Below, piece by piece: positions 1 to 64,000 of a stretch of 64,000 bases of DNA. The position numbers and the translations under genes were made by a program. Source of the DNA: a virus. Where the stretch lies: the IMG/VR virus record IMGVR_UViG_3300027817_000001, positions 1-64,000 of that record; one strand, written 5' to 3'. How positions within the stretch are numbered: position 1 is the stretch's first letter; the number at the start of each line of letters is the position of its first letter. A model generated the notes under the pieces. The model was not told the DNA's origin. It did no database searches and worked only from the letters and a program-made list of their open reading frames with translations.

Positions 1-132
1 CGCACCAAAGCGACCGGGAAGATTGGGACGATCCTTCCGGAAGCGCAGCCCGCCCCGCATCGCGACACGGTTCCCACCGGATGGCGAAAGACAGGCTCCC
101 TCTATGTCCCTGACGGGACGGTGGCGCATTGA
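1..132 (+). CDS. C-terminal end of an unrecognised late gene (partial)
   Basis: The frame is open from the first base and stops at a TGA that overlaps the TTG start of the next gene. Only 43 residues are visible, ending in YVPDGTVAH, and no domain can be recognised. The overlap with the Bbp19-like gene suggests membership of the head-gene operon, but the function is unknown. Confidence 0.6.
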   Translation, partial: RTKATGKIGTILPEAQPAPHRDTVPTGWRKTGSLYVPDGTVAH

Positions 133-497
133 GTGATGAAGATGCACCGCAAGACCAGGAACCTCTCTTCTTCGACGCTGGCGACCCCGAGCAGGTTGCG
201 GGCCGGCGCCGATCGAAGAAGCTTCAGGAGCGCGATTCCGAGCGGTTTTGGAAGGCCATCTTCGCCACCGAGCTCGGCCGCCGCGAGATGTATGCCCTGC
301 TGCGTGACAGCAAGGCGTTCGAGGTGCGCTTCGCGTGCGGTCCGAATGGCTTCCCCCAGCCCGAGGCGACATGGTTTCAGGCCGGCGAGAGCGAATGGGG
401 CCGCCGGATGGCCGACACATGGATGGCGCGCCATCCTGACGAATACCTCGCGATGCTCCGAGAGAACGATCCGCGATTTCAAAAAGGGACAAAATAA
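129..497 (+). CDS. Bbp19-like phage head-region protein
   Basis: This 122-aa protein has the layout I recognise from the Bbp19 family of Bordetella phage BPP-1: a charged N-terminus, then an ELGRREMYALLRD segment (about residues 47-59), an aromatic FACGPNG region and a C-terminal WMARHPDEYLAML helix. The family lies between portal and scaffold genes and its exact role is unsettled; a virion or assembly role is inferred from position. The start is TTG at 129, because no ATG lies before the conserved part and TTG overlaps the previous stop. The stop overlaps the next ATG (TAATG), implying coupled translation. Confidence 0.75.
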   Translation: MSDEDAPQDQEPLFFDAGDPEQVAGRRRSKKLQERDSERFWKAIFATELGRREMYALLRDSKAFEVRFACGPNGFPQPEATWFQAGESEWGRRMADTWMARHPDEYLAMLRENDPRFQKGTK

Positions 498-1384
498 TGG
501 CTGGTGAGCCAAACGAGTCAGCCGCGGCCACGACCGTGGTTGAGGGGATGACGCCGGAGCCCGTAGCAGCGTCCCCTGCTGCGGCTCCGGCGGCCAACCT
601 TGAGCCCGCCGCGCCGGCCGCGCCCGAGGCTGCTCCCGCGCCGGAAGCCGCCCCCGAAGCACCGGCAGCGCCTGTCGTTGAACCCACGCTGCTGCAGAAG
701 TTCGATGCCGAGAAGGCCAAGACCGCTCCGAAGGTCGAGGAGAAGCCCGCCGCGCCGGCTGCCGAGAAGCCTGCGGCCGCTGCGGCCGCTGCGCCCGTTG
801 CCGAAAAGCCAGCCGATCCCGCGGCTGCGGCCGTCGATGCCGCCGCTGCAGCTGCGGAGCCGGTCAAGCTCGAACCGGTGGTCTACGAATACGCGCTGCC
901 CGAGACCATCAAGCTCGACGACACCGCCAAGACCGAGTTGCACACTGCGCTCGATGCGTTCCGCGCCGACCCGTCCAAGGGCGCGCAAGGCCTGATCGAC
1001 CTGCACAACAAGTCGATGCAGGAATACGCCGACAGCCTGGCACGTGACCAATGGACCAAGTTCGGCGAGACCCGCAAGGGCTGGCAGACCCAGGTCATGG
1101 CCGACGAAGAGCTCGGCGGTGCAGGATATGAGACCAGCATGGGCGCGGTGGCGCGGATGCGCGATCTCCTGGTGCCAGCGTGGCGGCGGGACGCCTTCGA
1201 CGAGATGCTGACCATCACCGGCGTCGGCGACCACCCCGAATTTCTGCGCCTGCTGCACAACGCGGCGCGAATCTACGACGAGGCGCCGATGCCGCCCCCA
1301 GGGCCGCGTCCTCCCGCCGACATCGGAAAGCCGCAGGGTCGTGGCCTGCGCGGTCTCTATCGTTCCAACCAGGGCCGCCAGTAG
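497..1384 (+). CDS. probable capsid scaffolding protein
   Basis: This 295-aa protein sits immediately upstream of the major capsid gene, the usual place for a scaffold. Residues 1-130 are an Ala/Pro/Glu-rich disordered tract, and residues 135-270 are charged and helical (for example LIDLHNKSMQEYADSLA). The C-terminus is basic (GRGLRGLYRSNQG), as expected for a scaffold that contacts the capsid interior. Expected role: it directs procapsid assembly and leaves before or during packaging. No protease motif was seen. Function rests on context and composition rather than a diagnostic motif. Confidence 0.7.
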   Translation: MAGEPNESAAATTVVEGMTPEPVAASPAAAPAANLEPAAPAAPEAAPAPEAAPEAPAAPVVEPTLLQKFDAEKAKTAPKVEEKPAAPAAEKPAAAAAAAPVAEKPADPAAAAVDAAAAAAEPVKLEPVVYEYALPETIKLDDTAKTELHTALDAFRADPSKGAQGLIDLHNKSMQEYADSLARDQWTKFGETRKGWQTQVMADEELGGAGYETSMGAVARMRDLLVPAWRRDAFDEMLTITGVGDHPEFLRLLHNAARIYDEAPMPPPGPRPPADIGKPQGRGLRGLYRSNQGRQ

Positions 1385-1408
1385 TGCCCACGACACTAGG
1401 AGCTTGAC

Positions 1409-2455
1409 ATGGCAACTGGCCAATGGCCAACACTTTCGGATGTGGCCACCCGCACCGATCCCGCCGGCGACATGCATGTCATCGCGGAAATGCTCTCGCA
1501 GTCCATCGCGCTGGCGAAAGACCTGTATATGGTCGAGTCGAGCGAGATGTTCGGGCACGAGTTCGCGTTCCGCACGTCGATCCCGGCTGGCTCCTGGCGC
1601 CAGATCAACCAGGGCGTCCCCTACAGCAAGTCGACCACCGCGAAGTCCCGCGTCGGCCTCGGCACGCTGGAGGATTATTCCCAGGTCGACCGCCTGCTCG
1701 CCGAGGGCAGCGGCAACACCGAGCGCTTCCGTGAAACCGAGGACGTCGCGTTCCTCGAGGGCATGGGGCAGACGGTCGAACAGACCGCATGGTACGGCAA
1801 CACGTCGGTCAACCCGGCACAGTTCCAGGGCCTTTCGACCTTCTACAACACCGTTGCGACCGCGAACGCGCAGAACGCCGCGAACGTGATCGACGGCGGC
1901 GGCACCGGCAACTCGAACACATCGATCTGGCTGCTGTGCCACGGCGCGCGAACCTTCCACGGCCTCTACCCGCGGTCGACCAAGGCCGGGCTGTCCATGG
2001 AGGACAAGGGCGACACGGTTCCGGGCTTCGATTCGCTCGGCAACCGGTTCGAGGCCTATACCTCGTGGTTCCGGCACATGATCGGCATCGTGCCGATCGA
2101 CTGGCGGTATTGCGCGCGCGTCGCCAACCTCGACGTGACCAACGCCGGCTTGGCAGGGCCGAATGCCTACGACATCTTCGCCGGCATTCGCCAGCTCTTG
2201 CTGCTGCCGCCGACCCTGACGTCCGAGTCGTCCGGCATCACCGAAGTCGATGCACCGGATGATCCGGCACCGGGCATCCGGCCCGTGATCTACACCAACC
2301 GCACCGGCCGGCACTGGATGGACGTACAGGCCATGCGCGACCGGAACGTGCTGCTCCGGCTCGAGGACTACGCCGGCAAGCCCTGCGACGGGATCAACGG
2401 AATTCCGATCAAAATTAGCGACCAACTTTTGACCACAGAAAATCGAGTGGTCTAA
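1409..2455 (+). CDS. major capsid protein
   Basis: This 348-aa protein is the shell subunit. It resembles the BPP-1-type major head proteins by its N-terminal TLSDVATRTDP region, the RTSIPAGSWRQINQGV segment that starts the E-loop and P-domain, and the downstream RYCARVANLDVT and IPIKISDQLL strands. A TAGGAG ribosome-binding site lies just upstream of the ATG. The gene lies between scaffold and cement genes. An HNH gene on the opposite strand begins (by its 3' end) only 8 bases after the stop. Confidence 0.85.
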   Translation: MATGQWPTLSDVATRTDPAGDMHVIAEMLSQSIALAKDLYMVESSEMFGHEFAFRTSIPAGSWRQINQGVPYSKSTTAKSRVGLGTLEDYSQVDRLLAEGSGNTERFRETEDVAFLEGMGQTVEQTAWYGNTSVNPAQFQGLSTFYNTVATANAQNAANVIDGGGTGNSNTSIWLLCHGARTFHGLYPRSTKAGLSMEDKGDTVPGFDSLGNRFEAYTSWFRHMIGIVPIDWRYCARVANLDVTNAGLAGPNAYDIFAGIRQLLLLPPTLTSESSGITEVDAPDDPAPGIRPVIYTNRTGRHWMDVQAMRDRNVLLRLEDYAGKPCDGINGIPIKISDQLLTTENRVV

Positions 2456-2463
2456 TCAAGGAC

Positions 2464-3210
2464 TTAGAGAAGTCGTCCATGTTTACGAGCCCATTCCATC
2501 GCATCATTCGCTCCTTTGCTGGCGTTGCATCGCCGGCAGAGCAGTTGAAGATTGGGACGGTCATTCCTGCCGCCGAGCAGGATGGGCTTGATGTGGTCGA
2601 CTTCCATCTTGGTCTTTCGTCGGCACCACGCGCATTTTCCCTTTTGAAGGATGCGCAACTCGGCAATGTCTTCTGCCGTGAAGGTTCCGCCGTTGCTGTT
2701 GCGTCGCGCGCGGTAGTTTTGAGTGATGATCACTTGGCTGGCCCTAACGTGCTCAATATTGGCTTCGCGCCAAGCCTTCATCGCAGCTTTCACTCGCTCC
2801 GGATTCTTGTCCGCCCACCGCTTGACCTCGGCGCGATGGCCGGTCGGGTCGGCTGCGCGTCGGCGTCGCGCGCCAGCGGCCATATGGCCGGGGTTTCGGT
2901 CGTTCCATCGTTTGCATCGGTCAATCGAGCATTGCACGCAGATGCCGTTCGAGACGAAACGCTTGTCGTGGCCGTGCTTGCAGGCTTTGCCGGTCGCGTA
3001 ATGCAGATCGCCGACCGCGCGCGCCGCGACACGGTTCGGATGCTCTGGTCGCTTGGCTGCAGAACTCAGCGTGTTGCGCACGGCGCAGGTCGAGCACAGG
3101 CCATTGGCTGTGTATCGCTTGACGATGTGCCCGTTTCGGCACGGTTTGCCGGTGAAGTAGAATCGTTCTCCCGCCGCACGTGCGGCCTCTCGCTCTGGTA
3201 CCCGCTTCAT
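2464..3210 (-). CDS. free-standing HNH endonuclease, antisense to the capsid operon
   Basis: This 248-aa protein ends in a classical HNH fold: a CAWCRR zinc knuckle, EVDHIKPILLGG, then NLQLLCRRCNASKG (about residues 195-235). The N-terminal half carries two GKxCxxGH...NGxCxxC repeats (GKPCRNGH and GKACKHGH), probably further zinc-binding elements. ATG at 3210 is preferred because GGAGGG lies just upstream; a TTG at 3246 would add 12 residues. It fills the gap between capsid and cement genes on the opposite strand, so it is probably a homing-type element. Base composition is close to its neighbours, suggesting long residence or a related donor. Confidence 0.85.
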   Translation of the reverse strand: MKRVPEREAARAAGERFYFTGKPCRNGHIVKRYTANGLCSTCAVRNTLSSAAKRPEHPNRVAARAVGDLHYATGKACKHGHDKRFVSNGICVQCSIDRCKRWNDRNPGHMAAGARRRRAADPTGHRAEVKRWADKNPERVKAAMKAWREANIEHVRASQVIITQNYRARRNSNGGTFTAEDIAELRILQKGKCAWCRRKTKMEVDHIKPILLGGRNDRPNLQLLCRRCNASKGANDAMEWARKHGRLL

Positions 3211-3269
3211 CGGCCCTCCGGTGTGTCGAGTATCTTGATAGCTCAACCGGCCTGAAAGGAACAGAGCCT

Positions 3270-3857
3270 ATGATCACCGATGCACTTCTTGCCTTCGTCC
3301 CGCTGGGCGCGCCGCTGTCCCTGGTCGGCGCGGCCGGCGTCGCCATTCCGTCGTCCCAGATCATCGACCTGCTCGGCGCCGGTGTCGGCGTCAACCCCGC
3401 TGCTGCAGGGCAGATCTGGGGCAACACCACGAACTTCGGCCAGGCCGATGCGATGGGTGTCGGCAACCAACGACCCGAACTCAACGTCACGGTGGGCACC
3501 GCGCTCGCTGGCGCGGCGGGCCTGACGCTGAACGTGAAGCTGCAGGGCGCGCCCGATCCTGGCGCGGCCGGCAACTGGACGCCGACCAACGCCTCGTTCG
3601 TCAACCTGGGCGGACAGGACGGCATCACCCTGGCACAGGGCGCGGCCGGTACCGTCATTGCCCGCCTGCCCTGGCTGCCGCCGTTCCCGGTCAACCTGCG
3701 CCCGCGCTTCCTTCGCCTGCTGTTCTCGCCGGTGTCGAACGGCGGCGCCGATCCGTCCGGTGCGTTCACGGCCGGTACGATCGCCTCCGCGTTGGTGGTG
3801 ATGAGCCGCGACGACTATTTCGCCTCGCAGCAGCCGCGGAATTTCACCGTCTCGTAA
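3270..3857 (+). CDS. Bbp16-like capsid cement protein
   Basis: This 195-aa protein occupies the slot after the capsid gene and matches the Bbp16 cement family in outline: an N-terminal QIIDLLGAGVGV segment, an LNVKLQGAPDPG strand in the middle and a C-terminal FLRLLFSPVSNGG...FTAGTIASALV region. The family binds the outside of the BPP-1 shell and stabilises it. ATG at 3270 is chosen because AAAGGA lies 11 bases upstream; in-frame extension upstream would run into sequence antisense to the HNH gene. Confidence 0.75.
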   Translation: MITDALLAFVPLGAPLSLVGAAGVAIPSSQIIDLLGAGVGVNPAAAGQIWGNTTNFGQADAMGVGNQRPELNVTVGTALAGAAGLTLNVKLQGAPDPGAAGNWTPTNASFVNLGGQDGITLAQGAAGTVIARLPWLPPFPVNLRPRFLRLLFSPVSNGGADPSGAFTAGTIASALVVMSRDDYFASQQPRNFTVS

Positions 3858-3913
3858 CAGGCGGTCCATCTCGGGGACGCCGATGATCGGCGTCCCATTA
3901 TCCGTAAGGGACA

Positions 3914-4741
3914 ATGGTTATGACCGAAGAAGTTGCCCAAAAGAGCAAGGCGGGACGCAAGTCTCGCGCCACGATCGAAGCCGAGATGACCAGTTCACCA
4001 TCGTTTCAGGCCGCGGTGCAGGCCGCGGTGCAGGAGCAAATCGCCTCGCTGATCCCGCAGCTGCAGGCCGCGCGTGCCATTGCCGGCACCGCGCCGGAAG
4101 CCAACGACATGAGCCAGATGCAGGCGCTCGCCCTGGCGATCTCCGAACTCACCACGCAGGGCACCGGCAAGGTCCGCGTCGCGCCCGAGGTGCTGATGAA
4201 GCGTGAGCAGGCCCGCGAGCGGATGACCAAGCTGATCATCGCGGCGCGCGCCGAGAAGAAGGTCCCGACCTATCAGCTCCGGAACAAGGTGCTGCTCAAC
4301 GAGCGGCTGATCGAGCCGATGTGGAGCGGTTCCGATCACGTTGCGCGGCCGACCGAGATCGATTTCTGGGGCGTCCCGAACGACGCCATGGTGCCGGTCA
4401 ACGACGTGGCGAAGGAGATCTTCACCGCATTCAAGGATTCGGTCGGCTCGGTGCACGGCGTCAAGGGCGTCGAGAACGGTCTGCCGAAGGAGGACGATCT
4501 CGGCATCACCCGTGGCGGATTGGTGGTGCGCAACACCGCGATCAACTCCGGCATCCGCAAGGCCACGCCGGAGCGTCCCGCATGGGAAGGCCCGATGCCG
4601 GCCTATGAGGACGAGGCGCCGCAGACCACCGGCGATCCGGCCCACGAGCCGCTGCGGGTGCACAACGACACGGCGAAGGGCAAGTTCTCGCCCGTAAACG
4701 TGCTCGGCACCATTCAGCCGCCAGCCCAGCAGACGGTGTAA
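3914..4741 (+). CDS. conserved structural-region protein of unknown function
   Basis: This is a 275-aa protein. It begins with a basic, Lys/Arg-rich segment (KSKAGRKSRATIE), followed by a helical region (SLIPQLQAARAIA) and a central domain with QLRNKVLLNERLIEP and EIDFWGVPNDAMVPVN. The tail is Pro-rich. No family was recognised. Two starts are possible, 3914 and 3920. It lies between cement and other head genes, so a virion or assembly role is likely, but this is context only. Confidence 0.75.
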   Translation: MVMTEEVAQKSKAGRKSRATIEAEMTSSPSFQAAVQAAVQEQIASLIPQLQAARAIAGTAPEANDMSQMQALALAISELTTQGTGKVRVAPEVLMKREQARERMTKLIIAARAEKKVPTYQLRNKVLLNERLIEPMWSGSDHVARPTEIDFWGVPNDAMVPVNDVAKEIFTAFKDSVGSVHGVKGVENGLPKEDDLGITRGGLVVRNTAINSGIRKATPERPAWEGPMPAYEDEAPQTTGDPAHEPLRVHNDTAKGKFSPVNVLGTIQPPAQQTV

Positions 4742-4744
4742 CGG

Positions 4745-5644
4745 ATGGGTCAAGCAGCTCCCGAAGGCGTCGGCGGCTCTGGTCTCCCCCCCGCGGGAGA
4801 CCAAGCCAATGCGGTGGTCACCGGCACGATTGTCGGGGTCGGGCCAACGCAGCCGTTTGCCTTCCGGGGGCCGATGAACGTCGCCGCATGGGGCTCGGTC
4901 CTGGCTTCGCTCACCACCACGGCAGGGTCGTTGACCGCGGGCGTGGCATCGGCCACCGGGATCGCGGCGGGATATGCGATCAATAGCGTCAACGTCCCGC
5001 GCGGCACGACGGTCGGCGTGCTGGCCGGCACCGTCGTGACGCTGGCCGTGCCGCCGATCACGCTGCGCGGCCGCGCCGATGGTGTTGACGGCAACGTCAC
5101 CATCGCGAACGCGCCTGGCGGGCCGACGATGGCGTCGCTGGTCGGCGCACTGGTTTCCGCCGATCCGCGCTTGGGCGTGCCTGTCGGCACCACGGTGCTG
5201 CGTGTTATGCGCGAGAAGGTCGACCCGACCAGCCTGACGCCGGGCGTCGACGGCATCGTGACGCTGTCGAACCCGCCAACCCCGCTGACCGCGTTCAAGC
5301 AGCAGGCTTTCAATTTCTTCAGCTTCGTGAGGAACGGCAATGCGATCACCGCGACCGGCGCTGACGCGGCCGCGATCTTCACCGGGGCCGGGGTGAACTT
5401 CACCGGATCGATCCAGCTCGAGCGCAGCTTTGACGGCGGCCAGACCTGGCTGGTGTGCAATATCGGGGGCGGCGGGACGCTGGCGATCTACAACGCCGGC
5501 ACGCCGGTGAACCTGACCTTTGGCGAGCCGGAGAAGCAGGTGCTGTACCGCTGGAACTGCACGGCGCTGGGCGCCGGCGTGATCAACTATCGACTGTCGG
5601 AGACCGGCGGAGCTGCCGAGTCGCTGGCGATGCAACTGATCTGA
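4745..5644 (+). CDS. Gly/Ala/Val-rich virion-type protein
   Basis: The 299-aa product is rich in alternating Val/Thr/Gly strands, as in all-beta decoration or fibre proteins. Near the C-terminus a segment ERSFDGGQTWLVCN resembles beta-sandwich adhesion-type modules found on phage capsids. There is no signal peptide and no catalytic motif. It starts 3 bases after the preceding stop. A surface decoration role is inferred only from composition and position. Confidence 0.75.
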   Translation: MGQAAPEGVGGSGLPPAGDQANAVVTGTIVGVGPTQPFAFRGPMNVAAWGSVLASLTTTAGSLTAGVASATGIAAGYAINSVNVPRGTTVGVLAGTVVTLAVPPITLRGRADGVDGNVTIANAPGGPTMASLVGALVSADPRLGVPVGTTVLRVMREKVDPTSLTPGVDGIVTLSNPPTPLTAFKQQAFNFFSFVRNGNAITATGADAAAIFTGAGVNFTGSIQLERSFDGGQTWLVCNIGGGGTLAIYNAGTPVNLTFGEPEKQVLYRWNCTALGAGVINYRLSETGGAAESLAMQLI

Positions 5645-5654
5645 GGAGATGGTG

Positions 5655-6026
5655 ATGAAGAAGGTTCTTGGGTTTCTGGCGATCGCCATCCTGATGGGCG
5701 TTGGCGCCGCGCTGGCGCAGACCGGCGGGTTCGGAGCAATCCAGACGTCGCCGGTTGTCGTGCCCGGCTTCATCGACTTCAACGCCGGCCCGCAGGCCTC
5801 GGCGATCCGCGCGACCGGCGGCACGTTCACCTGCACATCGGCAGGAACCATTGTGGTGCCCGCTGCTGCGGTTACCACCAACTCGGTCGTCATCACGTCG
5901 CTGAAGTCGGCGACGAGCGCGGCCACGGCTGCGGTCTACATGTCCGCCCTCACCGTCGGTACGGGCTTCACTGTGAAGTGCAGCACTTCCGACGTTTCGG
6001 TCTACAATTACTGGATCTTGGGTTAA
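5655..6026 (+). CDS. small protein with Sec signal peptide
   Basis: The 123-aa product starts with a clear signal peptide: MKK, a hydrophobic stretch VLGFLAIAILMGVGAALA, then a likely cleavage before QTGG. The mature part is small, Ser/Thr/Ala-rich and predicted beta. ATG at 5655 is favoured over 5649 because GAGGAG is then correctly spaced. It lies between virion genes, which is odd for an exported protein. Two Cys residues in the mature part (FTCTSAG and VKCSTS) could form a disulfide in the periplasm. Confidence 0.75.
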   Translation: MKKVLGFLAIAILMGVGAALAQTGGFGAIQTSPVVVPGFIDFNAGPQASAIRATGGTFTCTSAGTIVVPAAAVTTNSVVITSLKSATSAATAAVYMSALTVGTGFTVKCSTSDVSVYNYWILG

Positions 6027-6053
6027 CGGCCGCAGGGCCTGAAGGAGAGAGCT

Positions 6054-6551
6054 ATGCGCATTCACAAGGGTATCCTCGCCGCGGGAATCGCCGCTGTCAT
6101 GGCCGGCCTGGGCTTCGCCGCGATGGCGCAGTCCGCCAATCCGCTGGTCTCGGCGATCGGGCAGGCCGACCAGGTCCAGATCATCCCCGGAGGCATCGCT
6201 TCGGCGCGCAGCACTTACGGGAACGCGGGTTGGGTCGGCGGCTTGGAGCAGTATTCGTTCCAGGTGCCGCTGACCGGCTTCGCGATCACCATTCCGAACC
6301 ACACCTCGTTGATGATGATCAACCCGGCCGGCACGCTCGCCACCGGCACGTTCACCATGGAACCCAATCCGAGCGATGGGCAGCGCGTGTGCATCGTGAG
6401 CACCCAAACGCAGACGGCCGTCACGATTGCTGCAAATACCGGGCAGACAATCGGTGGACTTGCCGTTCCTGCCGCTGGCACCGCCAACGTTCGCATGTGC
6501 TTTACCTACATCGCCAGCACGGCGACGTGGTATCACTACACGATGAACTGA
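6054..6551 (+). CDS. signal-peptide-bearing small structural-region protein
   Basis: The 165-aa product has a basic N-terminus (MRIHK), a hydrophobic core GILAAGIAAVMAGLGFAA and an AMAQS cleavage site. The mature region is beta-rich, with two Cys (QRVCIVST and VRMCFTY) that could pair. It follows another exported protein of similar plan after a GGAGAG ribosome-binding site, and the two may be distant paralogs. Function is unknown. Confidence 0.75.
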   Translation: MRIHKGILAAGIAAVMAGLGFAAMAQSANPLVSAIGQADQVQIIPGGIASARSTYGNAGWVGGLEQYSFQVPLTGFAITIPNHTSLMMINPAGTLATGTFTMEPNPSDGQRVCIVSTQTQTAVTIAANTGQTIGGLAVPAAGTANVRMCFTYIASTATWYHYTMN

Positions 6552-6552
6552 T

Positions 6553-6726
6553 ATGCCTCCAGTCTCGCAAGCGCAGCGCCGTTGGGCGTTTGCGAACAAG
6601 GACAAGGACACGAAGGAAGGGCGCGCGGCGAAGGAGTTCGCCGACGCCGATCCGGGCGGCAAGCTGCCGGAGAAGAAGAAGCCGAAGAAGCTGCGCGACA
6701 TGTACAAGGGCAAGTCCGATGGCTGA
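6553..6726 (+). CDS. small basic phage protein (57 aa)
   Basis: The start is the ATG next to the previous stop. The N-terminus MPPVSQAQRRWAFA follows a pattern often seen in tiny phage head-region proteins (SQAQRRW/M), and the rest is Lys/Asp/Glu-rich. Its last bases overlap the start of the next gene. The role is unknown; such proteins may bind nucleic acid or coat head components. Confidence 0.7.
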   Translation: MPPVSQAQRRWAFANKDKDTKEGRAAKEFADADPGGKLPEKKKPKKLRDMYKGKSDG

Positions 6727-6919
6727 CTGGATCAAGAAGGGCGCTTCGAAGCACCCTGGCGCCTTCAAGAAGAAGGCCGAGGCCGCCGGCGAGACCACGC
6801 GCGAGTTCGCCAAGGAAAAGGCCGATGCGCCCGGCAAGCTCGGCAAAGAGGCGCGATTCGCGGAGAACGCAATGGGCGCGGCGCGGAAGTCGCGGCTGCC
6901 CTACAAACGGAAGGACTGA
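6719..6919 (+). CDS. small basic phage protein of the MADWIKK..HPG type (66 aa)
   Basis: This overlaps the preceding gene by 8 bases. The N-terminus MADWIKKGASKHPGAFKKKA resembles a very common short phage protein whose hallmark is WIK...KHPG followed by Lys/Ala-rich helices. It is highly basic (C-terminal SRLPYKRKD). A virion location is plausible, but the biochemical function is not known. Confidence 0.75.
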   Translation: MADWIKKGASKHPGAFKKKAEAAGETTREFAKEKADAPGKLGKEARFAENAMGAARKSRLPYKRKD

Positions 6920-6922
6920 TCC

Positions 6923-7294
6923 ATGGCTGAAGGTGAGAAGAAAAAGGGCGGTCTCCGCGGCATGTACGGCAAGGGCAAGGGCGAGAAGAAGCCCGAGCCC
7001 AAGAAGGAGGCCGAGTCCAAGCCGAAGGGCGGCGAGGAGAAGCCGGCCGGCGGCGAGATGTCGCCGATGATGGCTGCCCATAAAAGGCACGAGGCCGAGC
7101 GCCGCGACATGCACGGTACGCACCGAGAAGAGCACCGTAAGATGGCCGCTCGCCATGAGAAGGAGCTGAAGGAGGCCGCCGCGATGCAGGAGGCCCAGGC
7201 CAGCCAGGCCGCGCCGGCCCCGGGATCCGGTGATGCGCCCGCCGCTCCCGCCGCCGGTGGCGTCCCGGTTGCCGCCGCGCCGGCAGGAGCGTAG
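6923..7294 (+). CDS. Lys/Glu-rich, Ala-tailed small protein
   Basis: The 123-aa product has a Lys/Glu-rich N-terminus (KKGGLRGMYGKGKGEKK), a His/Arg/Glu helical middle (HKRHEAERRDMHGTHREEH) and an Ala/Pro-rich tail. It looks largely disordered or coiled-coil. The GGLRGMYGKGK segment echoes the LRDMYKGK tail of the gene at 6553, hinting at shared ancestry of these small proteins. No enzyme motif was seen. Confidence 0.7.
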   Translation: MAEGEKKKGGLRGMYGKGKGEKKPEPKKEAESKPKGGEEKPAGGEMSPMMAAHKRHEAERRDMHGTHREEHRKMAARHEKELKEAAAMQEAQASQAAPAPGSGDAPAAPAAGGVPVAAAPAGA

Positions 7295-7297
7295 CCC

Positions 7298-7594
7298 ATG
7301 GCCGGCTGGTCCAAAATGGTGTCGATGGAGCTCGACGACGAAGACAAGCTCGACTTCTGCTCGCCGATCCCGTGCGACCGGCCGGATTATCCCTATGGTC
7401 TCCGCATCACGTTTTGCGACAAGGAGCTAAAAAAGCTCGGATTGTCGAAACCTGACATCGGCGACATGATCGATATGCGGGCCTTCGGCGTTGTCACGTC
7501 ATGCTCATCTGAGCAGGTCGAGGGGGGTGAGGAGCGGGTTCGGGTTGAAATCCAGATCCAGCGCATCTCCGTCGAGAACGAAGCCAACGAATAG
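7298..7594 (+). CDS. capsid staple-like protein
   Basis: The 98-aa product carries the motif DRPDYPYGLRITFCDKELKK followed by LGLSKPDIGD and a beta-rich C-terminal half (VEIQIQRIS). This YPYGL...LxKLGL plan is that of a short phage family annotated as capsid staple, which clips neighbouring capsid subunits together. The position in the head operon agrees. The identification is by recalled motif only. Confidence 0.6.
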   Translation: MAGWSKMVSMELDDEDKLDFCSPIPCDRPDYPYGLRITFCDKELKKLGLSKPDIGDMIDMRAFGVVTSCSSEQVEGGEERVRVEIQIQRISVENEANE

Positions 7595-7604
7595 GAGACT
7601 ACCC

Positions 7605-8141
7605 ATGCCGCTGCCACGCGATTACTTCACTCTCAACGACGACCAGTTCAACAAGCTCGTCGAGCTTCTGACGCCCGGCTACCAGCTCGCGCAGTCCTAC
7701 CTGGCCGACCTGAACCATCGCCGGACCGTCGAGGCCCAGCGGCAGGCCGAGGATGCGGCGAAGGCCGAGGCCGACGAGCGCGCGCGCCTGCTGTCCGAGG
7801 ACAATGCACGCGTTGCGGCGCAGCAGCGGACCGAGGCGGACGCCCTGGCCGCGGACCGGCGCAGGCAGGCCGAGATCGAGGCGCAGCAGCGCGCCGAGGC
7901 CCAGGCCAGCGAGGAAGAGCGGGAAGCCGCGCTCCGGACCCAGCGCGAGGAAGCCGAGCGCATCGAGGCGGAAGCGGCGACCCAGCGCGGGCAGATCGCG
8001 GAGCAATCCGCAGTCGCGCGCGAGCAGCGGACCGCGACCGAGACGGCCGAGTTTAACGCTGAACACGAACACGAAAAGGCCATGGCTGCCCAAGGATCGA
8101 CTGCCAACCGGCAGCTCACGCCGGGCGCCATCGTCGAATAA
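7605..8141 (+). CDS. long coiled-coil virion-region protein
   Basis: This is a 178-aa protein. Residues 1-35 form a short ordered start (YFTLNDDQFNKLVELLTPGY). Residues 40-150 are an almost uninterrupted Ala/Glu/Arg/Gln heptad region typical of a long coiled coil. GGAG lies 9 bases upstream of ATG 7605, so the longer upstream in-frame start is not needed. It lies directly before the tail-spike gene and could be a trimerising or connecting component. Confidence 0.75.
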   Translation: MPLPRDYFTLNDDQFNKLVELLTPGYQLAQSYLADLNHRRTVEAQRQAEDAAKAEADERARLLSEDNARVAAQQRTEADALAADRRRQAEIEAQQRAEAQASEEEREAALRTQREEAERIEAEAATQRGQIAEQSAVAREQRTATETAEFNAEHEHEKAMAAQGSTANRQLTPGAIVE

Positions 8142-8169
8142 TTGCGAATCAGACCTTGGGGTGGGGAAT

Positions 8170-10212
8170 ATGACGCGTTTCGTCCGTTCGATCTGCGCCG
8201 CCGTGGCCTTGCTGGCCTCGGCGGCTTCCGCTTTTGGGCAGTCCTCAATCCTGCAGGGCGGGCCATGGGTGCCGGGCCACGCGCCGATGTACGTCGGACA
8301 GGGCATGAGCCAGCCGATCGTGCAGGACAGTGGCGCAGCCGGCTCTCCGACGGCCGGCATGGGGCTTTCCGAGCTTCTGATGGTGGCCCGCGGCACCGGG
8401 ACTGGGCCGTATCCTGGTCAAGGCACTGGCCCGCTCGGCACGATCAACTGTGAATATGACGGGCCGGCGCCGAACAACCATTATCTGTGTTTCTCGCCGA
8501 ATGCCCAGGGCGGCGCGCTGATCGCGACCGGGGCGAGTGGCACGGCCACGGCGCAGCCGCTGTGCTTCAACGTCAATGGGGCTCCGTTCTGTCTCGGCGG
8601 CGGCAGCGGAACGGCGATCGCCACCTACACCGCGCCGACCGTGGTGGGCGTCTTCCCGTGCTGGAGCACGACGAGCGGCAACCTCGCGGGGTGCTCGAAC
8701 GGCGCTGCCACGCTGGTCGGCAATCCATCGGCATCCCCCGGCAACCCTGTGGCGTTCACCATCCCGAGCCTGCCAGCTCGCGGCGCGCCGGATGCGAACA
8801 ACGACAAAATACCGATCCAAAATAACTCGACTGGCGCCATCAATTACGTGACGCCAGGTCAGATTGCGGTTTCGGCGACGGCTGGCGTGTCATCGCTCGG
8901 CGGAGTTACGGGGGCGATCACGCTCGGCTCCAACATGCAGATTGTCGGACAGCAGCTCAACGCTGTGGTGGGCGGCTCAAGCGGGCAGATCCTCTACAAC
9001 AACGCTGGCGTGTTCGGAGGATTCACTGCTGGTGGCGACTGCACGGTGGTGCCATCCACCGGCGTCTTTACTTGCCTGAAGGTCAATGGTGTGAATTTCG
9101 GCACCTTTGCCACGGCGAATGCCGCGACGCCGCCCGCGATCGGCGGCACCACGCCTGCCGCTGGATCGTTCTCCAGCCTGACCGACACTGGCATCACCGG
9201 GTCGACGCAGTGTGTGCAGGCTAATTCCAGTGGCACCTTTGCTGGCGCTGGGGCTGGATGTGTGAGCCTAAGCGGCAACAATGCATGGACTGGCAACAAT
9301 TACTTCGGCGGCATCCCTCTGTTCGACGTTCTCTCTGCAGCCCATGGATGCGCCGCAGCCGATCCGACAGGAACAACCGATTCGACTGCGTCGATTCAGT
9401 GCCACATTGATTATTTGAACAGCACTTATGCTGGCGGCATTGTTTGGTTGTCACCTGGAAATTATCTGGCTGCATCAACGATCCATGTCTCCGGCGGAGT
9501 TTGGATCAAGGGTGCCAGCATTGACAGTGCCGCCATTCATACGAACACCGATACTAACGTTTTGTCCTTTTATATCACCGGAGGGACATGCCCTTCGGGG
9601 GGCATGAATGCCGGTCTCGATAATATCAGCGTCTATGGCTACCAAAATGCAGGTGCAGGGCAGCCAACGGTCAAGGTTGGTGCGAATTGTCTCGTCAACT
9701 TCTACAGCAGCAGGCTGTGGTTTGGTGCACAGGGACTTAATACGGCAGGGACTGATGGCTTATGCTTCAATACGACCATCGCCGGATACACAGAAAATGT
9801 GTTTAGCTCTGGGTCGAATTGGTATGTACGCTGTAAGCTTGACTCGATTTCGACTGGAATACCGTCTTTTTCCTCATTCGTTCAGGGAGCCAATGCTGCT
9901 GGCTTGGCTGTCGCTGAAAACTACTTTGAGGAGACTGATTTGTCAGTGGCTGGATCTGGCGCGACATGGTCTCTTTTCTATGATGACGTGAATGGGAATG
10001 GCTACCTGAAGTTTGTCAACTCAATCTTTGATAGCCCGGTTCTTATCAACCACGTAGCTAAAGCCATGATGGTTTCGGCAACGTTTGGCTCGACGGTCGC
10101 CCACAATTCAGGCTCAATGTCAGTTGTCGGATCAACATCCATCTCCGGATCGTTGACAATTACGGGGGCTGGCGGAAGATCCTGCGCAGGAAATTTAGGA
10201 ATCACCTGTTAG
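8170..10212 (+). CDS. tail spike/fibre protein with N-terminal signal peptide and pectate-lyase-like C-terminus
   Basis: The 680-aa product starts with a signal-like peptide (RSICAAVALLASAASAFG). Residues 25-150 form a conserved N-terminal domain with GGPWVPGHAPMYVG. Residues 150-380 are Gly/Thr/Ala-rich repeats with SLGGVTGAITLGS typical of phage fibre shafts. From about residue 380 the protein looks like a beta-helix (CHIDYLNSTYAGGIVWLSPG), the fold of tail spikes that bind or cut surface polysaccharide. The C-terminal third is clearly richer in A+T than the N-terminal part, suggesting module exchange of the receptor-binding end. A Sec signal on a tail spike is unusual. Confidence 0.75.
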   Translation: MTRFVRSICAAVALLASAASAFGQSSILQGGPWVPGHAPMYVGQGMSQPIVQDSGAAGSPTAGMGLSELLMVARGTGTGPYPGQGTGPLGTINCEYDGPAPNNHYLCFSPNAQGGALIATGASGTATAQPLCFNVNGAPFCLGGGSGTAIATYTAPTVVGVFPCWSTTSGNLAGCSNGAATLVGNPSASPGNPVAFTIPSLPARGAPDANNDKIPIQNNSTGAINYVTPGQIAVSATAGVSSLGGVTGAITLGSNMQIVGQQLNAVVGGSSGQILYNNAGVFGGFTAGGDCTVVPSTGVFTCLKVNGVNFGTFATANAATPPAIGGTTPAAGSFSSLTDTGITGSTQCVQANSSGTFAGAGAGCVSLSGNNAWTGNNYFGGIPLFDVLSAAHGCAAADPTGTTDSTASIQCHIDYLNSTYAGGIVWLSPGNYLAASTIHVSGGVWIKGASIDSAAIHTNTDTNVLSFYITGGTCPSGGMNAGLDNISVYGYQNAGAGQPTVKVGANCLVNFYSSRLWFGAQGLNTAGTDGLCFNTTIAGYTENVFSSGSNWYVRCKLDSISTGIPSFSSFVQGANAAGLAVAENYFEETDLSVAGSGATWSLFYDDVNGNGYLKFVNSIFDSPVLINHVAKAMMVSATFGSTVAHNSGSMSVVGSTSISGSLTITGAGGRSCAGNLGITC

Positions 10213-10782
10213 ATGCCAGTCACATCTAACGACGTCGCCAACCAAGCAATCTTGATGATCGGCGGCAATCAGCCGCTGGTCACCGGGTTGGCGCCGACGT
10301 TCGACAACTCCACCACAGGCAAGGCGCTGCAGAAGCTTTACGTCCCCTGCGTGCAGACGGTCGGCCGGCAATTTGGCTGGGACATGGCGCGGCGTCTGAT
10401 CGCGCTGACGCTATCCGGCAACCCGGCGAATGTGCTGTGGCAGTTCGAGTACCTCTACCCGGCGAACGGCGTCCAAATCTGGCAGCTCGTGCCACCGGTG
10501 ATCTCGGACCCGAACAACCCGCTGCCGACCACCTATTCGGTCGGGAACACCCTGGTCGGAGGGGTACAGACCAAGGTGATCTGGTCAAACCTCCAGGGCG
10601 CGCTGGCGAATTACAACAACAACCCGACCGAGAATGTCTGGGATCCGGGTTTCCGCGAGGCGGTGGTGCGGCTGCTCGCGTCCGAGCTGGCAATGGCGAT
10701 CGCCGGCAAGCCGGACGTCTCCCAAGGCTACCTTTCCAGCGGTGGCGCTTTTGAAAAGATCGCTGAAAGCAGGGATAGCTGA
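10213..10782 (+). CDS. tail adaptor (tubular protein A-like), copy 1
   Basis: This 189-aa protein has the helical adaptor pattern: DVANQAILMIGG, then a Tyr-containing helix (LQKLYVPCVQTVGRQFGW), FEYLYPANGV and a C-terminal helix (GFREAVVRLLASELAMAIAG). The family forms the ring that joins the portal to the short tail in T7-like phages. It is the first of three related genes here. It starts one base after the tail-spike stop and overlaps the next gene by one base. Confidence 0.75.
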   Translation: MPVTSNDVANQAILMIGGNQPLVTGLAPTFDNSTTGKALQKLYVPCVQTVGRQFGWDMARRLIALTLSGNPANVLWQFEYLYPANGVQIWQLVPPVISDPNNPLPTTYSVGNTLVGGVQTKVIWSNLQGALANYNNNPTENVWDPGFREAVVRLLASELAMAIAGKPDVSQGYLSSGGAFEKIAESRDS

Positions 10783-11402
10783 TGCCTCTCGCCCTAAGCT
10801 CGCCATCCGACATCATCAATCTGTCCCTGACCCGGATCGGGTACAAAGGGGATCGCGTTGGATCTCTGTATGAGGGGTCGGAGGCGTCCAAGTACGCGCT
10901 CGACATCTACGCCCAGACCAGGGATCAGATGCTGCGCGCCGGCGATTGGGGATTTGCTGAACGGAACGTCAACCTGACGCTGCTCAAGCAGGCGCCAGCC
11001 TCCGGCTATTTCCCGCCGAGTTCGTGGGATGGGACGGTCAATCCGCCGCCACCATGGCGTTACGAGTATGCTTATCCTCAGGATGCTTTGAAAGTTCGCT
11101 CGGTCAAGCCGGTGCCGATGTTCGTCATGGATTTCGATCCTCAGCCGAGGCCATTCGCGGTCGAGAACGACAATTATTTCGTCCCCTCCCAAAAGGTGAT
11201 CCTCACCAACGTACCGAACGCCCAATTGGTGTATACAGGACAGGTCACGGACCCGCAGGTCTGGGAAGCCGATTTTGTCGATGCGCTGTCTGCGCTTCTT
11301 GGTAGGCTTTTGGCTCCGGTTCTGCTCAATATGGATGCTGCGAAATTTGCAGCGGCTGACGCGGCGCAGGCCGAGGAGAAGGCCGACGCACTACGAGGAT
11401 AG
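10782..11402 (+). CDS. tail adaptor (tubular protein A-like), copy 2
   Basis: The 206-aa product shares the family skeleton with the other two copies: DIINLSLTRIGYKG, YEGSEASKYALDIYAQTRD, WGFAERNVNLTLL, WRYEYAYPQDALKVR and a C-terminal FVDALSALLGRLLAP helix. It is the most typical tubular protein A of the three. A hairpin and an endonuclease VII-type gene follow before copy 3, so the three adaptors were probably contiguous before that insertion. Confidence 0.8.
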   Translation: MPLALSSPSDIINLSLTRIGYKGDRVGSLYEGSEASKYALDIYAQTRDQMLRAGDWGFAERNVNLTLLKQAPASGYFPPSSWDGTVNPPPPWRYEYAYPQDALKVRSVKPVPMFVMDFDPQPRPFAVENDNYFVPSQKVILTNVPNAQLVYTGQVTDPQVWEADFVDALSALLGRLLAPVLLNMDAAKFAAADAAQAEEKADALRG

Positions 11403-11412
11403 AAAAACGACA

Positions 11413-11447
11413 AGGGCCACAACCCGTTTGCACCGGGGAGCGGCCCT
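11413..11447 (+). terminator. strong hairpin between adaptor copy 2 and the endonuclease gene
   Basis: AGGGCC (11413-11418) pairs with GGCCCT (11442-11447), and CCCG (11423-11426) can pair with CGGG (11434-11437) inside it. No T-run follows, so a classical intrinsic terminator is not certain. It may instead be an RNA-processing or stability element, or be part of the inserted homing gene. Confidence 0.45.
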
Positions 11448-11475
11448 CTAACCACAACGATGAGGAGCATCGAAG

Positions 11476-12003
11476 ATGGCTGAAGCCGGAATATCACATG
11501 TAATTATTGAGTGCACTAAGTGTCTCAAGCCAAAGCATCAATGCGACTTCTTTCTTGATAAGAGGCGCAAGTACCCAGCATCCATAAAACAGCCGTGCAG
11601 GTTATGCACGTCGGATAAAGTCAAAGCGCAAAGGTCGATAAATCCAGACCGCATACGACTTCAAGAGCGCGAATCGTGGAAGCGCAGATTTGACATCAAT
11701 GGAGAAAAGAAACGGTTCAGCGCGATGGGGTGGCGCCTAAAATACAAATTTGGGATAACCTTGGCCGACTTCTTGGCTATGATCGAAAAACAGGAAGGTA
11801 GATGCGCGATCTGCCAGATCGATGTCAAATCGCTTACGATCGGGAAAGGTCGTAGAGAGGCCGCCTGCGTTGATCACGATCACGAAACAGGTAAAATTCG
11901 AGGCGTGCTCTGCCATTCGTGTAACACTGGAATTGGTTTGTTGGGAGATAGCATTGGTATACTTGAAAAAGCGATCAAGTATCTAAAGGAGAGCTCGCCA
12001 TGA
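11476..12003 (+). CDS. endonuclease VII-type HNH protein
   Basis: The 175-aa product has N-terminal zinc knuckles (CTKCLKPKHQ and CRLC), then the endonuclease VII core: FLAMIEKQEGRCAICQID, a histidine motif VDHDHETGKIRGVLCHSCN and a GIGLLGDS tail. This is the recombination endonuclease VII family, which occurs as free-standing homing genes in phages. The gene is visibly richer in A+T than the flanking adaptors. A GAGGAGC site lies 12 bases upstream, and the stop overlaps adaptor copy 3 (ATGA). Confidence 0.85.
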   Translation: MAEAGISHVIIECTKCLKPKHQCDFFLDKRRKYPASIKQPCRLCTSDKVKAQRSINPDRIRLQERESWKRRFDINGEKKRFSAMGWRLKYKFGITLADFLAMIEKQEGRCAICQIDVKSLTIGKGRREAACVDHDHETGKIRGVLCHSCNTGIGLLGDSIGILEKAIKYLKESSP

Positions 12004-12899
12004 GTGGGACGCCAGCCGACATCGCGAATCAGGCGCTTGATGCCGCTGGCATTGATGCCACGATCGGTGATTTAGAAGAGGGTACAAAGCCGGCGCAAGT
12101 TCTCTTGCGAGCTTATAGCCAATGCTTGAGGCAGTTGCTCAGGGCGTGTCCGTGGGATTTCGCACGAACTCAGGCGCCGCTGGTCTTGCTTGGCGACGCG
12201 ACTGGCAACACGATCGGCGTTGGCAACCATATCCAAGAGCCATGGATTTATTGCTACCGGTATCCGATCGACTGCATGAAGCTTCGCTATATCCCCTGGA
12301 ATTACGACCAGCACGCCGGCACTCCGCCGGGCAACATCGCGATTCCGACGAATATCCCGTTGACCACGGCGACCGGGCTTCCGAACTTCGTCGGTCGCCG
12401 GCTGCGGCCGAGCCGCTTCCTGATAGGCAATGACCCGAACTATCCGTCTCCTCCTGGATCCTCGTTCGGCGAGGTGCAGGGCGAATCGCCGGTAGGCTCG
12501 ACCGTCATCATGTCGAACGTGCAGAAGGCGATCGGCATCTACACCCGATTCTTGCCTTATCCCAGCAATTGGGACCCGCTGTTTCGCGCGGCGTTCGTGT
12601 CCTATCTGGCGAGCGAGATCGCGCTGCCGCTGGCGAAGATGTCCGTGGTCGGCGCGAAGCAGGCGCTGCAGCTCCGCAAGGAGAACATAGAGATCGCGAA
12701 GGCGAAGATCAAAGAGGCCCGGGTCATCGACGGGAACGAGCAGATGGCATCGAGCGATATCTCGGTGGATTGGATGCGCACGCGGCGCAGCGGTGGCTGG
12801 GGCACAGGCCGCGGCGGCTGGGGCGGCGGCGATGAAGGCCCGGGCACCTATGGCGGCGGCTATGACAGCCTAGCACTGGCTGACGGGAGCGTGTTCTAG
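12000..12899 (+). CDS. tail adaptor (tubular protein A-like), copy 3, with Gly-rich tail
   Basis: This 299-aa protein repeats the adaptor skeleton: DIANQALDAAGID, LRAYSQCLRQLLRACPWDFA, WIYCYRYPIDCMKLRYIPW and FRAAFVSYLASEIALPLA. It has an inserted Pro-rich loop and a C-terminal Gly/Trp/Arg tail (GGWGTGRGGWGGG). It precedes the nozzle gene, as tubular A precedes tubular B in T7. The longer tail separates it from copies 1 and 2. Confidence 0.8.
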   Translation: MSGTPADIANQALDAAGIDATIGDLEEGTKPAQVLLRAYSQCLRQLLRACPWDFARTQAPLVLLGDATGNTIGVGNHIQEPWIYCYRYPIDCMKLRYIPWNYDQHAGTPPGNIAIPTNIPLTTATGLPNFVGRRLRPSRFLIGNDPNYPSPPGSSFGEVQGESPVGSTVIMSNVQKAIGIYTRFLPYPSNWDPLFRAAFVSYLASEIALPLAKMSVVGAKQALQLRKENIEIAKAKIKEARVIDGNEQMASSDISVDWMRTRRSGGWGTGRGGWGGGDEGPGTYGGGYDSLALADGSVF

Positions 12900-12902
12900 G
12901 CC

Positions 12903-15900
12903 ATGGCAACACCGGTCATAAGCCCGTCGGCGTTCACGACTGGGGAGGTTTCGCCGAGCCTGTTCGGCAATGTCACGCTTGCGCGCATGCATGCGGCGGC
13001 GAGCACCATGCGCAATTTCTTTATTCGGTACTCTGGGGGCGCCTATTCCCGGGCCGGGACGGCGCTGGTCGGGCTCTCAAAGCAGACCGGGCGCAGCTAT
13101 CCGCCGCGGCTGATCCCATTTCAATTTTCGATCAACCAGGGGCTCTCCCTGGAGTTCGGCAACTTTTACATGCGGGTGGTGCTGAACGGGGCCTTTGTGA
13201 CCGAAGGCCCTCTTGAAATCACATCGGCGTCAAACACTGACCCTGTTGCTCTTGGTCTGAATAACGTTGTTGGTGCGCTATCCGCGACGGCGAACACTGG
13301 CGGCGTGTCTTCCTCGTATGTCACGGGCGATACGGTTACCGTGGCTGGTGGAACGCACACCAGCCAGGCTTCATTTTTGGTGGCAAATACTCAGATAGCG
13401 AGTTTGGCGCCAAATGCTCTTGGCAGCGGGTATACTCCTGGTGATCTGATCACGCTGGCCGGCGGCAGCCCGCTCACTGAAGCCGTCGTGCAGGTAGCAA
13501 GCACGCAGGTTCTGTCAGCGACGCTCGTATCTGGCGGCCATTTAGCGACGTTAGCAAACGGTTCTTATTCCGCGACAGGCACGACGGGAGCCGGCACCAG
13601 ATTTACTTTAAACGTCACGGTAAATACCAACGTCGTGACCGCCATCAACTCAATCACATCAAACGGATCGTATAGCACGAATCCAGCGAACCTTGGCGCT
13701 GAGCCAATCTTACTAACTGGATCGGGTAGCTCTGATACGAACCCGGTTGTTTCGCTTGTGATGAAGATTCGTTCTGTCGCATTATCCAACCGCGGATCGT
13801 ATGCAGTAAACTCTGCGACGCTGACCCAGGCCTCGACAACTGGTAGCGGGACTGGCGCCACATTTAATTCAGCGATCTTTGCTCCAAACAACCTAACAGT
13901 TGTCAACGCAGGATCATATACCGTTGTGCCGGCTAACCCCGCGACCCAGGATTCGACGAGCGGAAGCGGCGCTGGCGCGACCTACAATGTGGTTTGGAGT
14001 GCTGGCTATTCCCTGACTGCTGGAGACTGGATCTTTGTCCAGGGTGTCACCGGCATGGTTCAGCTCAATAACCAAGTCTTTGTTGTGCAGGGGAGTGGTT
14101 CAAACGTTTCGCTATTTGATGCCTACGGCAATTCTGTAGACGGAACGCTTTTTGGAGCGTGGACCGGTGGCGGTACAGTATCGCGGATCTACACCGCAGC
14201 CACAATCTATAGCGAGCAGGATCTGAAATATTTGAAATTCACGCAATCGGCTGACGTCATGTCGATCTGCTGCGTGAACCAAGACACCAGGGCCGAATAT
14301 CCGCCGCAAGATCTGTCAAGAATATCGGACACTAATTGGGTTTTCTCGCCAGCGGTTCCTGCGCCTTCGGTGTCGCCTCCGCAATTCACCAATATCATCG
14401 CGAACGGGACTGGCAACACCAATTATGCCTATGCTGTCACAGCGGTGAGCATGGTCGACGGCACAGAGAGCGTTGCGTCGCCGATTGCGATCGGAGCCAA
14501 CTTTGTCGACATAGCCACCACGGCAGGAACGATCTACGTCTCGTGGTCCGCCGCCGCCGGCGCCAATCAATACAACGTCTACAAGGCTACGCCGAGCCAG
14601 ACATTTCCCGTCCCTGGAGCTGCTCAGTTTGGGTATGCTGGATCTGCCTACGGCTTGCAGTTTATTGACAGCAATATTGTCGCGGATTTCTCTCAGGTGC
14701 CACCGACCCACAAGAATCCTTTTGCGCGAGGGCAAATCGTGGGAGTAACGGCAATTAACGGCGGCTCAGGATATTCGACAGCGACGGCCAGTGTACCTTC
14801 TGCCACTGGATCTGGGGCGGTCATTCAGCCCATTATTTCCAGCTTTGCGGTAGCAGCCTATCTCGTGCTTGATGCGGGCAGCGGTTATCAACCGAATGAC
14901 CCTATCGTTGTCGTTGGTGATGGGGCAGGAGCGACTGCTCGTCTTGTTGTTGGCCCACAGACCGGCACATATCCTGGTGTCGTCGCATACTTCCAGCAGC
15001 GCCGCGCCTATGCCTCGACGATCAACCAGCCCGACACGTATTTCATGTCGCAGCCTGGCGCGTTCACGAATTTTGATTCCAGGACGCCGCCGATCGCGAG
15101 TGACGCGATCACGGGAACGCCGTGGTCGGAGGAGGTGAACGGAATTCAATTCATGGTGCCAGTGACTGGTGGCTTGATCGCGATGACGGGCCTTGAGGCC
15201 TATCTCGTGACCGGCACCGGGGGCAACGTGTTCTCGCCCCAGCCCCTCGCGCCGGCCAGCCAGCAGGCCCAGCCCGAAGGCTTCAACGGCTGTTCTCCGA
15301 CCATCCCACCGATCCGCATCTATCAAGACGTGATTTATGTGCAGGCGAAGGGCTCGACCTATCGCGATTTCGCGTTTGATGTGTCAAACTATACCTACAC
15401 TGGCGTCGACCTCACGCTGAATTCGTCTCACCTGTTCATCAACAACACGATCCTGCAACATGCGTGGTGTGAGGAGCCGTTCAAAGTTTTGTGGGCGGTG
15501 CGCGACGACGGCGTTCTATTGAGCTTGACCTATCAGAAAAAGGAGCAGGTTGCGGGCTGGGCGCGGCACGACACCAATGGGCAGTTTGTCAGCGTCTGTT
15601 CGGTGACCGAGCCGCCGATTGACGCGCTCTACCTCGCGGCAAGTCGACCGTTTAACGCGATGCTCTCGACCTACACGATTGAGCGGATTAACTCGCGCCT
15701 TTGGAACTCGGTTGAGGACGTGTGGTGCGTCGATTGCGGGCTGAGCCTTGCGCAGCAGAGCCCGAACGCGACGCTGCAGGCGATCATTCCTGCGACCTAT
15801 GGCGGGATTTCCGGCGTCACCAATCTGATCGGCGGATCGGGCTATTCCGTTGCGGCCACCGCAAGCGTGGTAGATGCACCGCTCGGCAACAACGACGCCG

Positions 15901-16823
15901 GAGGGCCTGGAACAGGTGCCACCGCGACATTGACCATTGTGGGGGGCGTCATCACGGCGATCACGTTCCCGACCCCAGGATCCGGCTATCGCAACCCGCA
16001 GCTCGTGATTTACGACCCAGCCGGCAGCGAGGGCGGCTCGGGGGCCTCGGCGCAACTGACTTTGAGCACCATCGTGCAATTCCAGGCCTCAAGCGGCGTG
16101 CTTTCCGGCTTGACCGGGTATGATTTGCGGATGGGTGGCGGAATCGCAAGGATCACGTCGATCGTGTCCCCGACCCTGATCAATGCGACAATGACAACCC
16201 CGTTCAGCGCGTTCCAGGCCAATGGCGGCGGGACGGTGCAGCCAGCGACATCGGGCAACTGGACGGTGTCACAGCCGATCACGGTGGTGAACGGGCTGGA
16301 TGTGCTGGCTGGGCAGACCGTGACAGGAATTGCTAACGGGCAGGTGATCACGCCGCGGGTGGTGAATGCGCTCGGGCAGATCACGCTCGACCAGCCGGCC
16401 AGCCAGGTGACGGTCGGCCTCGGCTTCCAAGCCCAGTTGCAGAGCGTCTATCTCGACGCGGGCGAGCCTACGGTGCAGGGTCAGCGGAAGAAGGTAGGCG
16501 CGGTCACCGCGCGCGTGGAGGCGTCGGGACCGTTCTTGATCGGGTCGAACCAGCCGGACGGGTCGACCGTGAGTCCCATGCAGGTCGCGCCGATCTGGAG
16601 CAATTTGACCGCGGCGCCGACCGGAGCAATCGCGCCATATCCCGGCTCCGCAGTGCCGCTCTATACCGGCGATATCCGAATTCCGGTGCAGGGCGGATTC
16701 CAACGGCCGGGACAAGTCGCGATTCAGCAGGATTTGCCGCTTCCTGTGCAGATCCTGGCGTTCATTTCCGAAGCATGGGAGGGTGACAACCCGGCCCAGG
16801 CCGCCCCTCAAAAACAAGGGTAA
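12903..16823 (+). CDS. tail nozzle (tubular protein B-like) with inserted repeats
   Basis: The 1,306-aa product begins in tubular B style: FTTGEVSPSLFGNVTLARM, MRNFFIRYSGGAYSRAGT and PRLIPFQFSINQGLSLEFG. It ends with a conserved QGRPKK-like segment (VQGQRKKVGAVTARVE). T7 gp12 is about 800 aa; the extra length is filled by about nine GSY or GSGY repeats (about residues 165-370, 615-690 and 975-1050). The protein would form the distal tail tube and bind fibres. The repeats may be surface-exposed beta modules. Confidence 0.8.
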   Translation: MATPVISPSAFTTGEVSPSLFGNVTLARMHAAASTMRNFFIRYSGGAYSRAGTALVGLSKQTGRSYPPRLIPFQFSINQGLSLEFGNFYMRVVLNGAFVTEGPLEITSASNTDPVALGLNNVVGALSATANTGGVSSSYVTGDTVTVAGGTHTSQASFLVANTQIASLAPNALGSGYTPGDLITLAGGSPLTEAVVQVASTQVLSATLVSGGHLATLANGSYSATGTTGAGTRFTLNVTVNTNVVTAINSITSNGSYSTNPANLGAEPILLTGSGSSDTNPVVSLVMKIRSVALSNRGSYAVNSATLTQASTTGSGTGATFNSAIFAPNNLTVVNAGSYTVVPANPATQDSTSGSGAGATYNVVWSAGYSLTAGDWIFVQGVTGMVQLNNQVFVVQGSGSNVSLFDAYGNSVDGTLFGAWTGGGTVSRIYTAATIYSEQDLKYLKFTQSADVMSICCVNQDTRAEYPPQDLSRISDTNWVFSPAVPAPSVSPPQFTNIIANGTGNTNYAYAVTAVSMVDGTESVASPIAIGANFVDIATTAGTIYVSWSAAAGANQYNVYKATPSQTFPVPGAAQFGYAGSAYGLQFIDSNIVADFSQVPPTHKNPFARGQIVGVTAINGGSGYSTATASVPSATGSGAVIQPIISSFAVAAYLVLDAGSGYQPNDPIVVVGDGAGATARLVVGPQTGTYPGVVAYFQQRRAYASTINQPDTYFMSQPGAFTNFDSRTPPIASDAITGTPWSEEVNGIQFMVPVTGGLIAMTGLEAYLVTGTGGNVFSPQPLAPASQQAQPEGFNGCSPTIPPIRIYQDVIYVQAKGSTYRDFAFDVSNYTYTGVDLTLNSSHLFINNTILQHAWCEEPFKVLWAVRDDGVLLSLTYQKKEQVAGWARHDTNGQFVSVCSVTEPPIDALYLAASRPFNAMLSTYTIERINSRLWNSVEDVWCVDCGLSLAQQSPNATLQAIIPATYGGISGVTNLIGGSGYSVAATASVVDAPLGNNDAGGPGTGATATLTIVGGVITAITFPTPGSGYRNPQLVIYDPAGSEGGSGASAQLTLSTIVQFQASSGVLSGLTGYDLRMGGGIARITSIVSPTLINATMTTPFSAFQANGGGTVQPATSGNWTVSQPITVVNGLDVLAGQTVTGIANGQVITPRVVNALGQITLDQPASQVTVGLGFQAQLQSVYLDAGEPTVQGQRKKVGAVTARVEASGPFLIGSNQPDGSTVSPMQVAPIWSNLTAAPTGAIAPYPGSAVPLYTGDIRIPVQGGFQRPGQVAIQQDLPLPVQILAFISEAWEGDNPAQAAPQKQG

Positions 16824-16828
16824 TCCAG

Positions 16829-17461
16829 ATGCGACGCCTTCTTGCCGTTCTGTTTTCTCTCCTCGCCTCGTCCGCCGTGGCTCAAATCCCGGGCGGTGGC
16901 GTCAACCAGTCCGGCACGGTGACGACGGGTGACTGCGCGAAATGGCTCGGCTCTGGCGTGATCGCAGATGCTGGTGCGGCCTGCGCTTCCGGTGCACCGT
17001 CAGGCCCGGCCGGAGGTGCGCTCAGCGGGACCTACCCCAACCCGCAATTAAGCGCCGCGCGCACGTTTTCGACGCCAGCAGCGCCGACCGGGACCAGCAG
17101 CACAGCCGCTCCCATCATGATGGGGCTTGCCGGGTCGATCACGCCCGCCTCGTCTGGGAAAGTTCTTATATCGGTCCCGGCGCAGTTGAACCAGACCACC
17201 GCAAACGATGGCTGCTTTATCGCGATCAGGACCGGCACCGGCGCGACTCCGGTGAATGGAGCAGCGGCAACAGGAACCGTCGCATCGGTAGCGGTGGGCT
17301 GGTTTGCACCAGCCGCAAATTCCTTCGCGCCGGTCACCCCTATGGGATACGTGACTGGCTTGGCTATCGGGACTCCGTTGTGGATCGATGTGACGTTGCA
17401 GGCAATTACCGGCGGCTCATGCTCTGTGACGTCTGTCGGGATTATCGCCATTGAGGAATAA
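16829..17461 (+). CDS. signal-peptide-bearing fibre-like protein
   Basis: The 210-aa product begins MRRLLAVLFSLLASSAVAQ, a clean Sec signal peptide. It continues with a fibre-type motif PAGGALSGTYPNPQL, widely seen at joints in phage tail fibres, and a beta-rich C-terminal half with two Cys. It follows the nozzle gene by 5 bases. It is plausibly a tail appendage, but the export signal needs explaining. Confidence 0.75.
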   Translation: MRRLLAVLFSLLASSAVAQIPGGGVNQSGTVTTGDCAKWLGSGVIADAGAACASGAPSGPAGGALSGTYPNPQLSAARTFSTPAAPTGTSSTAAPIMMGLAGSITPASSGKVLISVPAQLNQTTANDGCFIAIRTGTGATPVNGAAATGTVASVAVGWFAPAANSFAPVTPMGYVTGLAIGTPLWIDVTLQAITGGSCSVTSVGIIAIEE

Positions 17462-17479
17462 TGGTGTTATTGACGTGGG

Positions 17480-17941
17480 ATGGGGCGATTTGAGACCATT
17501 CCAGGCCGTCAATTCCACTGCGGGGCCATAATTCGGCGCCTGCGTGCCGAGCATCGCGCCGCCATTGCGACGCTTGGCGTCTCTCCGCATCGCAGCCTGC
17601 GGTCGAATTTCGACATTTCGATGTTTACGAGAGCGTGGCTTGTCGACGGCGAGCTCGCCGGTCTGGGCGGCGTGACCGGATCGGAGATCTCGTCAACTGG
17701 GTATGTCTGGCTGGCGCTATCCGAGCGAGCCACGCGATTCCCGGTCGAGATCGTGAAAGAGACCCAACGGCAAATGGCGCGCATCCTGCTGACCAAGCGC
17801 GAATTGGTGACGCTGATCATTCCCGAGGATAAGACATCACTTCGATTTGCAACATGGCTCGGATTTGAGACCGTGGACCCAACGCCGATCCCGTGCGGCT
17901 CCGGCCGTGCCATGCTGATCCGATATACCACAGGAGACTGA
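17480..17941 (+). CDS. GNAT-like internal virion protein
   Basis: This 153-aa protein has a GNAT acetyltransferase-like layout: AWLVDGELAGLGGVTG as the central strands, RFPVEIVKETQRQMARILL as the helix and LRFATWLGFETVDPTPI as the C-terminal fold signature. Related GNAT-fold proteins occur beside core genes in T7-like phages (the gp13 position). The classic acetyl-CoA loop is weak, so catalysis is uncertain and a structural role is possible. Confidence 0.65.
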   Translation: MGRFETIPGRQFHCGAIIRRLRAEHRAAIATLGVSPHRSLRSNFDISMFTRAWLVDGELAGLGGVTGSEISSTGYVWLALSERATRFPVEIVKETQRQMARILLTKRELVTLIIPEDKTSLRFATWLGFETVDPTPIPCGSGRAMLIRYTTGD

Positions 17942-17944
17942 TCC

Positions 17945-18505
17945 TTGGCATTCGCTCCATTGCTTGCAGTTGCGGCGACCGGCCTTTCCGCGGTCGGCGC
18001 GGTCGAGGGCGGCATCGCATCCAAGAACGCTGCCGATTACCAGGCACAGGTCTCGGCGAACAACGCCACGATCGCCAACCAGAATGCGGCCTATGCCATG
18101 GCATCCGGTGAGGCACAGGCGGCCAACCAGAGCCGGAAGGGCGCGGCCAATATCGGCCAGATCAAGGTGAAGCAGGCCGCCAGCGGGGTCGACGTGAACA
18201 GCGGGTCGGCCGTGGACGTGCAGACCGGCCAGCGCGAAACCAATCAGCTCGACACCGAGACCGTGCTCAATAATTCCGAACTGCAGGCGTACGGTTATCG
18301 TACCCAAAGCACGAATTTCCAAGCTCAATCCCAACTCGACACGATGCAGGGCGAGCAAGCCGAGGAGGCGGGCTATCTGAAGGCCGGCGGGGATCTCCTA
18401 TCTGGTGCATCAGGGGTCGGAGGGAAATGGACTGGGCTCACCAGCAACAATCTCGGCAGCTCGCTCATGGGCGGCGGCAGTCCGTCAGGCTACGGCACGG
18501 GTTAG
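17945..18505 (+). CDS. T7 gp14-type internal core protein
   Basis: The start is TTG at 17945. The 186-aa product has an Ala-rich N-terminal segment (LLAVAATGLSAVGAVEGG), a long Ala/Gln/Asn helix (QVSANNATIANQNAAYAMAS) and a GVDVNSGSAVDV turn, the pattern of gp14-family core or ejection proteins. In T7 this protein leaves the virion first and inserts in the outer membrane. Position before the transglycosylase gene agrees. Confidence 0.75.
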   Translation: MAFAPLLAVAATGLSAVGAVEGGIASKNAADYQAQVSANNATIANQNAAYAMASGEAQAANQSRKGAANIGQIKVKQAASGVDVNSGSAVDVQTGQRETNQLDTETVLNNSELQAYGYRTQSTNFQAQSQLDTMQGEQAEEAGYLKAGGDLLSGASGVGGKWTGLTSNNLGSSLMGGGSPSGYGTG

Positions 18506-18508
18506 ACC

Positions 18509-21085
18509 ATGGCAGAACCTATCCCCACGAGTGACGGCGTCGCGAGCGTCGCCCCGGCATCGACAACCCCGGATGACTACGAGCACATCACGGCCAACCC
18601 GGAGGCGTTCGGCGGCGGCGTGGCGCAGGGCCTCAGCGCGTTGGGCGCAGGCGCAAAGACGGCGGCAGACTTCTATCAGCACGCCGCATCTGACGACGCC
18701 AGTAACCAGTTCCAGGACTTCGCCACCAAACTGCTGCACGGTGATCCGAGCAAGCCCATGACCGGGCCTGACGGCATGCCTGTCATGGGGCCGGACGGCA
18801 AGCCGATGCCCGACACCGGCTATCTCGGCACGCGCGGCCGAACCGCGATGGATCAGCGGCAGGGCGCCGAGCAGGCCCTCGACGCGCAGGAAAAGCAGCT
18901 CCGCAGCAATCTCAGTTCGCCCGAGGCGCAGCTCCAGTTCGACAATTTCGTCCGCAGGTATCGATCGCAGACCGCCGAGCGGATTGGCTCGCATGCTGAC
19001 CAGCAGTCGACGACTTGGTATTCCCAGGTCAACACCGATACGGCCAAGCTGGCAATGGAGCACATCGCCAACAACTTCGACAATCCGAAGGAGATCGCGG
19101 CCGGCGCGGCGGATCTGACCAACGCCTACGTCAAGAATGCTCAGCTGCAGGGCGCCACACCGGACAGCCCACAGATGAAGGAAGCGTTGCTATCGGCGCG
19201 ACGCGATGCCCTGGACTCCCAGCTCAACGCCATGGCGGTGAAGGATCCGGCGCGGGCGCTGGCGGTGCTGGACAAGAACAAGGAGATCGCTGGCACCAAA
19301 TACGACGAATTGTCGACCCGGTTCCGCAGCCGCGCCCAGCAGCAGCAGGGCTATGACATCGCCGACCAAGCGATCAAGGAGACCTATGCGAAATCGGCGC
19401 CGCAAGGCGGGTATCAGCCGATAGTGCTGACCCAGGCCGGGGCGCCGTACGGCATTTCCGGAAGCTATTTGCAGCGTGTGCAACAGCTCGAGACCGGGGC
19501 AAACCCGAACCAGACCAGCGAGACCGGGGCCAAGGGGCCGTTTCAGTTCATCGATTCCACGGCAAAGCGATACGGCCTGAACGATCCGTTCGATTACCAG
19601 AAGGCCGCCGATGCTGCGGCGCGCCTCGCCGCTGATAACAAGAACGAATTGAACCAGCGGCTCGGCCGGCCGCCGACCGACGCCGAACTCTACCTCGCGC
19701 ATCAGCAGGGCGCCAGCGGGGCGGCGGTGCTACTGGCCAACCCGAACACGCGCGCCGGTGACCTTGTCGGCGATCGTGCCATCCGGGTGAACGGCGGCGA
19801 TCCCAACGCGCCCGCGTCACAATTCACGAGCATGTGGGCGGCAAAGTTCGTCGGCGCGCCGGGGCAAGCTGTCGCAACGCAGAAAGCTATGGCGTTTCAA
19901 TCCATCCTGTCGAACCCTGACATCAGTCCAGAGGTTCGAGCCCATGCCCTGCAGCGTGTCCAGCAGGAGATGCAGGCAAACCAGATCGCGCAGGAGCAGG
20001 ACGCCAAGGCGCAGAAGGCCAAGACCGACGCGATGCAGACCGATCTGGTGCGCCAGATCATCAACGGGACCGGCCCCGACATCATCGGCAAGATCGCCGA
20101 TTCGGGACTTCCTGCGGCTGAGATGGAGAACCTGTACAAATTCGCCACCAACGAAGGTGGGATCCAGGACGATCAGCGCTATGGACCGGGCTACACCGCG
20201 GCATTCAAGCAGGTGCTGTCCAACCCAGACGATCCTTCGCACATCAGCACGGCCGGCGAGATCATCGCTCGAGGTGGGCCAGGAGGGGATCTGACCAAGC
20301 GCGGCGTCACCGAGCTGCTCGGCGTCATGGAGAAGATCAAGAAGCAGCCGGATCAGGCCGGCATCGCCACGGTGAAGTCGAAGCAGCTCGATTATTACCT
20401 GGACAAGTTTGCAGTCGACGAAAACAGCATATTGGCCGGACTTCCCAACGTAACAATCAAGCGCGACCAGAAGGGCAAGGACCGGTTCAACCACGATTTC
20501 GTCCCGGCGTTCGAGGCGGCCTATTCGCAATGGGTGGGACAGGGCAAAGACCCGATGGACTTTCTGACCGACAACAAGAAGCTCGACGACATCATGAACC
20601 GGGTCTATCCGCCGTCGGAGCGGGCCGCGGACGCGATCAAGAAAAGTCCTGTGCCAGAGAAGCCGCCGCCGGCGCCGGAGGGCGCCGCGCCGCAGTCCTG
20701 GGACCATCTGATGGCGTCGCCGCCGAAGCTCAGGACCGGCGACCCGGTGCCGCTTGACAAATGGGGTGCGGTGCTGACCTGGCTGGCGCAGAACCCGACG
20801 CCCGAGAACAAGGCCGCGTTCGATGCAAAGTTCGGACCGAGCGGCTATACCTCCGACATGGTGCTGAAGCGGCTGCCGCACGCCGCCGTGGCCGAGCCGG
20901 CAAAACCGGCAGAGAAACCAGCCGCGCCGCAAGCCACTACTCCGGCTGCGCCCGAATCGTCCGACGAAAACCCGTTCCTGAAAAAGATCAAGGACGACAA
21001 CAAGCTGAGCCCGGCCGAGATCGAAGAACAGAAGAAGAGAACCGAAAATGCCGAGCCGATCGTGCAGGTCGGCATTCGCGGCTGA
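18509..21085 (+). CDS. internal virion protein with lytic transglycosylase domain
   Basis: The 858-aa product has an N-terminal helical region, then a transglycosylase-like domain around residues 315-440. The likely catalytic Glu is near residue 328 (VQQLETGANP), followed by GAKGPFQFIDSTAKRYG and ELYLAHQQGASGA, as in SLT-type enzymes. It would cut peptidoglycan as DNA is ejected. The C-terminal 150 residues are Pro/Ala-rich and lead to the polyvalent gene 11 bases later. Confidence 0.8.
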   Translation: MAEPIPTSDGVASVAPASTTPDDYEHITANPEAFGGGVAQGLSALGAGAKTAADFYQHAASDDASNQFQDFATKLLHGDPSKPMTGPDGMPVMGPDGKPMPDTGYLGTRGRTAMDQRQGAEQALDAQEKQLRSNLSSPEAQLQFDNFVRRYRSQTAERIGSHADQQSTTWYSQVNTDTAKLAMEHIANNFDNPKEIAAGAADLTNAYVKNAQLQGATPDSPQMKEALLSARRDALDSQLNAMAVKDPARALAVLDKNKEIAGTKYDELSTRFRSRAQQQQGYDIADQAIKETYAKSAPQGGYQPIVLTQAGAPYGISGSYLQRVQQLETGANPNQTSETGAKGPFQFIDSTAKRYGLNDPFDYQKAADAAARLAADNKNELNQRLGRPPTDAELYLAHQQGASGAAVLLANPNTRAGDLVGDRAIRVNGGDPNAPASQFTSMWAAKFVGAPGQAVATQKAMAFQSILSNPDISPEVRAHALQRVQQEMQANQIAQEQDAKAQKAKTDAMQTDLVRQIINGTGPDIIGKIADSGLPAAEMENLYKFATNEGGIQDDQRYGPGYTAAFKQVLSNPDDPSHISTAGEIIARGGPGGDLTKRGVTELLGVMEKIKKQPDQAGIATVKSKQLDYYLDKFAVDENSILAGLPNVTIKRDQKGKDRFNHDFVPAFEAAYSQWVGQGKDPMDFLTDNKKLDDIMNRVYPPSERAADAIKKSPVPEKPPPAPEGAAPQSWDHLMASPPKLRTGDPVPLDKWGAVLTWLAQNPTPENKAAFDAKFGPSGYTSDMVLKRLPHAAVAEPAKPAEKPAAPQATTPAAPESSDENPFLKKIKDDNKLSPAEIEEQKKRTENAEPIVQVGIRG

Positions 21086-21096
21086 AGAGGTGACGT

Positions 21097-24000
21097 GTGG
21101 ATAAAGAACCGAGCCCGTTGGACGACATCGGCGACGTCGGACCGCCGATCGGCCAGGACACCAGCCAGAGCTTCGGACCAGGATCGGGCCCAACCGTCCT
21201 GAACACGGTGACGGACAGCTTTGCGCCACAAGGCGGAGGAACCGGCGCCAGCGCGCTCGGCACGGCGCTGCAGGAAACCGGGCCGGCGCGGTTCGCCACA
21301 CCGCTCGACGATATCGGCGAGATCGCGCCGGAAGAAGTGACGGTCAAGGGCGCGGTGACGCGCGGCGCGGTGCACGGCGCGGTGCCCGCAGCCGGCGCGA
21401 TGGCTGGTGCTGGCGCAGGCGCTGAAGCGGGTGGCGCCGTGGGCGCGTTTCTCGGCCCGTGGGGCGCGCTTGCAGGCGGCGTGATTGGCGGCATCGGTGG
21501 CGCGATCGGCGGCGGCTTTGCTGCCGACAAGGCACAGGACTACACGCTATCCAAGCTGCCGGATAGCTTTGTGGATGCGTTCGGCCAAGGCGAGAGGCAG
21601 CAGCGGCTCGACCAGCAGGAACGACCCGTTGCCTCGTTTGTCGGCGGCATGATTCCGTTCGCGCTGACCATGCAGCCGACCAAGTTGGCTTTTAGGGCCA
21701 CGGGCTTGCCGGAAAATGCCACAACCATTCAAAAGCTGATGGCGAACCCAGTCACGGCCCGACTGTTCGGCGGCGGTGTGATGGGCGGGATGGAGCTGGG
21801 CCAAGAGGCGGCACAGGGCCAGGTCGACTGGCGCAAGGTCGGCATCGCGACCGGATTCGGCGTTGTGTTCAACAAGCCGAACGCGTTGGGCGAGGCAATC
21901 ACAGAGATGGGCGCATCGCCGGCGCGGCGGATGCTCGGCCGGCCAGAACCGGCGGCGCGGCCGCCGACCATCGCACAGGCCGGCGACACCAAGATCATGG
22001 GCCCGGGCATCACCGAGGCGGTGTTCCAGGGCAGCCACGAGCAGGCGCCGGAAGCCGCGATGACGGCGCAGCAGACCGCGCGCGACGAGCAGGCGGCCCG
22101 CGGCGAGCACCCGGAGCCGAATCCGGCTGACATCGCCCGGCAGATGGAGCCGGAACTGTTCGCTCGCTATGACGATCTGGTGAGCCGTCGGGATGCGTTT
22201 CGTAAGTGGATTGACGATTACAACCGACCGTCGCCCGAGGCCATAGCCGAGGTTGATGGCAGGGTTGCTGATCTGCAAAAGCAACTCGACGAGCATGTCG
22301 CGGAGCGCGGCGGATATGCGGCTGGGCCTGAGGCCCGGCGGCTGCGCGCGCAGATCAGGGAGACACAGAAAGAGCGCGACGAATTGGCGGGGCGGGCAGC
22401 AACGTTCTCGCGCGGCGAGGCGCAGGACACCGCAGACCTTGCTTTGGCCCGTAAGCATTTGATGGATACCGACTTCGAACTTAGGGACGTCCAGAAAGAG
22501 GTCGCGGCCGCACATCGGCGCGCCGCCGACGCCGCCGGCACCGAGACCGTCCCGGCCGAGCCGCACGCCACCATCGCCGACATGCTGGCAGAACAGGAGA
22601 ACGCACCCAATGCCCAAGCGCCAGAACAAGGAGCCGGAGCATCTGGCGTTCCAGCAGGCGGTGAAGCTGGGCCTGAAGCCGGAGCAGTGCCTGGAGCTGC
22701 TGGTGCTGTCGTTTCTGGCCCTCAACGTTCCATTGGCGATCAGCGCGCCTTCATCGCGGACGACGTCGCCCGACGATTGATCGCCGCGGGGCGTCCGGAG
22801 GACGAAGCTCGAGCGGCGGCTCAATTGGTCGCGTCGCGCTATGTCACGCGCGCCGGACGGTTCGAGGGCAAGCTTGGCTCGGCCGAGGAGCTTTATGCCA
22901 AGGAGAGCGCGGCTATCGCGGGCCCCGGCGGCAAGGCGCTCCCGCCGGCGTTTCCACCGCGCGAGGTGACCGAAGCGGCGGAGACCGCTGCTCGCGTGAA
23001 GGCCGCGACGCCAGCCGCTCAACCGGGCATTCTTGCCAACGATTTCGAGAGCGCTGACCGGATCAAAAACGAGTGGCGAAAGGCCACCCCATTCACCGGA
23101 TCGGTTGAGGATTTCATCGCCGCGTCGAAGCCCAACCAGGAATCGCTGGCCGCGGTCGGCAAGCAGCTGGCGGATGAACTCGGGCTGACGTTCAAAGATC
23201 CCGGCGTCAAGGCGGACGGGCCGGGCAAGGGACTGGATCGGCTGCAAAGCAAGGCAAAGCGGTTCGGCGCGATCGGCTCGGTGACCGACCAGGTGCGAGC
23301 CGGGTTCGACGTGAAGACGCCAGCGCAGGCAGACCAGATCGTGCAGAGGATGGGAGAGAAATTCCAGGTGACGGACGAGGGCTGGCAGATGACGCCGGCC
23401 GGGTATTTCGACCGGAAAGTCTATGTCCGATTCCCGGACGGCATGATTGGCGAAGTCCAGATGTGGCCGCCCGGCATGCTTGCCACCAAGAAGGTTGGAC
23501 ACAAGCTGTATGAAGGCGCGCGCGAGCTGCCGCCGTGGCATCCGCTGATTCCGGAGTTCAACCGGACGCAAGCCGAGGTCTACGAGCCGGTGCGTGCCGC
23601 GCTTTCGGCCGAATGGAATGCGGTTTTGGGCAGGGGCGGCAACGAACCGAACCTCTTGGCGAATGCCCCCGCTGAGAGCACGGCGGCATTGGATCCGACG
23701 TCGGCAGCGTTAACTTCTTCCCACGAGCCTTTGACCAGCGCCCATGCCTCCGAAGGAGTCCAGAAGGCCGGGAGCCCGTCCCAAGAACAGGCTTTGATGT
23801 CTGACATGTTTGGGATCTCCAACGAAAATGTAGGAGAACATGCGTCCCCCGTCAACGCCGCATTGACCGCTCGCGACAAAATCGACGAACTTTCTCCGGC
23901 CGAGCAGAAGACGCAGCTGCCGACATATACCGCAGCGGCCGAGCAATCGCCGCAGGGCCGCGACCAGCCGGCCGGCGTGTTCATGTTCGACCCCACCAAG

Positions 24001-27000
24001 CTTGAGGTCGACGCCAAGCGCTTCCAGTTCAAGACCGGCGGGGACGAATACGGCGTCACCGGCGCGTTGCGCAACGTCCAGAAATGGGATCCGGCCAAGG
24101 CGCAATCGATCATTGTGTGGGAGCAGGCGGACGGCAAGCTGTTCGTGGCCGATGGTCACCAGCGTTCCGGGCTCGCTCGCCGCCTGGTCGAACAGGGCAA
24201 GGCGAAGGACGTCCAACTGCCGGGCGTGCTCTACCGCGAGAAGGATGGCATTTCCGCCGACGACATCCGCGCCATTGCGGCCGTGACAAACATTGCCAAC
24301 GGCTCGGGCAAGGCGATCGACGGCGCCAAGGTGCTGCGGGAGCGGCCGGACCTTCTCGACGAATCGCTGCCGCTGTCCGCCGGCAAGGGCAAGCAGGCCG
24401 CGGCGCTGGCGCGGCTCGGTGACGAAGCGTTTCGGATGGTGGTCAACGATGTGGTGCCGGAGCACTATGGTGCCGTAGTCGGCGACCTGCTGCCGAAAGA
24501 TCCGGACCGCCAGGTGGCCGCGCTGAAGGCGATCGCGCGGTTCGAGCCGAAGAACGCGGACGAGGCCGCGGTGCTGACCCAGCGCGTGGCCCAGGCCGAA
24601 CTGGCGAAGAAGGAGGAGGGCGCGCAAACCTCCATGTTCGGCGACCTTGAGACGCCAGAGTCGACCGCCGGCGAGGAGATGAAGATTGTTGGCCGGGCGA
24701 TCGCCGACCTCAAGAAAGACAAGTCGCTGTTCGCGCGCGTGCTCGCAAATGCGGAGCGGATCGAAAAAACCGGCTCGACAATTGAGCGCGAGGCGGCGCA
24801 GAATGTCTCAAACGACGCTGAGGTTTTTGCCAAGACGCTAACATCAGAGGCCTATTCCTCGGGACCGGTGCGCACCGAGCTCGTGGCGGCCGCAAGGGAC
24901 CTGAAAAATGGAAAATCATCCATCGGAGAAGCTACACAGCGAATACTCGCTGCCCTCCGGGAGCAGGCTGAGACGCATGGCGCTGATCGGAATGGCGCTG
25001 TCGGAGCAGGGGCGAAAGAGCGAGAGCTCGCCCAAACCGACGTCGAAAGGGTCAAGGACCACGAAGGCTACCCAATCGACCGAGGCGAAATAAGCCACGA
25101 TTTGCATGATGAGTGGGCGGACCTGATCCGCGATCTAAAGGAGGGCGGCGAAGACGTCCCGTCGTCCCCGGCGCTGCGCCTGGCGCTTAAGAAGTTCGAT
25201 GATCTGATCAAGCAGAACGATTCGCGGCTGGTCATCCGGCGTGGCCAGATCGCCGACGTCATAGGCTCGCTCGAAAAAGCCAAGACCGACATCGCCGAGA
25301 AATTCGAGACTGGCAGCGGCCGCGCCACGGCGAAAAGCCTGTCCGGCCGCGTGATCGAGGCCAAGATCGACGACGAGATTGTGGGGCTGCGCCGCACCGA
25401 GAAAGAGCTGCAGGACTTCTTTGGCGAGGAGGAGCCGGGCGACCTGTTCGCAGCCGAGCCCGGCGCCGAAGGCAAGCCGCAAGCCCTGATCCCGGGCGTC
25501 GCGCCGGTCACCGCGCGTGACCGCATCCAGGCGCTGGCCAACAAGCCGCTTGCTCCAAAGAAGGCGCAGAAGGCCGCCGATGAAGGGCTGTTCGGCTCGT
25601 CGAAGGATCAGAAGGAACTGTTTCAGCACAAAGCAGATCACGATGATGATCTGATTAGAATGCTTAGAGGCGCTCTGGAAACTGACGAATACAGCTCAGT
25701 TGATAGTGCCGGAAGACGTGTTCCTGCATCTTCCCGCGAACTACTTGATCGCATGTCCAAAAAATACGGGGAAGACACTGATTTAGATCAGTGGTCAGAG
25801 AAAGATTACGACGCATATTTTGCTGCAGTCGACCGTGAAGCTGCAGTCAATAGCGAGACATTGGAAAATGCTGGAATAACGCAATCTTCAGCCAAAGCAG
25901 CCAAAGATGATGGCTTTGATACTTCACGGGAGTTTTGGCATGGCACGACGCACGGAATATTCACGGATTTTCGAGAGTCGACTGCTGAGAACGACGTATT
26001 AGGGCCGGCCATCTATCTCGGATCAACAAAGGGGCTTTCAGATTTCTATGGTCCTGGCCGCGGCGGTGACCTGCTCGGCCCATTCCATGTCCGCGGGAAT
26101 ATCGTGAACGAGAACACGATGGTACCGAGGGATCCAGACAAGTATCCGGGGCAGATGGCGAAAGCGTCTCAGGTCATGGGGACGCTCAAGCTCGCTCTGG
26201 AAGACAAGCGAATGCGTGCACCATGGGGCAAGGACATGACACCAGCGCAATATGCGCGCGAGTTCTGGAAGCGGCGCGGCGTCGATGGCTACGATTCCGG
26301 TTTTGAAGTCGCAATATACGACCCGAAGAACATCAGAGCTGGGTTTTCAATTGATGGCGGCACAATTCGCCCATCGACAGAACTCAATCAAGTCATGCGC
26401 GGCAAGATCAAGATCGGCTCCGGCCGTCCGCTGATCTCGCTGCTCAAAGATGCCAACGCCTCGACCTTCATCCATGAGACCGGCCATGAGTGGCTGGAGC
26501 AGATGGTGAAAGATGCCGCGCACCCCGACGTTTCGGATGTCGTGCGCAAGGACATGGCGTCCACGCTGGAATGGATGGGATTGGAAAAGCCAGAGGACCT
26601 GCAAGAAACTACCAAAGCTGGAAAATTGACTGCCAGAGCAACAAAGGCTCACGAGAAATTCGCCCGTGGATTCGAGCAATACATGCGCGAGGGCGTGGCT
26701 CCATCGAAAGAACTCGCCGGCGTATTTGCGCAATTCCGCAACTGGCTGCTCCAGATCTATCAGAGCCTGAAGGGTCTCGGATCAGAGATCAGCCCGGAGA
26801 TCCGCGGCGTGTTCGACCGCATGCTGGAGATGGAACCGCAGCGCACCGTCATTGCGCCGGAGCGGCTGCAGCCCGATCTGCTGCACGACATCCACGAGGC
26901 CGACGCGGCACACACTCCGCCGCACGAGGCCGAGCCGGCGATGGACCGCATCATTGCGGAACGAGATCGCTACATCACAGAGCAACCCCCGGAGATTCAG

Positions 27001-29805
27001 CGTGAGCTCGAAGCCGCAGCCCAGAAAGTCCAAGCCGCAGAAGGACCAGCAGGAGAAGCCGCAGGCGCTCCCGGAGAAGCTTTCGCAAGCCCTGGCGGAC
27101 CGGGACAAATGGGCGAAGGTGGCGGCGGACCCGGACCTGAGCCCGGCGGCGGCGGTGGTGGCGAGGAACATGCAGCGCAGCAGCCAAGCAGCGGCGGCGC
27201 TGGGGCAGAAGGCAACGCCGGACCAGACCCTCGATCCCAACTTGATCGTGACCCTGGGACTGCCCTCGCCCCCGGGCCAGCAGCCTCCGTTGGCGGGCGA
27301 TCTTCCCCCTTCACCGACAAAGCCGGAAACATTCGGCTAGAGAACCTGACGAACAGCGCGGACGTCAGACAGGCCATCCACGACGCGGCCGACGAGAGCA
27401 ACGACTTCATCGGCGACCGTCGGGGCGTGGTCACCGACGGTCAGGTCTCCGATCTCGCCAACGACATCGGTCTGCCCGGCGCGATGGACATGGTGTCGAA
27501 ATGGGTGAAGGGGCAGGCCTACAACGCCGAGCAGGTGGTGGTGCTCCGTAGGCTGCTGCGCTCCTCGGCGGTTGATCTGTCCGAGAAGATGAAGCAGGCC
27601 GCGATCGGCACTGACGAGGACGTGATGGCCTACGCCGAGGCTCGAGATCGGCATCAACTCATTCAGCGGACCGTCACAGGCGCCACGGCAGAGGCCGGCC
27701 GGACGCTGCGGGCATTCCGGAACATCGCTGGCGAGGAAGGTTCGGCGGCCAAGGCCATTGATGAGCTGGTGAAGATCGGCACCGGCAAGACGCTGTTTCA
27801 GCTCAAGGCTGAGGCGAAGATGGGCGCCAAGCTCGACACCCCGGAGAAGATTTCGCGGTTCATGCAAGATGCACAGAAACGCAACTTCGGCCGTGGCGTG
27901 CTGGAATATTTCGTCAACGCGCTGATCTCGGGACCTATTACCCACATCACCTACGGCGTCGGCAATGAGGTATCGTCGATCCTGCGCGCCGGCCCGGAGA
28001 CCCTTGCGGCAGCGGCGATCGGCAAGGTCCGCCAGGCGCTGGGCCGCGAGGGCGAGGTGGTGCACGCCGGCGAGGCGCTGGCGCAGTACAAAGCACGCTA
28101 CGGGACCATTCCGGCCTCAATCCAATCCGCTATGGAGGCGGCCAGGACCGGCATGACGACGCTGTTGCCCGGGGAAGAGATCGCACCGGGCCATGGCGCC
28201 CTGACCCCGTTCGAAGGCGACGCCAGCCTTGCAACTGCAAAATCCATAACCAACGCGCCGGTGTCATGGAACGAGGCGATGGGGAGCGCGTTCGGCGCGG
28301 TACGCGGGATCAAGGATGCGTTCTGGGTCGGCGGCACGCTGAATGACAAGCCGATCGGGCTGGAATATTCGCCCCTTGGCCAGATCCCCGACGTGCGGGT
28401 GAGTAGCGTCAACATCCCGATCGGCACCGCGATTCGGCTGCCCGGCCGGCTAGTCGCGGCCGAGCACAGCTTCTTCCGCACCGCAAACTATTCCATGGAA
28501 CGCGCCGCGGAGGCCTACCGCGCTGCCACCGACGAAGGCCTGACCGGAACGGCGCGAGACCAGCGCATCGCCCAGATCGAACTCAACCCGAGCCAGGAGC
28601 AGATGGACCGCTGGATCACGGCTTCAAGTCACGCCACGCTGATGGGCCAGGGCGGCGCGTTCGTGCGCAAGCTCAGCGCGATGATGAACCACGAATTCAA
28701 TGTCCCGGGCATCGGCCCGACCCCGCTGCTGAAGTTCATGGACCCGTTCATCAAGATCTCGGGCAACATCATCGACCAGTCCCTGGTTCAGCGAACCCCG
28801 ATCGGTTTGCTGTCGACCGAGCTGCGCGCCGACCTGATGGGGAAAAACGGGACCATTGCCCAGGACAAGGCGCAGGCCCGGATGCTGGTCGGAACTGGGC
28901 TGGCGTTGCTCTCGGGCAGCCTTGCGGCGCAGGGCTATGTGACCGGCTCGGGCCCGTCGGACCCCAAGGAAGCCGCGATGTGGCAGCTGGCCGGCAACCA
29001 GGCGCACAGCGTCAGGATCGGGGATTTCTGGTATCAGATCAACAAGCTTGGACCCTATGGCGTGCTGACCGGGATCGCGGCCGACCTCTACGAGGTGGCG
29101 CACGACGCTACGGATGGCGACATGCTGAAAGCTGCGATGCATTTGCAGCACGCGTTCACCCAGAACATCCTCGACGAATCGTTCATGAAAGGCCCATCTG
29201 ACCTGATCAAGGCGGTGGACGATCCCGGCCGCTATGGTGAGAACTACATCAAGAGCTTCGCGTCATCGTTCACCCCGTTCTCGTCTGGCCTCTACCAGCT
29301 CAACCGGATGAACGATCCCTATCAGCGGGAAACCCGGTCCGTGGTCGACGCGATCAAGGCCAAGGTTCCGGGCCTGTCCGAAACACTGATGCCGCGGCGG
29401 GACGTGTGGGGCCAGCCGATGCCGAGCCGGGAGGGCGCCGGATACCTCACATCGATCTACGTGCAGAAGATGAACGCGGACCCGGTGAACCAAGCCATGC
29501 TCGATGCGCAGTTCTTCCCCGGGCAGGTCGAGAAGAAAATCCGGAACATCGAACTGACTCCCGAGGAATACGACGATTTTGCTCGGATTGCTGGAACTTT
29601 GACCAAGATCAACTTGGACAAACTTGTCGCATCACCGATGTGGCAAGATATGCCTTTGGGAGCCAAGCAAGACTGGATCAAGCTCGCGGTAGAGCAGAAC
29701 CGTGAGATCGCGCGCGGCATCATCATGTACAAGCTCTACCCGCACATTTGGATCGACGCTCAAAAGCAAGCTGCCCAATGGAAGGTGGAGGGGAAGAAGC
29801 GATGA
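21097..29805 (+). CDS. 2,902-aa polyvalent ejection protein (NTase-like, ParB-like, ADP-ribosyltransferase-like and metallopeptidase modules)
   Basis: The start is GTG at 21097. Modules in order: a Gly/Ala-zipper membrane segment (about 85-150); coiled coil (350-480); a RelA/SpoT-like nucleotidyltransferase fold (about 700-810: GYFDRKVYVRFPDG, IGEVQMWPP, GHKLYEGAR); a ParB/DarB-like domain (about 955-1090: VADGHQRSGLARRL); an ADP-ribosyltransferase-like domain (about 1605-1750: FWHGTTHG, GPAIYLGS); a zinc peptidase (HETGH at 1793-1797); and a C-terminal virion region (about 2080-2902). This matches the phage polyvalent-protein class, injected with DNA to disarm host defences. Module boundaries are approximate. 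Three +1-frame ORFs lie inside it. Confidence 0.8.
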   Translation: MDKEPSPLDDIGDVGPPIGQDTSQSFGPGSGPTVLNTVTDSFAPQGGGTGASALGTALQETGPARFATPLDDIGEIAPEEVTVKGAVTRGAVHGAVPAAGAMAGAGAGAEAGGAVGAFLGPWGALAGGVIGGIGGAIGGGFAADKAQDYTLSKLPDSFVDAFGQGERQQRLDQQERPVASFVGGMIPFALTMQPTKLAFRATGLPENATTIQKLMANPVTARLFGGGVMGGMELGQEAAQGQVDWRKVGIATGFGVVFNKPNALGEAITEMGASPARRMLGRPEPAARPPTIAQAGDTKIMGPGITEAVFQGSHEQAPEAAMTAQQTARDEQAARGEHPEPNPADIARQMEPELFARYDDLVSRRDAFRKWIDDYNRPSPEAIAEVDGRVADLQKQLDEHVAERGGYAAGPEARRLRAQIRETQKERDELAGRAATFSRGEAQDTADLALARKHLMDTDFELRDVQKEVAAAHRRAADAAGTETVPAEPHATIADMLAEQENAPNAQAPEQGAGASGVPAGGEAGPEAGAVPGAAGAVVSGPQRSIGDQRAFIADDVARRLIAAGRPEDEARAAAQLVASRYVTRAGRFEGKLGSAEELYAKESAAIAGPGGKALPPAFPPREVTEAAETAARVKAATPAAQPGILANDFESADRIKNEWRKATPFTGSVEDFIAASKPNQESLAAVGKQLADELGLTFKDPGVKADGPGKGLDRLQSKAKRFGAIGSVTDQVRAGFDVKTPAQADQIVQRMGEKFQVTDEGWQMTPAGYFDRKVYVRFPDGMIGEVQMWPPGMLATKKVGHKLYEGARELPPWHPLIPEFNRTQAEVYEPVRAALSAEWNAVLGRGGNEPNLLANAPAESTAALDPTSAALTSSHEPLTSAHASEGVQKAGSPSQEQALMSDMFGISNENVGEHASPVNAALTARDKIDELSPAEQKTQLPTYTAAAEQSPQGRDQPAGVFMFDPTKLEVDAKRFQFKTGGDEYGVTGALRNVQKWDPAKAQSIIVWEQADGKLFVADGHQRSGLARRLVEQGKAKDVQLPGVLYREKDGISADDIRAIAAVTNIANGSGKAIDGAKVLRERPDLLDESLPLSAGKGKQAAALARLGDEAFRMVVNDVVPEHYGAVVGDLLPKDPDRQVAALKAIARFEPKNADEAAVLTQRVAQAELAKKEEGAQTSMFGDLETPESTAGEEMKIVGRAIADLKKDKSLFARVLANAERIEKTGSTIEREAAQNVSNDAEVFAKTLTSEAYSSGPVRTELVAAARDLKNGKSSIGEATQRILAALREQAETHGADRNGAVGAGAKERELAQTDVERVKDHEGYPIDRGEISHDLHDEWADLIRDLKEGGEDVPSSPALRLALKKFDDLIKQNDSRLVIRRGQIADVIGSLEKAKTDIAEKFETGSGRATAKSLSGRVIEAKIDDEIVGLRRTEKELQDFFGEEEPGDLFAAEPGAEGKPQALIPGVAPVTARDRIQALANKPLAPKKAQKAADEGLFGSSKDQKELFQHKADHDDDLIRMLRGALETDEYSSVDSAGRRVPASSRELLDRMSKKYGEDTDLDQWSEKDYDAYFAAVDREAAVNSETLENAGITQSSAKAAKDDGFDTSREFWHGTTHGIFTDFRESTAENDVLGPAIYLGSTKGLSDFYGPGRGGDLLGPFHVRGNIVNENTMVPRDPDKYPGQMAKASQVMGTLKLALEDKRMRAPWGKDMTPAQYAREFWKRRGVDGYDSGFEVAIYDPKNIRAGFSIDGGTIRPSTELNQVMRGKIKIGSGRPLISLLKDANASTFIHETGHEWLEQMVKDAAHPDVSDVVRKDMASTLEWMGLEKPEDLQETTKAGKLTARATKAHEKFARGFEQYMREGVAPSKELAGVFAQFRNWLLQIYQSLKGLGSEISPEIRGVFDRMLEMEPQRTVIAPERLQPDLLHDIHEADAAHTPPHEAEPAMDRIIAERDRYITEQPPEIQRELEAAAQKVQAAEGPAGEAAGAPGEAFASPGGPGQMGEGGGGPGPEPGGGGGGEEHAAQQPSSGGAGAEGNAGPDPRSQLDRDPGTALAPGPAASVGGRSSPFTDKAGNIRLENLTNSADVRQAIHDAADESNDFIGDRRGVVTDGQVSDLANDIGLPGAMDMVSKWVKGQAYNAEQVVVLRRLLRSSAVDLSEKMKQAAIGTDEDVMAYAEARDRHQLIQRTVTGATAEAGRTLRAFRNIAGEEGSAAKAIDELVKIGTGKTLFQLKAEAKMGAKLDTPEKISRFMQDAQKRNFGRGVLEYFVNALISGPITHITYGVGNEVSSILRAGPETLAAAAIGKVRQALGREGEVVHAGEALAQYKARYGTIPASIQSAMEAARTGMTTLLPGEEIAPGHGALTPFEGDASLATAKSITNAPVSWNEAMGSAFGAVRGIKDAFWVGGTLNDKPIGLEYSPLGQIPDVRVSSVNIPIGTAIRLPGRLVAAEHSFFRTANYSMERAAEAYRAATDEGLTGTARDQRIAQIELNPSQEQMDRWITASSHATLMGQGGAFVRKLSAMMNHEFNVPGIGPTPLLKFMDPFIKISGNIIDQSLVQRTPIGLLSTELRADLMGKNGTIAQDKAQARMLVGTGLALLSGSLAAQGYVTGSGPSDPKEAAMWQLAGNQAHSVRIGDFWYQINKLGPYGVLTGIAADLYEVAHDATDGDMLKAAMHLQHAFTQNILDESFMKGPSDLIKAVDDPGRYGENYIKSFASSFTPFSSGLYQLNRMNDPYQRETRSVVDAIKAKVPGLSETLMPRRDVWGQPMPSREGAGYLTSIYVQKMNADPVNQAMLDAQFFPGQVEKKIRNIELTPEEYDDFARIAGTLTKINLDKLVASPMWQDMPLGAKQDWIKLAVEQNREIARGIIMYKLYPHIWIDAQKQAAQWKVEGKKR
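22610..22780 (+). CDS. overprinted +1-frame gene inside the polyvalent gene (56 aa)
   Basis: ATG at 22610 has AGGAG 10 bases upstream. The product has an ordered look (MPKRQNKEPEHLAFQQAVKL, then LELLVLSFLALNV). Almost all codons in its first two thirds end in G or C, as in real genes here. Over the same bases the long frame encodes Ala/Gly/Pro repeats whose codons mostly end in A or T. It is probably a genuine small gene with a charged helix and a hydrophobic segment. Function is unknown. Confidence 0.6.
   Translation: MPKRQNKEPEHLAFQQAVKLGLKPEQCLELLVLSFLALNVPLAISAPSSRTTSPDD
24908..25093 (+). CDS. overprinted +1-frame gene inside the polyvalent gene (61 aa)
   Basis: ATG at 24908 has AAGGG about 9 bases upstream. 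The product is Ser/Lys/Thr-rich and basic (RLRRMALIGMALSEQGRK, then SSPKPTSKGSRTTKATQ). From the sixth codon on, most codons end in G or C, while the host frame in the same interval uses many A/T-ending codons. The evidence is weaker than for the other two nested genes because the host frame remains protein-like here. Confidence 0.45.
   Translation: MENHPSEKLHSEYSLPSGSRLRRMALIGMALSEQGRKSESSPKPTSKGSRTTKATQSTEAK
27002..27340 (+). CDS. overprinted +1-frame gene inside the polyvalent gene (112 aa)
   Basis: GTG at 27002 has GGAG 7 bases upstream. The product has a Lys/Pro/Gln-rich start, a helical middle (LPEKLSQALADRDKWAKVAA, LSPAAAVVARNMQRSSQAAA) and a Pro-rich end. Its codons follow the strong G/C-ending habit of the genome, whereas the long frame reads as Gly/Ala/Pro low complexity with many A-ending codons. 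It is the clearest of the three nested genes. Function is unknown. Confidence 0.6.
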   Translation: MSSKPQPRKSKPQKDQQEKPQALPEKLSQALADRDKWAKVAADPDLSPAAAVVARNMQRSSQAAAALGQKATPDQTLDPNLIVTLGLPSPPGQQPPLAGDLPPSPTKPETFG

Positions 29806-29831
29806 CAAAAGAAAACCGCCCTTTCGGGCGG
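29804..29831 (-). terminator. intrinsic terminator read on the minus strand
   Basis: On the minus strand CCGCCC (29831-29826), a GAAA tetraloop and GGGCGG (29821-29816) are followed by TTTTCTTTT, a textbook rho-independent terminator. On the plus strand there is no T-run after the hairpin. It lies just behind the polyvalent gene stop and would block leftward transcription from entering the late operon. Confidence 0.65.
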
Positions 29832-29994
29832 CCATTCTCCCCTTTCAACCTCTCCAGCCATAAGCAAGGATCAGACGGTTGCCAGCACACCACGGGGACC
29901 AGCACTGGTTGGTTGGGCGCTTCCATACACTCCATCTGATTGACGTTCAAGTCAAACGTCCGTAAGTTCGCCATAATTTTGTAGGGGCACCAAT
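29832..29994. other. gap between the polyvalent gene and the HNH-AP2 gene
   Basis: No convincing plus-strand gene is present. A leftward frame (29974 downward) is open but runs through the terminator hairpin, which argues against translation to its end. GTAGGGG just before 29995 serves as a ribosome-binding site for the next gene. Confidence 0.5.
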
Positions 29995-30546
29995 ATGTTC
30001 AGCATCGTGTCACTGAAGGCAGCCAACGAGCAGCGGTTGAGCGCCAAGGAACGAGCGCTATCGCACGCTAGGCTGCTTGAGGTGCTTGGGTACGATCCCG
30101 AAACAGGGCTGTTCTTCTGGAAAAAGCGCATTTCGATCAGGATTACGGTCGGAGCGATTGCGGGTTCAGATACGGGAAAGGGCTACATCGAAATAGGGAT
30201 TGATGGCCACAACTATTTCGCCCACCGGCTAGCTTGGTTTTATGAAAAAGGTGAATGGCCGAAAGGTCAGGTTGACCATAAAGATACGATACGAACAAAC
30301 AATAGAATCAAGAACCTGCGTGATGCGACTCACGGTCAGAATGTCAACAACTCTGGCGTCAGGGCGAATAATACCAGCGGATACAAAGGGGTTTCTTTCG
30401 CCAAGAACCTCAAGAAGTGGCATTCTCGGATTATGAGCGAAGGGCAGCTTTATCTGCTGGGATACTTCGACACTCCAGAAGAAGCCTATGAGGCTTACTG
30501 CCGCAAAGCCAAGGAACTTCATGGTGAATTTGCGAGGATAGCATGA
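29995..30546 (+). CDS. HNH-AP2 homing-type endonuclease
   Basis: The 183-aa product has a YDPETGLFFWKK start and an HNH segment YFAHRLAWFYEKGEWPKGQV leading to DHKDTIRTNNRIKNLRDAT. A C-terminal AP2-like DNA-binding domain follows (SGYKGVSFAKNLKKWHSRI, then GYFDTPEEAYEAYCRKAKEL). This is a common free-standing homing endonuclease of phages. It is richer in A+T than its neighbours and overlaps the endolysin start, so it is a later insertion at the late/lysis boundary. Confidence 0.9.
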   Translation: MFSIVSLKAANEQRLSAKERALSHARLLEVLGYDPETGLFFWKKRISIRITVGAIAGSDTGKGYIEIGIDGHNYFAHRLAWFYEKGEWPKGQVDHKDTIRTNNRIKNLRDATHGQNVNNSGVRANNTSGYKGVSFAKNLKKWHSRIMSEGQLYLLGYFDTPEEAYEAYCRKAKELHGEFARIA

Positions 30547-31070
30547 CCGCATCTAACTTTACCAAAAGTCTTGCCCTTGTCCTCAAGTCAGAGGGAGGCA
30601 ACGATGATGATCCGGCGGATCACGGTGGTCGCACCTCGCGCGGCATCACGCAGCGCGAATACAGCGCCTGGTGCAAGGAGCACGGCAAGGCTGGCGGTGA
30701 TGTCTGGAAAGCCGCCCAGGCCGATATCGACGCGATTTATCATGGTGAATATTGGAACCCATGGTGCGACCTGATTCCGATTGGCAGCGACTACGTGTTC
30801 TTTGACATGTGTGTGAACGCTGGTCCGAACCGGGCGATCATCCTCGGGCAGCGCGCGCTCGGCGTGAAGGACGACGGCCGCGTCGGCCCGGTCACGCGGG
30901 CCGCGTTTGACGAGGCGATGGCCGACCCGGTAAAGCTGCTCGAAGCATACACTAATGCCAAGCGGAATTTCTATCGGTCGCTGCATCAGCCCAAATTCAT
31001 AAATGGCTGGCTCAATCGAACGCAAAAGGTTCATGACGCAGCCTTGGCGATGATCAAGGGGGCATCATGA
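30543..31070 (+). CDS. GH108-type endolysin (muramidase)
   Basis: This 175-aa protein has the GH108 signature near the N-terminus, LVLKSEGGNDDDPADHGGR, with the catalytic Glu at residue 17, followed by TSRGITQREY. The C-terminal part (NRAIILGQRALGVKDDGRVG, PVTRAAFDEA) is the associated peptidoglycan-binding region. It cleaves the glycan backbone. No signal peptide is present, so export should depend on a holin. It overlaps the next membrane gene by 4 bases. Confidence 0.9.
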   Translation: MTASNFTKSLALVLKSEGGNDDDPADHGGRTSRGITQREYSAWCKEHGKAGGDVWKAAQADIDAIYHGEYWNPWCDLIPIGSDYVFFDMCVNAGPNRAIILGQRALGVKDDGRVGPVTRAAFDEAMADPVKLLEAYTNAKRNFYRSLHQPKFINGWLNRTQKVHDAALAMIKGAS

Positions 31071-31276
31071 GATTCCTTTTCGTTTGCGCTTTGGCTGGAA
31101 CAATGATCGGCATCGGCCTGGTTGGCGCGCTGCGGCTGGCCTATCCTGACTTCGCGGCGCTGCCGGCGGTAACGACGGCGCCGGCCTCCGAGATTGGCGG
31201 GTGCGGGTCCAGTTCGCTCGTTGGGCCTCAGCCGAGCTGCGCACCGGGTACAACGACGGGGAACGCACGGCGGTGA
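31067..31276 (+). CDS. small membrane protein in the lysis cassette (69 aa)
   Basis: The N-terminal hydrophobic segment FLFVCALAGTMIGIGLVGAL could be a transmembrane helix or signal anchor. A short soluble tail contains two Cys in GGCGSSSLVGPQPSCAPG. It overlaps the endolysin stop and the next start (GTGA). A holin-accessory or spanin-like role is possible, but no lipobox is evident. Confidence 0.6.
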   Translation: MRFLFVCALAGTMIGIGLVGALRLAYPDFAALPAVTTAPASEIGGCGSSSLVGPQPSCAPGTTTGNARR

Positions 31277-31431
31277 ACTGGATCAATATTGGGTTGCTCG
31301 CTATGTTTGGCCTGGGACCTCTTGCCATAACGGCATTCCTGGCCGGGTGCCGCCGTTTGAAAAAGGCCGATACCCGCGACTACCCCGACAGCGATCCAAC
31401 CGAGGCCCCGCCTAAGAGGAGGTCGTTTTGA
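31273..31431 (+). CDS. small single-span membrane protein (52 aa)
   Basis: The start is GTG at 31273, overlapping the previous stop; a longer in-frame start at 31201 would lie inside the upstream gene. A hydrophobic helix (INIGLLAMFGLGPLAITAFL) is followed by a charged tail ending PPKRRSF. It resembles small holin-like proteins, and its place between endolysin and amidase genes fits, but the assignment is not secure. Confidence 0.55.
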   Translation: MNWINIGLLAMFGLGPLAITAFLAGCRRLKKADTRDYPDSDPTEAPPKRRSF

Positions 31432-31931
31432 TTCGTCTCCGCTTCGTCACCTGTGACGACATGCTGTCCCGCCTGATCCGCACCCAGGCGGGCATTTCCA
31501 TGCCGTTCACGCCGAGCCATACGGAGGCGCTGTCCCAGGACGGCCAGTCCTATATCGGCGCCCATTATGACGGCGGGATCCAGGCGCGCCCGGTGGGCTA
31601 TGACGCGGCGCAGGTCATGACGCTGCCGGATGGCCGAAAGGCCGACATCATCGTCTCGCTGCCCTGCACGGATGTTCAGGAAGCGGCGTTTTACGCCTTC
31701 GTTAATTCCAAGATCGATGAGCCATACGACTGGAAATCGATTCTGTCGTTCGCCGCGCCGGACATCAACCTGCATCTGACCGACCATCTGATCTGCTCGG
31801 CGTTCATGACGGCCGGGCTGCGCGCGGCCATGTGCGAGTATTTCCCGCTTCCGTTGACTGTGCCGTTCCACCACATCTCGCCGCGGGACCTGCTGCTGAT
31901 CCTGAGTTCACACGTTCAAATCGACCACTAG
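31428..31931 (+). CDS. permuted papain-like (YiiX/NlpC-P60 type) amidase or peptidase
   Basis: The start is TTG at 31428 overlapping the previous TGA. The 167-aa product shows the circularly permuted order: a His strand early (SYIGAHYDGGIQARP), a helix with EPYDWKSILSF, and the Cys late (HLICSAFMTAGLRA). Such enzymes cut peptides, lipids or peptidoglycan cross-links. Position in the lysis region suggests a second cell-wall activity or accessory protein. Confidence 0.65.
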   Translation: MIRLRFVTCDDMLSRLIRTQAGISMPFTPSHTEALSQDGQSYIGAHYDGGIQARPVGYDAAQVMTLPDGRKADIIVSLPCTDVQEAAFYAFVNSKIDEPYDWKSILSFAAPDINLHLTDHLICSAFMTAGLRAAMCEYFPLPLTVPFHHISPRDLLLILSSHVQIDH

Positions 31932-31942
31932 GAGATCACCCC

Positions 31943-32941
31943 ATGGAAGGCCAGCCGAAATTCACTTACGACTTCGTTATGGGCCAGCTGCGAATGACTC
32001 TCGTGGCTGGCCTTGCGTTCGCCGGCGGCAAGGGCTGGCTCACGCCGACCGACGCCGGCGCGCTCCTGGCGATCGCGACCGCCGCCGGTCCCTTGGCCGT
32101 GCCGTGGGTATGGTCCATCATCACCAACCTGGGCAAGGTGCATGTCGGATCTGGCAGCGCCGCAGCAGAGGTGGCGAAGGTCGAAGCGATCTCGCCGGCC
32201 ACCGCCGTCAATGCCGCCGCCGTCGTGTCGAACGCACTCGGCAAAGCGGCGGGGCTCCTCCTGGCCGCCATCCTGCTCGCCTCCATCATTCCCGCATCGC
32301 CCGCGAGCGCCCAGACTGGCACCCGTCGCGCGACACAGGCGACGCCGGCGCAGCCGAAGCAGACCAATGGCCTTCCCTGCGATCCGGCAAACTTGCTGCC
32401 GGGCTGCAAGACGGCACAGGCCGAGATCGATGGCCGATCGCCTACCGATGCGCTGCCCTGCATGGACATCTCGATGCTTACGAAGCTCACGCTGCAGAAC
32501 CTGATGCCGACCACGGTCGCATGCATCCAGAAGGCGAACAACAAGCTGGTGACGGACACGCAGCGTGCGCTTGATTCGGCCAAGGCCTTCAAGAACAGCG
32601 CATCAGGCACGGCCGGCGCCGCCGTCGGCGACAACGACGCCATCAACTGCCTGACGCCAGCCTTGGCCCTGTTCCAGGCGGCGATGATCATTCCGGCCGT
32701 GCCCGCGCAAGATGCTGTCCTGAACGCCGATGGAACGGTCAAGACGCCGGCCGTTGCCGCGGTCGACGCGATCGAACCTGGGCCGATCTTGCTCGGGCAG
32801 AAGTTCCGCGAATTCGTCGAGCTGGGTGGCCTGACGACCTGCAAGAATGTCGTGAATTACTCGGTTCAGGCTGTTGCCGCTGCTGGAGCAGGCGATCTTG
32901 CAACCGCGGCGACTGGAGCTGCCCTGATCGCGCCGAAGTAA
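31943..32941 (+). CDS. holin-like N-terminus fused to a secreted Ala/Pro-rich domain
   Basis: ATG at 31943 has TAGGAG 6 bases before it. Residues 1-60 resemble small phage holins (FTYDFVMGQLRMTLVAGLAF, GGKGWLTPTDAGALL, VPWVWSII). A second hydrophobic stretch near residues 105-125 (LLLAAILLASIIPASPASA) looks like a signal peptide. The remaining ~200 residues are Ala-rich with several Cys (LPCDPANLLPGCK, LPCMDISML). The fusion is unusual, since such holins are normally about 100 aa. Confidence 0.6.
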   Translation: MEGQPKFTYDFVMGQLRMTLVAGLAFAGGKGWLTPTDAGALLAIATAAGPLAVPWVWSIITNLGKVHVGSGSAAAEVAKVEAISPATAVNAAAVVSNALGKAAGLLLAAILLASIIPASPASAQTGTRRATQATPAQPKQTNGLPCDPANLLPGCKTAQAEIDGRSPTDALPCMDISMLTKLTLQNLMPTTVACIQKANNKLVTDTQRALDSAKAFKNSASGTAGAAVGDNDAINCLTPALALFQAAMIIPAVPAQDAVLNADGTVKTPAVAAVDAIEPGPILLGQKFREFVELGGLTTCKNVVNYSVQAVAAAGAGDLATAATGAALIAPK

Positions 32942-32947
32942 TTTTGA

Positions 32948-33238
32948 ATGACCGCAACGCCTCTCCTCGACATGATTTTGCAGCACGGCGGGCCCTTTGG
33001 ATTGGGGCTCGCCGTCGGCATGCTGATGTGGCTGCTCGAGCACCAGGGCGGCATGGGCAAGGACAAGATCATCGCCGCCAAGGACGTGGTCATCGCCGAG
33101 CTGAACAAGCAGTTCGTGGAGCTCCACAAGGAGACCTTGGGCGCGATGAACGCGTCGACCCAGGTGAACCAGTCCGTCGACAAGGCCGTTACCGCGATCT
33201 ATGCTGTGCTGACCTCGCCCATTGGCAGAAAGCGCTGA
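32948..33238 (+). CDS. small membrane protein with coiled-coil tail (96 aa)
   Basis: One hydrophobic helix (PFGLGLAVGMLMWLLEH) is followed by a long charged helix (IIAAKDVVIAELNKQFVELH). This single-span plus coiled-coil plan is common among holin or spanin accessory proteins. It follows the holin-like gene by 6 bases. Confidence 0.65.
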   Translation: MTATPLLDMILQHGGPFGLGLAVGMLMWLLEHQGGMGKDKIIAAKDVVIAELNKQFVELHKETLGAMNASTQVNQSVDKAVTAIYAVLTSPIGRKR

Positions 33239-33239
33239 C

Positions 33240-33446
33240 ATGATCTGCGCCCTTCCAATCAATGTGCACGATCTGATGCAGGAGGTGCGCGCCGCTCGGC
33301 GCCGGGTCACCGACACTGCAAATCAGGCATCCAAGCGTGTCAACGAGCTTGATATCGCACTTGAGCCTTATCGCGCCGCGCCCGACCCTCACACCGCCCT
33401 GATCGAAGTCCTGTTCAACAGCCGCTCACTGGAAAGAGACGATTGA
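33240..33446 (+). CDS. hypothetical small protein (68 aa)
   Basis: The start ATG 33240 overlaps the preceding TGA. The product is helical and charged (VHDLMQEVRAARRRVTDTAN) with no membrane segment. Its stop overlaps the next ATG. Function is unknown. Confidence 0.6.
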   Translation: MICALPINVHDLMQEVRAARRRVTDTANQASKRVNELDIALEPYRAAPDPHTALIEVLFNSRSLERDD

Positions 33447-33859
33447 TGGCGAATTTCATCCTCGAGGTTGCCAACAACGTCCGTGTGATCAACCAGCAAA
33501 CGACGTGGGTCTTCCTGTTCTATTTCCTCGTGCACGGCATCTGGTATCCAGGTCCAAGGGGAATCGCGCCGGCCGACATCCGCCGCTTCGTGTTCGGCCT
33601 GGCGCTCGGCATGTTCCTGCATGACACCGGCGGGCTGATCATCGGATACACGGTGTGGGTATTCCGGGCCATGGGGATCGGCGGAGGGGCCGGCCATCCC
33701 TCTCCCGCCTCGGTCTATGGCATGGTCACTGGCCAGCTGACGATCGCCGTGGCGCATATCCTGATCGTGGCGGTGCTGTCGTTCAGCCGGTTCGGCTGCA
33801 AGCTGTGGGTGGGGCTGGTGCTGGCCGATATCGCGTATCTGGCCTGGGTGCTGTCCTGA
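33446..33859 (+). CDS. multi-span membrane protein (137 aa)
   Basis: There are about four hydrophobic segments (WVFLFYFLVHGIWY; RRFVFGLALGMFLH; LIIGYTVWVFRAMGI; TIAVAHILIVAVLSF). No holin family could be named. It belongs to the chain of coupled lysis-region membrane genes; ATG at 33446 overlaps the previous stop, and its own TGA overlaps the next start. Confidence 0.65.
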   Translation: MANFILEVANNVRVINQQTTWVFLFYFLVHGIWYPGPRGIAPADIRRFVFGLALGMFLHDTGGLIIGYTVWVFRAMGIGGGAGHPSPASVYGMVTGQLTIAVAHILIVAVLSFSRFGCKLWVGLVLADIAYLAWVLS

Positions 33860-34047
33860 TGCTCTGGGTCGCCGTTCTGGCCGTCCTGGCGACCGCCGAG
33901 CCATCCCAGCTGCCGCCCGGCTATACCTGCGCCGATGTCCGCCGGCTGGTTGCCGAGCACGGCAGGCTGGCCTCGATCGAGTGGGCGCTGAAGCAGGGCT
34001 GGTCTCCGCAGCAAATTTGGCTGGTCAGGCGCGAGTGCCGGGTTTGA
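33859..34047 (+). CDS. small protein with signal-like N-terminus (62 aa)
   Basis: The product MLWVAVLAVLATAEPSQLPP starts with a short hydrophobic leader, then YTCADVRRLVAEHGRLASIE and a final RRECRV; the two Cys could pair after export. This type (CADVR...VxxxG...WA) is common in phage lysis regions. It is the last plus-strand gene here and overlaps the convergent minus-strand gene by 23 bases. Confidence 0.6.
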   Translation: MLWVAVLAVLATAEPSQLPPGYTCADVRRLVAEHGRLASIEWALKQGWSPQQIWLVRRECRV

Positions 34048-34219
34048 ACCTGATGGCCTGCCGGTTGGCCTCGTAGTTCTGATGGATCAAGTATCGCCGC
34101 TCGTCCCGGTCCGGCACCAAGCGCAGGATGGAGGCGATGAACACATCATCGGAGAACTCGCCGACGCGGTATCGCTCAACGAGTCCCGATAGCTTCTCCT
34201 GGCGTTCGTCGGCGGTCAT
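34025..34219 (-). CDS. hypothetical protein (64 aa), convergent with the lysis operon
   Basis: The product MTADERQEKLSGLVERYRVG has a helical charged sequence with DDVFIASILRLVPD and a basic end. It is the last gene of the leftward early operon; its 3' end overlaps the plus-strand gene ending at 34047. No terminator was seen between the opposing operons. Confidence 0.65.
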   Translation of the reverse strand: MTADERQEKLSGLVERYRVGEFSDDVFIASILRLVPDRDERRYLIHQNYEANRQAIRFKPGTRA

Positions 34220-34431
34220 GATCTGGTCAGAAGTGTTGCTGCTGAAAAGGCAACGGAATCAACGATTTGTTTAGGGTCACAGCGCCGCCAATCCACACGG
34301 CATTCGTCAATCTCGCCATGACAGAACACGCGGTAGACGATTTCGCCGGTGCAGCTATCCTCCCACACCTCCCACTTGCGCACTTCTATTCCGCATTGCG
34401 AGCATCTGATCTTAGCGGCTTCGGCGGTCAT
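34216..34431 (-). CDS. Cys-rich small protein (71 aa)
   Basis: One CxxC pair (IRCSQCGIEVRKW) and two further Cys (VFCHGEIDECRVDW) suggest a zinc-binding fold. It overlaps its neighbours by 4 bases on each side, so it is translated in a coupled chain. Function is unknown. Confidence 0.65.
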   Translation of the reverse strand: MTAEAAKIRCSQCGIEVRKWEVWEDSCTGEIVYRVFCHGEIDECRVDWRRCDPKQIVDSVAFSAATLLTRS

Positions 34432-34739
34432 TTTCCGATCCGCTCAATCATCTCGCGGGCGCAGTCCTGCCAGCCGAGGAGGCGTTTATTGGCGTCTTCA
34501 CACGCCTCCAATTTGGCCTTCAATGTTCTATTTTCCACTCTGAGAGCCGTGTTCGAATCGCTGAGAGAATAGTTCCCTTCGAACGCCGCTCGTAGTTCAT
34601 CCTTGGCTTGATCCCGCTCCTTGACCAACTGCTGAATGCGAGCGACCAGCATATCGCAAGTCCTCCTCATGTTCGCGATCGTGACCTTCGGATCTTCCCC
34701 CTTCGGGGTGCGCGGCGGGCGGACGGTGGATTTAGGCAT
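34428..34739 (-). CDS. coiled-coil protein (103 aa)
   Basis: ATG at 34739 is preferred over the upstream in-frame start, because the extension lies inside the neighbouring gene and AAGGAGC precedes this ATG. After a basic N-terminus (MPKSTVRPPRTPKGEDPK) the protein is a long heptad helix (RIQQLVKERDQAKDELRAAF). It ends in ARE/MIERIGK. Function is unknown. Confidence 0.65.
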   Translation of the reverse strand: MPKSTVRPPRTPKGEDPKVTIANMRRTCDMLVARIQQLVKERDQAKDELRAAFEGNYSLSDSNTALRVENRTLKAKLEACEDANKRLLGWQDCAREMIERIGK

Positions 34740-35610
34740 GTGGTGCTCCTTGTTTGATCTTGGCGCAGTGCTCGGCGAGCTCTCTGCGTAACATACGATT
34801 CGTGCCAACCTTGATCTTGAGATGCACGCGCGTCGCGATCTGATCCGTCGCGTCGTAATATTCGAGGGCCTTCACGTGGTCGGTTTGCTTCTCGATCCAT
34901 GATCGGCAGGCGGCGACATATTCGTCTTCGGTTTGTGGGCCAACCGCTCGTGGTGGCTCAGCAGTTGGTCGATCCTCGCCTGGATTTTGTTCTCCTTCCG
35001 GCTGTTGCCCAGGTGCCAGCTGCCGCACGACCGGCACCGATACGGGCTCAGCCCTTTGTTCTTCAGCTTGCGGAGCGCGATCGTTGCTCCTTCGAGGTTC
35101 TTGTGACACGCCTTTCCGCTCTTGCACGCCATCGGACTTCCCTTTCGGTTGCGGGGCGAACACGTCCATGCCGAGCATGGTGCAAATCTCCGCCTTAAGC
35201 GCGCCCTCTTCCATTCCTGGTAAGTACTGCGTAATCACGACATGGGTACAGCGGCGCAGCAGCCGGATCCAGGTATCGGCGGACAGGTTCGAGACCGACC
35301 GCGGTTTCAATTCGGTCTCTTGTGTGAGATGATGAGTAACAGCCTTGTAGTGGCGGGCATTCAACAGAAGTTGCTTACGGCAGTCTTCCTTGTCCAGGAA
35401 TCGGTCCTCTGGCGAGTTATCAACGATCTTATCCAACAGCGCGAAGAAGAATCGCAGATATTTCAAATTGCTAGGAACGGTGCACTCTGCCTTGATGTCC
35501 ACGTCATGCGGCAGGCTGCTCCATTCCTCATCGAAGATGCCGGCCGCGTCGAGGAATAGGCCGACCTCGCCGGGCTGCGCCTTGCGCTTTCGGAGAATTA
35601 GTTCGGCCAT
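34732..35610 (-). CDS. two-domain early protein with an overprinted linker (292 aa)
   Basis: Residues 1-155 form an ordered helical domain (NLKYLRFFFALLDKIVDN, FLDKEDCRKQLLLNARHYK) that may be distantly related to phage DUF1367-like proteins. Residues 160-235 are a Pro/Glu/Gln low-complexity linker, and residues 236-292 are a second helical domain (WIEKQTDHVKALEYYD, MLRRELAEHCAKIKQ). The linker bases encode another protein in the +1 frame, so one product may be a fusion created when an intervening gene was bridged. Confidence 0.65.
   Translation of the reverse strand: MAELILRKRKAQPGEVGLFLDAAGIFDEEWSSLPHDVDIKAECTVPSNLKYLRFFFALLDKIVDNSPEDRFLDKEDCRKQLLLNARHYKAVTHHLTQETELKPRSVSNLSADTWIRLLRRCTHVVITQYLPGMEEGALKAEICTMLGMDVFAPQPKGKSDGVQERKGVSQEPRRSNDRAPQAEEQRAEPVSVPVVRQLAPGQQPEGEQNPGEDRPTAEPPRAVGPQTEDEYVAACRSWIEKQTDHVKALEYYDATDQIATRVHLKIKVGTNRMLRRELAEHCAKIKQGAPHA
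34872..35132 (-). CDS. nested +1-frame zinc-binding protein (86 aa)
   Basis: ATG at 35132 has AAAGGGAAG upstream. The product belongs to a familiar short phage type: CKSGKACHKNLEGATIALRK, then PYRCRSCGSWHLGNS (CxxC...WHL zinc knuckle) and a Lys/Glu tail. Codons end mostly in G or C. It lies wholly within the 292-aa frame on the same strand, whose sequence here is a low-complexity linker. Probably a real gene; the DNA- or RNA-binding role is inferred. Confidence 0.7.
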   Translation of the reverse strand: MACKSGKACHKNLEGATIALRKLKNKGLSPYRCRSCGSWHLGNSRKENKIQARIDQLLSHHERLAHKPKTNMSPPADHGSRSKPTT

Positions 35611-35831
35611 CAGTTGGCCTCGTCTGATTTATTCCGCTCCGGATGCCTCTCTGGGAATCGCTCAAACATCAGAAACATCAGCGGACCGGCGATCATGGCT
35701 GGGTAGAACATGCAGTAAGTCCACACGTCTCGCCAAATCGGCATGCCGAAGGATGTGACCATTTCATTCGCTTGGCGGATGTGTCCAACGATGCCGCAGA
35801 GCATCCAGAGTAAAATACCGATCTTAACCAC
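35610..35831 (-). CDS. membrane protein (73 aa)
   Basis: The start is GTG at 35831, overlapping the previous small ORF. Two hydrophobic helices are visible (IGILLWMLCGIVGHI and CMFYPAMIAGPLMFLMF), followed by a charged tail. It is in the leftward early operon. Function is unknown. Confidence 0.65.
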   Translation of the reverse strand: MVKIGILLWMLCGIVGHIRQANEMVTSFGMPIWRDVWTYCMFYPAMIAGPLMFLMFERFPERHPERNKSDEAN

Positions 35832-35934
35832 AGTAAAACCTCATCATCAGATCTCGCACGAGGGGGATCGAGAGCCACGCGGCGGCGGTAAGCAGAACCG
35901 CAGCCGCCACCGCGACGCAGGCAGCACGAAGCAC
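35824..35934 (-). CDS. possible tiny membrane peptide (36 aa)
   Basis: The GTG at 35934 lies about 6 bases after AGGA. The peptide is one hydrophobic helix (ACVAVAAAVLLTAAAWLSIP) with a short basic end. Its TAA overlaps the start of the next gene. It fills an otherwise empty 110-base interval between bet and the membrane gene. Confidence 0.45.
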   Translation of the reverse strand: MLRAACVAVAAAVLLTAAAWLSIPLVRDLMMRFYCG

Positions 35935-35943
35935 CAGCAATTC

Positions 35944-37179
35944 CTAAGATCCGTCAGCGTTCAGTTCTTCCAGCCGCTTGCCATACGCCTCGGCCAACTC
36001 GGTGTAATCCGGCGGCATCCATTCCTTGGCGTCCGGCTCGATCTGCGCGTTCCAGAAGGTCTCAGCCTCCCCGCCGTCGGACATGTGCCTGATCTTGTCC
36101 AGCGCCCAAGTGAAGCGCGATTCGTAGTCCTTCTTGATGTCCGGCCCTTCGCGCTTCGGCACAACCGTGATAGGCCCGCTGCTGATCGGGTCATCCTTCG
36201 GCGGGGTCACCGCGCCATGGACCTGGACCTCGTCGCCTGGGCGATATTTGTCCGAGCCGTGCGAGAATGTAGCCGATTTCTGAGCTTCACGAGTGACAAT
36301 ACGCTCGTGAAGCCTCGGGGCACCTTCAGCAATCTTGCCGAGCAGTTGGCTATTCAGCGTATGCCAGGCGATCAAATCGCCATCGTTCCTTGCGCCTTGG
36401 ATCGATTCGATATACCGCTCCACCCACTCCGGAAATTTCTCCTTCGCAAACGGTGCCAGATAGACCGGGCCGGTGTCATCGTTCTTGACCTGCTCGACCT
36501 CGGATGGGCTCGGCACGCGGCGCTGCTGCTGGACCTGCTGCACGGGCTTGGCTCGCACCTCGCCGGTTTCCGCATCGTGGTCTGACGCGGTCGAGGCCTG
36601 CGCCATCTCATCGCTGGTATAGAGCCCGGACAGCTCCTGTGGGAAGGCCTTGCGCAGCGCCAGCGCCTCGGCGCACTTCGCCACCATGATGTCGGCCATC
36701 TTGACCCACATCATCGTCGCCGAGCCGTCACGCTTGGTCTGGACATACGACTTGTAGCGCGCGACGCCCCAGCAGACTTCTTTGAAGTCGTGGCGCAGCA
36801 CGCCGACCTTGGATGCGACCGGCGGCGTGTCGAGCAGCCACACGTCGGTCCAATTGCCATCAGCGCCGCACCAGAACGGCCCGACCTGTCCGGCGTATTT
36901 GTTCGTGCGCTCGGCGATCAGCCGGAACCCGTCGATCGACGTCTGCGTCTGCATGACCTCGATTTCGGTGCGGCTATGCGAATCCCACTGCTTGCGCTTG
37001 ATGGCATAGATCTGACGCGCAAACGGATCGAGCCCGGTGCGCTTGCACTGATGCAAGAACATCTGCAACTCGTCGTCGGTCCCGCCTTTGCAAATCGTCC
37101 TTTTAATCAGTCCGATCTGATCGGAATCGAAATTCGTGGAAACCGCCGTCGATTGCGTCGTCGTGGTAAGCTGGTTCAC
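35944..37179 (-). CDS. bet: Bet/RecT-family single-strand annealing protein
   Basis: The 411-aa product shows the Bet signature: [49 protein letters not shown] and [20 protein letters not shown] in residues 25-190. It anneals complementary DNA in phage recombination and can help circularise or repair incoming genomes. GTG at 37179 is chosen because GGAGGG lies 8 bases before it. The second half (about 210 aa) is not part of the usual ~260-aa Bet and may be a Gly/Lys-rich extension. No exonuclease partner was recognised nearby. Confidence 0.85.
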
Positions 37180-37249
37180 TGGTCGTCCCTCCAATGTCCG
37201 GCCGCCACTATCGGCGACCGGCGGAATATCGTCAACGGATCAGTTTGCG

Positions 37250-37681
37250 TTAATCCCGAAGCTTCATCTCGCAATTGAGGTGCATGGTCACGCCATAGCC
37301 GTCCTTTGCGCGCCGGGCGAATTCATCCGTCAACGAGACCGCGATCGACTTCACGTTCTTTGACAGCTGTGCCTCAATCTGCTTGGCGATTGCAGGCCGC
37401 AGAGCGTCGACCTTGGCCTGCACTGCGTCCAGCGTGGCTTTTCGGATCAGATCCTGAGCCAACCATTCCACAAACGGAATGCTGTTGTTGCTGGAATAGC
37501 GATCAACCTCGCCGCGACTGTCGACCTTTCTGGTCAACGCTGCCGCAACAATGCCCTGGATGGCTGTATCGGCTCCGATCAGAGATTCCGTCAACTTGGC
37601 CGCGATCGCCTCGCGCGCCATTTCGCCGAAATCCACCCCAGGCATTTCGATGTTCAAACTCGCCTTTGCCTTTTCAGTCAC
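37250..37681 (-). CDS. hypothetical early protein (143 aa)
   Basis: A helical Ala-rich product (EMAREAIAAKLTESLIGADT, LVEWLAQDLIRKATLDAV) that ends with a beta segment KDGYGVTMHLNCEM. It lies directly upstream of bet on the same strand and overlaps the 374-aa gene by 4 bases, so a recombination-related role is possible. No known family. Confidence 0.65.
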   Translation of the reverse strand: MTEKAKASLNIEMPGVDFGEMAREAIAAKLTESLIGADTAIQGIVAAALTRKVDSRGEVDRYSSNNSIPFVEWLAQDLIRKATLDAVQAKVDALRPAIAKQIEAQLSKNVKSIAVSLTDEFARRAKDGYGVTMHLNCEMKLRD

Positions 37682-38802
37682 GATACCTTGCTCCTCTCCT
37701 GAATGGTCGCCCCGTCGACCGGAAGGCCAGCGGTGACCGCCCGCTGCGCCAGGGACATCAGCACTTCTCGGACCTCCGGCGCTGCCTTGAACTGGGCGAA
37801 CGCCTTGTCCACGTCAATTTCGGTCACGATCCGCTGCAGCTTGACCTTGGCCGCCCGCGCGCCTGGCGCCTTGATCTGGGACGACGGTGGTGGAGCGTTC
37901 GATGCCCCCGGCGCGACGTGCTCGGGATCCACCTTGGCGATGCTGCCCGGCTCGGCACCCTTCCACTCGGCATCGCGCGCTGCCTGCTCCTGTAGGCGCT
38001 TCGTCTCCGCCTCGGCGCGCTTCACCGCCTCGCGCTTCACATCCTCCCATGCCCCCATGGCTTCGCCGAGCTTGGTCTTGGCCTCGTCCGCCTCATCCCG
38101 AAGCGGAAACCAGATCGCCCGCAGGGCCTTCTGCTGCTCGAGCAATGGCCGGTTGGCCTCCTCGTAATGCCCGGCCGCCTCGCCACGCAATTCAAGGAAC
38201 CGCGCCTGCAGGCCGCGCGCCGCCGAGGATTGCTCGTCGCTCTCGATCTTGGGAAACGCGGCGAGCTCGGCCTTGAGTGCATCGAGGCGCTGCTTGATGG
38301 CGATCTGCGGCGGAATGACAAGGGAATCATCATTCTGCGCAAGGAAGGCTTCGGCTTCCTCAACCAAAACATCCGTCCGAGCGGCTTGTATGGCGCTGTA
38401 TGTCTCAAGCGCAGCAGTCCCGTGGATTTCATTGAAATCCGGCCACGGCTCGCCGCGCTCGGCGACTGCGCGCCAGACCTCTTCCGTGATCGGGTGTCGA
38501 ACGAAACTGGTCCACGCCTCGTTGCGCTCGTCCTCGCCGACGATCCGATGACTGATCTGGCACATCACCTCGCCATCAGCGAGCCCTAGCATGACGGGAT
38601 GGAATCCAACCGTCTTCCACTGGCCGTTGCTCTGGCCGGCCGCGTTGAGCTTGCGTTCCTTGATCGGCAGGCGGTAGCAGCCCACATCGAGTTCTGTGGG
38701 CTCCGTCGATGGCCAAAGCTCCTTCGGCCACTTTTTCGGGTCGGTGACGCCCGCCTGGACCTGAGCCAGACGGCTTCGCCACAGTGCATATGATGCCTTC
38801 AT
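37678..38802 (-). CDS. hypothetical early protein with central coiled coil (374 aa)
   Basis: Residues 1-130 include a conserved-looking region with KKWPKELWPSTEPTELDVGC and TEEVWRAVAERGEPWPDFNE. Residues 150-290 are a long charged coiled coil (LPLRDEADEAKTKLGEAMGA). The C-terminus ends in IVTEIDVDKAFAQFKAAPEV. It sits in the bet operon, consistent with DNA processing, but no family was recognised. Confidence 0.65.
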   Translation of the reverse strand: MKASYALWRSRLAQVQAGVTDPKKWPKELWPSTEPTELDVGCYRLPIKERKLNAAGQSNGQWKTVGFHPVMLGLADGEVMCQISHRIVGEDERNEAWTSFVRHPITEEVWRAVAERGEPWPDFNEIHGTAALETYSAIQAARTDVLVEEAEAFLAQNDDSLVIPPQIAIKQRLDALKAELAAFPKIESDEQSSAARGLQARFLELRGEAAGHYEEANRPLLEQQKALRAIWFPLRDEADEAKTKLGEAMGAWEDVKREAVKRAEAETKRLQEQAARDAEWKGAEPGSIAKVDPEHVAPGASNAPPPSSQIKAPGARAAKVKLQRIVTEIDVDKAFAQFKAAPEVREVLMSLAQRAVTAGLPVDGATIQERSKVS

Positions 38803-39095
38803 TACGTCCCCTCTTTTTCAGTTTCCATCGCGCGCAGTTTTTCCATGTCTGTCTCAAAGAACGTGACAGGGTTCTTTTCAGACCAGACAGCCAGGCCGTG
38901 CCTCATGCCCTGACATACAGGACCGGCGACCTCTCGCTGAATGGCATCTCGAATATGCTGCTCAGCATCGGCGCGGTCGTAATCGCACCCGATAAACATT
39001 CCGGCGGCAGGATTTGCGTAATTGTGAACCGTGTCACCTCCCGCCAAAATGCTGATTGCTTCCTCTGGCGTCAAAAGTATCTTTTCATCATTCAT
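38802..39095 (-). CDS. hypothetical small protein (97 aa)
   Basis: ATG 39095 (MNDEKILLTPEEAISILAGG) is preferred to an upstream start because the extra part lies in the KTSC gene. It contains HNYANPAAGMFIGCDYDRAD. The plan resembles short phage proteins that modulate host enzymes. Function is unknown. Confidence 0.6.
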   Translation of the reverse strand: MNDEKILLTPEEAISILAGGDTVHNYANPAAGMFIGCDYDRADAEQHIRDAIQREVAGPVCQGMRHGLAVWSEKNPVTFFETDMEKLRAMETEKEGT

Positions 39096-39282
39096 GCTTC
39101 GTCCCCTTGAACTTGTTCTTGACGTACGAGCCGAAGTAACCGCCGACCGAGTCGGCAACCATCAGATCGCGGTGAATGTGCGCCGGCACGTCGTGATAGC
39201 TCCACGTCGCGCCGCTCTTGAACTTGATCGTCAGCGTCGTGCCCTCATAGCCGACGTGACTGATATTGCTGCTGTGCTTCAC
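39088..39282 (-). CDS. KTSC-domain protein (64 aa)
   Basis: The product matches the KTSC family: SSNISHVGYEGTTLTIKFK, WSYHDVPAHIHRDLM and a C-terminal GGYFGSYVKNKFKGT. This short beta domain occurs in phages and bacteria and may bind nucleotides or nucleic acid; its role is not established. GTG at 39282 overlaps the TGA of the HNH gene (GTGA). Confidence 0.8.
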   Translation of the reverse strand: MKHSSNISHVGYEGTTLTIKFKSGATWSYHDVPAHIHRDLMVADSVGGYFGSYVKNKFKGTKHE

Positions 39283-39668
39283 TTCCTACATGATCGCTCC
39301 TTCTTCGGAAATCCGCGGCTGCGGATCTTCTGCCTCTGTGACTTCGGCTTGCGCGGCTTCACCGTCTTGCGCTTCTGGCGCGGCCGACCGCCGTCACCTC
39401 CGAACTCAATCCAGTAGAGCCTGTGGGCCACCCAAAACGGCTCAATCCCATGGCTCTCGTAGAACCTTTCTTCGTTCATACCGTGCTGCTCGGTGTGGTG
39501 CTTCGCGCACATTGGCAGGGCGCGCTGATCGTCCGGCTTCTTCTGCAGTGCCCGGAACCCGATCCGGATGTGGCAGGCCTGCGTCTCGCCTTCCTTCCCG
39601 CAAACACAGCACGGCTTGGTGCGGAGGAAGGCGAGGAATTTATCGTCGTGGAGCCTCGGCCGACTCAC
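39279..39668 (-). CDS. DUF968/HNH-type nuclease (129 aa)
   Basis: The start is GTG at 39668 overlapping the previous TGA. The Cys-His pattern LRTKPCCVCGKEGETQACHI, then ALPMCAKHHTEQH and FYESHGIEPFWVAHRLYW, is that of small phage HNH nucleases seen beside recombination genes. A Lys/Arg-rich tail (RQKRKTVKPRKPKSQRQK) should bind DNA. In other phages such proteins act in recombination or DNA cleavage. Confidence 0.75.
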   Translation of the reverse strand: MSRPRLHDDKFLAFLRTKPCCVCGKEGETQACHIRIGFRALQKKPDDQRALPMCAKHHTEQHGMNEERFYESHGIEPFWVAHRLYWIEFGGDGGRPRQKRKTVKPRKPKSQRQKIRSRGFPKKERSCRK

Positions 39669-39874
39669 TTTTTGTCGTCCCCTACAAGCCAAGACATCAG
39701 GCGGTAAAATATGAAACCCCATGCCGGTATGCTGGCAAGCAGGTACAAGGACTGCGCCGGTGTGAGCGCCTCTGGATGGGGCCATATCGCAGGCAGCACT
39801 TGGCCCATCAGGAACAATGTCAGGGAGACCGCGCCTCCCCATTTTAATGCTAATCGAACGTTCTCGTTGCTCAT
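39665..39874 (-). CDS. two-span membrane protein (69 aa)
   Basis: ATG at 39874 is used. Hydrophobic stretches are GGAVSLTLFLMGQVLPAIW and YLLASIPAWGFIFYRLMSWL. It overlaps both neighbours (AAGTGA at its 3' end). Function is unknown; possibly exclusion-related. Confidence 0.6.
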   Translation of the reverse strand: MSNENVRLALKWGGAVSLTLFLMGQVLPAIWPHPEALTPAQSLYLLASIPAWGFIFYRLMSWLVGDDKK

Positions 39875-39960
39875 GTCGGCAGTCCCACCCAGCACGCCAC
39901 CCAGATCGCGAGCAGCCCGGCCGCGAACAGCACCTGAGCTGCGATGTTCAGCCACGGCAT
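39871..39960 (-). CDS. tiny membrane peptide (29 aa)
   Basis: ATG 39960 gives a peptide that is nearly all one hydrophobic helix (LNIAAQVLFAAGLLAIWVAC). Its TGA overlaps the start of the next membrane gene. Tiny coupled membrane genes like this are typical of phage early operons. Confidence 0.5.
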   Translation of the reverse strand: MPWLNIAAQVLFAAGLLAIWVACWVGLPT

Positions 39961-39962
39961 AA

Positions 39963-40271
39963 TCAGGACTCCGCGCGCTTGAGATCGGAGACGGCGTAGG
40001 TATACATAATGGCGTCGATCTCGACCCATGCTTTGCCATTGCGAATGGCGACCAGTTCGCCAAGGCACTCATAACCGAGATCGTAGGTCCATACCTTATC
40101 CCCGACCTCGATGCGCGCCAGCACCAGCGTCGCAGCCTCGGGCTTGACCCAGATCGGACTGCCGATCGCATTGGCGATCTCAAGCGAGATATGCTCGTCG
40201 CCCTCGTCTGGGCTGAACCGCACCGTCCCCTGGATTGAAACGATGTCGCCCTTGCGGAACTTGGTTGCCAT
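39963..40271 (-). CDS. small beta-rich protein (102 aa)
   Basis: KGDIVSIQGTVRFSPDEGD, VGDKVWTYDLGYECLGELVA and GKAWVEIDAIMYTYAVSDL indicate two repeated small SH3- or OB-like beta units. A DNA- or protein-binding role is possible. No family was recognised. Confidence 0.6.
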   Translation of the reverse strand: MATKFRKGDIVSIQGTVRFSPDEGDEHISLEIANAIGSPIWVKPEAATLVLARIEVGDKVWTYDLGYECLGELVAIRNGKAWVEIDAIMYTYAVSDLKRAES

Positions 40272-40338
40272 GTCGAACGTCCCTTCGTTTGGCTGCTACT
40301 TCATGAGATGGCCGGGCTTTTGTCACCCGGCCGGGGGC

Positions 40339-40548
40339 TCAATCGGCGACATTCGGAATATTTGATGTCACCATGCGACGAACCACGCGCTCAGCTTGGC
40401 GCTTGTCTTCCTCTTTCTGCTCAGTCACCAGCCAATCCGGGCATGCACCGCCATTGCGGCCATAACCGCCGTCTTTCTTGGTGATCAAGCCGGTACGCCG
40501 CATATGCTCGATTTTCGACTCCACGTAACCATATGAATAATGCGCCAT
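40339..40548 (-). CDS. hypothetical small protein (69 aa)
   Basis: HYSYGYVESKIEHMRRTGLI resembles one helical hairpin of a winged-helix, with KKDGGYGRNGGACPDWLV as a loop and a charged helix at the end. It might be a small regulator. A 67-base gap separates it from the gene downstream. Confidence 0.55.
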   Translation of the reverse strand: MAHYSYGYVESKIEHMRRTGLITKKDGGYGRNGGACPDWLVTEQKEEDKRQAERVVRRMVTSNIPNVAD

Positions 40549-40631
40549 CTCAATTCCTCCCGAGGGCCTATCCCTCTATTAGCTCAAGCCCGGAAGCCGA
40601 AGCGCCGGGCGTGAGATCGATGTGGGAGGGG

Positions 40632-40781
40632 TCAAGCGAGGCGGCGCCAACCCTTCGTCGGATGCCACTGGCGGCGCTTGCCATCAGGGTCGATGCGCGT
40701 CGAGATACGCCGAAGCGGCGTTCCTGGTGTGCCCTTTTCGGCAGACGACTTGATGATGCGATTGAAACGACGAATGCTCAT
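40632..40781 (-). CDS. small basic protein (49 aa)
   Basis: ATG 40781 follows GGAG. The product is Arg-rich with RIIKSSAEKGTPGTPLRRIS and ends KGWRRLA. It is probably nucleic-acid binding. Codon use is like the neighbours; no family was recognised. Confidence 0.55.
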   Translation of the reverse strand: MSIRRFNRIIKSSAEKGTPGTPLRRISTRIDPDGKRRQWHPTKGWRRLA

Positions 40782-40819
40782 TGGTAGCTCCTGCTTGCGT
40801 GATATAGTATGTAGTCGGA

Positions 40820-41020
40820 TCAGGCCGGAAAGAGCTTGATGCGCTCACCAAGGACGTCTAGATACTCTCCCATCAGATCGCGCTGCCTCCGCAGCAGCTG
40901 TTGGTTTTCCAGATCGAGCGAGGTAAAAGCTTCGCCTTTGCAGATGAATGCTGTCAGCTTTGTAAGCTTCTCGCGAAGCTCGTTGGCCTCGGCAACAACT
41001 CGTTCTTCGTGGGGCTTCAT
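40820..41020 (-). CDS. crAss001_48-related protein (66 aa)
   Basis: The motif pattern MKPHEERVVAEANELREKL, LTAFICKGEAF, LRRQRDLMGEYLDVLGERI is that of a short helical phage family recalled as crAss001_48-related. These occur in many unrelated phages. The role is not known; they may modulate a host or phage enzyme. Confidence 0.7.
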   Translation of the reverse strand: MKPHEERVVAEANELREKLTKLTAFICKGEAFTSLDLENQQLLRRQRDLMGEYLDVLGERIKLFPA

Positions 41021-41051
41021 TGCACTTCTCCTGTTTGAGTGTGTCGTTGGA

Positions 41052-41228
41052 TCAGGCGGCGGCCCGCCTCGCCAAGTCGAGAGCCTTGACGCACTTCTCG
41101 TGCTTGGCTGGCGAACAGTGCAGCCGCGCCAGCGCCGCGGCCACTTCCAGCCACATCAGGCCGATCGTGAACTCCTTGGCGATGAGCGCCTGCATGGCGC
41201 GGCGGAGGAGAAAGTTGATTTCGATCAT
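41052..41228 (-). CDS. small helical protein (58 aa)
   Basis: ATG 41228 follows AGGAAC. The product is Ala/Leu-rich (FLLRRAMQALIAKEFTIGLM, LEVAAALARLH) and ends with CVKALDLARRAAA. It has two Cys. It sits between the crAss001_48-like gene and the winged-helix-like gene. Function is unknown. Confidence 0.6.
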   Translation of the reverse strand: MIEINFLLRRAMQALIAKEFTIGLMWLEVAAALARLHCSPAKHEKCVKALDLARRAAA

Positions 41229-41286
41229 GGCGGGGTTCCTGTGTGCGATAGAAGATCAGGGCGGTGCCCGGCAGCGAAGCCAGGCT

Positions 41287-41523
41287 TCAAATCAGTAGGG
41301 TGCGGCCAAGCTCAGTGATGACGATGTCATCGCCGTCATGCTCGACCAGGCCGAGGTCAACCATGTTGGGGTGGCTGGTAGGCATCTCGCCGGCAAACAA
41401 CTTGCTCGGGAGGCCAGCATAAGCGACCCGGCCGCCATGCTCGACGAGGTAAGAGAGAACCCGCCGATCCATCTCGATGAGATCAACCGCGACGGCGATC
41501 ATCTGGTTCACGGTCTGGGTCAT
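41287..41523 (-). CDS. winged-helix-like small protein, first gene of the leftward operon (78 aa)
   Basis: GGGGAG lies 6 bases before its ATG. The sequence LIEMDRRVLSYLVEHGGRVA, SHPNMVDLGLVEHDGDDIVI and TELGRTLLI is like a small winged-helix domain. As the first leftward gene of a divergent promoter, it may be a regulator acting against the rightward HTH product. The family was not identified. Confidence 0.6.
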   Translation of the reverse strand: MTQTVNQMIAVAVDLIEMDRRVLSYLVEHGGRVAYAGLPSKLFAGEMPTSHPNMVDLGLVEHDGDDIVITELGRTLLI

Positions 41524-41558
41524 GTCGGTCTCCCCAAAATTTCGATCTCAACAATCGT

Positions 41559-41585
41559 CAATCTAATTGCTTGCGGACAGATGTC
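41559..41585. promoter_or_regulatory. candidate repressor operators
   Basis: Two inverted repeats lie within the promoters: CAATCTAATTG (41559-41569, CAAT/ATTG arms) covers the leftward -10, and GACAGATGTC (41576-41585, GACA/TGTC arms) touches the leftward -35. These are the natural binding sites for the adjacent HTH protein. Confidence 0.45.
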
Positions 41586-41587
41586 AA
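41560..41587 (-). promoter_or_regulatory. leftward early promoter
   Basis: On the minus strand a perfect -35 TTGACA (41587-41582) is separated by 16 bases from TAGATT (41565-41560). It points at the gene starting at 41523. It overlaps the rightward promoter, so the two should compete or be jointly repressed. Confidence 0.65.
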
Positions 41588-41594
41588 TGATAAA
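41567..41594 (+). promoter_or_regulatory. rightward early promoter
   Basis: TTGCTT (41567-41572) and GATAAA (41589-41594) are separated by 16 bases and point at the HTH gene. The sequences are weaker than in the leftward promoter. Start would fall near 41600, leaving a leader without an obvious ribosome-binding site. Confidence 0.5.
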
Positions 41595-41620
41595 AATTGC
41601 ATGCCACCAACATTTTTGCT

Positions 41621-41974
41621 ATGCCAGTGGCTATGACAGAACAGCGATCCGCAATCCTGCAGGCCTATGACCGCGTGATTTCGCGGGTGATAGACCTTTA
41701 CTCTCAAGAACATGGCACGACGCGTGGCGCGCTCAGTTGGCTTGCCACGCAGATCGAAACATCGCGGCAAAACATCGACAATTGGGGTAAGAAATCCGGA
41801 ATCCCGCCGGCCCATGTCGAGACCATCCAGAAAATCACCGGACTAAAAAAGGACGAGATTCGGCCCGACACCCTCATTGTCGAGGTGCCCAAAAAAGCAT
41901 GGAGCCGACTCGCTCCTAAGGAACTCGTCGACCAATCCACCATCCACAGCACAAAGGGACGCAAATATGGCTAG
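41621..41974 (+). CDS. Cro/YdaS-like HTH regulator (117 aa)
   Basis: The HTH region [40 protein letters not shown] and [13 protein letters not shown] resembles phage Cro/YdaS-like helix-turn-helix regulators. ATG 41633 would give a 113-aa protein; the choice of 41621 is uncertain, and no strong ribosome-binding site is visible for either. It is the first gene of the rightward operon, overlaps the GapR-like gene by 8 bases, and probably controls the divergent promoters. Confidence 0.75.
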
Positions 41975-42239
41975 CTATGCGGTTGCCGCCGACCAGCTCA
42001 AATCCATTATTGAACGGATAGAACGACTTGAGGAAGAAAAGCGCGCGATCGGCGATGACATCAAGGACGTCTACACCGAGGCTAAAGGCAACGGGTTCGA
42101 CACCAAGGCCCTGCGTGAGATCGTCCGGATGCGCCGGCAGGACCCGAACGAGCGGCAGGAAGCCGAGACCGTGCTGGAGGTCTACATGCAGGCCTTGGGC
42201 ATGCTCCCGCTGTTCGGTGCGGCTGAGAAGGCGGCCTGA
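41967..42239 (+). CDS. GapR/DUF2312-family chromatin protein (90 aa)
   Basis: The product matches the GapR/DUF2312 family: [57 protein letters not shown] and [12 protein letters not shown]. In Caulobacter GapR clamps overtwisted AT-rich DNA ahead of polymerases and is confined largely to Alphaproteobacteria. A phage copy may adjust supercoiling for replication or transcription. The length equals cellular GapR. Confidence 0.85.
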
Positions 42240-42598
42240 TGACCGAGACCGTCATCACCCTTTCCATGCCCCCGAGCACGAACAATCTGTTCCTGAACGG
42301 CCGCGGCGGAGCAGCGGGCCGCCCACGTTCGCCAGAATACCGAGCCTGGGCCAAAGAGGCGGGCTGGGCTTTGGCCTCTCAGCGGCCTCGCGCCGTGCCG
42401 GGACGGGTAGTCCTGCTGATCGAGATCGAGGAACCGAAGACGAAACACCGGCAGGACTGCACGAACCGGATCAAGGCGGTGGAGGACCTGCTGGTCGACC
42501 ACGGCGTGATCGAGGGGGACGACCAGAGATTCGTTCGGGCAGTGACCGTTCGGTGGGCAGATGTTGCCGGTGTGCGGGTGACGGTGCAATCCGAATGA
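42239..42598 (+). CDS. RusA-family Holliday junction resolvase
   Basis: This 119-aa protein has the RusA layout: PPSTNNLFLNGRGG at the N-terminus, TKHRQDCTNRIKAVEDLLVD with Asp residues near 73 and 83, and IEGDDQRFVRAV with Asp near 94-95. It should cut four-way junctions during phage recombination or packaging. It overlaps both neighbours by 1-4 bases. Confidence 0.9.
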   Translation: MTETVITLSMPPSTNNLFLNGRGGAAGRPRSPEYRAWAKEAGWALASQRPRAVPGRVVLLIEIEEPKTKHRQDCTNRIKAVEDLLVDHGVIEGDDQRFVRAVTVRWADVAGVRVTVQSE

Positions 42599-43182
42599 CC
42601 TGGCCGTTCGGTGCGATGCGCCCGCTGTCCTATGACGTGCTGATGGCCGATCCGCCCTGGAGCTTCGAGAACTGGTCCGAGGCCGGCGAGGCCAAGAACG
42701 CCAAGGCGCAATACGACTGCATGCCGACGGCGGACATCTGCGCTATGCCGGTCGGCCAGCTCGCGCGCGGAGACGCCTGGCTGTGGCTTTGGGGCACGTT
42801 CCCGATGCTGCCGGATGCGCTCCGCGTCATGGAGGCGTGGGGTTTCCGCTACGTCACCGGTGGGCCATGGATCAAGCGCGGCCGCTCTGGCAAGCTCGCA
42901 TTCGGGAATGGCTATGTTCTTCGATCGTGCTCGGAAATCTTCCTGCTGGGCAAGTGCGGCGATCCTGGCACGCTCAACAAGTCGACGCGCAACGTGATCG
43001 AGGCGCCGCGGCGGCGGCATTCGGAGAAGCCAGACGAGGCCTATGCGGTGTGCGAATCACTGTTTCCGGCCATGAAGCGAGCCGATATCTTCTCGCGCAC
43101 AGACCGCCCCGGCTGGGATGCATGGGGTAATGAGGTAGGGAAATTCAATCCGCAGTGTGCCGAGCCTTCGTTGATACACTAG
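42595..43182 (+). CDS. MT-A70-type DNA adenine methyltransferase (195 aa)
   Basis: ATG 42595 begins a 195-aa protein. The motif DPPW (residues 19-22, LMADPPWSFENW) is the N6-adenine catalytic signature of the MT-A70 clan. It is followed by DAWLWLWGTFPMLPDALRVM and RPGWDAWGNEV. The likely effect is protection of phage DNA from restriction or regulation. It overlaps RusA by 4 bases. Confidence 0.9.
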   Translation: MTWPFGAMRPLSYDVLMADPPWSFENWSEAGEAKNAKAQYDCMPTADICAMPVGQLARGDAWLWLWGTFPMLPDALRVMEAWGFRYVTGGPWIKRGRSGKLAFGNGYVLRSCSEIFLLGKCGDPGTLNKSTRNVIEAPRRRHSEKPDEAYAVCESLFPAMKRADIFSRTDRPGWDAWGNEVGKFNPQCAEPSLIH

Positions 43183-43226
43183 CCATAGCTATTGCAAACC
43201 GTCACGAATCTGCCCTACAAAAGCAC

Positions 43227-43255
43227 GGGCCCCGAGGTGGTAAACCTCGAGGCCC
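43227..43255. other. stem-loop 1 of the intergenic region
   Basis: CGAGGT (43233-43238) pairs with ACCTCG (43244-43249) over a GGTAA loop, and GGGCC (43227-43231) pairs with GGCCC (43251-43255). One mismatched position on each arm interrupts the 11 pairs. No T-run follows on the plus strand; on the minus strand a short CTTTT follows. Confidence 0.6.
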
Positions 43256-43512
43256 AAGCTAAGGTCCGACCGAGTTGGAAGCTCGCCGGATTGGACTACC
43301 CGAGAATAGATGCTGCGCGGCATCGGATAGTGATCATTGATTTAGGCTGTTCGCGCCTATTCGTCAATGCAACCTCCCCAACCGCCACATCAATAATCGG
43401 TTCCTAAGACCGCGAGTGATCGCGGCCGGAGCTTTGCTGTGCTGTTGGGTGTCGCTCGGTGGTCCCGCCCCATAGAAGCCAGGATGAGCCGCACGGCGCT
43501 GCGGGGGCGAAC

Positions 43513-43537
43513 GGAGGGTATGGCCCTCCCCTCTTTT
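43513..43537 (+). terminator. possible intrinsic terminator
   Basis: GGAGGG (43513-43518) pairs with CCCTCC (43524-43529) over a TATGG loop, followed by CCTCTTTT. The stem is short but the T-tract fits. It could end the transcript of the methyltransferase operon or act as an attenuator. Confidence 0.45.
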
Positions 43538-43590
43538 GAACCCATTTTCGGGGCCCGCGATCCCAGAGAAGACCTGCAAGGGCGCCTCCC

Positions 43591-43710
43591 ATGCAGGCCG
43601 GCAAGAACCGGAAAACCAGTATTCGGCGAGCCAATCGGCTTGCTCCTCTTGGCAAGAGGCAGGGAAGCCCGAGGAGGGTATCTCTGGAAGAAAAGGGAGA
43701 AGTCGTCTAA
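43591..43710 (+). CDS. possible small basic protein (39 aa)
   Basis: ATG at 43591 opens a frame encoding MQAGKNRKTSIRRANRLAPL and ending in EEKGEVV. The sequence is basic, but the ribosome-binding site is poor and a stem-loop lies within it. It may be chance. Confidence 0.2.
   Translation: MQAGKNRKTSIRRANRLAPLGKRQGSPRRVSLEEKGEVV
43645..43659 (+). other. stem-loop 3 of the intergenic region
   Basis: CCTCTT (43645-43650) pairs perfectly with AAGAGG (43654-43659) over a GGC loop. It lies about 70 bases before the DUF5131 start and could affect its translation. Confidence 0.45.
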
Positions 43711-43726
43711 ATTTTGGAGGGTTCCA

Positions 43727-44485
43727 ATGGCTGAAACAACTGAGATCGCGTGGTGTGATTCGACGTTCAACCCGTGGATCGGGTGCCAGAAAGTCTCGCC
43801 TGGCTGCGACAACTGCTATGCCGAGACGCTGATGGACAAGCGTTATCACAAAGTCAAATGGGGCCCGCACGGCGAGCGAAAGCGCACCAGCGAGGCGAAC
43901 TGGAAGCAGCCGCTGCATTGGGCGCGCCGTGCGGCTGTAGCCAAAGCCAAGGCTTGGGCTAATTGCGAGCCAGCGCCCGAGCGGCCGCGCGTGTTCTGCT
44001 CGTCGCTTGCGGACTGGCTCGACAATCAAGTTCCAAGGCAATGGCGCAACGAGCTCGGCACGATGATCTGTTCGACGCCAGAGCTTGATTGGCTGTTGCT
44101 GACGAAACGCCCAGAAAATTACAAACGATTAGCTCCTTGGAATCTAGACGAAATCCCATCGAATGTTTGGATCGGATTCACGGCCGAGGACCAGGAGCAC
44201 TATGATCGCCGGTGGGCGATCGTGCGCGATATCCCGGCGCGTGTGCGTTTCTGCTCCTATGAGCCGGCGCTGGGGCCGTTGGAACTGTCCGGCTCAGTTC
44301 ATCCGGACTGGATAATCTGCGGCGGCGAGAGCGGGGCAGGATATCGCGACATGCCGGAGGAATGGGCGGACCAAATCCGGTATGAATGTGGTGTGGCCGG
44401 CGTGGCGTTCTTCATGAAGCAGATGGCGGGCAAGAAGCCGATTCCATATCGGCTGCAGGTTCGCGAATTTCCGGAGGTTCGCTGA
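43727..44485 (+). CDS. DUF5131 (phage Gp37/Gp68) protein, radical-SAM-like
   Basis: The start is ATG 43727 with TTTGGAGGG upstream. The 252-aa product opens TTEIAWCDSTFNPWIGCQKV then SPGCDNCYAETL, a triple-Cys pattern typical of the Gp37/Gp68 family and resembling radical-SAM iron-sulfur sites. Further features are VFCSSLADWLDNQVP, LDWLLLTKRPEN, WIICGGESGAGYRDMP. Distant relation to radical-SAM photolyase-like enzymes suggests nucleic-acid modification; this is inference. Confidence 0.8.
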   Translation: MAETTEIAWCDSTFNPWIGCQKVSPGCDNCYAETLMDKRYHKVKWGPHGERKRTSEANWKQPLHWARRAAVAKAKAWANCEPAPERPRVFCSSLADWLDNQVPRQWRNELGTMICSTPELDWLLLTKRPENYKRLAPWNLDEIPSNVWIGFTAEDQEHYDRRWAIVRDIPARVRFCSYEPALGPLELSGSVHPDWIICGGESGAGYRDMPEEWADQIRYECGVAGVAFFMKQMAGKKPIPYRLQVREFPEVR

Positions 44486-44712
44486 TGCCCGCCACCACAC
44501 CTGAAGCCCTCGCCCGCAAGGCCGAGACCAAGCGCCGGCGCCGCCGTGAAGCCACCGAGGTGGTGCGGATCAAACTGCAGAAATCCGACTGGCCGCGCTA
44601 CAAGATCGCGGCGCGGAAGATGCGTGGGAAGCTGCCGGACATGAGCAAGGCCGAGCTGCGGGACATGCTGGCGCAGGCGGCGCAGAACACGGCGGGGGCG
44701 CAAGATGCCTGA
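44485..44712 (+). CDS. small basic protein (75 aa)
   Basis: ATG 44485 overlaps the DUF5131 stop (TGATG). The product has EALARKAETKRRRRREATEV, then a helix RIKLQKSDWPRYKIAARKM and a Gln/Ala-rich end. Probably DNA- or RNA-binding; it overlaps DUF4326 by 8 bases. Confidence 0.6.
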   Translation: MPATTPEALARKAETKRRRRREATEVVRIKLQKSDWPRYKIAARKMRGKLPDMSKAELRDMLAQAAQNTAGAQDA

Positions 44713-45094
44713 GCGAATCCAGCGTAAGCGCACTCCGGGTTGGAAGAAGCCAGAAAACACAGTCTACGTTGGTCGCGGTAGCAAATGGGGAAATCCTTTC
44801 GTCGTTGGTGAACCGTCAGGAATTTTTGATGGCAAGGATGGTCGATGCCTCGGCATGCGCGACCAGCCAGAAATTCTCATTCCATCTCTCGCGCTTGAGC
44901 AGGTGATGGAGTTTTACCGCAATGCGGTCGAAGGCTACATTAAGCCAGAAATGTACCCAGCCGGCCATACCTTCAGCAATATCATTCGGCCACATAGCAG
45001 ACTGCGCGAGTTACGCGGTAAAAATTTGATGTGCTGGTGTGCGCTAGACAAGCCATGCCATGCGGACATCCTGCTGGAAATTGCCAATGCATGA
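44705..45094 (+). CDS. DUF4326-domain protein (129 aa)
   Basis: The pattern RKRTPGWKKPENTVYVGRGS, KWGNPFVVGEP and LRELRGKNLMCWCALDKPCH is the DUF4326 signature (VGRGSKWGNPF...CWC...PCHADILLE). The family occurs in phages and bacteria and its biochemistry is unknown; the conserved Cys and His may bind metal. It overlaps both the small basic gene and the helicase gene. Confidence 0.8.
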   Translation: MPERIQRKRTPGWKKPENTVYVGRGSKWGNPFVVGEPSGIFDGKDGRCLGMRDQPEILIPSLALEQVMEFYRNAVEGYIKPEMYPAGHTFSNIIRPHSRLRELRGKNLMCWCALDKPCHADILLEIANA

Positions 45095-46481
45095 CGTCCA
45101 ACTCGAACAGTCCATCCTTGGGTGCGTGCTGATGCGCAACGACCTTTTCCCGGTGATCGAGGAGAAGGTCAAAGCCGCCGATTTCTTCGAGCCGGTCCAT
45201 ACGAGCATCTTTGAGATCGCGTCGTCCATGATCGGCATGGGCAAACTGGCGAACCCGCTCACGGTCAAGCCGTTCCTGCCGTCAGACATGACGATCGGCG
45301 AATTGACCGTGAGCCAGTATCTCGCCCGGCTCGCGGCCGAGAGCTGCACGGCGAACGAGGCGCCGCACCTCGCCGGGGTGATTCGCGATCTGGCGGATCG
45401 GCGGACCATTGCCGCAGTGGGCGAGCAGTTGCGCGGCGTGCAGGCGGATCCGACCGAACTGGCCTCATGGGGAGTCGAAGAGTTGGACAAGGTCGCGGTG
45501 TCCAGGAGCACCAAGGCCACGCCGGCGGTGTCGGCCGGGGAGTCGGCGGCGCGCGCGCTGGACGCGATCGCACAGGCCTATCAGCTCGACGGGGCAATCA
45601 CCGGGATCAGCTACGGCCTGCCCGAGCTCGACGCCAAGACCAACGGGCTGCAGCGGGGGCAGCTGTCAATTTTGGCTGGCAGACCCGGAATGATGAAAAC
45701 CGGAATCGCATTGTCTGCGGCGCGCCGCATGTCGGAAGCTGGTTACAAGGGACTGTTTTTCTCCCTTGAGATGACGGACACGCAGCTTACTCCGCGCATT
45801 TTCTCCGACATTATTTTCGAGACCAAAGAGGTTCACTATACCCGAATGCTGGCGGGACAGGTATCGGAAGCTGAGTTCACGCTGATCCGCGACGCTGCAC
45901 TGACGCTGGAAAGCTGGCCCTTGCAGATCGAGCAGGACGACGTAAGCCTGTCGCAGATAGCGACCCGCGCCCGTCAGCGAAAGCGCAAGTATGGATTGGA
46001 CTACATCGTGGTCGACCACATCGGCCATGTCCAATCGGCGGACCGCTATCGCGGAAACAGAAACCTGGAAATATCGGAAATTTCCGGCGGCCTGATGCGC
46101 CTCGCCCGAGAATTGGATATCGGTGTTTTGGCGCTAAACCAGCTAAGCAGAGCGGTCGAGGGGCGCGACAACAAGCGCCCGACGCTTTCTGATTTGCGTG
46201 ACAGTGGCAGTCTCGAGCAGGACGCGGCGATCGTAATGTTCGTCTATCGCGAGGCCTACTACCTGCAGTACCAGGAGCCGAGGCCCGGAACGCCGGAGCA
46301 CGGCGTTTGGCAGGAAAAGATGATCGCCTGTCTAAACGACATCGAAATAATCATCGGCAAGCAAAGAAATGGGCCTACGTGTACCGTGCAGGCCTACGTC
46401 AACCCCGCCTGCAACGCCGTCCGGCCGAAGGGCTGGTATCGCGACTTCGCCCAGCAATCCACCGAGGAATTTGCATTTTAA
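45087..46481 (+). CDS. DnaB-type replicative helicase
   Basis: The start is ATG 45087 (MHDVQLEQSILGCVLMRND), the normal DnaB beginning. The 464-aa protein has an N-terminal helical domain (about 1-110), a linker and a RecA-like ATPase: Walker A near 197-206 (AGRPGMMKTG), FFSLEMTDTQL, Walker B DYIVVDHIGH near 305-313 and LALNQLSRAVEGRDNKRP followed by LSDLRDSGSLEQDAAIVMFV. It unwinds DNA ahead of host polymerase. The loader gene follows after 14 bases. Confidence 0.95.
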   Translation: MHDVQLEQSILGCVLMRNDLFPVIEEKVKAADFFEPVHTSIFEIASSMIGMGKLANPLTVKPFLPSDMTIGELTVSQYLARLAAESCTANEAPHLAGVIRDLADRRTIAAVGEQLRGVQADPTELASWGVEELDKVAVSRSTKATPAVSAGESAARALDAIAQAYQLDGAITGISYGLPELDAKTNGLQRGQLSILAGRPGMMKTGIALSAARRMSEAGYKGLFFSLEMTDTQLTPRIFSDIIFETKEVHYTRMLAGQVSEAEFTLIRDAALTLESWPLQIEQDDVSLSQIATRARQRKRKYGLDYIVVDHIGHVQSADRYRGNRNLEISEISGGLMRLARELDIGVLALNQLSRAVEGRDNKRPTLSDLRDSGSLEQDAAIVMFVYREAYYLQYQEPRPGTPEHGVWQEKMIACLNDIEIIIGKQRNGPTCTVQAYVNPACNAVRPKGWYRDFAQQSTEEFAF

Positions 46482-46495
46482 CCGAGGAACCATCC

Positions 46496-46948
46496 ATGAC
46501 AGCACAAGTGCTTGAGCTATTCCCGGACATCGCGCCAACCCATATCGACCCACCGAAGAAGCCGCCGCGCAAGCCGCCAGCCAAGAAGGAGCGCTACTCG
46601 CCCGAGTTCGAATCGTTCTGGTCGCAGTATCCCCGCAAGCTAAACTGCTCCAAGCTGATGGCCTTCCGGGCATGGAACAAGCTTGACGACGAGGAGCAGG
46701 TGCAGGTTCAAGCCGTCCTGCCCGTGTTCGTCCGCATGATGCGCGGCAAGGACGAGCAGTATATCGCCCACGCTGTGAGGTGGCTCAACCAGAAGCGGTT
46801 CGAGACGATCGTGATCCCGCCATCGGCGCCGTCGGCATCGGCGCCAACGGTCGATTGGGCGAAGGCCAAGCGGATATTTGAGGCCACGGGCAGATGGGCA
46901 GCCGAGCTCGGACCTGAACCTGGCGCGCCGGGGAGCCGCTGCCCATGA
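46496..46948 (+). CDS. helicase loader or replication accessory protein (150 aa)
   Basis: ATG 46496 follows CGAGGAA. A Lys/Pro-rich N-terminus leads to YSPEFESFWSQYPRKLNCSK, LMAFRAWNKLDDEEQ and EQYIAHAVRWLNQKRFE, a pattern recurrent in phage replication proteins that sit beside DnaB helicases. The presumed role is delivering the helicase to phage DNA. Confidence 0.75.
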   Translation: MTAQVLELFPDIAPTHIDPPKKPPRKPPAKKERYSPEFESFWSQYPRKLNCSKLMAFRAWNKLDDEEQVQVQAVLPVFVRMMRGKDEQYIAHAVRWLNQKRFETIVIPPSAPSASAPTVDWAKAKRIFEATGRWAAELGPEPGAPGSRCP

Positions 46949-47547
46949 TTGCCGCTCTGTTCGTCGATCCAGCCGGATGCTATTCCGAGCTTCCAGACGT
47001 AGAATTCTGGGGACCAGATCGCGATGCGCGCTTCTACCGCGGCCCGCATCCCATCGTGGCGCATCCGCCGTGTGAGCGCTGGGGCCGATACTGGCACGGC
47101 TCGCCGCGCAAGCCGCATCAATATCAACTTGGTGATGATAACGGCTGCTTTGAGGCTGCCCTGCGGTCCCTGGTGCTGTGCGGTGGCGTGCTCGAACACC
47201 CGGCCTATTCGAAAGCATGGGACGCGTTTGATCTGCCAAAGCCTGATCATCGCGGCGGCTGGCGCCTCGCTGGCGGCTTTGCTGTCGCTCACGTTGAGCA
47301 AGCGCACTATGGGCACATAGCGCGCAAGGCGACTTGGCTGCTTGCGCACGAACCGTGCATGCTTCCAGAATTGATCTGGGGGCGGGCCGAGCAACGCCTG
47401 TCGCCTATTGCCGTCGAGAGGCACGGATATGAAAAAGCTCGGCGGTCGGGCGTCATGGCCTATGGCAAGGACAGGTCCAGGATCAGGGCGGCCACGCCGA
47501 TTCCGTTCCGGGACCTTCTTATAAAAATCGCCAAATCGTCAAATTGA
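46945..47547 (+). CDS. C5-methyltransferase-like phage protein (200 aa)
   Basis: It overlaps the loader gene by 4 bases. Residues AALFVDPAGCYSELP at the N-terminus, VAHPPCERWGRYW and GGVLEHPAYSKAW mirror motifs I, IV (PPC) and VI of cytosine-C5 methyltransferases, while EQAHYGHIARKATWLL resembles the region after the target-recognition domain. It is far shorter than typical enzymes and no distinct target domain is seen. It may be an active minimal methyltransferase, a decoy, or a related fold with another job. Confidence 0.6.
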   Translation: MIAALFVDPAGCYSELPDVEFWGPDRDARFYRGPHPIVAHPPCERWGRYWHGSPRKPHQYQLGDDNGCFEAALRSLVLCGGVLEHPAYSKAWDAFDLPKPDHRGGWRLAGGFAVAHVEQAHYGHIARKATWLLAHEPCMLPELIWGRAEQRLSPIAVERHGYEKARRSGVMAYGKDRSRIRAATPIPFRDLLIKIAKSSN

Positions 47548-47551
47548 TCCG

Positions 47552-47579
47552 TTGACATTCTCCCGGAAGCTTCTATGAT
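47552..47579 (+). promoter_or_regulatory. strong promoter for the accessory operon
   Basis: A perfect TTGACA (47552-47557) and TATGAT (47574-47579) are 16 bases apart. It lies in the gap after the methyltransferase-like gene and would start transcription about 30 bases before the 76-aa gene. Confidence 0.65.
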
Positions 47580-47619
47580 TTGTTTGCAAGAGGCGACAGC
47601 AACACGACGGGAGATGGAC

Positions 47620-47850
47620 ATGAATGAGAGCACCAAATTCACCCGCATCATTCTTCCTGATGGGAATGGCAAGACTGTTTCAGGCCAGCTTGGCTTTCAG
47701 GTTGGCGAGCGCATCATGAAGGGCGATGTGGCAGAATGGCCGGAACTTAGCGGTTATCGCGTTTATGCGCGTCAGTTCGGGATTGGTGGGCGTTGCAATT
47801 ATCGCGGTGAATATGAGTCTGGAACTTGCATGAACTTGCTAGTTAACTGA
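47620..47850 (+). CDS. hypothetical small protein (76 aa)
   Basis: ATG 47620 is chosen because GGGAG lies 8 bases upstream. The product has FTRIILPDGNGKTVSGQLGF, a beta-rich core and a C-terminal GGRCNYRGEYESGTCMNLL with two Cys. It is the first gene after a strong promoter, so it is likely expressed early. Function is unknown. Confidence 0.65.
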   Translation: MNESTKFTRIILPDGNGKTVSGQLGFQVGERIMKGDVAEWPELSGYRVYARQFGIGGRCNYRGEYESGTCMNLLVN

Positions 47851-47894
47851 CACCTCCGGCCGCGCGAATGCGGCCCAACCACCGAGCGACTAGC

Positions 47895-48104
47895 ATGACC
47901 ATGAGCGAATGCATGAAAGCGGCGCACGCCGAGGCCCGGAGCATCATCGCGGCGCGGAGCCGGATGGAAGGCCCGATCAGCTACCGAGAGGCGATAAAGT
48001 TCGGCCTTCGGCGGGTGTACAACAAGCTGCTGACGGATCGCAACATGGCGATCATCGCGGCGCAGGCGGAGACGCCGAAGTTCATGTGGCTGAGGGGGTG
48101 GTGA
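47895..48104 (+). CDS. hypothetical helical protein (69 aa)
   Basis: ATG 47895 (or 47901) begins a charged helical product with KAAHAEARSIIAARSRMEGP and YREAIKFGLRRVYNKLLTD. It abuts the next gene without spacing. Function is unknown. Confidence 0.6.
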   Translation: MTMSECMKAAHAEARSIIAARSRMEGPISYREAIKFGLRRVYNKLLTDRNMAIIAAQAETPKFMWLRGW

Positions 48105-48415
48105 TGACGGACAAGATTGAACATTCGCCGCTGCCGTGGTTTGCTGATCCGGACGACCGCGACGGGATGGAATGGAACATCCATATCGTAGAGCACGATC
48201 GCCCACATATGCGCATCTGCTTCATGTCTCGCGGAGATGAGAGCGCAGCCAATGCCGCCCTGATCGTCAAGGCTTGCAATGCCCATGCGAAGCTCGTCGC
48301 GGCCCTGGAGAAGATCGCAAGCGGCACAGAGGATACGGTTTTTCCATTTAGATGCTTGCCTGACAGCGAGATGAAGCGCATCGCGCGTGACGCCCTCGCC
48401 AGCCTCAAGGAGTGA
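48104..48415 (+). CDS. ead/Ea22-style phage protein (103 aa)
   Basis: ATG 48104. HSPLPWFADPDDRDGMEWNI at the N-terminus and ALIVKACNAHAKLVAALEKI near the middle are hallmarks of a large group of short phage proteins (PW...NAxLIVxAxNxHxxLVxxL). They are usually of unknown role and lie in accessory regions. Confidence 0.75.
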   Translation: MTDKIEHSPLPWFADPDDRDGMEWNIHIVEHDRPHMRICFMSRGDESAANAALIVKACNAHAKLVAALEKIASGTEDTVFPFRCLPDSEMKRIARDALASLKE

Positions 48416-48421
48416 GCCATC

Positions 48422-48553
48422 ATGCGACACGAGAAGGTCTTGACCATGCACAGCGCGCCGGTCCGGCCCAGGCCGGGCATCCAGACGAAGCTGATCAACA
48501 CGGCGGCCGGCCATCCGTTTGCCTTGGAACATAATGGAAATGCCTATAATTGA
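48422..48553 (+). CDS. short ORF probably truncated by the following HNH gene (43 aa)
   Basis: ATG 48422 lies 6 bases after the preceding stop. The peptide MRHEKVLTMHSAPVRPRPGI shows ordered coding character, then ends in low-complexity AAGHPFALEHNGNAYN as the frame enters the start of the HNH gene. It looks like the N-terminal remains of an older gene replaced at its 3' end. Confidence 0.4.
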   Translation: MRHEKVLTMHSAPVRPRPGIQTKLINTAAGHPFALEHNGNAYN

Positions 48554-49205
48554 CATGATTGGATATAGGTGCGGGCGATTACAGGTAATCGCCAGAGCGA
48601 CCAATTCTAAAGGCGGTAAAGCGCGCTGGCTGTGTAGATGTGATTGCGGGAATACGACCGAAACAAGCAGTAGCAACTTAAAAGCCAGAGACACGGCTTC
48701 TTGTGGATGCGCTAAGATTGAGCAGCTTAAAGCTAGATCGAAAACGCATGGAAAGTCGGAAAGTAAGGAGTATTATACTTGGCTTAACATGAGAAGTCGG
48801 TGCAATGATAGTCGAAGCTCGCAGTATTATAAATACGGGCAACGAGGGATCTCCGTGTGTGACAGGTGGAACAAAATAGGAGGCGGGTTTGAGAACTTTC
48901 TCTCCGACTTGGGGCCATCTCCGTCGCGTAACCACTCTATTGAGAGGATCAATAATGACGGTAACTATGAGCCTGGGAATTGTCGCTGGGCTACAGATTT
49001 AGAGCAGGCAAACAATAAAAGAAACACGGTCTATGTAGTTTACCATGGAGAGCGGATGCCTCTTATGACCGCGATTCGAGTTTCGAAAACAAAACTTGAT
49101 CGCAAGGTTATTCTCAATCGCATAAAGCGCGGCTGGGAGATTGATGATGCGATTGACCGACCTTCCCTCACCATAAAGAAAAAGGACGATCTCAATGCCG
49201 ATTGA
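48534..49205 (+). CDS. HNH homing endonuclease with N-terminal zinc finger and C-terminal HTH (223 aa)
   Basis: ATG 48534 starts a protein with WLCRCDCGNTTETSSSNLKA (CxCDCG zinc finger), YYTWLNMRSRCNDSRSSQYY, YGQRGISVCDRW, NHSIERINNDGNYEPGNCRW and a C-terminal MTAIRVSKTKLDRKVILNRI DNA-binding part. This matches phage HNH homing endonucleases with NCRWA ending. It is markedly A+T-rich against its surroundings, so it is a recent insertion. Its stop overlaps the next gene. Confidence 0.85.
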   Translation: MEMPIIDMIGYRCGRLQVIARATNSKGGKARWLCRCDCGNTTETSSSNLKARDTASCGCAKIEQLKARSKTHGKSESKEYYTWLNMRSRCNDSRSSQYYKYGQRGISVCDRWNKIGGGFENFLSDLGPSPSRNHSIERINNDGNYEPGNCRWATDLEQANNKRNTVYVVYHGERMPLMTAIRVSKTKLDRKVILNRIKRGWEIDDAIDRPSLTIKKKDDLNAD

Positions 49206-49389
49206 AGATTTCGCCCGGCAGATCGCCGGCAAGGTGTTCCACGCCGAGCTGCGCGCGTCACGCATGTTGGGCGGCGGCGAGAAGGCGGCGTTCCAGTCCG
49301 CGTTCGATGCGCTCGACGCGACGTATGCCGCGGTGTTCGCGGCCGAGCGGCCGGCGGTGCTGACACAGTTCCGGCCGGTGAGGGCCTGA
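49195..49389 (+). CDS. small helical protein (64 aa)
   Basis: ATG 49195 overlaps the HNH gene. The product (EDFARQIAGKVFHAELRASR, GGGEKAAFQSAFDALDATY) is Ala-rich and probably helical. Function is unknown. Confidence 0.6.
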   Translation: MPIEDFARQIAGKVFHAELRASRMLGGGEKAAFQSAFDALDATYAAVFAAERPAVLTQFRPVRA

Positions 49390-49391
49390 AC

Positions 49392-49751
49392 ATGCCTCGC
49401 ATGATCTCCTTTTCCATGACGACACCGCAGTTCATCGCCGGCACCAAGGATGTGACCCGCCGCATGGGATGGCTCACGCTGAAGGCTGGCGGCACGTTGA
49501 TGGCCGTCGAGAAGGCCATGGGCCTCGGCAAAGGCGGCAAGGTCAAGCGGCTAGGCCTGATCCGCGTCAAGGACGTTCGGCGCGAGCCGTTGCGACGCAT
49601 GGTTGATGATCGCGCATACGGCGTACAAGAGTGCGAGCGTGAAGGGTTTCCGCAGATGACAACGAAGGGCTTCGTTGAGTTTTTCTGTGACAGCCACAAA
49701 GGCTGCAAACCGGACACCATCGTCACCCGCATCGAATTTGAGAAAGCCTGA
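49392..49751 (+). CDS. ASCH-domain protein (119 aa)
   Basis: The product begins MPRMISFSMTTPQFIAGTKD then VTRRMGWLTLKAGGTLMAVE, and contains KRLGLIRVKDVRREPLRRM, EREGFPQMTTKGFVEFFCDS and VTRIEF, the recognised layout of phage ASCH-type proteins. ASCH domains bind RNA or modified nucleotides; the phage role is unsettled. Confidence 0.8.
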   Translation: MPRMISFSMTTPQFIAGTKDVTRRMGWLTLKAGGTLMAVEKAMGLGKGGKVKRLGLIRVKDVRREPLRRMVDDRAYGVQECEREGFPQMTTKGFVEFFCDSHKGCKPDTIVTRIEFEKA

Positions 49752-49754
49752 CCC

Positions 49755-50264
49755 ATGGACCACGACAAGATCGAAGCGGTGCTGAAGAAGCTGGACCATC
49801 TCCAGCAAGGCAACGATCTGTTGCCGTTCTCACAGCGCACCGTCGAAGCTGCCGCCGATCTCATCCGCGATCTCCGCACCGAGAACGGCAACCAGGAAAC
49901 GAAGATCGTGGATCTGGAGGAGAAGGTTGAATCGGCAGCGGAGCCAGCGGCGTGGCAGTCCAGAGTTAGGATTGGTGGGAATTGGTCGAAATGGCGAGAA
50001 ATTGACGGCGACCTTGGCGAGCAGAAGAAACGAATGGCATCAATGGCTGAGCAGGGGAAGTTTGAGGTTCGCCCCCTCTACATCGCCGACAACGCGGCAC
50101 TGATAGCAGCAGTGCCGGCTTTGGTGGAGGCGTTGGAGAACATCTTGCGCGCAGAACTGGATTTCCGATCCACAATGCCGCCGGATTGGGAAGGCGACCC
50201 ATTGCAAAGCGCATGTGATGTTGCCCGCGCCGCCTTCGCCTCGATCGGGAGGGCGCAGAAGTGA
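49755..50264 (+). CDS. hypothetical coiled-coil protein (169 aa)
   Basis: An N-terminal charged coil (KIEAVLKKLDHLQQGNDLLP, LIRDLRTENGNQETKIVDLE) is followed by a beta-rich segment and LVEALENILRAELDFRS. It ends with ARAAFASIGRAQK. It is typical of phage accessory genes and has no known family. Confidence 0.65.
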   Translation: MDHDKIEAVLKKLDHLQQGNDLLPFSQRTVEAAADLIRDLRTENGNQETKIVDLEEKVESAAEPAAWQSRVRIGGNWSKWREIDGDLGEQKKRMASMAEQGKFEVRPLYIADNAALIAAVPALVEALENILRAELDFRSTMPPDWEGDPLQSACDVARAAFASIGRAQK

Positions 50265-50470
50265 AGCTCAGTCCAACAGAATACAAAATTCTAAACCGCT
50301 TGACTCTTGTGGTCGGCGAAACGCTTCCGCGCGAATGGCTGATGCCATCTACTCGACGTATCGCCAGCAAGATGCGCATGCGCGGTTTGCTCAGCAAACG
50401 CGCCTGGGACAGGGGCGAAGTCGTTGCCACTGCGCTCGGGAAGCGCTCGTATAGCTACGGAAAGAGGTGA
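50261..50470 (+). CDS. small HTH-like protein (69 aa)
   Basis: GTG 50261 overlaps the previous stop. The sequence SPTEYKILNRLTLVVGETLP, STRRIASKMRMRGLLSKRA and VVATALGKRSYSYGKR is reminiscent of a short winged-helix that would pair with a larger DNA-binding protein. No family assigned. Confidence 0.55.
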   Translation: MKLSPTEYKILNRLTLVVGETLPREWLMPSTRRIASKMRMRGLLSKRAWDRGEVVATALGKRSYSYGKR

Positions 50471-50474
50471 CATC

Positions 50475-50621
50475 ATGCACGACGCCCTGAAATCCCAACT
50501 CCCCCGGCCTGACCTTAGCGACGCCATCCGAGAGCGGGATGGGCGGATTGCTTGGCTCGAATCCGAGGTCGCGCGGCTTGATGCCGTGATTGCCGGGATG
50601 AAGAAGGAACGTCAGCCATGA
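50475..50621 (+). CDS. small coiled-coil protein (48 aa)
   Basis: ATG 50475 follows AAAGAGGTG. The product has RERDGRIAWLESEVARLDAV and a basic end. It overlaps the next gene by 4 bases. Function is unknown. Confidence 0.5.
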   Translation: MHDALKSQLPRPDLSDAIRERDGRIAWLESEVARLDAVIAGMKKERQP

Positions 50622-51529
50622 GCGACGGCCTGAAGGATCATCTGCATACCGTACGGAAGAAGCTGATGCAGCTTTCTAAAGAAGATCTTGTTGTCGAGCT
50701 GCTTGGCGCGCTCCAAGCAGCTGTTGACATCAAGAAGGATTCCGCTGCCCGCATCGCCTCTCTGGAGGCGCAGCTTGCTGATAGCACCGACAAGGTAACT
50801 GCATGGAACAAGATTGCGGAGAAGAACGCCCGCATCGAAGCGCTGGAAGCGCAGTTGGCGGAGGCGCGGAAGGCGCTGGATGTCGCCGCCGCTGATTTGG
50901 TCGGATGCTGCAAGGACCCGGAAGCGCCGTTTGTCGCGGAAGCGGTCCGTCGCATTTGCGATGCCAAAATCGCCGCCTCCCCAAGGACCCATCAACGGGA
51001 TCAGGATCATGAGCGCACCGCGCCGATCACTTATTGCTGGAATGGCAATGGCTGCAGCCGCAGCAGGGTTGTTAGCAGGCGCCGAGATACGAGCCGAGCC
51101 TCGTTCCCCGGCTCCGATCAAGAAGCGCCAGTCGCGCAAACAAGCCAATCGGTCCAAGAAACAATATCTGCTGAAAGGCATCCGACCATGAGCGAGAACA
51201 ACGCAAGGCTGGAGCTGGCGGACGAACTATCCACGCTTCGCACGAAGCTTCTGAGCGCGCGTGACTTATCCTTATTGGGACGTGCAGTCGCCGCGCTCCG
51301 CTCAAGTGCGGAGCCGGTGGCAGCCGCAAGTAGTGGCGATGGCCAGTTGCTACGACATCATCTTGAACGGCTCGCGAACACCAAGATGGACATGTCGATG
51401 TTGGTTTGGAACACGATATCGAACGACATCCTTCGCATCGCTGACTCGCTCGCCGCACGGCCACGAGTACACCGAGCAAAACACTCGCATCAGCCCGAAG
51501 GGAAGTCGTTCCTGCCGGGCGTGCGATAA
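50618..51529 (+). CDS. 303-aa ORF that may be two genes joined by loss of a stop
   Basis: Residues 1-125 form a helical domain with a coil (IASLEAQLADSTDKVTAW, NARIEALEAQLAEARKALD). Residues 130-190 look random, because the same bases encode a nested protein in the +1 frame. Residues 191-303 (MSENNARLELADELSTLRT, LLRHHLERLANTKMDMSML) form a second helical domain that could start at 51188, where AAAGG is well spaced. Either a true fusion or a chain of three overlapping genes is possible. Confidence 0.55.
   Translation: MSDGLKDHLHTVRKKLMQLSKEDLVVELLGALQAAVDIKKDSAARIASLEAQLADSTDKVTAWNKIAEKNARIEALEAQLAEARKALDVAAADLVGCCKDPEAPFVAEAVRRICDAKIAASPRTHQRDQDHERTAPITYCWNGNGCSRSRVVSRRRDTSRASFPGSDQEAPVAQTSQSVQETISAERHPTMSENNARLELADELSTLRTKLLSARDLSLLGRAVAALRSSAEPVAAASSGDGQLLRHHLERLANTKMDMSMLVWNTISNDILRIADSLAARPRVHRAKHSHQPEGKSFLPGVR
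51009..51191 (+). CDS. nested +1-frame small membrane or secreted protein (60 aa)
   Basis: ATG 51009 opens a frame with a basic start (MSAPRRSLIAGMAM), a hydrophobic Ala stretch (AAAAAGLLAGAEI) and a basic tail (KKRQSRKQANRSKKQ). It is the shape of a small signal-anchored phage protein. Its TGA overlaps the ATG at 51188. Host-frame sequence over it is random-looking, supporting this frame as the real one. The ribosome-binding site is only weak. Confidence 0.55.
   Translation: MSAPRRSLIAGMAMAAAAAGLLAGAEIRAEPRSPAPIKKRQSRKQANRSKKQYLLKGIRP
51188..51529 (+). CDS. possible separate gene: C-terminal part of the 303-aa ORF
   Basis: ATG 51188 overlaps the nested gene stop (ATGA) and has AAAGG 8 bases upstream. 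Read alone it is a 113-aa helical protein. The frame is shared with the 50618 ORF, so only experiment can tell which start is used. Confidence 0.45.
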   Translation: MSENNARLELADELSTLRTKLLSARDLSLLGRAVAALRSSAEPVAAASSGDGQLLRHHLERLANTKMDMSMLVWNTISNDILRIADSLAARPRVHRAKHSHQPEGKSFLPGVR

Positions 51530-51617
51530 AATATCGCGGATTGCGATGGTCGGCCAAGAGATCCGCACTTAATCGCGCCCGCGCAGCGATTGCGTAGAGG
51601 ATGAGGAGAAAAAAACC

Positions 51618-51833
51618 ATGGGTGATCGAAAAGAACTGCAGTCCCCGCTCCGTCGCGCCAAAATAGGCGTCTCGAATTGGCTCGGGGCATTGCCGGAAGG
51701 TGCAAAATTGGATGCGGAAATTGCCCTCGATAAGCTGATCGAGGTTGCCGAGCGCGAGATCGAGCAGGCTTACTTCGACGGAAACAATCACCGAGCCGGC
51801 GCGGAACGCATGCGCCCGTTCCTGCCCAAATAG
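51618..51833 (+). CDS. small helical protein (71 aa)
   Basis: Its ATG follows a GAGGAG (51602-51607) and a run of A. The product has SPLRRAKIGVSNWLGALPEG, KLDAEIALDKLIEVAEREIE and an RMRPFLPK tail. The helical plan suggests a small regulator or structural helper. Function is unknown. Confidence 0.6.
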   Translation: MGDRKELQSPLRRAKIGVSNWLGALPEGAKLDAEIALDKLIEVAEREIEQAYFDGNNHRAGAERMRPFLPK

Positions 51834-51908
51834 TCACCCACGACGACTGCCAACCTGTAAGGATGGCGCTGAACCGGGCGGTTTCATTTCATTGCCGACC
51901 CGAAACTA

Positions 51909-51937
51909 GCTGGGAGCACCGCAAATGGGCTCCCAGC
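51909..51937. other. perfect 9-bp stem-loop in an intergenic gap
   Basis: GCTGGGAGC (51909-51917) pairs with GCTCCCAGC (51929-51937) over an 11-base loop. No T-run follows. It lies in a 146-base gap that otherwise shows no gene and may be a processing site, attenuator or packaging-related signal just upstream of the terminase genes. Confidence 0.5.
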
Positions 51938-51979
51938 CCTCTTGCCCGTCGCTGATCTCCTCTGCTATCCATAGCAGCC

Positions 51980-52243
51980 ATGGGGACACCAATGCAATCA
52001 ACGGCTTGCCACGAGTACAGCGTCGTTCAATACTGCCCATGGACGGGCAGTAAGTGCACCTGCACCACATTCCCATGGACGGTCGACAACCTGATCCCTC
52101 GACGGTGTGAGATGGGGATTTCGCTAGACCTTATTCCTTTGCGGAAGGTGCGCCAGCCGCTCAAGGCCCTGTACGAGATTTACAAGGCTGAGCTGGAGAA
52201 CGGCACATACGATTACACCGATCCAAAATGGGCGGTGCGATGA
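51980..52243 (+). CDS. hypothetical protein before small terminase (87 aa)
   Basis: ATG 51980 (or 51992) begins a Cys-containing protein with HEYSVVQYCPWTGSKCTCTT. The second half is helical (LRKVRQPLKALYEIYKAELE). Its stop overlaps the small-terminase ATG. The Cys cluster could bind zinc. Function is unknown. Confidence 0.6.
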   Translation: MGTPMQSTACHEYSVVQYCPWTGSKCTCTTFPWTVDNLIPRRCEMGISLDLIPLRKVRQPLKALYEIYKAELENGTYDYTDPKWAVR

Positions 52244-52779
52244 AGCCTAGGAAGAAGCCAAAGGCTAAGCAGGCCGCCGAGCCAAAACGAGGCCGCGGCC
52301 GGCCCAAAGGTATCACTGCCTACCGGCCAGAGTTCGTGCCATGGGCCGCAAAGGCATTCGAAGCCGGCATGACCGACTTCGAAGTGGCACAGCTGCTGCG
52401 AGTATCGGAAAAAACCCTCAACCACTGGAAGCTCGACCACCCCGAATTTCTTTCCGCCCTAAAAACCGGCAAACACGTTCCCGACGAGCGCGTGGTCAGA
52501 ACCTTATTCCACAAGGCCACCGGCTATTCCTACGAGGCCGAGGAGGTTTTCTGCCAAAACGGCGTCGTGACCCGCGTTCCCGTGGTCAAGCACGTCCCGC
52601 CCGACACCACCGCCATGATTTTCTGGCTGAAAAACCGCCGGCCAGCGGAGTGGCGCGACCGGCACGAGACGCAGATGAACGTGAGCGTGAGCCTGGCGGA
52701 GCTGGTGAACCTCTCGTTCCGTCCTGACCTGCCCGAGCCGAAGGTGATCGAGCACGAGCCGGACGAATCCGAGAAATAG
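52240..52779 (+). CDS. terS: small terminase subunit
   Basis: The 179-aa protein has a basic start (KPRKKPKAKQAAEPKRGRGR), then a DNA-binding helix-turn-helix, FEVAQLLRVSEKTLNHWKLD and HPEFLSALKTGKHVPDERVV, followed by KATGYSYEAEEVFCQNG and AMIFWLKNRRPAEWRDRHE. It recognises packaging sites and recruits the large subunit. ATG 52240 is preferred; ATG 52228 would add four residues. Confidence 0.85.
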   Translation: MKPRKKPKAKQAAEPKRGRGRPKGITAYRPEFVPWAAKAFEAGMTDFEVAQLLRVSEKTLNHWKLDHPEFLSALKTGKHVPDERVVRTLFHKATGYSYEAEEVFCQNGVVTRVPVVKHVPPDTTAMIFWLKNRRPAEWRDRHETQMNVSVSLAELVNLSFRPDLPEPKVIEHEPDESEK

Positions 52780-52789
52780 TATTGAAACT

Positions 52790-52799
52790 GTTTTAAAAC
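52790..52799. promoter_or_regulatory. 10-bp palindrome GTTTTAAAAC
   Basis: The sequence is a perfect palindrome flanked by AC(T) and (C)GT that extend it to 16 bases with one mismatched pair. It lies in the gap after the small terminase and before the next gene. It could be an operator, a nuclease or packaging site, or chance. Confidence 0.3.
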
Positions 52800-52816
52800 C
52801 GTGTCATGGTTCGGCT

Positions 52817-53248
52817 ATGGCAAATGCACCTTCCAAATTGGACCAGCTGCGCGCCTTGAGAGAGGCGAACGTGGCGCGGTCGAAGCCAAACCCATTGCAA
52901 GACACGGCGCGCGGTCGAGATCCGGCGCCAAAGAGTTCTGACGGCGGCACGGGAAGCAGACGTGCAAAGGAAGGGCTTGGTCCAGACCCTGATCGCGCCG
53001 GAGTTCACCGGGTGAACCGCGATCTAAATCACGGCCTTGCTGGAGTAGCGCCCAGCCCGTCAGAAGCCAAACGCAAGACCGGGCGCCCGCGGATCGGCGA
53101 GATACGTGACAGGCCGTGGGAAGCGGCTGGGATGTCGCGCTCGACGTGGTATCGCCGCAAAGCCGAAGCTGAAGCTGAAGCCGAGGAGATCGGCGCCGCC
53201 GCAGCGGCAGCGCTGGATCGCCGCAAGGCAGAGGAGCGTGGAAACTAA
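52817..53248 (+). CDS. HTH-type protein near the terminase (143 aa)
   Basis: The C-terminal half has KTGRPRIGEIRDRPWEAAGM then SRSTWYRRKAEAEAEAEE, a Hin/resolvase-like minimal HTH seen in phage regulatory and packaging genes. The N-terminal half is low-complexity and Pro/Asp-rich. Role unknown; it might help terminase or act as a regulator. Confidence 0.65.
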   Translation: MANAPSKLDQLRALREANVARSKPNPLQDTARGRDPAPKSSDGGTGSRRAKEGLGPDPDRAGVHRVNRDLNHGLAGVAPSPSEAKRKTGRPRIGEIRDRPWEAAGMSRSTWYRRKAEAEAEAEEIGAAAAAALDRRKAEERGN

Positions 53249-53375
53249 CAGTTTCCGGGGAATGCGAGGAGGCCAGACTTCCAGGAACAGCTCCTCAAAG
53301 CCCGGCGAGCAGCGCGGCCGGATTCACTCCATCGGCGCCGCGCGGGCGCTCAATTCAGGGAGGGATGAGAGATGA
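53238..53375 (+). CDS. possible small basic protein (45 aa)
   Basis: GTG 53238 overlaps the previous gene and its TGA overlaps the next ATG. The product is Gly/Arg/Ser-rich (FRGMRGGQTSRNSSSKPGEQ). The start codon and ribosome-binding site are weak. It fills a 123-base gap that otherwise lacks a gene. Confidence 0.35.
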   Translation: METNSFRGMRGGQTSRNSSSKPGEQRGRIHSIGAARALNSGRDER

Positions 53376-53782
53376 ATGAGAAATTGATCAAGTTGGCAGC
53401 AACGTGCGAAACGGCGACGGGTTCTCTCCGAGTGCTCGATTTCGAAATTCATATTGAGGCCATTGAAGATGGCATTTGGCCGACGATGGATAGACACGGC
53501 CGGATCATCAATCCTGATGCAAAAATGTCGGACTACCTTGCAGCATACCGGAGCGTGATTGACTCCGACGATCAGGACTTTGACCTCCCGCGCTACACCG
53601 CTTCTTTGGACGCAGCGCTGACACTGGTGCCTGAAGGGTACGACTACATCATTGAGCACACGAATGGTGGTCTGACGATCTGTGCCAGGGTTGGTCACAA
53701 TGATCCAGATAAAAACTCGTGGGGCGAGACGCCTGCCCTCGCTCTTTGTGCTGCCGCCCTGCGTGCGAGGGCAGCACTATGA
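53372..53782 (+). CDS. phage accessory protein (136 aa)
   Basis: KLIKLAATCETATGSLRVLD, FEIHIEAIEDGIWPTM and LDAALTLVPEGYDYIIEHTN followed by ALALCAAALRARAA match a common phage accessory family that may form an alpha/beta fold (LDAAL.LVP.GW). Role is unknown. Its stop overlaps the next start. Confidence 0.7.
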   Translation: MNEKLIKLAATCETATGSLRVLDFEIHIEAIEDGIWPTMDRHGRIINPDAKMSDYLAAYRSVIDSDDQDFDLPRYTASLDAALTLVPEGYDYIIEHTNGGLTICARVGHNDPDKNSWGETPALALCAAALRARAAL

Positions 53783-53880
53783 CCGCCGCAGCGCTCCTAT
53801 TCACCGTGCTCTGCGGCTACCTGCTCGGCAGGATCCACGAGAACGAGCATTTGGCGCGGAAGGCGAGGAGGGGAAGATGA
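53779..53880 (+). CDS. tiny membrane protein (33 aa)
   Basis: ATG 53779 overlaps the previous TGA. A hydrophobic segment (AAALLFTVLCGYLLG) is followed by a basic tail (RKARRGR). Its TGA overlaps the next ATG (ATGA). Confidence 0.55.
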   Translation: MTAAALLFTVLCGYLLGRIHENEHLARKARRGR

Positions 53881-54020
53881 TCAAGGTATTCAGGTCCACT
53901 TGGCGCAATCGTTGGCATGTCTACGAGGTCGATACTGGCGGCAAGGTCTGGCTCGCTTCGTTTCGTAGCGCGCGCGCAGCATACGACTGGGCTAATTCAG
54001 AGACCAAGCCTTGCCGGTGA
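53877..54020 (+). CDS. small protein (47 aa)
   Basis: ATG 53877 begins MIKVFRSTWRNRWHVYEVDT and GGKVWLASFRSARAAYDWAN. A common phage short protein with a beta hairpin plus helix. Function is unknown. Confidence 0.55.
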   Translation: MIKVFRSTWRNRWHVYEVDTGGKVWLASFRSARAAYDWANSETKPCR

Positions 54021-54103
54021 TGATCTACTTCGCCGAGGGCCTGATCTGGCTAGGCATATATGCGGCTGGCATCGGGATTATTGAGGGAGCAAGACTACGA
54101 TGA
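54020..54103 (+). CDS. tiny membrane peptide (27 aa)
   Basis: ATG 54020 overlaps the previous stop. Nearly the whole peptide is hydrophobic (LIWLGIYAAGIGIIEGA). Overlap of both ends with neighbours is typical of coupled translation. Confidence 0.5.
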   Translation: MIYFAEGLIWLGIYAAGIGIIEGARLR

Positions 54104-54294
54104 TCGTATATTATGCAATATTGTTGTGGCTCGATACTTGGATTATCATGAGTTCGATTGAGAAAGTTCAGAAGATAGCGCAAAGCCATCTCAACTGGCA
54201 TGCAGCCTACTCGGACTGGGAGCGTGAGAAGTCGAGGACAATCACGCAATCCAGCCCTCGCGCGCGGCTGAGCTATCGTCGGCGCCGAGCATGA
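54100..54294 (+). CDS. small membrane protein (64 aa)
   Basis: A hydrophobic N-terminus MIVYYAILLWLDTWIIMSS is followed by a charged tail with EKVQKIAQSHLNWHAAYSDW and basic SSPRARLSYRRRRA. Probably anchored in the inner membrane. Function is unknown. Confidence 0.6.
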   Translation: MIVYYAILLWLDTWIIMSSIEKVQKIAQSHLNWHAAYSDWEREKSRTITQSSPRARLSYRRRRA

Positions 54295-54500
54295 CCCCAT
54301 CGCCCGGCCAGATCTGGAAAGACAACGACAAGCGCATCGATCGCTACGTGCGCATCACGGGCATCGGCGCGGAGTTTGTCCGAATGGTGCGGGTGAACGA
54401 GGATGGGACGGATTACCCGAAGGCGTATAACACGGCGTCGCGGGCGGCCAGGTTCAGGGAGCCGGGCAGGAACGGTTTCACATTCGTGAGAGGACAATGA
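54291..54500 (+). CDS. DUF6354-like protein (69 aa)
   Basis: PGQIWKDNDKRIDRYVRITG then FVRMVRVNEDGTDYPK fits the DUF6354 group of short phage proteins (GxVWxDxDxRxxxRxVRV). They are small beta proteins, possibly RNA-binding. Confidence 0.7.
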   Translation: MTPSPGQIWKDNDKRIDRYVRITGIGAEFVRMVRVNEDGTDYPKAYNTASRAARFREPGRNGFTFVRGQ

Positions 54501-54730
54501 GCGACCGCAAATGGATTCGCTGCCGCTACTTCAAGCCGCAGCCGACGCAGGTCAAATGTGAGGTTTGCCGCGAGCCGTTCAGCTACGTTCGTCGATCCAA
54601 GCCGCGCCGCTACTGCTCGGTCTGCGCGCATGAGGTCAGGCTGAAGCAAATGCGAAACTGCAACGCACTCATCCGGAATTTAGAGCGCGCTGCGAGGGAA
54701 ACAGTGACGCGCAAGGAGATATTGCGATGA
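54497..54730 (+). CDS. zinc-ribbon protein (77 aa)
   Basis: Two CxxC motifs are visible (VKCEVCREPFSYVRRSKPRR, then YCSVCAHEVRLKQM), the layout of a zinc ribbon. The tail is basic. Such phage proteins often bind DNA or act as HNH-like adaptors. Overlaps the neighbour by 4 bases. Confidence 0.65.
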   Translation: MSDRKWIRCRYFKPQPTQVKCEVCREPFSYVRRSKPRRYCSVCAHEVRLKQMRNCNALIRNLERAARETVTRKEILR

Positions 54731-54963
54731 GATTGATCTGCGTGGACGCAACATATGCGACATGTGGTCTCGCCGTCGGCAATGAATACGAGCGTCTTGC
54801 AGTTGATGCTCGCGGTATGGTCAAGGTCGACTGTTGCGAGCTGCATAGCAGACCAGGCGACGGGTTTTGGTATAGAAGTCGCTTCCGCCCGGTTCGCAAG
54901 ACCGACATCAGTTGCTTCCGCGCGATGCTCGACACCACCAAACACAAGGAGCCGGTCGGATGA
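54727..54963 (+). CDS. small phage protein (78 aa)
   Basis: MRLICVDATYATCGLAVGNE and RLAVDARGMVKVDCCELHSR precede FWYRSRFRPVRKTDISCFRA. The final R-hydrophobic motif RSRFRPV also appears in the next gene (RFRRIF), suggesting related small beta proteins. Function is unknown. Confidence 0.65.
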   Translation: MRLICVDATYATCGLAVGNEYERLAVDARGMVKVDCCELHSRPGDGFWYRSRFRPVRKTDISCFRAMLDTTKHKEPVG

Positions 54964-55178
54964 TCGTGGATGTGGAACCGGGCGATGTATACGCGGACGA
55001 CAACGGCAAGCTCTGGCGCGTCGTCGGCGTCTTCCATGAGCCATCTGTGAGCATGGAAGAAATCGAGCACACCGTGCCTGACAATCCGCTGCGGGTAACT
55101 GGCGGCATGAGCGGTCTGATGTGGCATAGATTCCGCCGCATCTTTCGCCCGGAAAAGCGCAAGGAACTGGTCGGATGA
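54960..55178 (+). CDS. small phage protein (72 aa), related to the preceding gene
   Basis: ATG 54960. EPGDVYADDNGKLWRVVGVF, MWHRFRRIFRPEKRKELVG suggest the same small beta-fold as the gene before. Tandem similar genes may be duplicates. Function is unknown. Confidence 0.6.
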   Translation: MIVDVEPGDVYADDNGKLWRVVGVFHEPSVSMEEIEHTVPDNPLRVTGGMSGLMWHRFRRIFRPEKRKELVG

Positions 55179-55438
55179 GTGAGCTTTACGGTCGCGGTCC
55201 TTTGATGGATGCTTTGCCGGGACTGAAGTCGATGCGCATGTCGCCGCGCGGGAAATGGAAGGCCGCATGGCGCCAGGTTCGCATCCTCCGGCGCGAAACT
55301 TCCAAGGCTCAACGTGACATGCTGATCTTTGGAACCGGATACGTGTTCGTGAGCGGGGACGGCTTCATCAACCATGTTCTGCCCGACGCGGTCCTGATTG
55401 GGTCTGACGGCAGCATCACCAGGAAAGGCGCGCTATGA
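55175..55438 (+). CDS. hypothetical small protein (87 aa)
   Basis: It has LPGLKSMRMSPRGKWKAAWR and a beta-rich middle (IFGTGYVFVSGDGFINHV). It overlaps both neighbours by 4 bases. Function is unknown. Confidence 0.6.
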   Translation: MSELYGRGPLMDALPGLKSMRMSPRGKWKAAWRQVRILRRETSKAQRDMLIFGTGYVFVSGDGFINHVLPDAVLIGSDGSITRKGAL

Positions 55439-55638
55439 ACCACAACCTCGGCTGCGGCCACTGCAACCGCCCTCTGGAGGATTGCGACTGCGGCGTGGAC
55501 TACGAGATCGCGTACCGGCCAAGTCTTGAGACGGAGGATGACGATTTTGCGCTATTTGCGCCCGTCCTCATCTTCTTCGGCGTGGTCATTGCTTTGACCG
55601 GGATTGTCACATGCTTCATCATGTGGGGCGATTTCTAG
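55435..55638 (+). CDS. Cys-rich, membrane-anchored small protein (67 aa)
   Basis: The N-terminus has GCGHCNRPLEDCDCGVDYEI (Cys clusters for zinc). A C-terminal hydrophobic helix (FAPVLIFFGVVIALTGIVTC) should anchor it. Such a zinc-knuckle-plus-anchor plan is unusual. Confidence 0.6.
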   Translation: MNHNLGCGHCNRPLEDCDCGVDYEIAYRPSLETEDDDFALFAPVLIFFGVVIALTGIVTCFIMWGDF

Positions 55639-55640
55639 CC

Positions 55641-55781
55641 GTGACCGTAGCGCGCAACCCATCGTGGAAATCGCAGGCAAAGCGTTGCATAAGCTGCCCG
55701 TGGCTGTTCAGCTGCAGGGCGGAGGACGAGGACCGCACGCGCTGCTGGCCTGCACGAGCAAGATGGGCGAGCTGCGGTTAA
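55641..55781 (+). CDS. small Cys-rich protein (46 aa)
   Basis: GTG at 55641. The sequence KRCISCPWLFSCRAEDEDRT then RCWPARARWASC has a regular Cys pattern typical of tiny phage zinc proteins. It was chosen over a longer overlapping frame at 55604 because of this Cys pattern. Confidence 0.55.
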   Translation: MTVARNPSWKSQAKRCISCPWLFSCRAEDEDRTRCWPARARWASCG

Positions 55782-55830
55782 GGCCAGAGCCTTATAAGCA
55801 TTCTGAATCAGAAGTGTCTGAGGTAAAAGA

Positions 55831-56013
55831 ATGGGCGAAGTCGTGAACATGATGGCTCAGAAGCGTCTGATTCGAGAAGCGCGAGAGGCGAGAGCGAAGC
55901 GGAAGGCTGAGCGGAAAAGCGCGGCCGATCGGCTTGTTGAACATCTGACGCCGCATAGACTAGCAGATGGCTCATATCTGCTGCCTGGCGGAATTGATGA
56001 CATGGAGGTGTGA
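55831..56013 (+). CDS. small basic coiled-coil protein (60 aa)
   Basis: GAGG lies 8 bases upstream of ATG 55831. The product (RLIREAREARAKRKAERKSA) is Lys/Arg/Ala-rich and probably binds nucleic acid. The GTG/ATG of the next gene overlaps its stop. Confidence 0.6.
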   Translation: MGEVVNMMAQKRLIREAREARAKRKAERKSAADRLVEHLTPHRLADGSYLLPGGIDDMEV

Positions 56014-56015
56014 CG

Positions 56016-56294
56016 ATGAAAGAATGGCTATCAATCGATAGTGCTCCGCGCAATATGACCGAGATCGAGGTAATGGACCCTGATTGCGGTCAGTTTCTAA
56101 TGCGGTGGAATCCAGCCGGCCATAATCCGATTTTTCAGAAAGAATACGGGAATGGGATATGGGAGTGTCCTGGCGGAAATTTTACGTGGAGCGAGGACGA
56201 AGGATGCGGGCCGCGATATTGGCGGCCAGCGCGCGGCGGTCACCGCGCATCACTAGGAGAGCAGAATGGATTACGCCAAGGCGACACAGCATGA
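56016..56294 (+). CDS. DUF551-like phage protein (92 aa)
   Basis: ATG 56016 has GGAGGTG 7 bases upstream. EWLSIDSAPRNMTEIEVMDP at the start and GPRYWRPARGGHRASL at the end match a widespread phage group (WxxIDSAP...YWxP), usually in accessory regions. Function is unknown. Confidence 0.7.
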   Translation: MKEWLSIDSAPRNMTEIEVMDPDCGQFLMRWNPAGHNPIFQKEYGNGIWECPGGNFTWSEDEGCGPRYWRPARGGHRASLGEQNGLRQGDTA

Positions 56295-56583
56295 CGCGGA
56301 GAAATACGCCTACAAAACCGATGCTCCGGCGCAGACCGCATTGGATTCGATCCACGCGCAGCTGCGCGCTAGCTTCGATGAGCTCGTGGCAATTCAAGAC
56401 CGCATCAGTGGTGTGCTCAACCGATCATTCGGCGAATCGCCATCGACGGCGAGCGAAAGCTCTCCCAAGCCGCGGCCGGTCCGAAGCGGCGCCCTCGGCA
56501 ACATCGAAGACGGCCAGGACAACATCAGGGAGATGATCTCCAATATCAGCAGCCAGATCGCCCGGCTGGAAACCATTGCCTGA
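56266..56583 (+). CDS. helical accessory protein before large terminase (105 aa)
   Basis: TAGGAG precedes ATG 56266. The product has LDSIHAQLRASFDELVAIQD then a Ser/Pro linker and NIREMISNISSQIARLETIA. A helical pair like this may be a terminase accessory; the position is suggestive only. Confidence 0.6.
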   Translation: MDYAKATQHDAEKYAYKTDAPAQTALDSIHAQLRASFDELVAIQDRISGVLNRSFGESPSTASESSPKPRPVRSGALGNIEDGQDNIREMISNISSQIARLETIA

Positions 56584-58061
56584 TGGGTGACCCCAACCTC
56601 GAAGCAGGTTCAAATCTGAAACGGTGGCGGGAGCATCCCGCCGCCTACGTCGAGGAGCGCTTCAAGGTGAAGCCTGACCCAGCGCAGGCCGAAGCGCTTG
56701 AGGCGTTCCCGAACAATCCCCGCATCGCGCTGCAGGCCTGCACAGGAGCGGGCAAGACCAGCACGCTCGCTTGGCTGGGCTGGAATTTCATGCTGACCAG
56801 GCCGTACCCGATCGTCGGCGCCACATCGATCTCGGGCGACAACCTCAAGGCCAATCTTTGGACAGAATTAGCCCGCTGGCGCAATGTCGACCCGATGCTG
56901 AACGAGCTGTTCGACCAGACCACGAAGTCGATCACCAACCGCCAATCCCCCGAAACGTGGAAGATGGAGGCGCGGACATGGGACAGATCGGCCGACGCGG
57001 CGAACATCGGCAACTCGCTGCGCGGCATCCACGCGCAATACGTCATGTGGCTGTTGGACGAGACTGGAGGTTATCCCGACGCGATCCTGCCGACGTGCGA
57101 AGCAATCTTCTCGGGAAGCCCGAAGGAGGCGCACATTGTGCAGGCCGGCAACCCAATCCGCCGCGCAGGGCCGCTGTGGAAGGCCGCGAGCTCGGGGCGC
57201 AAATCCTGGTACGTGATTGAGATCACCGCCGACCCTGACGCGCCGAACCGCACCCCGCGCGTGTCGGTGGAGCATGCCCGCCAGCAGATCGCGGATTGGG
57301 GCGGCCGCGAATCGCCCTTCGTGATGGTGAACGTGCTCGGCAAGTTCCCGCTGGCTGATTTCAACGCGCTGATCTCGACCGAGGAATGCGAGGCGGCGAT
57401 GAAGCGCTATTACCGCCCCGACGAGATCGGCGACGCGGCGCGCGTGATGGGCATCGACGTCGCTGCCGAGGGCGACGACGCGAGCGTGATCTTCTGCCGG
57501 CAGGGCCTGCAGAGCTTCCCGATGATCAAGAAGCGGAACATCAACTCGACCCAGGGCGCCGGCCTGGTCGCGCGCAAATGGGAGGATTGGGGCGCTGACG
57601 CCGCATTCATCGACATGACCGGCGGGTTCGGTGCGGGCTGGTTCGACAAGCTGGTCGAGTTGCACAAAGCGCCGATCGGCGTGCAGTTCGCCGGCGAGGC
57701 GCACGAGAGCTCGCGGTATTTCAACAAGCGGACCGAGATGTATTTCGACGCCTGCGAATGGATCAAGCGGGGCGGCGCGCTGCCACCGAGCCCGGAGATC
57801 ACTGCGGCGCTGACCCAGACGCTCTACACCTTTAAGGGCGATCGGCTGCTGCTCGAGCCCAAGAAGCTCGTGAAGCAGAAGCTCGGCTATTCTCCCGACG
57901 AGGCGGACGCGCTGGTGCTGACCTTCGCGGAGCCGGTGGTGCGGGCGTCGCGCACGCTGGTCAAGCCGCGGCACACCGCCAATTATGACCCGTTCCGCGA
58001 GGCGAACGCGGGCTTCAACCTGAAATCGGCCGTAGATTCGTCATACGACCCGTTCAAATAG
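56583..58061 (+). CDS. terL: large terminase subunit
   Basis: This is a 492-aa packaging ATPase and nuclease. Walker A is near 51-60 (QACTGAGKTS), Walker B near 154-160 (VMWLLDE), and the nuclease domain has Asp292 (MGIDVAAEGDDA), Asp344 (AFIDMTGG) and DEADAL near 439-444, the usual RNaseH-like triad. It pumps DNA into procapsids and cuts it. ATG overlaps the previous TGA. Confidence 0.95.
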   Translation: MGDPNLEAGSNLKRWREHPAAYVEERFKVKPDPAQAEALEAFPNNPRIALQACTGAGKTSTLAWLGWNFMLTRPYPIVGATSISGDNLKANLWTELARWRNVDPMLNELFDQTTKSITNRQSPETWKMEARTWDRSADAANIGNSLRGIHAQYVMWLLDETGGYPDAILPTCEAIFSGSPKEAHIVQAGNPIRRAGPLWKAASSGRKSWYVIEITADPDAPNRTPRVSVEHARQQIADWGGRESPFVMVNVLGKFPLADFNALISTEECEAAMKRYYRPDEIGDAARVMGIDVAAEGDDASVIFCRQGLQSFPMIKKRNINSTQGAGLVARKWEDWGADAAFIDMTGGFGAGWFDKLVELHKAPIGVQFAGEAHESSRYFNKRTEMYFDACEWIKRGGALPPSPEITAALTQTLYTFKGDRLLLEPKKLVKQKLGYSPDEADALVLTFAEPVVRASRTLVKPRHTANYDPFREANAGFNLKSAVDSSYDPFK

Positions 58062-58071
58062 GGACGACACC

Positions 58072-58599
58072 ATGAACGCACCTTTGAAGGAAATGCCGCG
58101 CTACGTGAGCCACAAGACGGTTCACGCGCTCAAGATTGCCGCGATCGAGATTCACGAGGACAAGTCGGCCACGATCGCGCCTGTGGATGGCGGGATCGGC
58201 TCAGCGTTCCAAACCAAAGCTGGCTGGGCCGAGCGCTTCACCGGCTCCGAGGAGGACAAGGGATATTTCGTTCAATATGCCGACGGCTTTGCCTCATGGT
58301 CGCCGACGAAGGCGTTCGAGGAAGGCTACACGCGCGAGGGCGAAGCAAAGCAGCACGCAGGTCTGCCGGTTTCCGGCTACAAGCCACAGAACTCATATGC
58401 CGTCAGCATGGTGAACGCGAACAAGCACATGGAGGAGGAAATCCTCCGGCAATTGGACATGATGGCGAAGGACGACCAGTTGAAGGTCGATCATCGCTGG
58501 CTTGCAATCGGCCGGACGGCGATCGAGCAGGCGTTCATGGCGATCAACCGCGCGATCTTCAAGCCCGGCCGCGTCGCGCTGCCCGGCGACAGCGAGTAA
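58072..58599 (+). CDS. phage N-domain fused to an Acb2/Tad1-like nucleotide-sponge hairpin (175 aa)
   Basis: Residues 8-90 contain YVSHKTVHALKIAAIEI and KGYFVQYADGFASWSPTKAF, a phage domain common in such genes. Residues 112-165 (NANKHMEEEILRQLDMMAKD, HRWLAIGRTAIEQAFMAINR, AIFKPG) match the Acb2/Tad1 hairpin, which sequesters cyclic nucleotides made by CBASS or Thoeris. It would protect the phage from such defences. The site residues have not been aligned, so ligand specificity is unknown. Confidence 0.7.
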   Translation: MNAPLKEMPRYVSHKTVHALKIAAIEIHEDKSATIAPVDGGIGSAFQTKAGWAERFTGSEEDKGYFVQYADGFASWSPTKAFEEGYTREGEAKQHAGLPVSGYKPQNSYAVSMVNANKHMEEEILRQLDMMAKDDQLKVDHRWLAIGRTAIEQAFMAINRAIFKPGRVALPGDSE

Positions 58600-58631
58600 C
58601 ATAGGACACAACAACCCCTAGCAACCAGCCG

Positions 58632-58662
58632 CCCGATGCGCTACTTTCGCGGGTGCATCGGG
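58632..58662. other. 8-bp perfect stem-loop in the gap before the collagen-like gene
   Basis: CCCGATGC (58632-58639) pairs with GCATCGGG (58655-58662) over a 15-base loop. It lies in the 77 bases between the Acb2-like and collagen-like genes. No T-run follows; a role in mRNA processing or attenuation is possible. Confidence 0.45.
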
Positions 58663-58676
58663 TGGGGCTTGCAGAA

Positions 58677-59279
58677 ATGACAAAATGGATTCGGGTGACG
58701 CTCGCGGCCATAGCCGGTGTCGTCGCAATCGCCCTGCTCGCTTCTCCCCCGACGTCCGGCCAGATCCGCGATCCCGCCATGCCAGGGCCTCAAGGTCCGG
58801 CCGGCGCGAGCGGAACCCCAGGCTCCCAAATCTGGCAGACCAACGGCGTGCCGAGCCCGGCGATCGGCGCGAACACCGACCTTGCGGTGGATACGACCAC
58901 GGCGAACGTCTACCAGAAGGAGGCAGGAGCTTGGACCGGGCCGACCATGAACCTGAAGGGGCCGACCGGAGCGACAGGGGCAACAGGCTCGCAGGGACCG
59001 CCAGGCGCCGCGGCTGGGTCCTCGCAGATCACCACGAACACCGCCGGATCAGGAACGTGGACCTATCCCGCGACGTGCAATTCGAGCTCGAAGTTCTGGG
59101 CGCAGGCTCAGGTCCCGGCCGGCGCGGCCTCGGTGAACGTATGGAATGTCGGACCGCCGACCTCGACCACGCAGACGTTCCAGATCAGCCTGCAGGTTGT
59201 GGTCTCGGTGGTTGGGATCAACGTGCTGCAGCTCAACTCCACGCCGGGCGCGACGACCTTGAACGTGTTCTGCCAATAG
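58677..59279 (+). CDS. secreted collagen-like protein (200 aa)
   Basis: ATG 58677 starts a signal peptide (VTLAAIAGVVAIALLA). Two short Gly-X-Y tracts follow (PGPQGPAGASGTPG and GPTGATGATGSQGPPG), then a beta-rich C-terminal part with two Cys. Collagen-like repeats are common in phage fibres. The signal peptide suggests periplasmic export instead of direct virion assembly. Confidence 0.7.
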   Translation: MTKWIRVTLAAIAGVVAIALLASPPTSGQIRDPAMPGPQGPAGASGTPGSQIWQTNGVPSPAIGANTDLAVDTTTANVYQKEAGAWTGPTMNLKGPTGATGATGSQGPPGAAAGSSQITTNTAGSGTWTYPATCNSSSKFWAQAQVPAGAASVNVWNVGPPTSTTQTFQISLQVVVSVVGINVLQLNSTPGATTLNVFCQ

Positions 59280-59311
59280 AATAGGCTGAGCTGAGCAAAC
59301 GAGGGGACATC

Positions 59312-59677
59312 ATGAGCATCGTCTACAATTACGGCGACATCGGCGCGCAGATGAAGGGCGACACGTGGTGGGAGCCGGAGAAGCCGGAGCCGAGCCTGCC
59401 TGCAATCGCGGAACCTCAGACCGAGGTCGAGCGATGCAAAGCCGATCCGCTATATTTCGCCAAGGAGTTCATGGCGGAGCAAGTCGCATCATTCGCAGCG
59501 CGTCGCCAAGCCGAGAATGCGGCTTTCCTTAAAGGCCTTTCGCAGAGCACTCATGAGACGTTCATTTATCGTACGTCTCTCCCGCCCGGCTCATGGCGCC
59601 GTCTTCGACCGCTGGCCGAGAAAGGCATGAGTCACGGCTCTTGCCCCACCGGAAAAATCAACCTCCACGGCAAATAG
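59312..59677 (+). CDS. hypothetical protein (121 aa)
   Basis: GAGGGG precedes the ATG. The product has FAKEFMAEQVASFAARRQAE and a conserved-looking FIYRTSLPPGSWRRLRP. Its role in the packaging and portal region is unknown. Confidence 0.55.
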   Translation: MSIVYNYGDIGAQMKGDTWWEPEKPEPSLPAIAEPQTEVERCKADPLYFAKEFMAEQVASFAARRQAENAAFLKGLSQSTHETFIYRTSLPPGSWRRLRPLAEKGMSHGSCPTGKINLHGK

Positions 59678-59748
59678 GCACGATCCCTAGACAATTACCC
59701 TGCCGGAACATACTATCCCGGCGATTTTAACCGGCGGGGTCTCCATCC

Positions 59749-59958
59749 ATGAGCTTTCTTGCTCCATCAGCACCAGCGGCGCCCCCTCCTCCCCCGCCGC
59801 CTCCGACCCCGCCGACGCTGGCCGATTCGTCGATACAGGCCGCAGGAGCAGCCCAGAGAGCTGCCGCAGCGTCAGCCGGTGGAACGGTCAAGACCTCGGT
59901 ACAGGGCGCTCCGGATCCACAAACCACGAGCGGGTCGAAAGCCCTTTTTGGCTCATAG
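59749..59958 (+). CDS. small Pro/Ala-rich protein before the portal (69 aa)
   Basis: A low-complexity Pro tract (APPPPPPPPTPPT) is followed by AAGAAQRAAAASAGGTVKTS and ends TSGSKALFGS. The same kind of tiny gene occurs before portal genes in other podoviruses. A weak hairpin (GCCGG/CCGGC) lies upstream near 59702-59722. Confidence 0.65.
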   Translation: MSFLAPSAPAAPPPPPPPPTPPTLADSSIQAAGAAQRAAAASAGGTVKTSVQGAPDPQTTSGSKALFGS

Positions 59959-59961
59959 AGC

Positions 59962-61794
59962 ATGAACGCCATCCCGGAAGCGAGCCAGTTCACCCGGCCC
60001 CAGTACGTGAACATGGGGCCCAGCCTGCTGTCGCAGCAGCCCGCCACGACCAGCTTCAAGGCTCAGCCGGACAGCTTCAAATGGGGTGTGATCTTCGACC
60101 ACCTGGAATCGCGGCTCGGCTCGCTCAGGATGTGGCGGACCAGCTGGTATTTCTACTGGCGCTCGCTCGCTCAGTTCTTCATGCCGAAGCGAATCACGTG
60201 GTTCGAGCCCGTAGCCAACCGGATGAACCGGGGCAACCCGATCAATGACGCGATCATCGACTCGACCGGAACGCTCGCGCTGGAGACCTGCGGTGCCGGC
60301 ATGTGGTCCGGCCTCACCAATCCGGCCCGGCCATGGATCAAGCTCGAGAGCGCGCTGCCATGGGTCAAGCTTGATGCTGATGGGCAGGAATGGGTCGACG
60401 ACACCGAGCAGCGGATCTACACCGTCCTGGCAGGGTCGAACTTCTACAATCAAATGGCGCAGGCGTTCCAGGACTTGGCACTGTTCGGCACCGCGCCGTT
60501 CATCATCTACGAGGACTTCGAGGACGTCATCCGGCTCTACCTGCCCTGTGCGGGGGAATATTACCTCGGCGCCGGCGCGCGGCTGTCGGTCGACACGCTC
60601 TATCGCGAGTTCACCTACACCGTGTCTCAAATCGTCGAGATGTTCGGCCTCGACGCGTGCCCAGCCGAGATCCAGAAGCAATGGGCCGAGGGCGGCGCGA
60701 GCCACGACATGGAGTATGTCGTCGCGCACGCGATCGAGCCGAATTACGCGCTGCGCAACACCGGGAGCGGCAAAGCCGACATCAAGGTGGTGCCGGCAAT
60801 CTTCACTTATCGCGAGGTCTACTGGCTGAAGGGCAAGAAGACGCCGCAGCCGCTGAGCGTGGCCGGGTTCCACGGAAAGCCATTCGGCGCGATGCGCTGG
60901 TCGACCGTCTCGAACGACGCCTACGGCCGATCGCCCTGCATGACGGCGCTGGGCGACAACAAGCAGGTGCAGCAGGAGACCAGGCGCAAGGCTGAATTCA
61001 TCGAGAAGCTGGTCCGGCCGCCGATGGGCGCCAACCCTGAGCTGAAGAACGAACCGAGTTCCATCATCCCCGGCAACATCACGTACACCAACACCGAGGG
61101 AGGTAAGAAGGGCTTCTGGCCGCTGTTCGAGGTCCAGCCGGCTGCTCTGGCGCCGATGATCCAGGACATCAAGGACGTCAACGCCCGGGTCGAGAAGGCC
61201 CTGTTCGTCGACGTGTTCATGGCGATCACCCAGATGGAGGGCGTGCAGCCCCGGAACGAGCTGGAGCTCACCAAACGCGACCTCGAGCGGCTGCAGAAGC
61301 TCGGGCCCGTGATCGAGCTGGTCGAGGCCGAGCTGCGGATCGCGCTGGAACGGGTCATGGACATCATGGACCGCCGGAAGATGCTGAAGGCCCGGCCCGC
61401 CTCGCTGCTCAAGACGCCGATCAAGATCTCGTTCCTGTCGATCATGCGAATCGCCCAGCAGTCCTCGGTCGCGGTCGGGCTGAAGGACTTCTTCGCGACC
61501 ATGGGCGGGCTGAGCTCGGCGGCGAAGGCCGCGGCAGTCCCGGATCCGCTTCGCAAGGTAAACCTGGCCAAGGCGGTCGACAAGTTCGCCGACGCGATGA
61601 ACATCCCGGCCGATCTGCTGTTCACCGACGACGAGGTGGCGCAGCACGACAAGGCACGAGATCAGGCAATGCAGCAGCAGCAGGCGCCGCAGCAGGCCAT
61701 GGCCGGCGTGCAGGCCGCCAAGACGCTGAGTGAAACACAGGTGGGCGGCGACAGCGCGTTGAGTGCGCTGCTCGGCCATGGCGGAGCACAGTAG
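59962..61794 (+). CDS. portal (head-tail connecting) protein
   Basis: The 610-aa product has the portal pattern of T7-like phages: WRTSWYFYWRSLAQFFMPKR, AALETCGAGMWSGLTNP-type, LALFGTAPFIIYEDFED, EVYWLKGKKTPQPLSVAGFH and LKDFFATMGGLSSAAKAA. It forms the dodecameric ring through which DNA enters and leaves. The C-terminal Gln-rich tract (MQQQQAPQQAMAG) is typical. A small gap separates it from regulators. Confidence 0.85.
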   Translation: MNAIPEASQFTRPQYVNMGPSLLSQQPATTSFKAQPDSFKWGVIFDHLESRLGSLRMWRTSWYFYWRSLAQFFMPKRITWFEPVANRMNRGNPINDAIIDSTGTLALETCGAGMWSGLTNPARPWIKLESALPWVKLDADGQEWVDDTEQRIYTVLAGSNFYNQMAQAFQDLALFGTAPFIIYEDFEDVIRLYLPCAGEYYLGAGARLSVDTLYREFTYTVSQIVEMFGLDACPAEIQKQWAEGGASHDMEYVVAHAIEPNYALRNTGSGKADIKVVPAIFTYREVYWLKGKKTPQPLSVAGFHGKPFGAMRWSTVSNDAYGRSPCMTALGDNKQVQQETRRKAEFIEKLVRPPMGANPELKNEPSSIIPGNITYTNTEGGKKGFWPLFEVQPAALAPMIQDIKDVNARVEKALFVDVFMAITQMEGVQPRNELELTKRDLERLQKLGPVIELVEAELRIALERVMDIMDRRKMLKARPASLLKTPIKISFLSIMRIAQQSSVAVGLKDFFATMGGLSSAAKAAAVPDPLRKVNLAKAVDKFADAMNIPADLLFTDDEVAQHDKARDQAMQQQQAPQQAMAGVQAAKTLSETQVGGDSALSALLGHGGAQ

Positions 61795-61814
61795 GTTTTA
61801 ACCAGGGGGACGAC

Positions 61815-62063
61815 ATGGATACCGAGACCGAACCACGCACGGTGAGCATTGAGGACATCTTTCCGGGAGTTCTGACGCTGCGCGAGCGCCAGGTGCTCGC
61901 CTTGTCCGTGAAGGGCCATGGCATGAAGCTGGTCGCCATGTCGCTCGGCATCAGCCCGCGGACAGTCGAGGACCACCGCATCAACATCTACCGCAAGACC
62001 GGCCTCGACAACATGATGGCGCTGTCGCATCGGATCCTCGGCCTGCCGAAGGTGGTGGCCTAA
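61815..62063 (+). CDS. LuxR-type HTH protein (82 aa)
   Basis: The product VLTLRERQVLALSVKGHGMK, LVAMSLGISPRTVEDHRINI, YRKTGLDNM is the GerE/LuxR helix-turn-helix alone, without a sensor domain. Such small regulators occur at phage gene borders. It overlaps the next HTH gene by one base. Confidence 0.8.
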   Translation: MDTETEPRTVSIEDIFPGVLTLRERQVLALSVKGHGMKLVAMSLGISPRTVEDHRINIYRKTGLDNMMALSHRILGLPKVVA

Positions 62064-62329
62064 TGCCCAAGCAGCCGGTGTTCGGAGATATCCTGCGGGC
62101 CGCGCGCGAAGCGCAGGGCCTGTCACAGAGGCAGCTCGCGGCCAAGGCCGGCGTGCCGCGGACCAATGTCAGCAGGATCGAGAACAGCAGGATCTATCCG
62201 AGGCTGCAGACCATGCGGCTGCTGGCGGCCGGGCTCGGCGCCCAGCTCGTGATCGGGTTCAAGCCGGACGATACCGCGGCACCCGCGCCGGCATCGGATC
62301 AGGATCATCCCCAAAGCACGCGCGCTTGA
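62063..62329 (+). CDS. XRE-type HTH protein (88 aa)
   Basis: LRAAREAQGLSQRQLAAKAG, VPRTNVSRIENSRIYPRLQT and MRLLAAGLGAQLVIGFK form a Cro/C1-type HTH. A Pro/Ala tail follows. Together with the LuxR-type gene it may form a regulatory pair. Its 3' end overlaps a minus-strand gene. Confidence 0.8.
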   Translation: MPKQPVFGDILRAAREAQGLSQRQLAAKAGVPRTNVSRIENSRIYPRLQTMRLLAAGLGAQLVIGFKPDDTAAPAPASDQDHPQSTRA

Positions 62330-62423
62330 TCCCGCACCCGGTGCAGAACGCATAGCACTTCGGGCCGCCGGCGGATTTGAGGTCCGCCGGGGCGCAGTCG
62401 TCGCAGAGTGGTGGCTGGGTCAT
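62259..62423 (-). CDS. small Cys-rich protein (54 aa)
   Basis: ATG 62423. The product PLCDDCAPADLKSAGGPKCY, AFCTGCGIKRACFG has CxxC and CxxxxxxC patterns for zinc. It overlaps the XRE gene on the opposite strand by 71 bases. It is the last gene of the leftward block. Confidence 0.6.
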   Translation of the reverse strand: MTQPPLCDDCAPADLKSAGGPKCYAFCTGCGIKRACFGDDPDPMPARVPRYRPA

Positions 62424-62710
62424 GGCTTCACCTTCTCTGCTTCGATCATGGCCCGATACACTTGGCAAGCTTGCTGCACACACCGATTTATAGGAACACA
62501 GTCCAAAGCACCTTGCCCGAAATCAATCATTTTCTTAGTCGGCTCTACCGGAACTATGGCATAGCCTGCCGCTTCGATCGCAGTCATGGCAACCTCAGCA
62601 AGCCTGTTAAACCTTCTGGTGTCACTAAAATTAAGGCTAGCTAACGGCACCGTTGGGTGCCAGTGATCTCCAACGAACGCTTGAGCTATCTTCTCTTTCA
62701 GTTCGTTCAT
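62420..62710 (-). CDS. phage accessory protein (96 aa)
   Basis: ATG 62710. KEKIAQAFVGDHWHPTVPLA and RLAEVAMTAIEAAGYAIVPV followed by EPTKKMI are features of a frequent phage accessory group. Function is unknown. Confidence 0.65.
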   Translation of the reverse strand: MNELKEKIAQAFVGDHWHPTVPLASLNFSDTRRFNRLAEVAMTAIEAAGYAIVPVEPTKKMIDFGQGALDCVPINRCVQQACQVYRAMIEAEKVKP

Positions 62711-62940
62711 TTCAGCATCTCTCCCACCATGGCCCGAGCGCGCCACAGGCTCGGGAAACTGGCATCCCATTCCGGACCCGCCTCGACGTAGATCGAGCCG
62801 TGGCATTCCGGGTGTGAGTCGGCGAATCTCACGGCTTCAGAAATGGTCCGCACGGTGCAGGGCCGGAGGCTGTAGCGGGAATGCACGAACCAGCCAGTGC
62901 ATACGAGGGCGATCGCCGCGATGATGATCTTGACGGTCAT
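62707..62940 (-). CDS. membrane-anchored small protein (77 aa)
   Basis: ATG 62940 begins MTVKIIIAAIALVCTGWFVH, a signal anchor. Then RPCTVRTISEAVRFADSHPE, CHGSIYVEAGPE with two Cys; the rest is helical. Probably exported or periplasm-facing. Confidence 0.6.
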   Translation of the reverse strand: MTVKIIIAAIALVCTGWFVHSRYSLRPCTVRTISEAVRFADSHPECHGSIYVEAGPEWDASFPSLWRARAMVGEMLK

Positions 62941-63167
62941 CGGCACACCATCGGGCAGCACGCAGCGGCGCCCCAGCCCGGAGGGGGCTTGCACCGCTCC
63001 CACGGACTGCGCGACCGAAGCAGCTTCGCGAGGGCCTTGTTTGGTGGCCTGGACGCGGCGTCGTCGATGGCGCGGCCGAATGCGCCGGAAGGGTCGGAAA
63101 GCATGACCACCCTGGACTGCGCGTCGGCGAATGTGCCGGGGAAGGTCACGGGTTTTGGCTTCTTCAT
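62937..63167 (-). CDS. hypothetical protein (76 aa)
   Basis: MKKPKPVTFPGTFADAQSRV, KALAKLLRSRSPWERCKP and a Cys-rich end (AAACCPMVCR). It overlaps both neighbours by 4 bases. Function is unknown. Confidence 0.55.
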   Translation of the reverse strand: MKKPKPVTFPGTFADAQSRVVMLSDPSGAFGRAIDDAASRPPNKALAKLLRSRSPWERCKPPPGWGAAACCPMVCR

Positions 63168-63358
63168 GTGGTCTCTCCTTGGGTTGGAACGCGACGCAGT
63201 TCAAACAGGTGGCACAGGGTCGGGCCGCCGGCCTCCCATGTGACGGCGGCCCAGTCGGTCTCAGGGTTGAAGCTGTCCAGCACGCCGAACACCCGTGCGC
63301 CGCGGTATTTCATCTCGACGCGGTCGCCGATCTCGGGGAGATCCTTGGGGCGTTTCAT
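63164..63358 (-). CDS. hypothetical protein (64 aa)
   Basis: IGDRVEMKYRGARVFGVLDS and WAAVTWEAGGPTLCHLFELR suggest a small beta barrel with SH3-like fold. Function is unknown. Confidence 0.6.
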   Translation of the reverse strand: MKRPKDLPEIGDRVEMKYRGARVFGVLDSFNPETDWAAVTWEAGGPTLCHLFELRRVPTQGETT

Positions 63359-63369
63359 GCGACGTGCTC

Positions 63370-63630
63370 CTATAGGTAAAGGTCATCGCGGTCGATATCT
63401 CGGCACCAGCAGCCAGCCTCAATGAGAGCTTCGCCGATCCAGCGCCAGAACCGATAGCGAAGGGGCACACGGACCGGTAATTCGAGAACCGCAAACTTGA
63501 TCGGCTCTGCCCAGACAGAATCACCGAAGATGCCTGCGCGTCTGTGCTCCTCCTGCATTTTGGCATATGTCTCGTTGGGGACGCGGACGCGATCGATCGC
63601 GTCCTGATTGACTCGCTCCAAATCTTTCAT
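63370..63630 (-). CDS. hypothetical protein (86 aa)
   Basis: ATG 63630. AIDRVRVPNETYAKMQEEHR, FAVLELPVRVPLRYRFWRWI and GEALIEAGCWCRDIDRDDL give an alpha/beta protein of unknown function. It overlaps the tiny membrane gene. Confidence 0.6.
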   Translation of the reverse strand: MKDLERVNQDAIDRVRVPNETYAKMQEEHRRAGIFGDSVWAEPIKFAVLELPVRVPLRYRFWRWIGEALIEAGCWCRDIDRDDLYL

Positions 63631-63746
63631 TGCTGATGTCCTATCATCTGATAGCGCACGGGAACACGGCCAGCCTGATATCCAAAGAGAAACCCAATGC
63701 AGTAGATGCAAAGCGCTCCCAGCAAGATAATAGTGCCGTTCTTCAT
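63627..63746 (-). CDS. tiny membrane protein (39 aa)
   Basis: ATG 63746. A hydrophobic helix TIILLGALCIYCIGFLFGYQ precedes a basic end. It overlaps the excisionase-like gene by 4 bases. Confidence 0.5.
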   Translation of the reverse strand: MKNGTIILLGALCIYCIGFLFGYQAGRVPVRYQMIGHQQ

Positions 63747-63967
63747 GCGACGTGCTCCGTGTTCTTCTTGACCCATTCCTCGACGTCCGTCCGGCGGTAA
63801 TAGACCCGCGACCACCGCACGCGGTTGAACGGCGGACCGCCGCCGGCGTTGTTGTTCGATGCCAGATTGTTCAGCCGCCCGACCGAGATCGGGTAGCCGA
63901 GATGGGCGAGATACGTGGCGCACTCGCCTCGGGACAGGAACTCTTTCTTTTCGAGAGGGTGGCTCAC
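63743..63967 (-). CDS. excisionase/AlpA-like HTH protein (74 aa)
   Basis: GTG 63967 overlaps the preceding TGA. FLSRGECATYLAHLGYPISV, GRLNNLASNNNAGGGPPFNR and YYRRTDVEEWVKKN follow the MerR/AlpA-type winged HTH of phage excisionases and regulators. In temperate phages this gene directs excision; no integrase lies in this window. Confidence 0.75.
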   Translation of the reverse strand: MSHPLEKKEFLSRGECATYLAHLGYPISVGRLNNLASNNNAGGGPPFNRVRWSRVYYRRTDVEEWVKKNTEHVA

Positions 63968-64000
63968 CGCAGCGCCTCGTCGATCATCTCGTGCCAGCAG
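63964..64000 (-). CDS. C-terminal end of a gene cut by the window edge (partial)
   Basis: Only the last 11 codons are visible, ending CWHEMIDEALR and then TGA, which overlaps the GTG of the excisionase-like gene. It must be coupled to it. Nothing can be said about its function. Confidence 0.55.
   Translation of the reverse strand, partial: CWHEMIDEALR

Follow-up and report, generated by a model that had tools for sequence, protein, structure and literature searches.

Positions 27,002 to 27,340 of the analysed stretch (hereafter the window, 64,000 nucleotides of a virus record of 64,792 bases) almost certainly hold a genuine gene under selection, which lies in the +1 frame inside a 2902-aa ORF (21097-29805). 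It is regarded as a gene within a gene instead of a chance frame because some 70 related viruses have kept the same arrangement. In the explanation favoured as a whole (probability roughly 0.85, drawn from sequence, with no expression, mass-spectrometry or ribosome data), ribosomes would initiate internally at a nested Shine-Dalgarno (SD) site and GTG on the giant-gene mRNA, and the product, made beside the giant protein, would be a small helical hairpin, basic and soluble. Over the nested gene, the main frame would contribute nothing but a flexible Gly/Pro/Ala-rich linker that joins two conserved domains, and it is this that lets the two messages coexist.

The nested gene and its host gene

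The features on which the argument rests are as follows.

21097..29805, + strand: giant host ORF, 2902 aa, gp16-like internal virion protein D / polyvalent ejection protein (PHROG 6651, tblastn)
26398..26997, + strand: upstream domain of the giant protein, HExxH (HETGH at 26473-26487), metallopeptidase-like (alignment of nine sequences; PHROG 9880)
26991..26994, + strand: Shine-Dalgarno-like GGAG, 7 nt 5' of the nested GTG at 27002-27004 (from the sequence)
27001..27312, + strand: main-frame Gly/Ala/Pro/Glu-rich linker over the nested-gene DNA (from translation and composition)
27002..27340, + strand: nested +1 gene (family 1), 112 aa, GTG start, TAG at 27338-27340
27313..27906, + strand: downstream main-frame domain (alignment of eight sequences; present at 60 viral loci)

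Judged from its sequence, the giant gene encodes an ejection protein of the gp16-like kind that has been enlarged into a "polyvalent" protein and includes an HExxH domain; the assignment is based on gene order together with the C-terminal match to internal virion protein D. The PHROG 6651 internal virion protein matches aa 2540-2847 (4.5e-21), and tblastn of the C-terminal part retrieved internal virion protein D of Desulfovibrio phage ProddE and other podoviruses, the homology by which a gp16-like internal virion protein is recognised. Upstream of the giant gene lie a tail tubular-like gene, two small internal virion protein genes and a transglycosylase-domain gene. PHROG 9880 matches aa 1765-1936 (2.7e-48), and the HETGH motif is aligned in the conserved domain, as required for an HExxH assignment; no Pfam match was obtained for the giant protein at E 0.01. 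Polyvalent proteins with an HExxH-type domain are a described class (PMC5512222), and it is only by the motif and by analogy with that class that the upstream domain may be called zincin-like, in the absence of profile, fold or activity data.

A profile of the nested protein recovered 68 distinct homologues in viral contigs, all on the strand of the giant gene and all in the +1 frame, and wherever a locus extends to both sides of the nested ORF, the giant ORF runs through it unbroken. The first four relatives all keep the +1 protein, and each has an ATG or GTG in the corresponding position. Some 140 loci came from scans by the flanking main-frame domains, which take no account of the nested frame, and the nested-protein profile was applied to them afterwards; either family 1 or a second nested family is present in every giant ORF sampled that has the two flanking domains. 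Two further scans, seeded by nested-protein alignments alone, returned only +1 copies within long ORFs, and neither a standalone copy of the nested gene nor a split giant gene was found in the collections searched. One relative sits in the sequenced genome of Rhizobium sp. BK313, and a search of 395 genomes of its family and 385 of its class revealed no further prophage of the kind, only Rhizobium sp. BK313 itself. Among named phages, no match to the nested proteins was obtained by tblastn, and the nested-gene profile matched none of ten named-phage loci.

The first-pass annotation had offered absence of a protein from 27002 and of frame-specific conservation in related phages as grounds for refuting the gene; the conservation half of this test was run and strongly passed. 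Across 277 related pairs, nested identity exceeds main-frame identity over the same DNA in 259 (mean 0.52 versus 0.41), while upstream of the nested gene the main frame is conserved at 0.59 and the +1 frame at only 0.31. These pairs, selected for 45-90% nested identity, are not independent; the same trend is seen in 25 non-overlapping pairs. In close pairs, the excess of main-frame third-position changes vanishes within the overlap and the most-changed site becomes the nested third position: between loci L006 and L078, changes by codon position are 33, 20 and 44 in the nested frame, as against 36, 25 and 94 in the main frame upstream. A few close pairs (the window with L002, and L044 with L047) go against the trend, the main frame being equally or better conserved. 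From these comparisons both frames appear to be constrained, the nested one usually more so.

The nested protein, a second family and possible roles

The nested protein of the window (112 aa, 11.8 kDa, pI 9.4) has no cysteine and no hydrophobic segment, the highest 19-residue Kyte-Doolittle mean being 0.49 for this protein and 1.23 over the family. A spanin or other membrane protein was rejected as a candidate on the lack of a hydrophobic segment. AlphaFold, supplied with 60 homologues, models helices at residues 23-42 and 48-71 that pair as a hairpin (core pLDDT near 97), flanked by low-confidence or disordered tails; the product is thus predicted to be a soluble helical hairpin. Membership of a known family could not be established, as Pfam, PHROGs and PDB sequences gave no consistent match, only scattered weak matches to single members. 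Fold searches retrieved generic hairpins, none of them a credible relative (best E 0.93 in the PDB and 0.33 among viral models in BFVD).

In six giant genes with both flanking domains and without family 1, another +1 ORF adjoins the downstream domain. Its protein carries the motif RRxLLxxRxKA...PDLPQ...KxAxDxADxALGLQDA and is also predicted to form a hairpin, and most of these ORFs have GGAGG or GAGG 5' of an ATG or GTG. The following loci represent this second nested +1 family.

L025: 5741-5995
L023: 5759-5995
L116: 7124-7336
L035: 5798-5998
L105: 3989-4294

Both families occur at five loci (L033, L035, L100, L105 and L123) and also on contig 3300010233_000280 (L182, L188), so that at least six giant genes carry the two together. 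Family 2 comes after family 1 in four of the five loci and in the contig; at L105, it lies about 2.6 kb upstream of family 1. When the second family is counted, no sampled giant gene with both flanking domains is without a nested gene. Homology between the two families is suggestive but not significant from their sequences (hhalign probability 10%, E 0.003, in a single comparison).

The role of the product remains a matter of inference. It may be made alongside the giant protein and work with it, for example as an accessory in assembly, packaging or ejection or as a regulator of the HExxH peptidase-like domain. Such a partnership is favoured by the fixed location inside the giant gene; it is inferred from position and co-occurrence alone and is put forward only tentatively. 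A real nested gene might equally serve a purpose of its own, such as host takeover or anti-defence, as small basic proteins without relatives often do. The proposal that polyvalent proteins act as conflict effectors (PMC5512222) lends some support to independent action, which stays possible without being probable, but three things speak against it: the nested gene keeps its place in the giant gene even between very divergent phages, no standalone copy turned up in the collections searched, and it co-occurs with a second nested hairpin in the same gene. Since the giant protein is of the ejection type, a partner not yet known could matter for the assembly, processing or delivery of such virion proteins.

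Start signals, codon signature and alternative readings of the frame

The GTG at 27002 with GGAG 7 bases upstream, to which the first-pass annotation had drawn attention, is present exactly as claimed. Family-1 genes start with ATG in 61 and GTG in 6 of the 68 homologues, and an SD match of at least 4 nt precedes 49 of 67 starts, as compared to 6.6% of the same codon in the +1 frame elsewhere in these genes. The former count is inflated, as SD strength helped to pick the starts; a fairer figure is 32 SD sites at 48 first starts following a nearby upstream +1 stop. Such a stop falls 0-5 codons before the start in 32 of the 68, and directly before the ATG in some (for example, L004 and L071).

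These signals bear on programmed +1 frameshifting, by which some ribosomes translating the giant protein would shift into the nested frame and end there, giving the N-terminal part with a hairpin tail. In the window, the +1 frame upstream of the nested GTG is open for 77 codons and could feed the nested frame; on the other hand, the conserved starts and SD sites, together with the near upstream +1 stops in 32 of 68 relatives, make frameshifting improbable for the family. Internal initiation is preferred on the strength of these SD sites and stops, and is considered highly probable so far as sequence can tell. With those 77 open codons and a GTG start, a frameshift fusion is not excluded by the sequence of this genome alone, and only the analogy with its relatives would exclude it.

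The codon signature points to the same frame as the start signals. Main-frame GC1/2/3 over 27010-27339 is 0.845/0.70/0.51, as against 0.676/0.473/0.746 for the whole gene; given this departure, the region shows the normal signature in +1, and the earlier description of G/C-ending codons in the nested frame and foreign, A-ending codons in the long frame holds good. A codon-likelihood scan in 60-codon windows favours +1 in those starting at 26947-27127 (by up to 0.29 nats per codon) and elsewhere in the giant gene only in two marginal ones, at 22627 and 23572; the same scan gave no comparable run of +1-favoured windows in ten named-phage giant genes. GC3 peaks in the nested frame in 64 of 68 homologues. 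The nested frame has the normal codon habits of the genome and, more often than not, the higher conservation, so it is the Gly/Pro/Ala linker that behaves as the yielding frame, and the nested protein need not be the newcomer.

Openness of the frame, by comparison, proves little, and the possibility had to be weighed that the frame is open by chance in GC-rich DNA, beneath a Gly/Pro/Ala linker, and yields no product. The description of the nested frame as the largest +1 ORF is correct within the giant gene and carries no weight as evidence, its size being ordinary: by the first-start rule it begins at TTG 26852 and reaches 162 aa, and the +2 frame holds an ORF of 171 aa, so its length is unremarkable. 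The nested stretch stays open in 1625 of 2000 whole-gene synonymous codon permutations (81%) and in 1238 of 5000 local ones (25%), and the window holds many longer spurious ORFs; ORF length was hence dropped as proof of a nested gene. Against a chance frame stand the frame-specific protein conservation at 68 loci, the altered substitution positions, the start-site signals and the nested-frame codon signature. The comparative data refute chance unless all loci share some other +1-specific constraint, which leaves it hardly tenable. The overprinting proposed for 27002-27340 is supported by conservation, start-site signals and substitution pattern, whereas the openness of the frame and the helical look of its product, as originally cited, are weak arguments. 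Two open frames, frame-specific purifying selection and translation start signals of its own together satisfy the sequence-based criteria for an overprinted gene.

Two compensating frameshifts or assembly errors, which would make the +1 stretch really part of the giant protein and could account for its normal codon signature, are ruled out by a main frame that is continuous in all two-sided relatives from independent records (unrelated metagenomes and the sequenced Rhizobium genome), by the nested ORFs having their own start, SD and stop, and by the failure to find any relative whose giant protein runs through the nested frame.

Known systems, origin and neighbouring observations

The Rz1-in-Rz spanin genes of lambda and other phages are also small genes nested in +1 inside another phage gene with a start of their own; Rz1 is a secreted lipoprotein, and its partner is the inner-membrane spanin. 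The gene at 27002-27340 shares the small size, the frame, the phage-gene setting and the separate start, but its protein has no hydrophobic segment and the host gene encodes a putative giant virion protein; a test for an Rz1-type spanin (signal peptide, lipobox, hydrophobic segment) was not met. Overprinted genes of phiX174 and other viruses (PMC8227390) are likewise same-strand, with one frame of low complexity and probably flexible. In contrast, the present family belongs to tailed phages and sits where two domains of an ejection protein are linked, and a second nested family recurs at another linker. The host ORF itself, with its gp16-like C-terminus and HExxH domain, resembles internal virion protein D and the polyvalent proteins (PMC5512222), in the account of which a text search found no mention of overlapping genes. 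The open-licence literature, of which few abstracts were covered, yielded no account of the nested gene. Annotation rules discard nested ORFs, and the family has been overlooked as a result. It constitutes a well-supported overlapping gene family of tailed phages, kept over deep divergence, and illustrates neatly, at module joints, how one stretch of natural DNA can encode a folded protein and, in the other frame, a flexible linker.

A homologous HExxH region is present in a giant gene of Bordetella phage BPP-1 (bbp10) and in one of Caulobacter phage RapA (gp039c), in each case downstream of internal virion and transglycosylase-type genes, but these have neither a linker at that place nor a nested ORF. 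Their lack of both, and the ordinary codons of the nested frame as opposed to the linker, fit an origin in which a small gene was captured at a module joint and then read through in another frame. Gain of the linker and nested gene at once fits also, and the direction is not fixed, as no standalone or split arrangement was found. It is conceivable, though rather unlikely as a general rule, that giant ejection-protein genes systematically hold small +1 helical-hairpin genes in interdomain linkers at one or two module joints, and that the small genes, which would first have lain between modules, are perhaps the older, module fusion having read through them in another frame, so that the linkers arose by overprinting of existing genes.

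Several minor observations concern the same records. Under another Gly/Ala linker of the giant gene, window positions 22610-22780 (+ strand) hold a 56-codon +1 ORF whose translation includes a hydrophobic stretch (LELLVLSFLALNVPLAI); +1 is weakly favoured there by the codon scan, at 22627, and no counterpart was seen in the linkers examined in L003 and L004. Within the giant gene, GC3 is low (0.36-0.45) over 25550-26050, probably because this module was acquired recently, and a putative ADP-ribosyltransferase-like domain is suggested by the look of its translation (FWHGTTHGIFTDF...). Limnohabitans phage DC33 (L161, PQ492659.1) is listed under Inoviridae, yet its record is of 39 kb with a giant HExxH-containing gene, and the label looks wrong. 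Among the tail-protein genes of the window lies an endonuclease VII-like gene (11476-12003; PHROG 2914), and over 10213-12899 three separate ORFs match one tail-protein family (PHROG 394), which suggests duplication.
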